Assembly (NCBI GenBank): GCA_018400255.1
Contig: JAGYMO010000283.1
Coordinates: 1 to 32,094, forward strand
Direction: 5' to 3'
DNA from: Deltaproteobacteria bacterium
GTDB lineage: Bacteria > Desulfobacterota > DSM-4660 > Desulfatiglandales > B25-G16
Length of the DNA stretch: 32,094 nt
Part shown: positions 1 to 32,094 of the stretch, in pieces
Numbering within the stretch: the stretch's first letter is position 1
Layout: the number at the start of each line of letters is the position of its first letter
Made by a program: the position numbers and the translations under genes
The notes under the pieces: model-generated
What the model was told of the DNA's origin: nothing
The model's database searches: none
Seen by the model: only the letters and a program-made list of their open reading frames with translations

Positions 1-372
1 ATCCTTTCCAATATAAGGTAAAATGTCTTATTTAAATGGGTGACTTAAATAGTTGCGGCTATAATTTTTTTACACTTTAAAATGATTATGGCGCCGATGG
101 TGATATATTTCCAGTTATAAATAGATCAAAAACCCCCAACATTTTTATTACATTGTTATACGGAATGTTTAATAAAATTTTTTGAATACAATCAAGGTAT
201 TTAATAACCTTGGTTAGCGGATAGATACCTATACGTATATCCAGCTTCATAAGAGAATAGTGCCAAAAAATCAAAGGCGTTTATTATTGTTCCGTATAAC
301 CTAGGAATGTTTGTTGACATTACATTTAAAATTACATATTTATAAAAAAACTAATGGTAAAAGACTTTCACG
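1..372. other. AT-rich leader upstream of hpt, no gene seen
   Basis: I see no convincing gene here. The one longer minus-strand reading frame (86-274) has low-complexity AT-driven composition and no recognisable motif. An 11-bp perfect inverted repeat pairs 155-165 (GTTATACGGAA) with 290-300 (TTCCGTATAAC), and GGAATGTTT occurs directly repeated near 162-170 and 304-312. The right end carries a good promoter candidate for hpt. Confidence 0.5.
314..342 (+). promoter_or_regulatory. Sigma70-type promoter candidate for hpt
   Basis: A consensus -35 TTGACA at 314-319 is followed after exactly 17 nt by TATTTA at 337-342, about 30 nt before the hpt GTG. The -35 is perfect and the spacing optimal. The -10 matches TATAAT less well, and the surroundings are very AT-rich, so chance occurrence is possible. 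Confidence 0.45.
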
Positions 373-900
373 GTGGAATATAGAATATTAAAGAAAATTT
401 CCGAAGAAACTATATCTAAAAAGGTTGAGGAGATTGCTCAAAATATAAGTTCGGATTATAAAGATAAAGAGCCAGTCCTTATAGGCATATTAAATGGATG
501 TTTTATCTTTATGGCAGACCTTATTAGAAAAATATCCATACCACTAGAGTTAGACTTTGTAAGGTTGGCCAGCTATGGGTCAAACAGTGCATCAAGCGGC
601 CGTATAAGATTAACAAAAGATGTTGAGTTATTAATTAGGGGCAAGCCGGTAATAATTGTAGAAGATATTGTTGATACAGGGCTCACATTATCTTATTTAA
701 TCAAGCATATTGAGAAAAAAGCGCCTGAATCAATAAAGGTATGCACGTTGATAAATAAGGTCGAACGAAGGTATAAGGAAGTGGTCATAGATTATCAAGG
801 GTTCGATCTAAAGGAAGGTTTCTTGGTTGGCTATGGGCTAGATTATGGCGAGAACTATCGATATTTACCATATATCCTTAGCTTAAAAATTGAAGACTAA
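373..900 (+). CDS. hpt: Hypoxanthine phosphoribosyltransferase
   Basis: Purine-salvage enzyme that joins hypoxanthine (often also guanine) to PRPP, giving IMP or GMP in the cytoplasm. The 175-aa length is normal for bacterial Hpt. The PRPP-binding signature VIIVEDIVDTGLT lies at about residues 93-105. Other family features are the early PVLIGILNGCFIFMADL loop, the flexible-loop region around SYGSNSASSG, and the C-terminal VGYGLDYGENYRYLPYI that forms the purine site. The start is a GTG at 373: a stop lies in frame just upstream and no in-frame ATG fits. The ATG at 354 is out of frame. There is no clear Shine-Dalgarno sequence, so initiation may be weak or leaderless-like. The gene ends 10 nt before the Shine-Dalgarno sequence of the next gene, suggesting co-transcription. 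Confidence 0.93.
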   Translation: MEYRILKKISEETISKKVEEIAQNISSDYKDKEPVLIGILNGCFIFMADLIRKISIPLELDFVRLASYGSNSASSGRIRLTKDVELLIRGKPVIIVEDIVDTGLTLSYLIKHIEKKAPESIKVCTLINKVERRYKEVVIDYQGFDLKEGFLVGYGLDYGENYRYLPYILSLKIED

Positions 901-916
901 CCGAAGGAGGATGCAC

Positions 917-1891
917 ATGATAGTTAGATGCGAGAAATGCAAAACCAAATTTTCAGTGGATGAAAATCTTATAAAGAAAACTGGTTCCAAGGTTAGATGT
1001 TCTGTTTGTAAACATGTTTTTACTGTTTTTCCTCCAACTGAAAAGGTGCAGGTTGAAAAACCACCATTAGATGAGGCTGAGGAAAGTCAGATGAATAAAA
1101 AATTAGCTGAGGACCTTGAAAAAACCCTTATTAATGAAATCGAGGATGATATTGCCCAAGAAGAAAAAATCGAGCCTATTTCAATTGACGAGCTGCCTGA
1201 CTTGGATAAACCGCATGAAGAGCTAAGAAAAGAAACTGACATTGATAAAGCCATATACCATGAAAGAGATGAGAAAAAGGCTGAAAAAGATGAGACATCA
1301 AGCAAGGTGCAAGCCCCAGAAGATGAGTCTGACCTTAATAAGCCACCTGAAATTATAAAGAAGAAACGAAGATCAGGGTTATTGGCTGTTATATTTCTTT
1401 TAGTTTTATTAATTGCCGGGGCTGTGGCTACTTTACTAATCACTAAACCAGACTTTCTTTTTAAGAAAACCCCCCCCCAACAACAACCTGTTGATATGGG
1501 AAATACAAGGCTTGCCTTTAAGGATATAACAGGTTTCTTTAAGGAGTCGGATAAAGTGGGTAGGCTATTTATTATTAAAGGCATGGTAGTAAATAACTAC
1601 CCGGAAAGCAGGGGTTTTATTAGGATAAGATCAAACATATTAGATTCAAGTGGAAAGATAGTGGTAACTAAGACAGTCTATGCGGGCAACCCTTTGACCG
1701 ATGATGAACTGATTTCACTTTCCATGAAAGAAATAAATGCGCTGTTAATGAATAAGTTAGGAAAAGCCAAAATGAACGTGAACATATCGCCACAGTCTTC
1801 TATACCATTTACAGTTGTTTTTGATTCCCTGCCGAATGATATGAACGAATTTACAGTGGAAGCGGTTAGCTCCTTTCCGTCTGGAAAGTAG
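917..1891 (+). CDS. MJ0042-type zinc-ribbon membrane protein with DUF3426-like C-terminus
   Basis: The N-terminal 40 residues form a zinc ribbon with two CxxC knuckles (MIVRCEKCKTKF and VRCSVCKHVF), the MJ0042 family pattern. An acidic, lysine-rich low-complexity linker follows, then one transmembrane helix (RSGLLAVIFLLVLLIAGAV) and a probable periplasmic domain of about 140 residues with a DUF3426-like fold (KGMVVNNYPESRGFIRIRS). Such proteins are common in deltaproteobacteria and their function is not established. I place the start at ATG 917 because AGGAGG at 905-910 lies 6 nt upstream and the protein then begins with the family-typical MIVRCEKC. ATG 911 directly abuts the Shine-Dalgarno and a TTG at 890 overlaps hpt. 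A run of nine C lies at 1470-1478, just after the membrane helix. Confidence 0.8.
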   Translation: MIVRCEKCKTKFSVDENLIKKTGSKVRCSVCKHVFTVFPPTEKVQVEKPPLDEAEESQMNKKLAEDLEKTLINEIEDDIAQEEKIEPISIDELPDLDKPHEELRKETDIDKAIYHERDEKKAEKDETSSKVQAPEDESDLNKPPEIIKKKRRSGLLAVIFLLVLLIAGAVATLLITKPDFLFKKTPPQQQPVDMGNTRLAFKDITGFFKESDKVGRLFIIKGMVVNNYPESRGFIRIRSNILDSSGKIVVTKTVYAGNPLTDDELISLSMKEINALLMNKLGKAKMNVNISPQSSIPFTVVFDSLPNDMNEFTVEAVSSFPSGK

Positions 1892-2330
1892 GACGGAATA
1901 AAAGCCTTTATCTTCAAAACTATTTTGACATTACTATGTAATAAAAATGTTGAAAAATAGCTGGGTTTATCTTTAAAAACACCATATTTTTTTATTCTCA
2001 TCATACTCTTAACAGATCTACGGATACAATAATACAAGAAGTTGCTATATCTTTAGAATTACGGTAGCTATCTTTATGTCTTTCCATAACAGACAGCGAT
2101 TAGTTTTTTCGAGGCCTCGAATTAAAGGCAATACATTTTTTGAGTATATAGTAGCATGCCCTTAGGCCAGAAAATTTTTCAGGAGATACATAGATTTACT
2201 TTTACCTTAAACGATTTGGCTGCTAAAAATGATTAATGTTTTAACCTTTTAAATGAATTATATAAATGACTTTCAGACCACTAGTATATAGATAAGGTAC
2301 ATAAATTATTAAGAGTACAAAGGAAATATG
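1892..2330. other. Intergenic region before serS, no gene seen
   Basis: This AT-rich stretch separates the zinc-ribbon gene from serS. The minus-strand frame that crosses it (1678-2037) is antisense to the upstream gene and has no motif. I see no tRNA, no strong terminator hairpin and no T-box-like structure. serS probably has its own promoter here, but I cannot place it. Confidence 0.4.
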
Positions 2331-3608
2331 ATGCTTGACATAAAATTTGTGCGTTCAAATATTGACAAGGTAATGGAGATGTTGAATCGAAGAGGTTATG
2401 ATCTTGATCTTTCAGGGTTTAAGGCTCTGGATGAAAAGAGAAGATCTATCTTGACAAACCTTGAAAAATTTAGAAATCAACGTAATACCGTTTCTGATAC
2501 AATAGCCTCTATGAGAAAGAGTGGAGAAGATGCTAAGACTCTCATTTCAGATATGAAGGATCTTTCAAAAAAAATCAAGGATATAGAAGCGGATATTCCG
2601 GCTGTTGAAGATGAGCTAAACAAGCTTTTAATGGTTATCCCAAATCTTCCTCATAAATCAGTGGTCTTTGGAGAAAGCTCCGATGATAACCCAGTCTTAA
2701 GGGAGTGGGGGGATATAAAAGATTTTGACTTTGAACCACTACAACACTGGGAAATTGGAGAGAGATTGAATATTCTTGATTTTTCGAGGGCGGCGAAGAT
2801 TGCAAGGAGTCGATTTTCCCTGCAAAAAGGATTAGGTGCAAGATTGGAGAGGGCAATGATTAATTTCATGCTCGATATTCATACTAGGTATCATAATTAT
2901 AAAGAGATTTTGCCGCCATTCCTTGTTAATACAGAGAGCATGACCGGGACGGGTCAGCTTCCTAAATTCAGTGACGATTTATTTAAGGTTGAAGGCTGGG
3001 ATCTTTTTCTTATACCCACTGCGGAGGTGCCGGTAACGAATATCCATCGAAATGAGATATTATCATCCGATGAGCTTCCTATCAAATATGTTTCTTATAC
3101 GCCATGCTTCAGGTCAGAAGCGGGCTCATATGGTAAGGATACAAGAGGCCTCGTTAGACAACATCAATTTAACAAGGTAGAACTGGTAAAATTTTGTCTG
3201 CCCGAGGATTCAGACCGCGAGCTGGAATTATTGACTGAAGATGCGGAGGAAATATTGCAGCGGTTAGAGCTTCCATACAGGGTAGTATCCCTTTGCACGG
3301 GGGATCTGGGTTTTTCCTCTGCAAAAACCTACGATATTGAGGTTTGGCTTCCTGGCCAAAGATTATTCAGGGAAATATCTTCCTGCAGTACCTTTACGGA
3401 TTTTCAGGCACGAAGGGCTAACATACGCTTCAGGAGAAAAAAGGGAAAGGGAAATGAGTTTGTTCACACGCTTAATGGCTCAGGCTTAGCTGTTGGCAGA
3501 ACGCTCGTAGCACTACTTGAGAATTATCAACAGGCTGATGGAAGTGTTGTTATCCCGGAGGAGTTGAGGCCTTATATGGATAATGTGTCTATTATAAAGC
3601 CTAGTTAG
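2331..3608 (+). CDS. serS: Seryl-tRNA synthetase
   Basis: Charges tRNA-Ser, and tRNA-Sec where present, with serine. It is therefore also the first enzyme of selenocysteine synthesis, which this organism appears to use (see selD). The length of about 425 aa is standard. The N-terminal arm (about residues 25-105) is a helical coiled coil that grips the tRNA long variable arm. Class II motif 2 is at [20 protein letters not shown] and motif 3 at [17 protein letters not shown]. The serine-site segments TAEVPVTN and [14 protein letters not shown] are intact. Two ATGs are adjacent (2328 and 2331). The second gives the usual MLDIKFVR start and a better 6-nt spacing from AGGA at 2321, so I chose it. 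Confidence 0.96.
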
Positions 3609-3696
3609 ATTGTGACAAAAAATACTAAAAGTACCATAAACTTAATAAAAGCTGATAGATGGTGTATCATTCTTAAAGCCTACAGGAGCAATTGCG

Positions 3697-4941
3697 ATGG
3701 TTGATATGAATATAATCCACAGTAAAATTGATAGTTTCAGAGATGAAATGATTGAAATGCAGAGAGAACTTACCGCACGACCTGCATTAGGTCCTTTAAA
3801 TGGGGGAACTGGAGAACACGATAAGGCTGATTTTGCCAAAAAGCAGCTTGTTGCTCTAAGGCCTGACAACCTTCTTGAAATTAATGCCCCTGATAAACTT
3901 GCAGCTAATGGGTATAGACCCAATTTAGTTGCCACCTGGAATGGTACCAGGGAAGGAAGAAATGTATGGATACTCAGTCACCTGGATATTGTGCCACCAG
4001 GAGATCTTTCATTATGGAAAACTGATCCATATAAAATGGTAGTTGAAGGCGATACAATAATTGGCAGGGGCGTTGAGGATAATCAGCATGGAATGGTAAG
4101 CTCTTACTTCTCATTAAAGGCCATTATTGATTTAAATGTTCAATTTTCAGGAAAGATCAACCTTGCCTTTGTTGCTGATGAAGAAACAGGAAGCAGATTC
4201 GGCTTAGAGTATCTTGTTAGAGAGAAAAAGGAACTTTTCTCCGAGGATGATCTTATAATTGTTCCGGACGGAGGCAATGATGAAGGAACTATGATAGAGA
4301 TAGCAGAGAAGGCAATGCTCTGGCTAAAATTTACTGTTAAAGGTGTTCAATGCCACGCAAGCACGCCTGAGAAGGGTAAAAACAGCCTTTTTGCTATGGC
4401 AATGCTAATTTTAGAAATGGGCAAGCTAAAGGAAAAATTCAATATTAAAGATCCTGTCTTTAGACCAGAGGAATCAACATTTGAACCAACAAAGGTAGAA
4501 GCCAATGTCCCTAATGTGAATACTATTCCTGGCAGAGATGTTTTTTATTTAGACTGCCGTATTTTACCAGACTATACGGTAGATGACATTATCGAAGAGG
4601 CAACAAAAATAAGCAAGAACCTTGAAACAAACCTTGATTTACAGATAGACATTGAGCCAATACACAGACAGGACGCAGCGCCGTCAACGCCAGCGGATTC
4701 TCCGGTAGTTGCTATCCTTGAAGATGCAATCGAAAGGGTGACTGGTCTAAAGGCAAAGCCTATGGGAATTGGCGGAGGTACAGTGGCAGCATTCTTTAGA
4801 AATGCTGGTTTACCAGCGGCTGTATGGTCCACTACGTCACCTACTGCACATCAACCAAACGAATATTGCTCGATAAAAAACCTGATTAGTGATGCCAAGG
4901 TTATGTCAACGGTATTTCTTAATGACGAAAAGAGTTCGTAG
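3697..4941 (+). CDS. M20-family metallopeptidase
   Basis: Zinc-dependent amidohydrolase of the M20 family (ArgE/DapE/carboxypeptidase group), 414 aa. The metal and catalytic residues are visible: SHLDIVPPGD (His95, Asp97), RGVEDNQHG (Asp128), ADEETGSRFG (catalytic Glu162 and metal Glu163), the PDGG segment and a late HQPNEY histidine. The dimerisation or lid domain carries CHASTPEKGKNS. A Shine-Dalgarno AGGAG at 3684-3688 supports the ATG at 3697. The annotated substrate in this family is often acetylornithine, succinyl-diaminopimelate or a dipeptide, and I cannot tell which applies here because no arginine or lysine pathway genes are nearby. It sits 88 bp after serS on the same strand and converges with the efflux operon. 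Confidence 0.88.
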   Translation: MVDMNIIHSKIDSFRDEMIEMQRELTARPALGPLNGGTGEHDKADFAKKQLVALRPDNLLEINAPDKLAANGYRPNLVATWNGTREGRNVWILSHLDIVPPGDLSLWKTDPYKMVVEGDTIIGRGVEDNQHGMVSSYFSLKAIIDLNVQFSGKINLAFVADEETGSRFGLEYLVREKKELFSEDDLIIVPDGGNDEGTMIEIAEKAMLWLKFTVKGVQCHASTPEKGKNSLFAMAMLILEMGKLKEKFNIKDPVFRPEESTFEPTKVEANVPNVNTIPGRDVFYLDCRILPDYTVDDIIEEATKISKNLETNLDLQIDIEPIHRQDAAPSTPADSPVVAILEDAIERVTGLKAKPMGIGGGTVAAFFRNAGLPAAVWSTTSPTAHQPNEYCSIKNLISDAKVMSTVFLNDEKSS

Positions 4942-5052
4942 ACAAGTAAAAAGAGTAAATATTTCGAAAAAAGTCTTTCTGATGTTTGAATGTTATAGTT
5001 TCTAATGGAGCAGCTAAAAGATTGCCAAATTAGTCCTGCTTTTTGAATGAAT

Positions 5053-6669
5053 TTATTCAACCTTTTCAAGGCCTGGGGCCTTGATCCCTCGTCGCTCCAA
5101 AAGAGAACCTTCCAGGCGGTAAAACTGAATAAGCGCCTTAAGATAGTCTACTACTGATTGTACTTCGTTTATTTTACTAAGCAGAAGATCACGCTGTGCC
5201 TGCGCCACAAAGAAGTTGGTGGAATGACCTACCCGGAATTTTTCAGCTTCAACTCTAAGCTTTTCCTCTTCAAACCTTCTAGTAGCAGTGCTTGCCGATA
5301 TTTGCTCCCTTGTTCGATTAACCTCGATATAGGCATTTCGAATGTCAAGCTCAATTAACTGTGTGAGGTTGTTTAATGCCATCTCTGCTTGATCACGGCG
5401 GAGCAATGACCTTTGGTGCTGCGCCCTTGCATCACGGTTAAATAGAGGATATTCCAGATTGACACCTATCATCACATCATAGTTTTCCTCAGAGATATCA
5501 TTAGCAGAGTTTACAAAGGAGTCAGAATACCCGGTTTTTCCCAGGGAGATAAAGAGATCCATCCGCGGTAGAAGCCCGTTTTTTGTGCGAACTATTTCAA
5601 GGTCCTTCTGTTTAATTTCTAGTTTCGCCTGATTAATCTCTGGACGTATGCTGGTAGCTAACGATACATGTGATTGAACTTCATCAAGTTCTATGTTTGG
5701 TAGAACAGGGGGATGAACCAAAATGACATCTCTGCTCCAGAGCGAATCACCTAATGGGTTAAGTAACCCGAGCAATTTAAGCCTTGCAGATTCCTGCAGA
5801 CTTCTGGCATTGATTAGTTCCTGTTGCTGGGAAGCCAATTCAGCCTGTAAAGCAGCAAGCTCTGCCTCTGCCATGGTACCTACCTTTATCATCTCTTCAG
5901 TCTCGGCAATCTGCTGCTTTGCGAGCTTTACTGATTCCAGTACAATCTCGATCTGACGCCGGGAAAGGGCATAATCCCAGTAGGCAGTTTCAACCTGTGC
6001 TACCAATGCCTCGCTAAATCCCCGGAGTTCGTATTGGGATATGTCAGTGTCAATTTGCGATTGACGAAGCTGGGCCAGATTAACCTCTGATCCGAATCCA
6101 CGAAGCAGTGACTGGGTGACAGATAGGCCCAAGCGGGTTGATGAAAAGGTTTTGTGATATAAATCAGAATCTGTGGCCTCAACAATAGCATCCGCCTCAA
6201 GAAAGGTACCTGTGGAAAAGAATTTCTTGAGCGAGAGAATTCCCTCATAGGTATTACTGGTTGAATGGCCGCTGTACCCTTCAGGTTGCTTTAACAGTTC
6301 AGCTTTGCTTCTAAGGCCGGAAATTTCAGCTGCTATAGTTGAGTCAAATTCGGCACGTAGTTGCTGCTCAAAGGTTTTTTGAATAAATGGATTCATCTTT
6401 TCCACTGAGAGTGAGCGGTTGTTCTCCAATGCTATGAGTATGGCCTTCGTTGGTGTTATTTTTATTGGCCCTTTTTCCGGTATGTTCAGGGTTTGACTAT
6501 TTTTAGGTTTGATCTCAGCCGATACGTAACTATACTTTGAAGGATAAATAGTAGATGAAATTTTTTCCGGTGTGGTCGATAATTTTTTTGTGGTTACACA
6601 GGATAGTGTTGAAACTAAAAAACTCGCAATAATTACCGCAGATGCGCTTTTAAACAGTAAAATAGACAT
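5053..6669 (-). CDS. TolC-like outer-membrane efflux lipoprotein
   Basis: Outer-membrane channel of an RND tripartite pump, 538 aa. The N-terminus is a lipoprotein signal with a lipobox-like LSTLSC, so the mature protein is probably lipid-anchored through Cys24 as in OprM/NodT-type channels. Two outer-membrane-efflux-protein repeats follow, rich in long Gln/Glu/Ala helices (for example ETEEMIKVGTMAEAELAALQ and VEAEKFRVGHSTNFFVAQAQ), which form the periplasmic helical barrel. It is the last gene of the operon. Its ATG overlaps the TAA of the RND gene by one base (TAATG), so translation is probably coupled. Confidence 0.88.
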   Translation of the reverse strand: MSILLFKSASAVIIASFLVSTLSCVTTKKLSTTPEKISSTIYPSKYSYVSAEIKPKNSQTLNIPEKGPIKITPTKAILIALENNRSLSVEKMNPFIQKTFEQQLRAEFDSTIAAEISGLRSKAELLKQPEGYSGHSTSNTYEGILSLKKFFSTGTFLEADAIVEATDSDLYHKTFSSTRLGLSVTQSLLRGFGSEVNLAQLRQSQIDTDISQYELRGFSEALVAQVETAYWDYALSRRQIEIVLESVKLAKQQIAETEEMIKVGTMAEAELAALQAELASQQQELINARSLQESARLKLLGLLNPLGDSLWSRDVILVHPPVLPNIELDEVQSHVSLATSIRPEINQAKLEIKQKDLEIVRTKNGLLPRMDLFISLGKTGYSDSFVNSANDISEENYDVMIGVNLEYPLFNRDARAQHQRSLLRRDQAEMALNNLTQLIELDIRNAYIEVNRTREQISASTATRRFEEEKLRVEAEKFRVGHSTNFFVAQAQRDLLLSKINEVQSVVDYLKALIQFYRLEGSLLERRGIKAPGLEKVE

Positions 6670-9600
6670 TATTTCATCTCCTTACCGCTGGTATTTTTGA
6701 GCAAATGTTCAGTCTCATGTTTACTGCTGCTATCGTGCTCTTTTATTTTCTTTCGCTCAAAAAGTGCATAGATGGTGGGGACGACTAAAAGTGTAATCAA
6801 ATTAGAACTTAACAGGCCTCCTATGATTGCCCTTGCCATAGGGGCCTGGGCTTCACCTCCCTCACCTATGCCAACAGCCAAAGGTGTCATTGCCAACATG
6901 GTGGTTGTTGAAGTCATCAGGATTGGTCGCAGTCGTCTTCTGCCTGCCTCCATAATGGCATCTAAAGCCGGCAGACCATCTCGGCGACGCAATAAGTTGG
7001 TATGGTCCACCAGCAATATCGCATTGTTTACTACAATGCCCCCTAGCATTATACACCCGATAAAGGATTGGATATTGAAGGTCGTGTTTGTTAGAAAGAG
7101 CATAAGTATAACACCTATAGCGGCAAGGGGTACGGAAAACATCACCACAAAAGGATATTTCAGGGATTCGTATAGAGATGCCATCACCATATATACCAGG
7201 ATAAGGGCTAGCACAAAACCTATAAAGAGCTCCCGAAAGGATTTTTGCTGCTCTTCATAGTCTCCTCCAAAGAGGATACTGAAATCTATAGGTATGGGTA
7301 GTGATTTAAGGCCTTCCCTTATATCACTCAAAACGGATCCCATATCCCTCCCGCTTATATTAGCTGTAACGTAAGTCACGCGCTCTTGATCTTTGCGTTC
7401 TATAAGGACAGGCCCTTGTCTGGGGTGAACATTTACGACATTTCGGAGCACGACCTTTGCCCCATCTGCATTGGTAATAGGGAGGTCAAGGATTTCTTGA
7501 AGGCTCTTTTTTTCTGCTTCCTCAATTTTTACCCTGATTGTATATTCATCCCCCCCCTCCCGGTAGTATCCTGCACGTGTCCCGGAAATAACTGTTTGAA
7601 GCATGTTGGCAATCTTAGACACCGTTAACCTCATGTCAGCCGCCTTCTGCCTATCCACTACAATAAGCTCTTCCGGGGTTCCAGTCTCCCGGCTTATCTT
7701 TGTATCGGTCACGCCTTCCGTGTTCCTTATCACTTCCTCAACACGGCGAGCGAGTATGTCTGATGTTTCAAGGTTATGTCCACGCACTTCGATCTGGACT
7801 TTTTCATCTTCTCCTGTGCCCATTCGAAGCAAAAAAAGCCCTTGCCCTGCACGAGTTCGGACTTCAACGCCGGGAATATCCGTGAGTCTTTTACGCAGGA
7901 TCGCTGCAATCTCCTCGCTGGAGCGATCTCTTTCCTTGATAGGTTTGAGTGCAATTCGCATTTCACCTGTGTTGGAACCCCTTGCACGCCACGTAGAGCC
8001 ACCAATGTATGCTACTGTATTTTTAATTTCCGGGACCTCCTGTTCGACTATGGCCTCGATCTTCCGAAAGCTTTTATTTAAAAAATCAAGCCGTGTGCCT
8101 ACGGCCATCTCCGCGGAAACCCTTACTTCACTTTCATCTGAGCTAGGCATTAGCTCAACTCCTACCAAGGGAATTAAAAAAAGACTGCCCAGGAGCATTA
8201 AAAATGCACCCCCTAATGTCAATATCCTGTGATGAAGGGCAAAGTTGAGAATACTTTTGTATTCATTTTCAAGCCAGGCAAACCATTCTCCTGTTGAATG
8301 TAAAAATTTTTTACCTTTATAAGAGCCATTATTTGAATTACCATTTACAGGTGCCCTTACCTGGCTGGTAAGCATGGGCAAAAGCGAAAGGGCGACAAGC
8401 AAAGAGCAGCCTAAAGAAAAGCTCACGACGTAAGAGAGCTGCTTAAACATAATTCCAGACATCCCCCTCATAAAGATGAGAGGTAAAAAGACGACTAACG
8501 TGGTTAGGGTGCTTGCAATTACTGCGGCTATTACCTCTTGACTTCCTTCAACAGCGGCGGATTTAGGGTCTTTACCCGTCTCTCTCAGCCGATAGATATT
8601 TTCAAGTACTACAATAGCGTTATCTACCAGCATACCTATACCAAGCGCAAGGCCTCCTAAGGTCATCAGATTCAATGTAAAGCCGCCAAAATACATTAAT
8701 GCAAAGGTTGCAACCATAGATATAGGGATCGTAACTGCAATAATGGCTGTGCTGAGTATATTTCTCAAGAAAAGCAGGAGGACGAATACAGCTAAAATTC
8801 CACCGTAGAGAATTGTTGTGCCCACATTAGTTATGGATCTTTTAATGTAATCCGAGCTGTCAATAATGGGGATAATATTGAGCTGAGGTATGTCTTTGTT
8901 GATTTGTTCAATCTCTTTTAGCACCTTCGTTGCTACATCAACCGTGTTTTTCCCCGATTGTTTGCTTATTGATAGACGAAGGCCAGGATTGCCATTTACC
9001 CTGACAATTCGGGTTACCTTTTCCCAGGCATCCTTTACGGTTGCGATCTCTTTCAGTTGGATCGGGACTCCTTCCCGCATTGCAACTACAGTATTTTCCA
9101 GTTCATTTAGATTAGTGTAAACGCCCGGCGTTCGGATAGTTATATCAAGTGCCCCTTGTTCTATGGTGCCGGCAGGAAGATTGATATTCTCCTCCTTGAG
9201 ACGCGTTAAAAGCTGATCTATTGGTAAATTGAGGGCTTTTATCTTTTCTGCGTTCAGGTTGACATGGATTTCCCGATCAAGCCCACCCCTGATATCTAAA
9301 GACGCTACTCCGGGGATACGCTCTATACGGTTTTTAACCTGATTGTCTATTATTCTTCTTATTTGTATGGGGTCTAAATTGCTGGATACTCCCATTATTA
9401 GTATAGGGAAGGCTGCAAGGTCAAATTTCCTGAGTCTTGGTTTTTCTGCATCTTCAGGTAGCAGCGGGGTTACGCGATCCAGCCGGTCCCGGATGTCATT
9501 GGCAGCCTCATCTAAATTTGAGCCCCATGTGAAAAGAACCCGAACATTGCTTTGACCCTCAGCAGAGACCGATGTAACCTGCTCGACTCCCGGCACAGCG

Positions 9601-9815
9601 GCCATTGCCTCTTCTACCGGCCTTGTAATCAGCTCCTCAACCTCTTCCGGGCTGGCATTCTCATATTCAGTAGTTATGCTTACAGTAGGGTACGTTATAT
9701 CAGGCATCAGGTCGATGGAAAGCCTGGACAGGGAAATACCGCCCAAAATTATGACAATCAGAGATACCATAATTGTCAGCACTGGCCTCTGGACGGAGAA
9801 TCGGGATATGTTCAC
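6669..9815 (-). CDS. RND-family efflux transporter, inner-membrane permease (HAE1 type)
   Basis: Proton-driven exporter of 1048 aa, the normal size for AcrB/MdtB-like pumps. The start MNISRFSVQRPVLTIMVSL and the first helix are typical. The porter signature SIDLMPDITYPTVSITTEY, the helix with GIGMLVDNAIVVLENIYR (the buried Asp of the proton relay), and the C-terminal GGIVVNNAILLVDHTN followed by RRRLRPILMTSTTTMLAM are all present. The architecture is the usual duplicated six-helix bundle plus two large periplasmic loops. It could export drugs, bile-like compounds, lipids or siderophores; sequence alone does not say. The first four bases overlap the end of the membrane-fusion gene (ATGA), indicating translational coupling. 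An eight-C run lies at 7550-7557 on the plus strand. Confidence 0.94.
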   Translation of the reverse strand: MNISRFSVQRPVLTIMVSLIVIILGGISLSRLSIDLMPDITYPTVSITTEYENASPEEVEELITRPVEEAMAAVPGVEQVTSVSAEGQSNVRVLFTWGSNLDEAANDIRDRLDRVTPLLPEDAEKPRLRKFDLAAFPILIMGVSSNLDPIQIRRIIDNQVKNRIERIPGVASLDIRGGLDREIHVNLNAEKIKALNLPIDQLLTRLKEENINLPAGTIEQGALDITIRTPGVYTNLNELENTVVAMREGVPIQLKEIATVKDAWEKVTRIVRVNGNPGLRLSISKQSGKNTVDVATKVLKEIEQINKDIPQLNIIPIIDSSDYIKRSITNVGTTILYGGILAVFVLLLFLRNILSTAIIAVTIPISMVATFALMYFGGFTLNLMTLGGLALGIGMLVDNAIVVLENIYRLRETGKDPKSAAVEGSQEVIAAVIASTLTTLVVFLPLIFMRGMSGIMFKQLSYVVSFSLGCSLLVALSLLPMLTSQVRAPVNGNSNNGSYKGKKFLHSTGEWFAWLENEYKSILNFALHHRILTLGGAFLMLLGSLFLIPLVGVELMPSSDESEVRVSAEMAVGTRLDFLNKSFRKIEAIVEQEVPEIKNTVAYIGGSTWRARGSNTGEMRIALKPIKERDRSSEEIAAILRKRLTDIPGVEVRTRAGQGLFLLRMGTGEDEKVQIEVRGHNLETSDILARRVEEVIRNTEGVTDTKISRETGTPEELIVVDRQKAADMRLTVSKIANMLQTVISGTRAGYYREGGDEYTIRVKIEEAEKKSLQEILDLPITNADGAKVVLRNVVNVHPRQGPVLIERKDQERVTYVTANISGRDMGSVLSDIREGLKSLPIPIDFSILFGGDYEEQQKSFRELFIGFVLALILVYMVMASLYESLKYPFVVMFSVPLAAIGVILMLFLTNTTFNIQSFIGCIMLGGIVVNNAILLVDHTNLLRRRDGLPALDAIMEAGRRRLRPILMTSTTTMLAMTPLAVGIGEGGEAQAPMARAIIGGLLSSNLITLLVVPTIYALFERKKIKEHDSSSKHETEHLLKNTSGKEMK

Positions 9816-11044
9816 GATTTATCTTCCCCTGTAAGCCTTTTTACCGGGCTTGTATCTTTTTCAACACCTGTTTTAGTATCAGCAGGCTTTTCCCCTGGTA
9901 TAATAATAGGGGTGCCATCTTCCAATAAATGATGCCCTAACGTTACAACCAAACCGGCGAGGGGAGGATCCAGGACCTCGGCGTGTATAGTATTCACTAT
10001 ACCAACCTTAACCGGGATAAAACGGGCTTTCTGGCTCTGGAGATCCGCCAAAAAGGCACCCTGCGCCTCACTTCTCTTTATAAGTGCTTCCACAGGGATT
10101 AAAGTAGCTTTTTCATGCTTGTCAAACTCTGTTTCAACCCTTACAAACATACCGGGTTTAAGAATCTTTTCCGGGTTCGGTATTTCAACCTCTACCCTAG
10201 CCTCTCTGGACTTTTCCTTCAAAAGGGGGGCTATTCTTATAACCCTTCCGGAGAAGGTTCGATCAGGGAAGGCGTCAGTTGAAATAATCGCCTCAAAGCC
10301 TACCTTGATTTTAGAATAGTCTCTCTCTATCACGTGAATCACTGCGATAAGTTTTTCTATATCGATGACAGATACTATCGGGGTGTTGGGTGCCAACATT
10401 GCGCCTTCATCCACAAAGCGTTCTCCTATTAGCCGAAAGCCGGTATTGTTATTTTTGGTAACATGAATTTGTGTATATGAAAGCCTTATGTCTGCCCCTT
10501 TGAGGGCGGCTGCCTTTTGAGATACATTGGCGGTAGCCACCTTTAACTTTGCCTGCTGGCTTTTGAATTCAGCCTCTGCAGCATCAAGTTGGGATTCGGA
10601 GGCGATTTTTTTCTCCCATAATGCAAAGGTCCTTTTATACTCTTTTTCCGCCTTCTCTAGGTTCGATTTGCATTCCTGAAGATTTGCCCTGGCAACCTCT
10701 AATTCAGCCTTTGCTTGTATGACCTGCTGGAGATATTCATCATCGTCAAGTTTTGCAACGAGTTGCCCGCTTTCTACTTTATCGCCTATATTGACAAATA
10801 TCTTTTCAAGTCGCCCTGAAATTTTTGGTGCCACGATAAATTCAGAAAAGGGATAAAGGGATCCTGTAAAGGTTCCAATTTCCGTTATAGTGCCTATTCT
10901 TACTGGTGCAACCTCCACCGCGACACTAACATTATGAGCAGGCCCTGGTACGTTTTTCCTGGAATTAGATACCTTTTGGTAAATTTGCCAGCCAAGAAAC
11001 ACTATTCCTGCAAGTATAAGAATGGTAAATAGAAATTTTTTCAT
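9812..11044 (-). CDS. RND efflux periplasmic adaptor (membrane-fusion protein)
   Basis: Links the RND pump to the outer-membrane channel, 410 aa. It has a single N-terminal anchor helix (MKKFLFTILILAGIVFLGW), a biotinyl-lipoyl-like half-motif (GRLEKIFVNIGDKVESGQLVAKLDD), a long alpha-hairpin of about 90 residues rich in Ala/Glu/Lys, the second lipoyl half, a beta-barrel domain and a membrane-proximal domain. The C-terminal tail is hydrophilic and Lys/Thr-rich. It is the first gene of a three-gene operon read right to left, and the promoter should lie in 11045-11612. No regulator gene is adjacent. Confidence 0.92.
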   Translation of the reverse strand: MKKFLFTILILAGIVFLGWQIYQKVSNSRKNVPGPAHNVSVAVEVAPVRIGTITEIGTFTGSLYPFSEFIVAPKISGRLEKIFVNIGDKVESGQLVAKLDDDEYLQQVIQAKAELEVARANLQECKSNLEKAEKEYKRTFALWEKKIASESQLDAAEAEFKSQQAKLKVATANVSQKAAALKGADIRLSYTQIHVTKNNNTGFRLIGERFVDEGAMLAPNTPIVSVIDIEKLIAVIHVIERDYSKIKVGFEAIISTDAFPDRTFSGRVIRIAPLLKEKSREARVEVEIPNPEKILKPGMFVRVETEFDKHEKATLIPVEALIKRSEAQGAFLADLQSQKARFIPVKVGIVNTIHAEVLDPPLAGLVVTLGHHLLEDGTPIIIPGEKPADTKTGVEKDTSPVKRLTGEDKS

Positions 11045-11612
11045 ATCGAAAACCTATAAGCCTACTAAAAATTATGTAGTGTTTTTATGTGTGCCCGGAC
11101 AAGCTTAGGTACAGAACATCATGAATTGACCAAATAGCCATCTCGACTGCTTCTTGACTTAGAAAAGGGTTAAATCACACAAGGGTACAATTAGGAAGGC
11201 CAAAATTTTTCCAAAGTTTGTAACGCTATCTTACAATGATTTTGCGTAGATGCCAAAACCTTCCAACCTTGTAAAAAAGTAAATAAAATTTTGACATGGG
11301 AAATGAGCCATAAAATGTGGATTATCTTATTCAGGATGGTCTTGGTATGAGGATTGACCTCCTTACCGAAATAATAGTGCTTAAACTATCAGCGCTCCCA
11401 TTTTTGCAAAGGAGAATAGGTAATTTATCACTATGTGTCAAGTTTAAAACAATAGCGTAAGGTGTTTGGTTAAAAATTTGTTAATAAAGTAATTCAGGTA
11501 ATATCTAAGCGTACTGGGTGTATAAAAAATTTCGTGAGGCCACCTAAGAGACATTCAAGCACAGAGAATGCATCTATAAATAAATAATAAAACCAGGTTT
11601 TTTATCGTATGA
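11045..11612. other. Non-coding gap upstream of the efflux operon
   Basis: About 570 bp without a recognisable gene, AT-rich. It should contain the promoter for the efflux operon (read leftward) and the end of the J-protein transcript. A 37-codon plus-strand frame starts near 11347 but lacks a Shine-Dalgarno sequence and any motif. I see no strong operator palindrome and no RNA gene. Confidence 0.4.
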
Positions 11613-12164
11613 TCATCTCCTTCCACCTCTCCCCATTCCTTTTCCGCCTCTCCCCATTCCTTTTCCTCTTCCCATCCCTCTGCCCTTTCCTTTAACGCCA
11701 TCAAATTTTTGCCATTGGCTGGATTTTCCCTTATCGATTTCTGTCCTGGTCTCTGTTACTATTCGTCGAATGGCCGAGGAAATGGAGGAAAAAAGGCTTA
11801 GAACAATACCGGTGCCTTGTTCAAAAAAGGCCTCTGTTTTATCCTTTGTCCCAGTCTCTTCCCGGGGTTTAGAATAGCCTGGTTTACTGCTTGAATTTGT
11901 CCTAATGTCTTCGGCTGTCTCAGCCTTTCTATGCTGGTCCTTTTGTGGCCCAAGAGATTCTTTTGAAGACAAAAAAGATTGCATTGTCTCATAGGCCTCA
12001 TTAATTTCCTTTAATTTATTTTCAGCCTTTTGTTTTAGGCGGGGATTGCTTGAGAAACGATCAGGGTGCCAGATATTTACCATATCTTTATAGGCCTGTT
12101 TTAGCTCATCTATGCTTGCATTTTTATCAAGTTCAAGAATATCAAAACATTTTTTAATATCCAT
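11613..12164 (-). CDS. J-domain protein with Gly-Met-Arg repeat tail
   Basis: Probable Hsp70 (DnaK) co-chaperone of non-classical type, 183 aa. Residues 2-66 form a J domain with the invariant HPD at 33-35 (NIWHPDRF) and the helix IV segment KLKEINEAYETM. The middle (about 70-150) is polar, Ser/Thr/Lys-rich and probably disordered, with one amphipathic hydrophobic stretch (GIVLSLFSSISSAIRRIV) that could be a membrane-associating helix. The last 30 residues are a glycine-arginine tail built from a repeated seven-residue unit close to GMGRGGK, encoded by a 21-bp tandem repeat. There is no zinc-finger or client domain, so it is not DnaJ itself. Such basic Gly/Arg tails can bind RNA or acidic surfaces; that role here is inference. 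Confidence 0.72.
   Translation of the reverse strand: MDIKKCFDILELDKNASIDELKQAYKDMVNIWHPDRFSSNPRLKQKAENKLKEINEAYETMQSFLSSKESLGPQKDQHRKAETAEDIRTNSSSKPGYSKPREETGTKDKTEAFFEQGTGIVLSLFSSISSAIRRIVTETRTEIDKGKSSQWQKFDGVKGKGRGMGRGKGMGRGGKGMGRGGRR
11626..11688. repeat. 21-bp tandem repeat inside the J-protein tail
   Basis: Three consecutive 21-bp units begin at 11626, 11647 and 11668. The first two differ only at the last base, while the third is diverged. Each encodes about seven residues of the Gly-Met-Arg-Lys tail on the minus strand. Copy number could vary between strains without changing frame. Confidence 0.75.
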
Positions 12165-12467
12165 TTTGTCTACCTTTTCACCAGTAATGGTATTGTAATG
12201 TGGCTGTTAATGTTTCGGGCAATACCCCGAACATGTTCATGATAATAAACCGGCCCTCGTATTTTAGCCCGGTTAAAAGATCATTTGTGTACGCATTGAT
12301 TCCCTATAAAATGTGTCATGATGCCCGCATCCAATACCACATCCTTTTTTAACATTTTAGATCATAAGATGTATATTTTTTAATTATTTAGAGCAATTTA
12401 CGGCTATATCACGGCAGTCCTTTGGCGAACGGGTTGCTGGGCCTAAAGAATGCGTTGGTCAAGACCT
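12165..12467. other. Non-coding gap between ADP-ribosylglycohydrolase and J-protein genes
   Basis: No gene is supported. A 20-codon minus-strand frame near 12405-12465 has no motif. CGGGCAATACCCCG at about 12217-12230 can form a short hairpin. Nothing else stands out. Confidence 0.35.
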
Positions 12468-13235
12468 TCATAGGTATTTTTTACGAAATGCCTCTGTGGT
12501 TTCCCAAAGATCTGGTGTCAAATATTCCCTGACCTTTTTTACAAAATTTTCAGGTATGTCCCTGTAATATGCCTGTGCTATTCCCCCAGTAATGCAGGCG
12601 AGGGTGTCACTGTCACCTCCGAGAGAGACAGCGTTTCTTACTGCATCCTCGTAAGAATCCGAATCAAGGAAGGCAATTATAGCCTCAGGGACAGTTCCCT
12701 GGCAGGAAATGTCAAAGGAATAAAAGGGGCGAATGTCGTCAGTAGTACGGTTTAAGTTATAACCAAATTCCTTTTCTATCCTTCTTTTGATATCATTTTT
12801 GCTATAGCCATTTCTTGCAAGAAAGACAGCAAGCGCAGTTGCTTGAGCGCCTTTGATCCCCTCGGGATGATTGTGGGTGATCTCTGCAGACATCTGAGCC
12901 TGCAAAAGTACTGTAGCCTCTGTTGAGAAGGCAAGGCCAACAGGGCTAACCCTCATGGCAGCGCCATTTCCCCAGCTATTGTAAGGTCGATAATCATCTG
13001 AGTAAAGCCAGTGAATAAATGACCCACCGTAGCCGGCACCCGGATAATGACAACCTATTCGTCTTATTGAATCTACATATGTGCCGCTCGAGAGAATGGC
13101 GTCAGCAATGGCAACCGTAAGTACGGTGTCATCTGTGAAGTGACATTGAGCCTGGAAAAGAGGAAAGTCTTTAGTCTTTATCGGGTTGTGCTCATAAACT
13201 GAACCGATTATGTCGCCTGCAATTGCACCAATCAT
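12468..13235 (-). CDS. ADP-ribosylglycohydrolase family protein
   Basis: Likely removes ADP-ribose from proteins or small molecules (DraG/ARH family), 255 aa, cytoplasmic. The start MIGAIAGDIIGSVYE is typical. The two metal-binding signatures are present: FTDDTVLT (TDDT at 34-37) and LGGDSDTLACITGGIAQAYY towards the C-terminus. WGNGAAMRVSPVG and the ITHNHPEGIKGAQA segment match the family core. DraG proper reactivates nitrogenase reductase, but no nif or draT gene is in the window, so a general de-ADP-ribosylation role is equally possible. It diverges from gpsA across 291 bp. Confidence 0.88.
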   Translation of the reverse strand: MIGAIAGDIIGSVYEHNPIKTKDFPLFQAQCHFTDDTVLTVAIADAILSSGTYVDSIRRIGCHYPGAGYGGSFIHWLYSDDYRPYNSWGNGAAMRVSPVGLAFSTEATVLLQAQMSAEITHNHPEGIKGAQATALAVFLARNGYSKNDIKRRIEKEFGYNLNRTTDDIRPFYSFDISCQGTVPEAIIAFLDSDSYEDAVRNAVSLGGDSDTLACITGGIAQAYYRDIPENFVKKVREYLTPDLWETTEAFRKKYL

Positions 13236-13526
13236 AGTTAACCTTCATATATTCAAGATTTATATATTGGCAATTTTACCTGGCATCCTACTATTAAACA
13301 GGAACGCAGGCAAATCTATTTTTTCCACTATGTAATATAGCACAGTCTTCTTACAGGGAAAGCTACGATAAAATAGGATTAAGGGCGTGTCAAGTAACAT
13401 TGTTGATGATTCTTAAAAACAACACATTAACAAATAGCCTTGTTTATCTTTTAAATCCTGTTTAAAATACAGTCTTATAGTTTTACGATGTATAATAAAA
13501 TTTTATAACTAAGGGGGTTTTTCTTC

Positions 13527-14558
13527 ATGAATACATACAATAAGGCCGTTGTTATTGGTGGGGGGGCTTTTGGAACGGCTATATCAAATGTACTTGCTGA
13601 AAATTTTAGCCGGGTTTTAATTAAGGTGAGAAGACAGAATACCTTTGATGACATTAGCAATGGAAGGAATGAATCCTATCTTCCGGGGCTAAGACTATCA
13701 AATAACATACAACCAGTTATGTCGTGGCATGAGATGTTTACCGGAGATGACGAAAAAATCGACCTGCTCGTCTTTGCTCTTCCCTCTGCCGCCCTTTTGG
13801 AATATCTGGATACCAATTATGACCCAATCCTAAGGATATTAAAAAAGGATGTGCCGGTTGTATCCCTATCAAAGGGAATTGACCCAAATACGCTGGAGTT
13901 AACAGATGATATATACCGTAAGTTTTTTAAGGACTTTTTAGATCACTTCACCTTTTTATCAGGCCCTTCTTTTGCAAAAGAGATAGTTGAAAGACAAATT
14001 ACAGTTGTCTCATTAGCTGGGAGATCAAAGAAGACCTTGATGAGTGTCTCAAGCATGTTGGATAATTCTTATTTTAAAACCTTGTCCTGCTATGACATAA
14101 AGGGTGTTTTGCTGGGCGGCGCTCTAAAGAATATTTTAGCTATTGCAGGGGGAATTATTGAGGGACTGGGTTTTAACCATAACACACGGGCTGCTCTGAT
14201 GACTCGGGGTATTTTTGAGATGCTTCATTTCGGACGAGTATTTAATGCCATGCCGGAAACCTTTTATGGTCTGAGCGGCATGGGAGACTTGATTCTTTCG
14301 ACTACTGGGGATTTAAGCCGCAATAAATTATTTGGTTTAGGTATTGCAAAAGGGATACAACCCCAGGATGTTCTAAAAGAGATGAAAACAACTGTAGAAG
14401 GCTATGAGACAACTCTAGCCGCACATCGTCTTTCCTTAAGGTATGATATTAGGGCTAGTATTTTTAACGGCGTGCACTCTGTCTTGTATGAGAATATTAC
14501 CCCGTTGCAAGCGTTAAGTAAGTTAATGCGGACCTCAACACGTTTTGAATTTGGTTAA
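13527..14558 (+). CDS. gpsA: Glycerol-3-phosphate dehydrogenase (NAD(P)+)
   Basis: Reduces dihydroxyacetone phosphate to sn-glycerol-3-phosphate for phospholipid synthesis, cytoplasmic, 343 aa. The nucleotide-binding loop is VVIGGGAFGTAISNVLAEN at the N-terminus. Later signatures are LSGPSFAKEIV, the catalytic-lysine region GALKNILAIAGGIIEGLG, and the C-terminal LSGMGDLILSTTGDLSRNK. A purine-rich AAGGGGG lies just upstream of the ATG at 13527. The glycine loop is encoded by a run of seven G near 13560, a possible slippage or sequencing-error spot, although the frame is intact as given. Confidence 0.94.
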   Translation: MNTYNKAVVIGGGAFGTAISNVLAENFSRVLIKVRRQNTFDDISNGRNESYLPGLRLSNNIQPVMSWHEMFTGDDEKIDLLVFALPSAALLEYLDTNYDPILRILKKDVPVVSLSKGIDPNTLELTDDIYRKFFKDFLDHFTFLSGPSFAKEIVERQITVVSLAGRSKKTLMSVSSMLDNSYFKTLSCYDIKGVLLGGALKNILAIAGGIIEGLGFNHNTRAALMTRGIFEMLHFGRVFNAMPETFYGLSGMGDLILSTTGDLSRNKLFGLGIAKGIQPQDVLKEMKTTVEGYETTLAAHRLSLRYDIRASIFNGVHSVLYENITPLQALSKLMRTSTRFEFG

Positions 14559-15153
14559 AGATCCAGGCTGCCTTTCAATTATAAATACCAAGATGACAAT
14601 TGAGTAAGCCGAAAGCTTTGAAAATTGCCTTCATCCGCGCTAACCTCCCCGCGTATTGCTCGTCGAGGCAGGCAGGGGCGTTCAAGCCCCGCTTTCAGCG
14701 TGAGGGTCGCTTCGTTTCTTGAAGCAAAGCGGAAATCCCGAAAACGGGGGGGTGGCAGGATTCGTAAGAAAACCATGTAAAATCGCGCCCCATGAAGCCG
14801 CTTTTTCTATTTCTGCGTTTGTGTAAAACCCTTACGTCACTATAGTCATTGAGCCTCAGGTCATTTTTATATAATTTAGTCATTTTCTATTACGATTAAA
14901 CTTTTTTTACCACATCCAAAAATTTCCCAAAACAATATATATTACTTTATTCTAAGCTCAACGTTCTGCCCCAGAACACCATCTACCTTAATTAAAAAAG
15001 CCAATTGAATATCAATCTATTATTTAATATTTCAATTTGACTTATTAAAATAACTAATCTATTTCTATAAATCATGTATCCTCTATCAAAATCTGCAACC
15101 GCTTGCCGTCTGATTGGTTCACTGCGGCAATAGCTTTAAAAAAGGAGGGATGA
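14559..15153. other. Non-coding gap between gpsA and yedE with a structured GC-rich block
   Basis: No gene is supported. The frames at 14579-14883 on the minus strand have no motif. The block at about 14630-14760 is clearly more GC-rich than its surroundings. It contains three successive perfect hairpins: 14675-14679/14686-14690 (GGGGC/GCCCC), 14709-14713/14721-14725 (GCTTC/GAAGC) and 14737-14740/14745-14748 (CCCG/CGGG). The remaining 300 bp are AT-rich and lead to yedE. A weak promoter candidate is TTGACT at 15037-15042 followed after 17 nt by TATTTC at 15060-15065. Confidence 0.45.
15103..15130 (+). promoter_or_regulatory. Leader stem-loop just upstream of yedE
   Basis: TTGCCG at 15103-15108 pairs perfectly with CGGCAA at 15125-15130, closing a 16-nt loop. 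Pairing can extend outward with a small bulge. It ends about 12 nt before the Shine-Dalgarno AGGAGGG of yedE, so it would sit in the leader of the selenium operon transcript. It is not a known riboswitch that I recognise. Confidence 0.3.
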
Positions 15154-16242
15154 ATGACTCAATTGAAGAACTTTTTTGCTACCCGGGTGGGAATAATCAG
15201 TGTCGGCGCCTTTATTGGGATTTTCGCCTCACTATTACAGAAATGGGGAAATCCCGGAAACATGGGCATATGCGTTGCCTGCTTTGAGAGAGATATTGCA
15301 GGTGCCATAGGGTTTCATCGCGCCGCAGTGGTACAATACCTGCGACCTGAAATCATAGGGTTTGTGCTTGGCTCCTTGATCGCTGCGTATATCTTCAAGG
15401 AGTTTCGTCCGAGAGTGGGCTCTGCACCAATAGTCAGGTTTGTGCTCGGAGCCTTTGCCATGATTGGTGCCTTGGTCTTTTTAGGCTGTCCCTGGAGAGC
15501 CCTGTTGCGCTTTGCAGGTGGCGATGGAAACGCCATCTTCGGGTTACTTGGTCTCATAGGAGGAATCTGGATTGGAACTCGATTCCTGAAAAGGGGATAT
15601 AACCTGGGGCGTACTGAAAAGACATATATCTCGGTTGGATGGATGCTTTCATTGATCATGATGGGCTTTCTTGTTCTTCTGCTTATCTTTCCACAAATCC
15701 AGGGCGAGGCGAAGAGCGACATCCTCTTTTATAGTTTAAAAGGGCCTGGATCCATGCATGCGCCCATCATTGTTTCTCTTTTGGTGGGTCTGGGCATAGG
15801 ATTTCTTGCTCAGCGAAGCCGGTTTTGCACCATGGGAGCCTTCAGGGATTTAATTTTGTTTCGGGAGGCCCATCTTTTTACCGGACTGGCAACCCTTGCG
15901 GTTTTTGCCTTTATGACCAACCTGGTTGTGGGGCAGTTTCATCCCGGTTTTGTGAAGCAGCCAGTTGCCCATACTATGGGCCTCTGGAATTTTGGAGGGA
16001 TGGTCCTCGCCGGGCTTGCTTTTTCCTTAGCAGGGGGGTGCCCTGGGCGTCAGCTTTTCCTGGCGGGGGAAGGTGACGGTGATTCTGCGGTGTTTGTTCT
16101 TGGAATGATCGTAGGGGCTGGTTTTTCCCATAACTTCGGCTTGGCCAGCTCACCCGCAGGAATTGGCCCTCACGGAATAGCAGCCGTGATTATAGGAATA
16201 CTTGTGTGTTTGTTCATTGGTTTCACCATGAGGAAAAAATAG
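15154..16242 (+). CDS. yedE: YedE-type putative selenium transporter
   Basis: Polytopic inner-membrane protein of the YedE/YeeE (DUF395) family, 362 aa, about nine or ten helices. Conserved cysteine signatures are visible: MGICVACFERD near the N-terminus, FLGCPWRALLRFAGGD, AQRSRFCTMGAFRDL and LAGGCPGRQLFLAGEGD. The family imports thiosulfate or related sulfur compounds. The subgroup that occurs beside selD and SirA/TusA-like genes is annotated as a selenium transporter, which fits its place as first gene of this operon. A strong Shine-Dalgarno (AGGAGGG) precedes the ATG. The exact substrate is inferred from context, not shown. Confidence 0.85.
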   Translation: MTQLKNFFATRVGIISVGAFIGIFASLLQKWGNPGNMGICVACFERDIAGAIGFHRAAVVQYLRPEIIGFVLGSLIAAYIFKEFRPRVGSAPIVRFVLGAFAMIGALVFLGCPWRALLRFAGGDGNAIFGLLGLIGGIWIGTRFLKRGYNLGRTEKTYISVGWMLSLIMMGFLVLLLIFPQIQGEAKSDILFYSLKGPGSMHAPIIVSLLVGLGIGFLAQRSRFCTMGAFRDLILFREAHLFTGLATLAVFAFMTNLVVGQFHPGFVKQPVAHTMGLWNFGGMVLAGLAFSLAGGCPGRQLFLAGEGDGDSAVFVLGMIVGAGFSHNFGLASSPAGIGPHGIAAVIIGILVCLFIGFTMRKK

Positions 16243-16254
16243 GGGGTACACGTC

Positions 16255-16476
16255 ATGATAACAACCGTAGATGCAAAAGGCCTTTCCTGTCCACAGCCGG
16301 TATTAATGACGCTGGATGGGATAAAAAAGGCAGATGAAAACGAGATTTTAATACTGGTGGATACCGACACCTCAAAGGAGAATGTGAGCCGCGCTGCCAA
16401 GAGTCAGGGCTGGCAAGTGAAAGAGGTCCTTGAGGAAGGCGGAGGGTATCGGATTACCATTTCAAGGGAGGGGTAA
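16255..16476 (+). CDS. TusA/SirA-like sulfur (selenium) carrier protein
   Basis: Small cytoplasmic carrier of 73 aa. The diagnostic DAKGLSCPQPVL holds the CPxP motif with the active Cys12, which in TusA carries a persulfide and in the selenium-linked YedF group is thought to carry selenium. It lacks the C-terminal DsrE-like domain of full-length YedF. That function may be provided in trans, for example by the DUF3343 protein encoded next. It lies 12 bp after yedE, and its TAA overlaps the ATG of the next gene by one base. Confidence 0.85.
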   Translation: MITTVDAKGLSCPQPVLMTLDGIKKADENEILILVDTDTSKENVSRAAKSQGWQVKEVLEEGGGYRITISREG

Positions 16477-17030
16477 TGTCCTTTTTCAATGTATTTAAGC
16501 GGAAGCAGCAAGATATGTACCCTGGGGAAGCGATGTGTGACCGGGGGCTTTTGATATTCGAGAACACAAGCGAGGTTATCCTGGCAGAGAGGGTGCTAAA
16601 GGCCAAGGACTGGAACATCAGGGTAATGGGGCCGCCACCGGAAATCCGAAGTGGGTGCGATTTAGTAATAGAGATCCCTCTTATAGAGGAGCTTAATATC
16701 CTGAGGTCCCTTCAAAAGGAGGGTGTGCTACCTCGGGAGGTAGTTCCTGTTACCAGTCCCTTGCTTCAGCCTGTTGACCTGTTCAAGGTCAAGTACATCG
16801 ACAGGTATCTCATGGTTAGGGCAGCAAATATGAAATTGACCATTGACCTGGAAACGTCAATCATCGTGAATGTCTCAGGCGGAGGGTGCCCAGATGTTCC
16901 CTACCTCGCGCAAGAGATGGTGGGGAGGAAACTCATGGAGGCGCCAAGTCCTCGGGAAATCGGGCACACCTTATGTGGCTATGCCCTTCAGCTCGCGTAT
17001 GAGGAGGTGATTAGCAAATGCATGCAATAG
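16476..17030 (+). CDS. DUF3343 protein, putative Se/S carrier
   Basis: 184 aa. Residues about 22-95 match the DUF3343 pattern (GLLIFENTSEVILAERVLKA, then MGPPPEIRSGCDLVIEIP with Cys61), a family described as putative Se/S carrier-like. The C-terminal half holds a second conserved-looking cysteine in IIVNVSGGGCPDVPYLA (Cys138) and a helical end (REIGHTLCGYALQLAYEE). Two cysteines in separate domains would suit hand-over of a chalcogen. It is translationally coupled to the TusA-like gene (TAATG) and overlaps the kinase-like gene by 13 nt, which binds all four genes into one operon. The biochemical role is not established. Confidence 0.72.
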   Translation: MSFFNVFKRKQQDMYPGEAMCDRGLLIFENTSEVILAERVLKAKDWNIRVMGPPPEIRSGCDLVIEIPLIEELNILRSLQKEGVLPREVVPVTSPLLQPVDLFKVKYIDRYLMVRAANMKLTIDLETSIIVNVSGGGCPDVPYLAQEMVGRKLMEAPSPREIGHTLCGYALQLAYEEVISKCMQ

Positions 17031-18127
17031 TTGGAACTGTTCCTGTGGAAGATTTTCCCTTGGTGGCTGGAGAGGCAAGCCTTGCGGGGAATGAGTTTTT
17101 AATTCAAGATTACAAGGCCTTGGTTAATAGGGGAACCCCTGCCCTCATAGCAGCCGCCATTAAGGCGGGGGAGGTAGTGGGACTGCCTGCCCCTTATTGC
17201 TATCTCGTAGGTGATATTGGCCGTGGAGATGGCAGTAGAAGACTGTATGAGTTCCTAACAACTCATATAGGGGAATTTGACTTTGAAACAATTACGTTTC
17301 ATTATCTCCAGCCCGACGTTCATTGGCACAATAGGGTCCTCGAGATATTAAATAACAGGATGCCGCGACCCCGCCTCATAGCCGATGCCGGTTTTATGTA
17401 TGCGGCAAAGATGAGCGGAAGATCCCTGGAATATGATCTTTTCACACCTGATGTCGGTGAATTAGCATTTTTGGCAGACGAAGAAGCGCCTCACCCCTTT
17501 TATACCCGGGGTTTTATTCTCCATGAGGAAAGCAAGGTTCCTGAATTAATACAACGTGCTTATGACCATGGAAATGCCGCGCGGCACCTTTTGGTCAAGG
17601 GAGAGAGGGACTACATTTCCAGCCGGGAAGGAATTCGGGAGATTATCGATCATCCTTCAGAGGAGGCAATGGAGGTGATTGGCGGTACAGGAGATACTGT
17701 AACGGGGATTGTTGCAGCGCTAATCAGTACCGGTATGGAAATTGTTGATGCCGCACGTATTGCTGCAAAAACAAACAGGCTTGCCGGATACTACGCCAGA
17801 CCCACGGCTGCTACGCAGGTGATGGAAATCCTGCCTCACATACCGCGGGCCCTGGAAGAGGTGCTCCATGAAAAGCAAAGGCTTGATGCAGAGGGGGAAA
17901 GCCCCTCGATGGAAAGTAGCTCGATAAGCCCTGGTATGACCGTGCTGGATGTGATCAAGCGTTATAGGCACACTGAGTCCGTGTTCAAAAAATATGATGA
18001 GAAGGCCGGTGAATGTATCTGCTGCAATGCCCTCTTCGAACCTCTTGAAAATATGGCTGCACATTACGATCTAAACCTTGATGAACTTTTGGCAGAGCTT
18101 GAGGAAAGTATCTTGATTGACGCATGA
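17018..18127 (+). CDS. Ribokinase-fold (YjeF-C-like) protein fused to a DUF1858-type domain
   Basis: 369 aa, two parts. Residues about 1-285 look like the ribokinase superfamily, closest by eye to the YjeF C-terminal ADP/ATP-dependent NAD(P)H-hydrate dehydratase group: LFTPDVGELAFL, HLLVKGERDYI and the anion-hole/catalytic motif IGGTGDTVTGI (GTGD at 224-227). A polar linker follows. Residues about 307-365 look like a DUF1858/redox-disulfide domain (MTVLDVIKRYRHTESVF, with CICC at 333-336). Coupling of such a kinase with a cysteine domain inside a selenium operon is unusual. The domain could deliver or sense a selenium or sulfur species. The substrate is unknown. GAGGAGGTG just upstream supports the ATG at 17018, inside the end of the DUF3343 gene. 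Confidence 0.65.
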   Translation: MHAIVGTVPVEDFPLVAGEASLAGNEFLIQDYKALVNRGTPALIAAAIKAGEVVGLPAPYCYLVGDIGRGDGSRRLYEFLTTHIGEFDFETITFHYLQPDVHWHNRVLEILNNRMPRPRLIADAGFMYAAKMSGRSLEYDLFTPDVGELAFLADEEAPHPFYTRGFILHEESKVPELIQRAYDHGNAARHLLVKGERDYISSREGIREIIDHPSEEAMEVIGGTGDTVTGIVAALISTGMEIVDAARIAAKTNRLAGYYARPTAATQVMEILPHIPRALEEVLHEKQRLDAEGESPSMESSSISPGMTVLDVIKRYRHTESVFKKYDEKAGECICCNALFEPLENMAAHYDLNLDELLAELEESILIDA

Positions 18128-18292
18128 TTGCATCTCTCATATCTGAGGAGGCACTTATAAAATCGTCATACTCTAAGGCCTTTTATATATCGATTTTTTG
18201 CCTTCCCTTTGAGGTAACGTTTTCGAGCGGTGTTTACGAGAAATTATGATATTTTCTCAGCTATGTTAGGATTTAGATAAATAGAGAGAACA

Positions 18293-19342
18293 ATGACTAA
18301 TAAAGAATACATACGGCTCACTCAGACTGTCAGCGGCTCGGGTTGAGCCTGCAAGATAGGTCCGGGGGACCTTGAGAAAGCCTTAGAAGGATTGCCGCTT
18401 ATCTCCAACCCAAACCTTATTGTAGGGATGGAGCATGCGGAGGATGCAGGGGTGTATCAACTGACGGAGGATCTGGCGATTGTACTCTCACTGGATTTTT
18501 TTACCCCCATCGTTGATGATCCTTATACCTTTGGTCAGATCGCTGCTACCAACTCGCTATCAGATATCTATGCCATGGGAGGAGTACCGATTACAGCCAT
18601 GAATATCATCTGCTTTCCTATAAAAACAATGGATATTTCTATCCTTCAGGAGGTTCTCAGGGGTGGATTGGATAAGATGCGAGAGGCGGGGGTGCCACTA
18701 GTCGGCGGGCATAGCGTCGAAGACAATGAGTTTAAGTATGGCCTCTCTGTAACAGGCACAATCCACCCACAAAAGATTATCTACAACAAGGGCGCAAGGG
18801 CGGGGGATAAGCTTATCCTTACTAAGCCTTTGGGTACGGGTATTATTAATACCGCCCTCAAAGGCGGACTGGCCGATGAGAATTCAGTGGCTGAAGCAAT
18901 ATCATGTATGAGCAGTTTAAACAAAAAGGCAGCAGAGCTTATGACTAAGGTAGAGGTAAACGCCTGTACGGATGTCACAGGTTTCGGCTTACTTGGCCAC
19001 GCCTGCGAGATGATAAAGGGGGAGGATGTTGGAATGATACTATACTCGTCAAATATTCCTATTCTACCCGGAACAGAGGATTATGCTATGATGGGGTTAA
19101 TCCCTGCAGGCACCATTCGGAATCGGGACTACAGCCTGCATATGATAAGGCGCTCTGCCGGGGTAACCGACGAGAGGCTTCTGATCCTTTTCGATGCCCA
19201 GACATCAGGAGGGCTGCTCATCTCGGTGCCCGCCCTTCAATCACAGAGCCTGCTTGAAATGCTTCATCGAGAAGGCGTAAAAGAGGCGGCTATTATTGGT
19301 GAGATCGTAGCACAGCCAAAGGGGATAATTGCTATAACGTAA
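18293..19342 (+). CDS. selD: Selenide, water dikinase (selenophosphate synthetase), selenoprotein
   Basis: Makes selenophosphate from selenide and ATP, the selenium donor for selenocysteine and selenouridine. A stop-to-stop reading begins only at 18392, but the frame continues upstream through one TGA (18344-18346) to an ATG at 18293. The upstream part reads MTNKEYIRLTQTVSGSG, then TGA, then ACKIGPGDLEKALEGLPL, which is the expected SelD N-terminus. The TGA falls exactly where E. coli SelD has catalytic Cys17, giving Sec18, with Cys20-Lys21 following. The full length of 349 aa is normal. Downstream signatures are intact: NSLSDIYAMGG, GGHSVEDNEFKYG, TDVTGFGLLGHACEM and FDAQTSGGLL. A GAGAGAA ribosome site precedes the ATG. 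It follows the kinase-like gene by 165 bp. Confidence 0.93.
18344..18375 (+). promoter_or_regulatory. Candidate bacterial SECIS element in selD
   Basis: The TGA at 18344-18346 is followed by GGTCC (18359-18363), a GGG loop (18364-18366) and GGACC (18367-18371), a perfect five-pair hairpin. CAA (18352-18354) and TTG (18372-18374) can pair below it with a GATA bulge. A stem-loop with G residues in the apical loop about 18 nt after the UGA is what SelB-dependent recoding uses in bacteria. The pairing is seen directly; SelB binding is inferred. Confidence 0.65.
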
Positions 19343-19359
19343 TCGAATGTATTTATTGG

Positions 19360-19640
19360 GAAAGATTGTTCAGGACGGATGCCGTAAGCCTGGGAAAGAT
19401 CCTGCAGGTTGAATGGCTTTTGGATGAACCCATCACAGCCCCTATCCATAATTGCCTGGGCCTCTCCATTTCCCATTGTTATTTTTCCCGATGGGATATC
19501 CTCCACCGTGCCTTTTGCGTTCACGTGTTCATATTCAGGTACAACATTTTCAATAGACCGCAGGTCTTTTTGAAATGTAGAGCGGATAGTTATTTCCTGG
19601 CCTTTAAGATGCTCGAAACAGGGGCATACAGGAGGCAAAG
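19360..19640 (-). pseudogene. Remnant of a hybrid histidine kinase (end of ATPase plus receiver domain)
   Basis: On the minus strand a frame reads GEAQAIMDRGCDGFIQKPFN (about 19411-19470) and continues LQDLSQ. This is the end of a response-regulator receiver domain, including the conserved Lys-Pro pair. Just before it, EYEHVNAKGTVEDIPSGK (about 19485-19540) resembles the end of a histidine-kinase ATPase domain (KGTxFxIYLP). The phospho-acceptor Asp and most of the receiver are missing between these parts, and the 3' end runs without a proper stop into antisense selD. I read it as a decayed gene with an internal deletion. The ATPase-end match is the weaker half. Confidence 0.5.
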
Positions 19641-19850
19641 AAGATTTTTCCCCGGCAGGGCCGATCTCCCGGAAAAAAATTCCCTAATGAGAAATTTAAA
19701 AATCTTTTTATAGATTTATCTAATGTTAACAATGACATACACAATATGAGGAACTGGCATGATTTTCGCTTACTATTTTTAATAATAATCCTATGTAAGA
19801 CCTGAAGAGGATACTTTTCTTGGGACAAAACTATTAATGGGCGGAGCAAT
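19641..19850. other. Spacer between kinase remnant and motB-like gene
   Basis: No gene, RNA or clear regulatory structure is seen. Overlapping open frames on both strands have no motif. With the remnant, this makes a 508-bp gap between selD and the motB-like gene. It should hold the promoter for the motor-like pair. Confidence 0.35.
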
Positions 19851-20717
19851 ATGGATTCCAATGGAATAAAGAGTCCCGGATCGAAGACGATCAAAGGCTC
19901 TATGCCTCACGTAAAAAAGGCGAATCTAAAAAATAGCCTATATAAAAAGGAAATAAAGCATACTACGTCAGAGAAGCCCACCTTAGGCGGATTTATGTCT
20001 GTGCCCTTTGATGGACCAATTTCGGATGAAATCCTGTTCTCCAATGAAGAGCCCAGGGCTGTGCCATGGTCAGTGCCATGGGCTGATGTCATGATGACAT
20101 TATTTGTCATTTTTGCGGCGCTATATGTCTTTAAGCCTCCAATTACGGAAGAAGTGGTTACTCATAAGGAGGTGCGGACAGAGTATGTTGAGAGAACAAA
20201 AACTATTCCCCAGGGTCCCGGTGATGCTCAATTCCATGGGAAAAAGAGTATTCGAGATATCTATGATCTGAGCAGGCAGAAACTGAGCTCTGTATCTTCA
20301 ATAGAGTTGGTGCCTGACAAGGCTGTCAGGATAATCCTGAGGAGCGACCTGCTTTTCGACCTGGGGGAGGCACATATTAGGGAAGATGCAAAGGCATCAT
20401 TGAGGGAGGTCGCGGAGGTCCTCCGTCAAACCGAATACATGGTTAACGTGGCAGGGCATACGGATGATCTTTCTATAAGCACAGAGGACTTTCCTTCAAA
20501 CTGGGAGCTCTCAACAGCCAGAGCAGTTCAAGTCGCTCGTTTCCTCATGAAAGATATGGATATACCTGAAGAGAAATTTTATGTAACAGGGCATGCATTT
20601 TATCAACCGGTTAAACCAAATACTAACGATAGGAACAGAGCAGCCAACAGGCGCGTTGAAATTATTATAACAAAGGAAAGACCTCGTGGGGTCAGTGAAG
20701 AGGTTCAGCAAGGATAA
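19851..20717 (+). CDS. MotB-like stator protein with OmpA domain
   Basis: Probable peptidoglycan-anchored subunit of a proton-driven motor, 288 aa. It has a long polar N-terminus, one membrane helix at about 77-95 (PWADVMMTLFVIFAALYVF) with Asp79 where MotB has its proton-binding Asp, a plug/linker region, and an OmpA-like peptidoglycan-binding domain (about 165-285: VAGHTDDLSIS, NWELSTARAVQVARFL, NRAANRRVEIII). The N-terminus before the helix is longer than in most MotB. An internal ATG at 19995 (Met49) with AGGCGG upstream would give a more usual length, so the start is uncertain. It precedes a motA-like gene, the reverse of the standard order. No flagellar or chemotaxis genes are in view. 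Confidence 0.75.
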   Translation: MDSNGIKSPGSKTIKGSMPHVKKANLKNSLYKKEIKHTTSEKPTLGGFMSVPFDGPISDEILFSNEEPRAVPWSVPWADVMMTLFVIFAALYVFKPPITEEVVTHKEVRTEYVERTKTIPQGPGDAQFHGKKSIRDIYDLSRQKLSSVSSIELVPDKAVRIILRSDLLFDLGEAHIREDAKASLREVAEVLRQTEYMVNVAGHTDDLSISTEDFPSNWELSTARAVQVARFLMKDMDIPEEKFYVTGHAFYQPVKPNTNDRNRAANRRVEIIITKERPRGVSEEVQQG

Positions 20718-20852
20718 GTATCGTATCCAGTTGCTTGGGGCACGTTGCTTTTTCCCTTGAGATTATAATCGTTATGCCCTCTGTAAAGCTTATCATTGCT
20801 GTCAATCGGCAGGGTATTATGCAGGGACAACAAAAAAAGAAGGAGGTTGAAA

Positions 20853-21704
20853 GTGGAAAGAAATACCCTTATAGGCATTACAGCCAGCATCTTACTTCTT
20901 GTTTTAGGCTTCGTACTCAATGGAAGTATAGGGCTTTATTTTAACCTCGTTTCCATGTTGATAGTTGTTGGTGGTGTCTTCGGCGCTGCCTTTATCAGCT
21001 TTAGGTGGGAGCGCCTTGTCATAGTGTACAGGGTGCTTCGCTCTTTGTATAGAACGAAAATTCGAACGCCGGAGGAGATAGTAGAGACATTGGTGGATCT
21101 CTCAGTTAAAAGTAAGATCAATGGAATATTGTCTCTCCAGGATGACCAGGAAGAAACATCGATTAATTTTTTGAAACGTGCGCTTGGATTGCTCGTAGAT
21201 GGTTTCCCAAGGGAACAGATACGTGAGGCATTAACCACGGAGATGTATTTTTTTAAATTACGCAGGCAGGAGTCCGAAAGGGTTCTGAGGACTATTGCCG
21301 AGGTATGTCCTCCATTTGGGCTTATCGGGAGTATTGTTGGCCTTCTCGGATTGTTTTCAGCAGGGTATGATGATGCGAGCATTCTGAGGGCCATTGCGAC
21401 CGCCCTTACGGCCACTGTTTATGGAGCTGTCTTGGCATACTTCCTATTCATCCCCTTCGCGGCCCATATAAGAGAGAGAACAGACAACGAGCTACTTCTG
21501 CAAAAGATTATCCTTGAAGGGGTGATAGCGATAGAAAGTGAACTTAAGCCCAGGATGCTTGAATTAAAGTTGAAATCATTCCTGACGCCGTCTTCAAGGG
21601 CGGGAAACATTGTCTCCTTGGAGCGTATACGGGAGCGATTCAAGGTTAAGGAAGAGGAAGATAAACTTCCGTCCATTGAAAAGAGGCCTTTAGCCAAATC
21701 GTAG
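20853..21704 (+). CDS. MotA-like stator protein
   Basis: Partner of the MotB-like protein, 283 aa. The pair of N-terminal helices (NTLIGITASILLLVLGFVL, then YFNLVSMLIVVGGVFGAAFI) and the later pair (AEVCPPFGLIGSIVGLLGLF, then LTATVYGAVLAYFLFIPFAA) match MotA TM1-2 and TM3-4. Between them lies a charged cytoplasmic loop of about 120 residues that in MotA contacts the rotor. I place the start at GTG 20853 because AGGAGG at 20841-20846 is 6 nt upstream and the protein then begins VERNTLIG. The longer open frame from 20796 adds 19 polar residues without support. ExbB/TolQ is a less likely alternative. Confidence 0.78.
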   Translation: MERNTLIGITASILLLVLGFVLNGSIGLYFNLVSMLIVVGGVFGAAFISFRWERLVIVYRVLRSLYRTKIRTPEEIVETLVDLSVKSKINGILSLQDDQEETSINFLKRALGLLVDGFPREQIREALTTEMYFFKLRRQESERVLRTIAEVCPPFGLIGSIVGLLGLFSAGYDDASILRAIATALTATVYGAVLAYFLFIPFAAHIRERTDNELLLQKIILEGVIAIESELKPRMLELKLKSFLTPSSRAGNIVSLERIRERFKVKEEEDKLPSIEKRPLAKS

Positions 21705-21769
21705 CGCTGCCCTTGATAATGCCGTGCTTTTTTAGCCGGTCCAAATATACGGGGCAGATGTATGGGTTG

Positions 21770-23509
21770 TTATGGCGTCTTCCTGCAATTTAAAATGGCA
21801 TCGATATTTTTCTGAGCCCAGTCGTCCACCCTTCTTTCTTTTTCTACATAATCGATTAGCTTATCTGAGATATGCCTGTTTTTTAATACAGCCGCCACAG
21901 TCTTTTCTCCTCCGTCCTTTAACTTGAAAGGGTTTATATAGACAATTCCGTCTTCTTCTCCAAAACCCTTCTGGCTCAAGACCCTTGAAGCACCGCTTGT
22001 GCTCAGAACAAGAATGCCACGATCATTAGCTTTTTTATATTTCTGTGATAGAATGTATTCAAAGGCAACAAGATTCATGCCGTCTTCAAGGGGGGTGACA
22101 AGCATAACATCTATCTCCTTCATAAAGAGATAATTCTGGGGCGCAGGAATTCCTTTTTCTATAAGGATAATAGGGCTATCAGGTAATTTTGCATTTTTTC
22201 TCATAATCTCTTGCTTCACCATCATACTGAGGTTCTGATAGTCTAAATTATCAGACCTGCTAGGGGCTGTAACCTGATAAAGTCGGGCATCCTTTTTTAG
22301 ATTGCGCAAATTAATAAACGCATACTGAAAGACACCCAGTCTCTCCACCAGCCCCTTGGTATAATCACACCTGTCAAGCCCTCCAAAGATATATTTCCCG
22401 GCTTTCCTATCATCATATATTTTTTTGTAAAGACTCTCCTTGCCTAATTTATAATTTAATCTTTTTTTTGCCGAAACCTCAGAGATGATTTTATCTACAT
22501 CCAGGCCTATTGGAAAGGCACCAATAGTGGTTACACGGTCCCGATTATAAATTTCATAAGATTGCCCATCCACCCTGATCTTAACGGGAAACCATTCCTG
22601 CAATGCCTCAAGATAATTATCACAGTACTCTTTGGTGTGAAATCCGATGAAATCATTGGAAAGCATCCCCCATGTCAGCTTTTGCAAGGCAGTCTCAATA
22701 TTCTCACCAAAAGGTTCGTTAGCCTCGGCCTTAACCCTGTCCCTCTTGTCCTGCCGAATCAGCCCCTGAATTTCATGGATATTAAAGAAGGGGGTATGAA
22801 TGAATTGCCCTATACTAATCTTCTTTCTTTTTTCAGCAGAGATAACCTCTTCATCGAGCAAGGGCTTGTAGAACTCTGAAATTCGCATAAGATGATAATC
22901 CTGGCTCCAGATGACGATATCGCCGCTTTTCTTTTGTAATTCTTTGCTTTTTCGTACTTCATCGATGATGGTATTGGCAAATGTAACCCCGCTGCTGATA
23001 TACTGTATAAAATCGTTTTTCTCAAAATAGGGCCTGGGAAAAGATTGGATTCTTTTATAGAAAAGGGGTGATCTTGTAAGATGCATCAAGGGCCACAAAA
23101 AGCTGTTCGAAAATTTGTTGTAATAACCGTGCATATGCTCTGTGTCAAAAAAGACAAAGCGCATGTAAAAATCATAATCCTTATACCTGAAATGCATGCG
23201 GGTATCCGGTTCGATCTCTATATATGGAAAATGCTCTGGTGCGTATTTCTCTTTTTTCATCTTTTCAAACAAAAAGGCATAATGTCCACGGGCAACATCT
23301 ACATCGCTGTCTCCCATGGATGCCCCGAGCCAGGTAGTTTTCCACTTGCCGGGCCTCAAAAGACCGGACATTGCCTGGACCAGCCCGCCTTCCCCGAACC
23401 TAATTCCTCTTGGTCGTCTTCCCCTCTTTAAATTAGATTCTACGTTTGAAAGCAATTGCTCGGAGAAACTGAAAGGTCCTCTATTGGAAACAATAATCAA
23501 ATAACTCAT
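21770..23509 (-). CDS. otsA: Trehalose-6-phosphate synthase, GT20 family
   Basis: Transfers glucose from a nucleotide sugar to glucose-6-phosphate, giving trehalose-6-phosphate, in the cytoplasm. 579 aa, somewhat longer than E. coli OtsA. The donor-site motifs are visible: GGLDRCDYTKGLVERLG (Arg and Lys of the phosphate pocket) and VTPLEDGMNLVAFEYI near the C-terminus. IVIWSQDYHLMRISEFY and GQFIHTPFF correspond to the HDYHL and H-PFP regions, with changes from the canonical form. The N-terminal insertion around 60-200 is unlike E. coli. A related GT20 activity such as glucosylglycerol-phosphate synthesis cannot be excluded, but an adjacent otsB favours trehalose. It is the last gene of a four-gene cluster. 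Confidence 0.82.
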   Translation of the reverse strand: MSYLIIVSNRGPFSFSEQLLSNVESNLKRGRRPRGIRFGEGGLVQAMSGLLRPGKWKTTWLGASMGDSDVDVARGHYAFLFEKMKKEKYAPEHFPYIEIEPDTRMHFRYKDYDFYMRFVFFDTEHMHGYYNKFSNSFLWPLMHLTRSPLFYKRIQSFPRPYFEKNDFIQYISSGVTFANTIIDEVRKSKELQKKSGDIVIWSQDYHLMRISEFYKPLLDEEVISAEKRKKISIGQFIHTPFFNIHEIQGLIRQDKRDRVKAEANEPFGENIETALQKLTWGMLSNDFIGFHTKEYCDNYLEALQEWFPVKIRVDGQSYEIYNRDRVTTIGAFPIGLDVDKIISEVSAKKRLNYKLGKESLYKKIYDDRKAGKYIFGGLDRCDYTKGLVERLGVFQYAFINLRNLKKDARLYQVTAPSRSDNLDYQNLSMMVKQEIMRKNAKLPDSPIILIEKGIPAPQNYLFMKEIDVMLVTPLEDGMNLVAFEYILSQKYKKANDRGILVLSTSGASRVLSQKGFGEEDGIVYINPFKLKDGGEKTVAAVLKNRHISDKLIDYVEKERRVDDWAQKNIDAILNCRKTP

Positions 23510-23580
23510 CGTTAGTTAGTCCTTGTGATTTTGCCTTCCGCCTCGATTTTTAATTGATCCTTTATGATCCATATATGGCG

Positions 23581-24357
23581 CTATGATATCCAACCAGAAA
23601 GGAAAGACAGAAGTTCATCGGGCGGTTTAATCCAGATATCAGCTTCAGTTGGCCGAAATTCTTCACGAACCAAGAGGCCTATACCATTTCCCTTAATAGC
23701 CTTAAAGGCATCCTCATCTGTTAGATCATCTCCGAGATATGCCGCCACTGCTTCTTTCTCCATCTCATTGAGTATTTTCCTTACCGCGTTTCCTTTGTTT
23801 ATCCCCGGAACTCTAATCTCCATGCCCCCATCAAAATCAATTAAGCGAAGCCCCCAGGTTTTGGCGATGAGAGCGCGTTTTGAGTCAATCTTATTTTTCA
23901 TGGTAGCTACCTGCCTTCTATCCAGCCCCCTCCAATGAATGGCGAGACAGCCGGGCTTCTTTTCACACCGCTCCGCAAGGCCTATTCTTTCCACCCATTC
24001 CTTTGCGGAAACAAGCGCATTCAGAAATTTTTCATCTATTGATTCAATTTCATAAGAGCCGTCCGATTTCAAGTGCTCGAGTCCATGGGAACCCCATACC
24101 TCTGGATTTTTGTTAAGCTGCAAGAGGGGAAGCAAATCTTTTGTCCATCTGCCGCTGATGATGACCAAACGGATATCATGCCTCTGCAGAATTTTATTCA
24201 GAATTTCATGTACACCCGGGTAAGGAAGCGCATTTGCGGGATCCACCTGAAAGGGAGCCAGGGTACCATCATAGTCTAACAGAAGCGCCTTGTGCTCGGC
24301 CCTCTTGATTTGCATAAAAAACAGATCAAGGTCTATATCTGCATTCAAAACTTTCAT
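23581..24357 (-). CDS. otsB: Trehalose-6-phosphate phosphatase
   Basis: Removes phosphate from trehalose-6-phosphate to release trehalose. HAD-superfamily protein of 258 aa. The nucleophile motif LLLDYDGTLAPF has Asp28 and Asp30. VIISGRWTKDLL is motif II, and the C-terminal AAYLGDDLTDEDAF is the metal-binding motif IV. The cap domain contains the family-typical KKPGCLAIHWRGL. It lies 71 bp before otsA and 63 bp after the TreT-like gene on the minus strand, so one transcript is likely. Confidence 0.9.
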   Translation of the reverse strand: MKVLNADIDLDLFFMQIKRAEHKALLLDYDGTLAPFQVDPANALPYPGVHEILNKILQRHDIRLVIISGRWTKDLLPLLQLNKNPEVWGSHGLEHLKSDGSYEIESIDEKFLNALVSAKEWVERIGLAERCEKKPGCLAIHWRGLDRRQVATMKNKIDSKRALIAKTWGLRLIDFDGGMEIRVPGINKGNAVRKILNEMEKEAVAAYLGDDLTDEDAFKAIKGNGIGLLVREEFRPTEADIWIKPPDELLSFLSGWIS

Positions 24358-24420
24358 AACTCTTTTACATTAGCGAAATATTTTGGCAACCGGGTCCTCC
24401 TTCAATGCAGTTGAAATATT

Positions 24421-25668
24421 TTACCCGAGTTCAATACGTTCTTCTTTGGCGTGCAAAAGGGCGAAAATCAGCGTGAGGTATTCCCGTAGCTGCCTGGTGA
24501 TAAGGAAATTTTCGCGTACAAATTCCTTGGCTTTCTTCCCCATTTCCTCCATGATATCAGGGTTATGCAAAAGATAACGGATTCGCAGAGCCGCGCCTTC
24601 CGGTGTATTTACCAGGAACCCAGTGTGATGATTAACCACCTGGATACGGATCCCCCCAGTGTCACCGCCGATAACCGGCTTATTTTTCCACATGGCTTCA
24701 GTCACGGTTAAACCAAAGCCCTCCTTGATTGACTTTTGCATGACAATATCAGCGGAACGTTGAAGGGCATTAATCGTACGGTGTGCGTCCGCAGGTAAAA
24801 GAAGAATCCTGATGTCTGGGTCATCCATAGCTGCTGTCCGCACTTCCCGTAAAACCTCTTCCCCTTCAGGGTCATCTGAGGCGCCACCTCCTGCGAGCAC
24901 AAGCTGTAAAGGTGGAACAAATTCCTTTGCAAGCTGATAGGAGCGGATTACCCCGAAAGGGTCTTTGAATCGATCATAACGGGAAACCTGAAGTATTATT
25001 GGCCTTTCAGGGTCGATTTTAAAAGTTTGGAGAACCTTGCTGATTTCTTCCTCACCCAGATCGATATTTTTCTCATTGAAAGGATCAATGCTGGGCGCGA
25101 TAAGATAAACAGGGTGAGGCAATCGCTGCGCGAAACTTGAAAGGGAAAAAATGCTTGCATCATACTCAGAGACAAATTCGCGCAGATACTTCCAGACCGG
25201 CCTGAACGGCCTGCTGGCATCGATGTGACAGCGCCATACCCACTTGCCCCTGCGATTTGGAAAATACTTAATCAGTGCTGCGGGCTGAGGGTCGTGGGCA
25301 ATCACAACATCCGCCTCTTGCAAAAGCCCTTTTAGCCTCTCGGCTGTATCGGCATTCGTCTTTTCGTAAACCTTAAGATAACTTTCAGGTACATCTACCT
25401 GATTTCCCTGTATGGCATTGTGGAAGCTTTTTGTGCATTGATAAAAAATACTCTCGCCGGTAATAACCTCCCAGCTGGTTTCAATGCCAAGCTCTTGCAT
25501 CAGAGGCACCAGTTTCTGCAGTATCTCGGCAACCCCGCCCCCGGTTTGTGTGGAGTTAATGTGTACAAAACGAAGCCCATTAAGGGGTCGTGCTAATTGC
25601 TGTAGGTGCTCTATAACATCCCGACCGGCAATTTCTCCATATTTGTCAAGTAAATTTTTTTCTTTCAA
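24421..25668 (-). CDS. treT: TreT-like trehalose synthase, GT4 glycosyltransferase
   Basis: 415 aa. The N-terminal VHINSTQTGGGVAEILQKLV followed by ETSWEVITGESIFYQCTKSF closely resembles archaeal and bacterial TreT, which makes trehalose in one step from NDP-glucose and glucose. The C-terminal Rossmann half has ILQVSRYDRFKDPFGVI and the donor site KEGFGLTVTEAMWKNKPVIG with the two glutamates of the E-x7-E motif. Its first four bases overlap the end of the DUF5752 gene (ATGA). A two-step and a one-step trehalose route therefore sit in one operon. A trehalose phosphorylase of the same family is an alternative. Confidence 0.78.
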   Translation of the reverse strand: MKEKNLLDKYGEIAGRDVIEHLQQLARPLNGLRFVHINSTQTGGGVAEILQKLVPLMQELGIETSWEVITGESIFYQCTKSFHNAIQGNQVDVPESYLKVYEKTNADTAERLKGLLQEADVVIAHDPQPAALIKYFPNRRGKWVWRCHIDASRPFRPVWKYLREFVSEYDASIFSLSSFAQRLPHPVYLIAPSIDPFNEKNIDLGEEEISKVLQTFKIDPERPIILQVSRYDRFKDPFGVIRSYQLAKEFVPPLQLVLAGGGASDDPEGEEVLREVRTAAMDDPDIRILLLPADAHRTINALQRSADIVMQKSIKEGFGLTVTEAMWKNKPVIGGDTGGIRIQVVNHHTGFLVNTPEGAALRIRYLLHNPDIMEEMGKKAKEFVRENFLITRQLREYLTLIFALLHAKEERIELG

Positions 25669-26336
25669 GGTTCCTCTTTTTGAAAGTAGGTCTTAAACAC
25701 GTCGCTCAGTTCTTCGCGCAATTTTTTCAACGGGGTAAAATAGGAACATACGCCGCTTATCATTTGGCATAAAACGTCGTATTCACCTTCGAAATTAAGT
25801 AGCCAGTTTTGAAAATCATCCAGGGAGTTCGGGTTTCGGCGTTGGGCATCAATAAAATGATAGAATATGCTTCCAAGGGACAAGCCGGGTATAATATCAA
25901 CAAAATTTTTCGGGTTATTAACAGACAGCTTAGTGTCAAATACTACGATCTGGTATCGTATAAATTCGAATTGAGCGTCTCTTTCGGCCCAAGTAGGGAA
26001 TTCGGTTTCATCTAAGCTTTCTTCGATTGTCTCTATAAGCTCATTTCTTACGGCTTCCATTGATTCGTAGGTACTTGGATTAATAACGGCCAGGCGTTCT
26101 GCAAGCCTTTTGTTGTGAAGGCTGTGGAAAATCCAGCTGGCAAAATCGTTGTGATATTCAGGGTCATCAAACCGGGGTCTCAATAAACCTCCCCAAAAGT
26201 GATAATAAATGCTGCCAGGCTCGATTTGACGTAAGTGCTCCCTGAGCTCCCGTAAATTTTGAGCCTTCTTGCCAGTAGCGATGGCTATCAATGCACAATC
26301 CTTGATAGCAAAAGGAGATAATCCTGATTCAGTCAC
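25665..26336 (-). CDS. DUF5752 family protein
   Basis: 223 aa, soluble, of unknown function. Two similar halves are visible. The first has REHLRQIEPGSIYYHFWGGL followed by NDFASWIFHSL; the second has VDIIPGLSLGSIFYHFIDA followed by DDFQNWLLNF. This suggests an internal duplication with a shared G-SIFYHF core. The family is known to me mainly as a neighbour of GT4/GT20 trehalose genes. It is first in the cluster and translationally coupled to the TreT-like gene, so a role in regulating or scaffolding trehalose synthesis is plausible but inferred. Confidence 0.68.
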   Translation of the reverse strand: MTESGLSPFAIKDCALIAIATGKKAQNLRELREHLRQIEPGSIYYHFWGGLLRPRFDDPEYHNDFASWIFHSLHNKRLAERLAVINPSTYESMEAVRNELIETIEESLDETEFPTWAERDAQFEFIRYQIVVFDTKLSVNNPKNFVDIIPGLSLGSIFYHFIDAQRRNPNSLDDFQNWLLNFEGEYDVLCQMISGVCSYFTPLKKLREELSDVFKTYFQKEEP

Positions 26337-26504
26337 AATAACATCCTTAGTTAATGAAGGATCCTCAAATAAATAAAACCGCCCGAAACAGATTCCTGAA
26401 TGGTAGGATCAGAAACCCTTTTTTTATGCTTTCATTTTAATGCCAGTGTTCGATGCCAGCGCTAAAAAATACAATCTTATTCGTAACTATTCAGGTTTTT
26501 AGGT

Positions 26505-26922
26505 TGAAGACTGAAGGCTGAAATATTTCAACCAACGCGTAATGATTGAATCAAACCATTAAGAACCTTCTCCGTTTCGATTACCGCAGGTTCAATGAGA
26601 GAAAAATCATCGTTGAGCAAGAAGCCCAAACGTTGAGATAAACTTATTTGATAATGAAGTTCTCTCAATGACCCCAACGCTATGTAAAGAAAACGCAGGT
26701 AATCGGCCTGACTATCCCGTGCGCATCCTTCAATAATGTTAGAAGGGACAGAAATTGCTGCCCGCCTCATTTGAGCAGTCAAACCATACAGCTCTTCCCT
26801 CGGAAACCTTGCGGTCACCCTGTAGGCCAATAATGCCAAATCATCAGCCAACTCAAAAGCGCGGAGTTTTGTGTGATCACGCATGTTTTATTCCTATCAG
26901 GCTTCTACCTTCAGTCTATCTA
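26505..26922. mobile_element. Candidate small element: four-helix-bundle gene framed by inverted heptamer repeats
   Basis: Left arm: three consecutive heptamers TGAAGAC, TGAAGGC, TGAAATA at 26505-26525. Right arm: CTTCTAC, CTTCAGT, CTATCTA at 26902-26922, which read as the inverse. GACTGAAGG (26509-26517) and CCTTCAGTC (26908-26916) are a perfect 9-bp inverted pair. The arms sit 3 nt from the stop and 18 nt from the start of the enclosed gene, so gene and repeats look like one compact unit of about 420 bp. No target duplication was identified, and mobility is inferred. Confidence 0.45.
26528..26884 (-). CDS. Four-helix-bundle protein (23S rRNA intervening-sequence / Avd-like family)
   Basis: 118 aa, compact helical. 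The family core is visible: KLRAFELADDLALLAYRVTARFP in two parts, then LTAQMRRAAISVPSNIIEG, then DYLRFLYIALGSLRELHYQI and a final helix ending near QSLRV. The family was first found as ORFs in 23S rRNA intervening sequences and is structurally related to the Avd accessory protein of diversity-generating retroelements. It is otherwise mostly orphan genes of unknown function. No rRNA or reverse transcriptase is in this window. It is bounded tightly by inverted heptamer repeats (separate entry). Confidence 0.85.
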   Translation of the reverse strand: MRDHTKLRAFELADDLALLAYRVTARFPREELYGLTAQMRRAAISVPSNIIEGCARDSQADYLRFLYIALGSLRELHYQISLSQRLGFLLNDDFSLIEPAVIETEKVLNGLIQSLRVG

Positions 26923-27450
26923 CCTGGATAACAATTCTCATTTTATAATAAAAACGAAGATTTTGCAAGGGACTAAGTTGGCTGCAAGAAATACCAGCAC
27001 CCCCATGAAATCATAACTTCATTGATAAATTAACTTAAGATTTTCATCCGTGACTACTCTGTTCCGTTGCTGCTGGTCTGCTTATTGCTGGTTGTTTGGG
27101 GCTAACCTGTTTGAAAAAGATGGTGCCATTTCACTGGGTTTACGAGTAGTACCAGTTCCATCATAGCTCAAGTTACCTCCGAGGTTTAAAAAGGATTTGC
27201 AGGATTTTTAGGATAGAAGATGACATGGTTTTTTCAAAGCGCCAGGGGACTATCTTTAAGTATCAAATCAGGGTTTAATGAGATATAAATGGGCTTCAGG
27301 TGTACCTGTTTCATCTTTCACTGCATAATCCGGGTTCAATTCATATCTTGTAGAGGCGCATCTGCTATTAGGCGCACTAATCAACCACGCGATTCCCTGC
27401 ATCGGCCAAATAAGCCTGGTGGCGAATAAAAACGCTGCACCCTGAAAAGC
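26923..27450. other. Non-coding gap before hisF, degenerate short repeats
   Basis: No gene is supported on either strand. A 9-bp unit is repeated three times at 27192-27218 (AGGATTTGC, AGGATTTTT, AGGATAGAA). The rest shows no RNA gene, and I could not assign a terminator for the leftward hisF-like gene. Confidence 0.4.
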
Positions 27451-28212
27451 TCAAAGGACTGCAACACCCTGTCCACGGAGGTATTCTTTTAACTCTCCGA
27501 TTTCAATGATCCCGAAATGGAATACGGATGCAGCAAGCAAGATTGTAGCACCTGCTTGCACTGCCTGATAAAAATGAAGCAGTTCACCTGCTCCACCGGA
27601 GGCCACCACATCGGCAGAGACCGCACCCTTGATTGCTCTAATCACCGGCAGATCATAGCCGGTCCGCACCCCGTCTCCTGCTTTGCTTGTAGGAAGAATA
27701 ACCGACACGCCGTAACCGTCAACGCGCCTTGCCCACTCGATTGCATCTGCACCGGTTGCTGACCGTCCACCATCAATATAAACTTCATAGCCTGATGGCA
27801 TAGCAGCATTCTGATCTACATCAATGGCCACCGTCACCTTCTCAGGACCCAGCTTTTTAACCATTTCTTTGACCACTTCAGGCCTCCGAAAGGCAGCACT
27901 GCTGGTCGATATTTTGTTTGCTCCTGCTCTGAGCACTAACTCAGCCGATTTTACATCAGATATACCTCCGCCAACAGTGAATGGAACAGTTGCCACTTCG
28001 GCCACACGTTTAACCACGTCGAGCATCGTGGCCCTGCCTTCCACCGTAGCAGTGATATCCAGAAGCGCTAGTTCGTCGGCACCAGTTTCACAATACGCTC
28101 GTGCGCATTCCACAGGATCACCGGCGTCTTGTATGTCAACGAAATGGACACCCTTGACAACTCGTCCGTTCCGCATATCCAGGCAGGGCATGATTCTAAT
28201 TACTTGATCCAA
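27451..28212 (-). CDS. hisF: HisF-like imidazole glycerol phosphate synthase cyclase subunit
   Basis: TIM-barrel cyclase of histidine synthesis, 253 aa. With HisH it converts PRFAR and glutamine-derived ammonia to imidazole glycerol phosphate and AICAR. Both catalytic aspartates are present: Asp12 in IMPCLDMRNGRVVKGV and Asp131 in VTVAIDVDQN. Phosphate-binding elements FTVGGGIS and VVASGGAGELLHFY are intact. The loop usually written LTSMDRDGTKDG is here LPTSKAGDGVRTG (about 173-185), so the usual Asp-Arg pair is lost while GDG remains. No other his gene is nearby. The start is TTG 28212, backed by AGGAGG (28219-28224) six nt upstream. It could be a true HisF of a lineage variant or a paralogue. 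Confidence 0.8.
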   Translation of the reverse strand: MDQVIRIMPCLDMRNGRVVKGVHFVDIQDAGDPVECARAYCETGADELALLDITATVEGRATMLDVVKRVAEVATVPFTVGGGISDVKSAELVLRAGANKISTSSAAFRRPEVVKEMVKKLGPEKVTVAIDVDQNAAMPSGYEVYIDGGRSATGADAIEWARRVDGYGVSVILPTSKAGDGVRTGYDLPVIRAIKGAVSADVVASGGAGELLHFYQAVQAGATILLAASVFHFGIIEIGELKEYLRGQGVAVL

Positions 28213-28471
28213 TGTATTCCTCCTCGTTGTGTTGTTATATCAATGTATCCTTTTGCCTCATCATCTATAAAGGGTCATGACAGTACGTGTAATGTATGTG
28301 GCCAATAATATTCGCCAAATACCCCAACTCCCTCTTCGTCTATGCCTCCTAACAGTGGACAGATTTGGGGCGGAGCATTGTACGTCAACCCTCTTATAAA
28401 AGGTAAAAAGCTGTTAAATATCAAGCAATTGAAAAAATAGGAAAAAAGCTCGATCCCGCTTCACTGATTTG

Positions 28472-28888
28472 CTAACCCTTTATTGCTATGTTGTTTTCCC
28501 GGCACCATGCTTTCAGTGCCGCTTGCTGCCTGTTGTTTTCGAATTCGTACCAATCTTTTAGGACGCCCCTTCTTTCCAGAAGATCTTTATATCTTGAATA
28601 TGCGCCCCTTCGGCGAAAAATTCCATAAACCTTATCCAGCTCTTCCGGCAAGTATTTTGATGTGAATTCAATTACCAGGGGCTTGCCAAGATCGAGTGCA
28701 TTTTTATGAGGTATGGTTATGTACTTATCGGGATCATCGATGTCTTCCGGAAGCTCATCAAAATCAGCCATTTCAGAGGCATAGAATATTTCTCCTGTTT
28801 CCTTGCACAGGTAGGCGCTATTCATATACGGCTGATCCATACTTGCAAATAAGAATGCATTTTCAATATCATCAAATAAAACAGCCAT
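28472..28888 (-). CDS. UPF0158 family protein
   Basis: 138 aa, acidic, cytoplasmic, function unknown. The N-terminal AYLCKETGEIFYASE, the DELPEDIDDPDKYITIPHKNALDLG segment (in two parts) and the C-terminal GAYSRYKDLLERRG plus WCRENNI match the UPF0158 pattern. It is leftmost of a run of small accessory genes all on the minus strand. GTTAACC lies 21 nt upstream of its start region, similar to junctions before its neighbours. Confidence 0.8.
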   Translation of the reverse strand: MAVLFDDIENAFLFASMDQPYMNSAYLCKETGEIFYASEMADFDELPEDIDDPDKYITIPHKNALDLGKPLVIEFTSKYLPEELDKVYGIFRRRGAYSRYKDLLERRGVLKDWYEFENNRQQAALKAWCRENNIAIKG

Positions 28889-28965
28889 AAGATATTCATC
28901 TTTTTTGAGGTTAACAGTAAAACTGTAACAGGGGACATCAAATTATAAGGCGTATTGTATCTACA

Positions 28966-29115
28966 CAGCCACGAAGACATGAAGAAAAGATTGATATCGC
29001 TATAACAATGCACATATGTGATCAGGTTTTCTCACTGCTATTACTGCACCGCATATCAAGGAGGCCCATCCATGCAGTAATTTCATACTCTTTGTGGCTT
29101 AATGCCTTTGCGGCA
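28966..29115. repeat. Nested inverted-repeat (foldback) element
   Basis: The outer arms are near-identical inverted copies: AGCCACGAAGACATGAAG at about 28967-28984, and on the other strand AGCCACAAAGAGTATGAA at about 29082-29099. Inside, ATTACTGCA (29040-29048) and TGCAGTAAT (29073-29081) form a perfect 9-bp inverted pair. The outer arm resembles the degenerate cacgaag/ctttgcgg-type intergenic repeats seen widely in environmental bacterial genomes. It fills most of the spacer between the UPF0158 and pRiA4b-like genes. Confidence 0.5.
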
Positions 29116-29136
29116 CTATACCTGAGTGGCTGCGAT

Positions 29137-29180
29137 TTATTCGTATTCATCATCGTATTCATCATCGTATTCATCATCAT
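29137..29180. repeat. 12-bp tandem repeat encoding an acidic tail
   Basis: A unit close to CGTATTCATCAT is repeated three to four times and encodes DDEY repeats at the C-terminus of the pRiA4b-like protein. Changes in copy number would keep the frame and lengthen or shorten the acidic tail. Confidence 0.8.
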
Positions 29181-29622
29181 AGTCTGGATATTGAGGTGGA
29201 GATTCGCCAACTGCATTGATTACTTTAATATGCTTCTTCTTAGAATTAGTTTCAGTAATTTTTTGTACCTTAATTCGATGCCACCAATCATCACCAAAAT
29301 CAAAAAGATAATGAAAAACATCCTTCTCATTCAAACTGACATCACCGATTCGGGTCTTGGTTGTCGGTTCTTTCATTTTTTCAAAACCCATTATATCCTC
29401 TACACTCATCGGGTGCGTTATTTCCGGTGCATCATAAATGTCCCTTATGTTTTTGGTATCTTTCCTGGTGATGAAAAATGAATAAAGGTGCTCATCGTAT
29501 CTGTCGAATGCCTGGAAAATCGCTTCATGAAAATCATCAAAGGTGCAATTCTCGGAAGCTTCAATTATTCGATATAAATTTGGTATCCCTATTATAGACA
29601 CCCTGAACTGATATATCTTCAT
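29137..29622 (-). CDS. Plasmid pRiA4b ORF-3-like protein
   Basis: 161 aa, function unknown. The family core is clear: YQFRVSIIGIPNLYRIIEA, then FDDFHEAIFQAFDRYDEHLY, and LFDFGDDWWHRIKVQKI. The family is common in accessory and plasmid DNA. The C-terminus ends in a strongly acidic Asp-Glu-Tyr repeat encoded by a 12-bp tandem repeat, not part of the family core. AGGAA upstream supports the ATG at 29622. Confidence 0.85.
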   Translation of the reverse strand: MKIYQFRVSIIGIPNLYRIIEASENCTFDDFHEAIFQAFDRYDEHLYSFFITRKDTKNIRDIYDAPEITHPMSVEDIMGFEKMKEPTTKTRIGDVSLNEKDVFHYLFDFGDDWWHRIKVQKITETNSKKKHIKVINAVGESPPQYPDYDDEYDDEYDDEYE

Positions 29623-29650
29623 TTCTTCATTCCTATGCAGTTAACGTTGC

Positions 29651-29693
29651 GCGTAACGGGCAACAAGGGCATATGCGGCATTGCCTTGGTGCC
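29651..29693. repeat. Palindromic spacer, possible cassette junction
   Basis: GGCAACAAGG (29659-29668) pairs with CCTTGGTGCC (29684-29693) with one mismatch. GCATATGC at 29669-29676 is itself palindromic. The left side begins GCGTAAC and the element contains CGGCATTGC, both shared with the spacer near 30160. It lies about 30-70 nt upstream of the pRiA4b-like gene. Confidence 0.4.
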
Positions 29694-29871
29694 ACTCCTT
29701 TAATTGCCCTGATTATACCAGACCAATATCGGATTGACAATAGAACATGTTGTTGCTCTCATAACGCAAAGCTGAATCTGGGCTCATTACGGAAGCTGGA
29801 TAAGACTCAAAGGATGACGCCTCTTGTTGCCCCCTTGATGCGCTTCTTGTATGCCTATCCCTGATTTAAAC

Positions 29872-30123
29872 TTATAAAGTAGTTTTTGGTAAAGCATTCA
29901 AGGAAGATACAAACTTTTTCTGATCGTATGGTCTGCCTTGTTTCAGAATTTCGAATATCTCGGATGCTACAACAATCCCGATCAAATTCTTTGCTTCCTT
30001 TTCGGTATAGCCTTCAGTGATTAACCGATTGAATGTTTGCTTTGTTTCAGGAGGATCATTCCCATTGATCTGGTTCTCAACTACTTCCATAATTGCAGCA
30101 TTCAGAATTTTGCTCTTCTTCAT
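29872..30123 (-). CDS. Small helical hypothetical protein
   Basis: 83 aa, no family that I can name with confidence. The sequence is predicted helical throughout. EVVENQINGNDPPETKQTFN followed by RLITEGYTEKEAKNLIGIVV resembles a small widespread group of bacterial proteins with a VENQ...DPPEV...RL..EG..E.EA pattern. A GGAG ribosome site lies 9 nt before the ATG. Genes on both sides are also small and of accessory type. Confidence 0.6.
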   Translation of the reverse strand: MKKSKILNAAIMEVVENQINGNDPPETKQTFNRLITEGYTEKEAKNLIGIVVASEIFEILKQGRPYDQKKFVSSLNALPKTTL

Positions 30124-30154
30124 TCAAAGTCTCCAATACATATAGGTGTATAAG

Positions 30155-30214
30155 GGCCTGCGTAACAGGCCGGCATTGCAACGTAGCGGAAAACCCGGCC
30201 CTTGTTGACCAAGG
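30155..30214. repeat. Multiple overlapping palindromes, possible cassette junction
   Basis: GGCCTG (30155-30160) and CAGGCC (30166-30171) form a perfect hairpin with a CGTAA loop. AACAGGCCGG (30164-30173) pairs with CCGGCCCTTGTT (30195-30206) with a two-base bulge. CCTTG and CAAGG (30200-30214) form a third hairpin. Unequal arms with extrahelical bases are typical of integron attC sites. The outer boxes here match the consensus only partly. Confidence 0.4.
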
Positions 30215-30293
30215 TGTTATTTTTCAGGCTGTTCCGTTTGTGCCAGAATTCAATAAAGGCATTTCGGTCAATCAATTTTTCATTTATACCAAC

Positions 30294-30590
30294 CTACTGC
30301 TTTTGCGATTCTTCCTGTTGTATTTGACGGAGCCTCTTGTTCATACCTTGAATTCCTATCGGTAGAAGAATACCGTATGGAAGCCATAGGAGCCATTTAT
30401 ATGGAAATGCAAGAAATAAAAGAAGGGTTATGAAAATAATACCAAAAACCCAAAAGATTACCGATGCCTTTATAATGAATGTCCGTTCTTTTGGGCCATG
30501 TGTGTTTTTAATGCTGAAATAGGTTCCGATAGCTCCTCCAGCCACACCGATAATGCCGCCTATAATTCCACCAATTAAACCAGCGTTCAT
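30294..30590 (-). CDS. Small membrane protein, hypothetical
   Basis: 98 aa. The N-terminus is a glycine-rich hydrophobic segment (MNAGLIGGIIGGIIGVAGGA) and two further helices lie in the middle (SVIFWVFGIIFITLLLFLAF and WLLWLPYGILLPIGIQG), separated by a short charged loop. The C-terminus is basic and glutamine-rich, probably cytoplasmic. I know similar short proteins as orphan genes but no function. An AGAGAGG ribosome site precedes the ATG, and CGTTAGCA lies a further 12-20 nt upstream. Confidence 0.65.
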   Translation of the reverse strand: MNAGLIGGIIGGIIGVAGGAIGTYFSIKNTHGPKERTFIIKASVIFWVFGIIFITLLLFLAFPYKWLLWLPYGILLPIGIQGMNKRLRQIQQEESQKQ

Positions 30591-30612
30591 TTTTTACCTC
30601 TCTATTCTGTGC

Positions 30613-30652
30613 TAACGCTGAATTGTGCGGTGCGGCTTTTTGCATCCGCACC
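30613..30652. repeat. GC-rich hairpin spacer, possible cassette junction
   Basis: GGTGCGG (30629-30635) and CCGCACC (30646-30652) form a perfect seven-pair hairpin with the loop CTTTTTGCAT. TAACG at 30613-30617 marks the side nearest the membrane-protein gene. It lies between brnA and that gene. A leftward terminator is the main alternative. Confidence 0.4.
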
Positions 30653-30686
30653 CGTGACATCTTTTGCTTCATTTGATCATTTGATA

Positions 30687-30953
30687 TTAGTGACGTAGTT
30701 CCGCGTTAATTTTTTCAGAAATAAATATTTTCAATAGTGACTGGTAAGGAATATCACGTTTGTTTGCGAGTACTTTCAACTCTTCAATCATTGATTCAGG
30801 CAAACGAAGGGATATTGATCTGGTTGAAGGTTTCAACTTCGGCAAAACCGTCTCTTCGGCATCAGACCAATCCAGGCATTCTGAAGAATCGGGTTCTTGC
30901 CAAAAAAGCCGCTCCTCAGGTTCATCTTTAAGTTTGGGTATTTTCTTTATCAT
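30687..30953 (-). CDS. brnA: BrnA-like antitoxin
   Basis: 88 aa. The C-terminal half is a ribbon-helix-helix domain: STRSISLRLPESMIEELKVL, then ANKRDIPYQSLLKIFISEKI, typical of BrnA/CopG antitoxins that bind both the toxin and the operon promoter. The N-terminal acidic segment (EPDSSECLDWSDAEETVLPK) is the expected toxin-wrapping part. Its ATG overlaps the stop of an upstream BrnT-like reading frame (ATGA), the normal toxin-antitoxin arrangement, but that toxin is broken. This leaves an orphan antitoxin. Confidence 0.8.
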   Translation of the reverse strand: MIKKIPKLKDEPEERLFWQEPDSSECLDWSDAEETVLPKLKPSTRSISLRLPESMIEELKVLANKRDIPYQSLLKIFISEKINAELRH

Positions 30954-31095
30954 TTTTTATGCCTTTCTATTTCCGACTCGGTCATGTACCGTGCAGAAAT
31001 GATCCTGATTTTCTCATTTCGAACGGTGAATACTGCAAAAAGCAAGCGATCTATATTTGTCCGACCGCGATAATGCGGTCAGCCCTTGAAATTTG
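30950..31095 (-). pseudogene. Decayed BrnT-like toxin
   Basis: Directly upstream of brnA the minus strand encodes GRTNIDRLLFAVFTVRN followed by EKIRIISARYMTESEIERHK, the C-terminal half of a BrnT-type ribonuclease toxin (RIISAR is the family signature). The preceding residues DRIIAVG, which should join it, are in another frame, so a one-base frameshift lies near 31064-31072. No N-terminal half is seen further upstream. The stop codon overlaps the brnA ATG. A perfect GACCGC/GCGGTC inverted pair lies at the break. Confidence 0.62.
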
Positions 31096-31151
31096 AAAAA
31101 ATTGTAATTGCTCGCTAGTTTATTTCTCTAATCTTACTATATAGTTTTGCT

Positions 31152-31760
31152 TTATAACTTTAGGCCTATTTCCCAAGCCTTGCCTAGGTACTTATTTTTT
31201 TTCCGCTTGAGATTTAAGAATCGAGAGTCAGTAAATACTATTTTACTGATGACTTTTGCTTTAATCTTGCGAGTATAATGGTTCATCGCCCTCAATGTAT
31301 TTTTGCTTTCATCCATAAGTAGATTAAAAGGCCACGGTGTCGTACAAGAGGTAATAAATATTGCCTTTTTGCCTTCCATGCGCGCACGAGGCCCAAAACC
31401 AAGCGGGAGTTTCTTGCCAAATAATTCCTTACCCTCACCATGGGACATCGCTAATCCACATTGCCTGTCAAAAAATGTTTTCATAATACCCGAAACATTA
31501 GACCAATATGTTGGAGAAGCAAGAACCAGCACATCTGCATCTTTTACTTTTTCAAAAATCAAATTAAAATCATCTTTTAATACGCATTTTCCATTCCTTT
31601 CGCATGACCAACAACCAAGGCAATAATCTAGTTTATAGTCATATAGGTTTATTAGACTCGTCGTATGTCCGTTGGCCTTAGCGCCTTCTAAAACTTTACT
31701 TGCTAAAGCACTTACTAGTCCATTTTTTCTTTTTGTGCCGACGATAGCTAACAGATTCAT
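31152..31760 (-). CDS. Iron-sulfur flavoprotein / NADPH-dependent FMN reductase family
   Basis: Flavodoxin-fold protein of 202 aa. The FMN phosphate loop lies in AIVGTKRKNGLVSAL at the N-terminus. A compact cysteine cluster follows: Cys47, Cys50, Cys53 and Cys59 (YCLGCWSCERNGKCVLKDD), the CX2CX2CX5C spacing known to bind a [4Fe-4S] cluster in Isf proteins. LASPTYWSNVSGIMKTFFDR is the family flavin and dimer segment. It probably shuttles electrons or scavenges oxygen or peroxide in an anaerobe; the partner is unknown. AAGGAGAT upstream gives a strong ribosome site that overlaps the attC-like box at 31777. Confidence 0.8.
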   Translation of the reverse strand: MNLLAIVGTKRKNGLVSALASKVLEGAKANGHTTSLINLYDYKLDYCLGCWSCERNGKCVLKDDFNLIFEKVKDADVLVLASPTYWSNVSGIMKTFFDRQCGLAMSHGEGKELFGKKLPLGFGPRARMEGKKAIFITSCTTPWPFNLLMDESKNTLRAMNHYTRKIKAKVISKIVFTDSRFLNLKRKKNKYLGKAWEIGLKL

Positions 31761-31776
31761 TTTTTATTTTTTATCT

Positions 31777-31841
31777 CCTTAACGTCTAAGGAGCAAGTCA
31801 GCCGCGCGGTTTTTGCGTAAACTGAATTTGCCATGTTATGC
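31777..31841. repeat. attC-like site between methyltransferase and flavoprotein genes
   Basis: The 65-bp segment runs from CCTTAAC (31777-31783) to GTTATGC (31835-31841). These are close to the RYYYAAC and GTTRRRY boxes of integron attC sites. The inner arms CAAGTCAG and CTGAATTTG pair with a bulge. It starts 8 nt after the methyltransferase stop, and the flavoprotein ribosome site follows at once, as in a gene cassette. Boxes are imperfect and no integrase is visible. Confidence 0.4.
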
Positions 31842-31848
31842 ACCAATT

Positions 31849-32094
31849 TTAATGCTTTCTACACTTTAGATATAATGCTTTTGTTTTCTCTCCTATAAGT
31901 TGAATGTCATCCACCGTGAAACCAGCGCTTTTCACAAGGGCAGAAAATCCATCGGGAGATATGCTGCTTCGCACATGACGCGGTGGTATACCCAATTGCT
32001 TAAGATACCTTATACCTAATTTTATTTTTTCAAAAAAGCTCATACCATAACCCGTATAGTCTACAGCAAGCAACAGACCTCCAGGTTTTAAAAC
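31849..32094 (-). CDS. SAM-dependent methyltransferase, C-terminal fragment (cut by window edge)
   Basis: The frame is open to the right edge. The visible 82 residues begin VLKPGGLLLAVDYTGYGMSF, the strand-5 region after motif III of class I SAM methyltransferases, and continue through SSISPDGFSALVKSAGFTVD to the end. The pattern SPDGFSALVKSAGF is typical of the last helix and strand. The SAM-binding half lies outside the window, so the substrate cannot be judged. Confidence 0.7.
   Translation of the reverse strand, partial: VLKPGGLLLAVDYTGYGMSFFEKIKLGIRYLKQLGIPPRHVRSSISPDGFSALVKSAGFTVDDIQLIGEKTKALYLKCRKH

Follow-up and report, generated by a model that had tools for sequence, protein, structure and literature searches.

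An S23p four-helix-bundle gene enclosed by inverted heptamer arrays, probably a decayed non-autonomous element with IS66-type ends

Introduction

To our knowledge, no function is known for the abundant orphan genes annotated as “four helix bundle / S23 ribosomal”, and intergenic heptamer repeats spread without a known mechanism. Both have been found in the literature apart from each other and apart from the intervening sequences (IVSs) of rRNA; the locus described here joins all three. It lies in a stretch of 32,094 nt, the whole of which is referred to as the window. Coordinates are positions in the window, and G000 is the window's own genome.

The closest described system is the IVS of Coxiella burnetii 23S rRNA, which contains an ORF of the S23p family, terminal inverted repeats, and, ahead of the ORF, the heptamer GACAGAT three times in tandem (PMC4990558). 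The IVSs of rRNA are excised by RNase III, and 2gsc, a relative of S23p, is a homopentameric ring (PMC4990558). In the literature searched, with subscription journals mostly outside its coverage, this is the only paper that brings together an S23-family protein and heptameric repeats.

Heptamer repeats have been described separately in several groups of bacteria. Among TAACTGA repeats the direct orientation holds almost without exception, and one inverted case is described (PMC4679880); GGGAATC-type heptamers occur in Xanthomonas and Nostoc, with 70–75 inverted pairs in Xanthomonas (PMC4692102); and Geobacter metallireducens carries hairpin-paired heptanucleotides (PMC2700814). The S23p gene goes unmentioned in the searched text of these three papers. 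Like the arrays around S23p genes, the intergenic repeats (cyanobacterial STRR, TAACTGA, GGGAATC, and those of Geobacter) consist of tandem 7-nt units, are largely intergenic, and often form inverted pairs.

Three further systems offer partial parallels. REP/RAYT (Y1) systems also combine a gene between inverted repeats with scattered gene-less copies. However, S23p is no Y1 enzyme, and heptamer arrays do not accompany the RAYT genes of the genomes compared here; since the flanked gene is S23p, and a search of G000 for Y1 transposase (PF01797) gave no match, the locus does not belong with them. Avd of the diversity-generating retroelements is a related four-helix protein (phrog_3206, E = 9e-7), but the window protein scores 24.8 bits against the Avd model NF033474, where the cut-off is 80, and no reverse transcriptase (PF00078) was found in G000, which sets the locus apart from those retroelements. 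Lastly, ISDge4, of the ISBst12 group of the IS66 family, has the ends GTGACTACTCAGCA/GTAACTGCTCAGCA and an 8-bp repeat (PMC12898284).

The S23p gene of the window and its arrays

The gene (26528..26884, minus strand) encodes a four-helix-bundle protein of 118 aa (PF05635, E = 2e-31; TIGR02436; PDB 2gsc, E = 1e-24). Profile scores lie above the curated cut-offs for both PF05635 (108.7 bits vs. 33.8) and TIGR02436 (112.7 vs. 24), placing the protein in the 23S_rRNA_IVP / S23p family. The gene stands in sense between two minus-strand genes, a DUF5752 gene and a HisA-type gene. An Rfam search of the window gave no match, a PADLOC search found nothing, and a search of the phage collection gave no relatives of the protein.

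After the stop codon, at 26502..26523 (minus strand), the gene is followed by an array that reads on the gene strand as three clear heptamers, TTCAGCC TTCAGTC TTCAACC. Before the start codon, at about 26893..26924 (minus strand), lie three degenerate units, GATAGAC TGAAGGT AGAAGCC, so that tandem 7-nt units of the STRR-like kind are present on both sides; each array was delimited from its sequence and its inverted match to the other. The preliminary description had reported three-fold arrays on both sides, which is accurate for the 3′ array and holds for the 5′ side in number, although the units there are degenerate. It had also reported a perfect 9-bp inverted pair. The 9-mers GACTGAAGG (26509–26517) and CCTTCAGTC (26908–26916) do form such a pair, which in fact extends to 10 bp, with AGACTGAAGG at 26508..26517 on the plus strand and at 26908..26917 on the minus strand. 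The spacings need revision: 23 nt rather than 18 separate the start codon from the 9-mer, and the stop codon lies 10 nt from the 9-mer and 4 nt from the array end, not 3.

When positions in the window are drawn at random and given this geometry, 1.7% show a perfect inverted match of 9 bp or more (P about 0.02), so the pair taken alone is only modestly unusual. Its significance therefore depends on comparison across the family. With a single-locus probability of about 0.017, a chance match or an ordinary terminator could be entertained if only the window were considered, but that explanation is contradicted by family-wide statistics with four types of control, and it is barely credible.

Inverted heptamers across the S23p family

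The S23p family is present in 55 of 61 genomes (G000 and 60 relatives), with up to 24 copies per genome. Flanks were compared for 130 distinct copies, together with 80 closer relatives from many phyla. The inverted match between upstream and downstream flanks has a median of 21 within an element, as against 9 for mismatched flanks, and 82% of elements exceed the 95th percentile of mismatched pairs. The period of the arrays is specific to 7: unit 7 scores 6.4/6.0 vs. 2.4 in shuffles, units of 8 and 9 are slightly raised, and units of 4–6 and 10–12 are at background.

Dereplication at 60–70% protein identity left 57–83 copies, to which an array threshold reached by 5% of random genomic stretches was applied. 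A tandem 7-mer array was found on at least one side in 79–81% of these copies (5% expected) and on both sides in 69–74%, and the same word occupies both arms in 35%, compared with 2% of mismatched pairs. The controls were of four kinds (mismatched pairs, shuffles, random genomic positions, and RAYT genes); RAYT-type transposase genes, the negative control from the same genomes, had an array in 1 of 20 cases. Among plasmid records there were 22 S23p matches, of which 14 were read, 13 of them cyanobacterial. Inverted heptamers enclose 12 of the 14, in many different words (CTAAAAG, CAGGGAA, AAAAGGG, AGTCAGA, AGGGTGT, GGTGACA, and others). The second S23p copy of G000 (L001:161–602, on G000:C221) likewise has a different inverted heptamer, TTAGCNN, with TTAGCCATTAGCGTTTAGCC upstream and GCTAATCGCTAATGGCTAAT downstream.

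The S23p gene and its inverted heptamer arrays are thus one DNA unit across many bacterial phyla, with a word that differs in almost every unit. Heptamers do flank other copies of the gene (about 80% of dereplicated copies have arrays), but they are not of one fixed TGAAGNC type: the word varies from element to element, and what is conserved is the spacing of 7 nt. It is unusual for the length of a repeat unit to be conserved when its sequence is free, and this points towards either a protein or a copying mechanism that measures 7 nt.

Two minor observations concern repeats near S23p genes. Downstream of the second copy in G000 there is a small hairpin, CCCGCTTCAAGCGGGA, in two copies. Some S23p copies (L053, L089, L096) are flanked by arrays with units of 8 or 9 nt (e.g., GCTTCCCA, AAACGAGAC) instead of 7.

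The heptamer word follows the protein for a time. The share of element pairs whose heptamers match (at least 6 of 7 positions) rises with protein identity, from about 3% where identity is below 50% to 41% at 60–70% and 61–71% above 70%. The gene thus carries its word along for some time before another takes its place, and the geometry is kept. Among close relatives, the arms within one element agree better (median 21) than they do with the arms of other elements (12–17), so the two arms change in concert. In the window's subfamily, the S23p protein has a median dN/dS of 0.094, indicating strong purifying selection. Concerted evolution of the arms, with each other and with the protein, would also be expected of an operator or translational control site through which S23p alone is autoregulated in a unit that is not mobile, and inverted tandem sites beside a gene are a common operator design. 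Such a site would not, however, have defined ends with 8-bp duplications, be present in one relative and absent from another, or recur as the same array away from the gene, all of which are documented below; autoregulation as the whole explanation is highly improbable.

Outer ends, target duplications, and IS66

Elements of the window's subfamily have, outside the heptamers, a sharply defined terminal inverted repeat, GTAACTACTCAGGT...ACCTGAGTAGTTAC. The 3′ repeat of the window copy, GTAACTATTCAGGT, with one mismatch to GTAACTACTCAGGT, lies at 26483..26496 (plus strand; the same site as L002:1444–1457). The 5′ repeat, ATTGTTATCCAGGTAG at 26920..26935 (minus strand), is decayed, and was placed by by-eye alignment to GTAACTACTCAGGTAG. 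From outer end to outer end, the element would span 26483..26935 (minus strand), the ends being set by comparison with subfamily copies that bear perfect 8-bp duplications. Next to these ends lie a putative target duplication on the 3′ side (26475..26482, plus strand; GAATAAGA on the gene strand) and its counterpart on the 5′ side (26936..26943, plus strand; AAATGAGA on the gene strand), which agree at 6 of 8 bases, weak evidence when taken alone. With one good end, one decayed end, and a 6/8 duplication, the window copy looks old.

Relatives are better preserved. Close relatives of the window copy have GTAA-type, IS66-like terminal repeats at both ends. Over all loci, 16 of 37 end pairs have target duplications whose length is exactly 8 bp, with no more than one mismatch, compared with 41 of 2000 in the control. 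Such duplications flank gene-bearing copies at different sites, perfectly for L157, L158, and L167 and with one mismatch for L160 and L168, and also gene-less elements of 88–403 bp.

A GTAACTRCTCAG-type terminal repeat and an 8-bp target duplication are what the subfamily has in common with the ISBst12 group of IS66 (ISDge4, PMC12898284) and the MITEs derived from it. Two IS66 elements from the same order, L262 and L263, have GTAACAGTTTAGTC (GTAAC) ends and 8-bp duplications, and the ends of a third, L347 (G134), GTAACTATTCAGC, are nearest to those of the subfamily. The density of the end motif is correlated with that of S23p genes across 61 genomes (rho 0.53). The window element differs from IS66/ISBst12 in having no transposase gene, in the heptamer arrays and S23p gene inside it, and in the last bases of its end (GGT vs. 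GCA). In G000, an assembly of 89.6% completeness, there was no match to an IS66 transposase (PF03050), nor did any of the searches turn up an autonomous element whose ends are exactly those of the subfamily. As judged from the GTAACTACTCAGGT ends and 8-bp duplications, which match IS66/ISBst12, the likely mobiliser of the subfamily is an IS66-type transposase acting in trans. The type of enzyme can thus be named with some likelihood for one S23p subfamily, contrary to the earlier statement that no mobilising enzyme is known. In a generic search of all copies for a terminal repeat with a duplication there was little if any excess beyond the GTAAC class, and most copies with other heptamer words have no recognisable terminal repeat or duplication, so IS66 cannot account for the whole family.

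Other candidate mobilisers were rejected. Two 2-kb pairs of GTAAC ends, L163 and L192, enclose host genes, not transposases. RAYT (Y1) genes are common in the relatives, but their correlation is weak (rho 0.35), their flanks lack heptamers, and none was found in G000. Reverse transcriptase copy numbers per Mb are not clearly correlated with those of S23p (rho 0.21, p = 0.10), and G000 has none. One genome (G055) contains 34 reverse-transcriptase matches, many equal in score, which suggests that a group II intron or some comparable retroelement has multiplied there in a burst.

The ends raise the question of whether the gene matters to the element at all. Gene-less elements with the same ends, the same heptamers, and perfect 8-bp duplications (L169, L251, L252, L166; L246 in G000 also has both ends) are what would be seen if the heptamers were mere sub-terminal parts of IS66-type MITEs, with the S23p gene an inert passenger in some of them. 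However, arrays also flank copies that lack GTAAC ends and occur in the Coxiella rRNA IVS, the S23p gene is under strong purifying selection, and the word goes with the protein subfamily. These data make an inert passenger rather unlikely. A gene-less, MITE-like family (L237, L244, L245, L249, L257, and others) has GTAACTACTCAGGT ends with GTTCANN heptamers. The GTAACTACTCAGGT end motif reaches 82 matches in a single genome (G005), and G005 and G047 are the genomes richest in it.

Gene-less arrays, gain, and loss

The loci examined for arrays total 1.12 Mb, and the density of unit-7 arrays in them is 7.3-fold higher near an S23p gene. A further 134 unit-7 arrays are located away from the gene, about 1 per 8 kb, and arrays with units of 5, 6, or 8 are rare. 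Gene-less arrays outnumber gene-bearing ones, which indicates that the S23p protein is not required in cis for the repeats to spread. In G000, the TGAAGNC double heptamer has 18 matches (reversed control, 0). Nearly all of them stand apart from an intact gene, and the sites that lack one number about a dozen. The orphan S23p family is in this way tied to scattered heptamer repeats, which evidently also spread alone; widespread repeats without the gene, named in the preliminary description as an outcome that would count against a joint unit, were therefore found in part. The relatives of the window element in G000 are an internally deleted copy, L329 (G000:C161), a 3′ remnant, L328, and the gene-less L246. 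In addition, L319 (G000:C102:2122–2189) is a gene-less TGAAGNC heptamer hairpin without GTAAC ends.

Presence and absence were seen between close relatives. An 89-bp inverted heptamer hairpin lies between tRNA genes in L231 and is missing from L230, where the flanks are 98.6–98.8% identical. L224 and L226 carry gene-bearing inserts of 454 and 446 bp, respectively, in a spacer that in L231 has 37–40 unrelated bases in their place. These insertions show no clear duplication, and the short spacer is often replaced, so a second mode of spread, besides the IS66 type, may exist. A clean empty site was not obtained for L167, where syntenic sites lack the element and carry other sequence: a different, internally deleted S23p element in G074 and unrelated DNA in G081. 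The same spacer thus holds two unrelated S23p elements, one of TGAAGGC type (L167:9950–10402) and one of GGTTCAC type, internally deleted (L308, G074:C224), as if it were a preferred target. In Planctomycetota, tRNA clusters (L216, L221, L224, L226, L230, L231) are full of S23p elements and of inverted heptamer hairpins without the gene, and close relatives differ in both.

Because gene-less hairpins are so common in the loci and polymorphic between relatives, pre-existing scattered hairpins could be regarded as a target into which S23p genes insert. Several observations argue against this. The target duplications lie outside both the arrays and the end repeats, which implies that arrays and gene move together; the word is correlated with the protein subfamily; and gene-bearing elements that are almost identical, and share their arrays, stand at unrelated sites (L157, L158, L167). 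Insertion into existing hairpins is accordingly a distinctly unlikely origin for the arrangement. The original suggestion that gene and repeats form one unit is upheld by the enclosure of most family copies, by the subfamily ends with 8-bp duplications, and by presence and absence between relatives.

RNA hairpin and proposed mechanism

The S23p gene is in sense between co-directional neighbours in 51 of 51 cases, a count that takes ORFs called mechanically as the neighbours and includes some loci from a shared site. This orientation fits an element that lives on read-through transcription, with its RNA folding into a hairpin. The folded window transcript is a closed hairpin with the two arrays paired at its base (z = -3.66), and over 192 copies the pairing of upstream with downstream arms is more favourable than that of mismatched arms by a median of 17 kcal/mol.

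The resemblance to an rRNA IVS proposed at the outset agrees with this closed fold (z = -3.7). The Coxiella IVS and the window element share the protein family, an ORF within complementary, stem-forming ends, a size of about 430–450 nt, and tandem heptamers before the ORF. They differ in location, since the IVS lies in 23S rRNA and the window element between protein genes, and in the IS66-type outer ends and 8-bp duplications of the window's subfamily. Being outside rRNA, the window element is no IVS by location; its architecture is that of an IVS.

The explanation that we consider probable is that the locus is a decayed, non-autonomous S23p element with inverted 7-nt arrays and IS66/ISBst12-type ends, mobilised in trans, whose RNA forms a hairpin. 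An element of this kind, without a mobilising enzyme of its own, would sit between co-directional genes and in sense with them. Its subfamily would be moved in trans by an IS66-type transposase, with 8-bp target duplications as the result. Pairing of the two arrays in read-through RNA would give a long hairpin whose loop contains the gene, an anatomy shared with the 23S rRNA IVS. RNase III can probably cut out this hairpin, which would make insertion between genes tolerable, and S23p probably binds the hairpin or its repeats, aiding the persistence or spread of the element.

A broader proposal, possible but doubtful, is that S23p and its arrays constitute a self-contained class of mobile or selfish element. 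The S23p ring would read the 7-nt spacing and, loosely, its own word; the arms would be kept complementary by concerted change, with new words arising and the architecture kept. The rRNA IVSs, cyanobacterial heptamers, and other orphan heptamers would then be members or debris of the class, and IS66 one of several routes of spread.

S23p elements were also seen inside CRISPR operons of cyanobacterial plasmids, in the arrangements cas6-S23p-cas4 (L293, L297) and cas10-S23p-cmr3 (L302), all co-directional.
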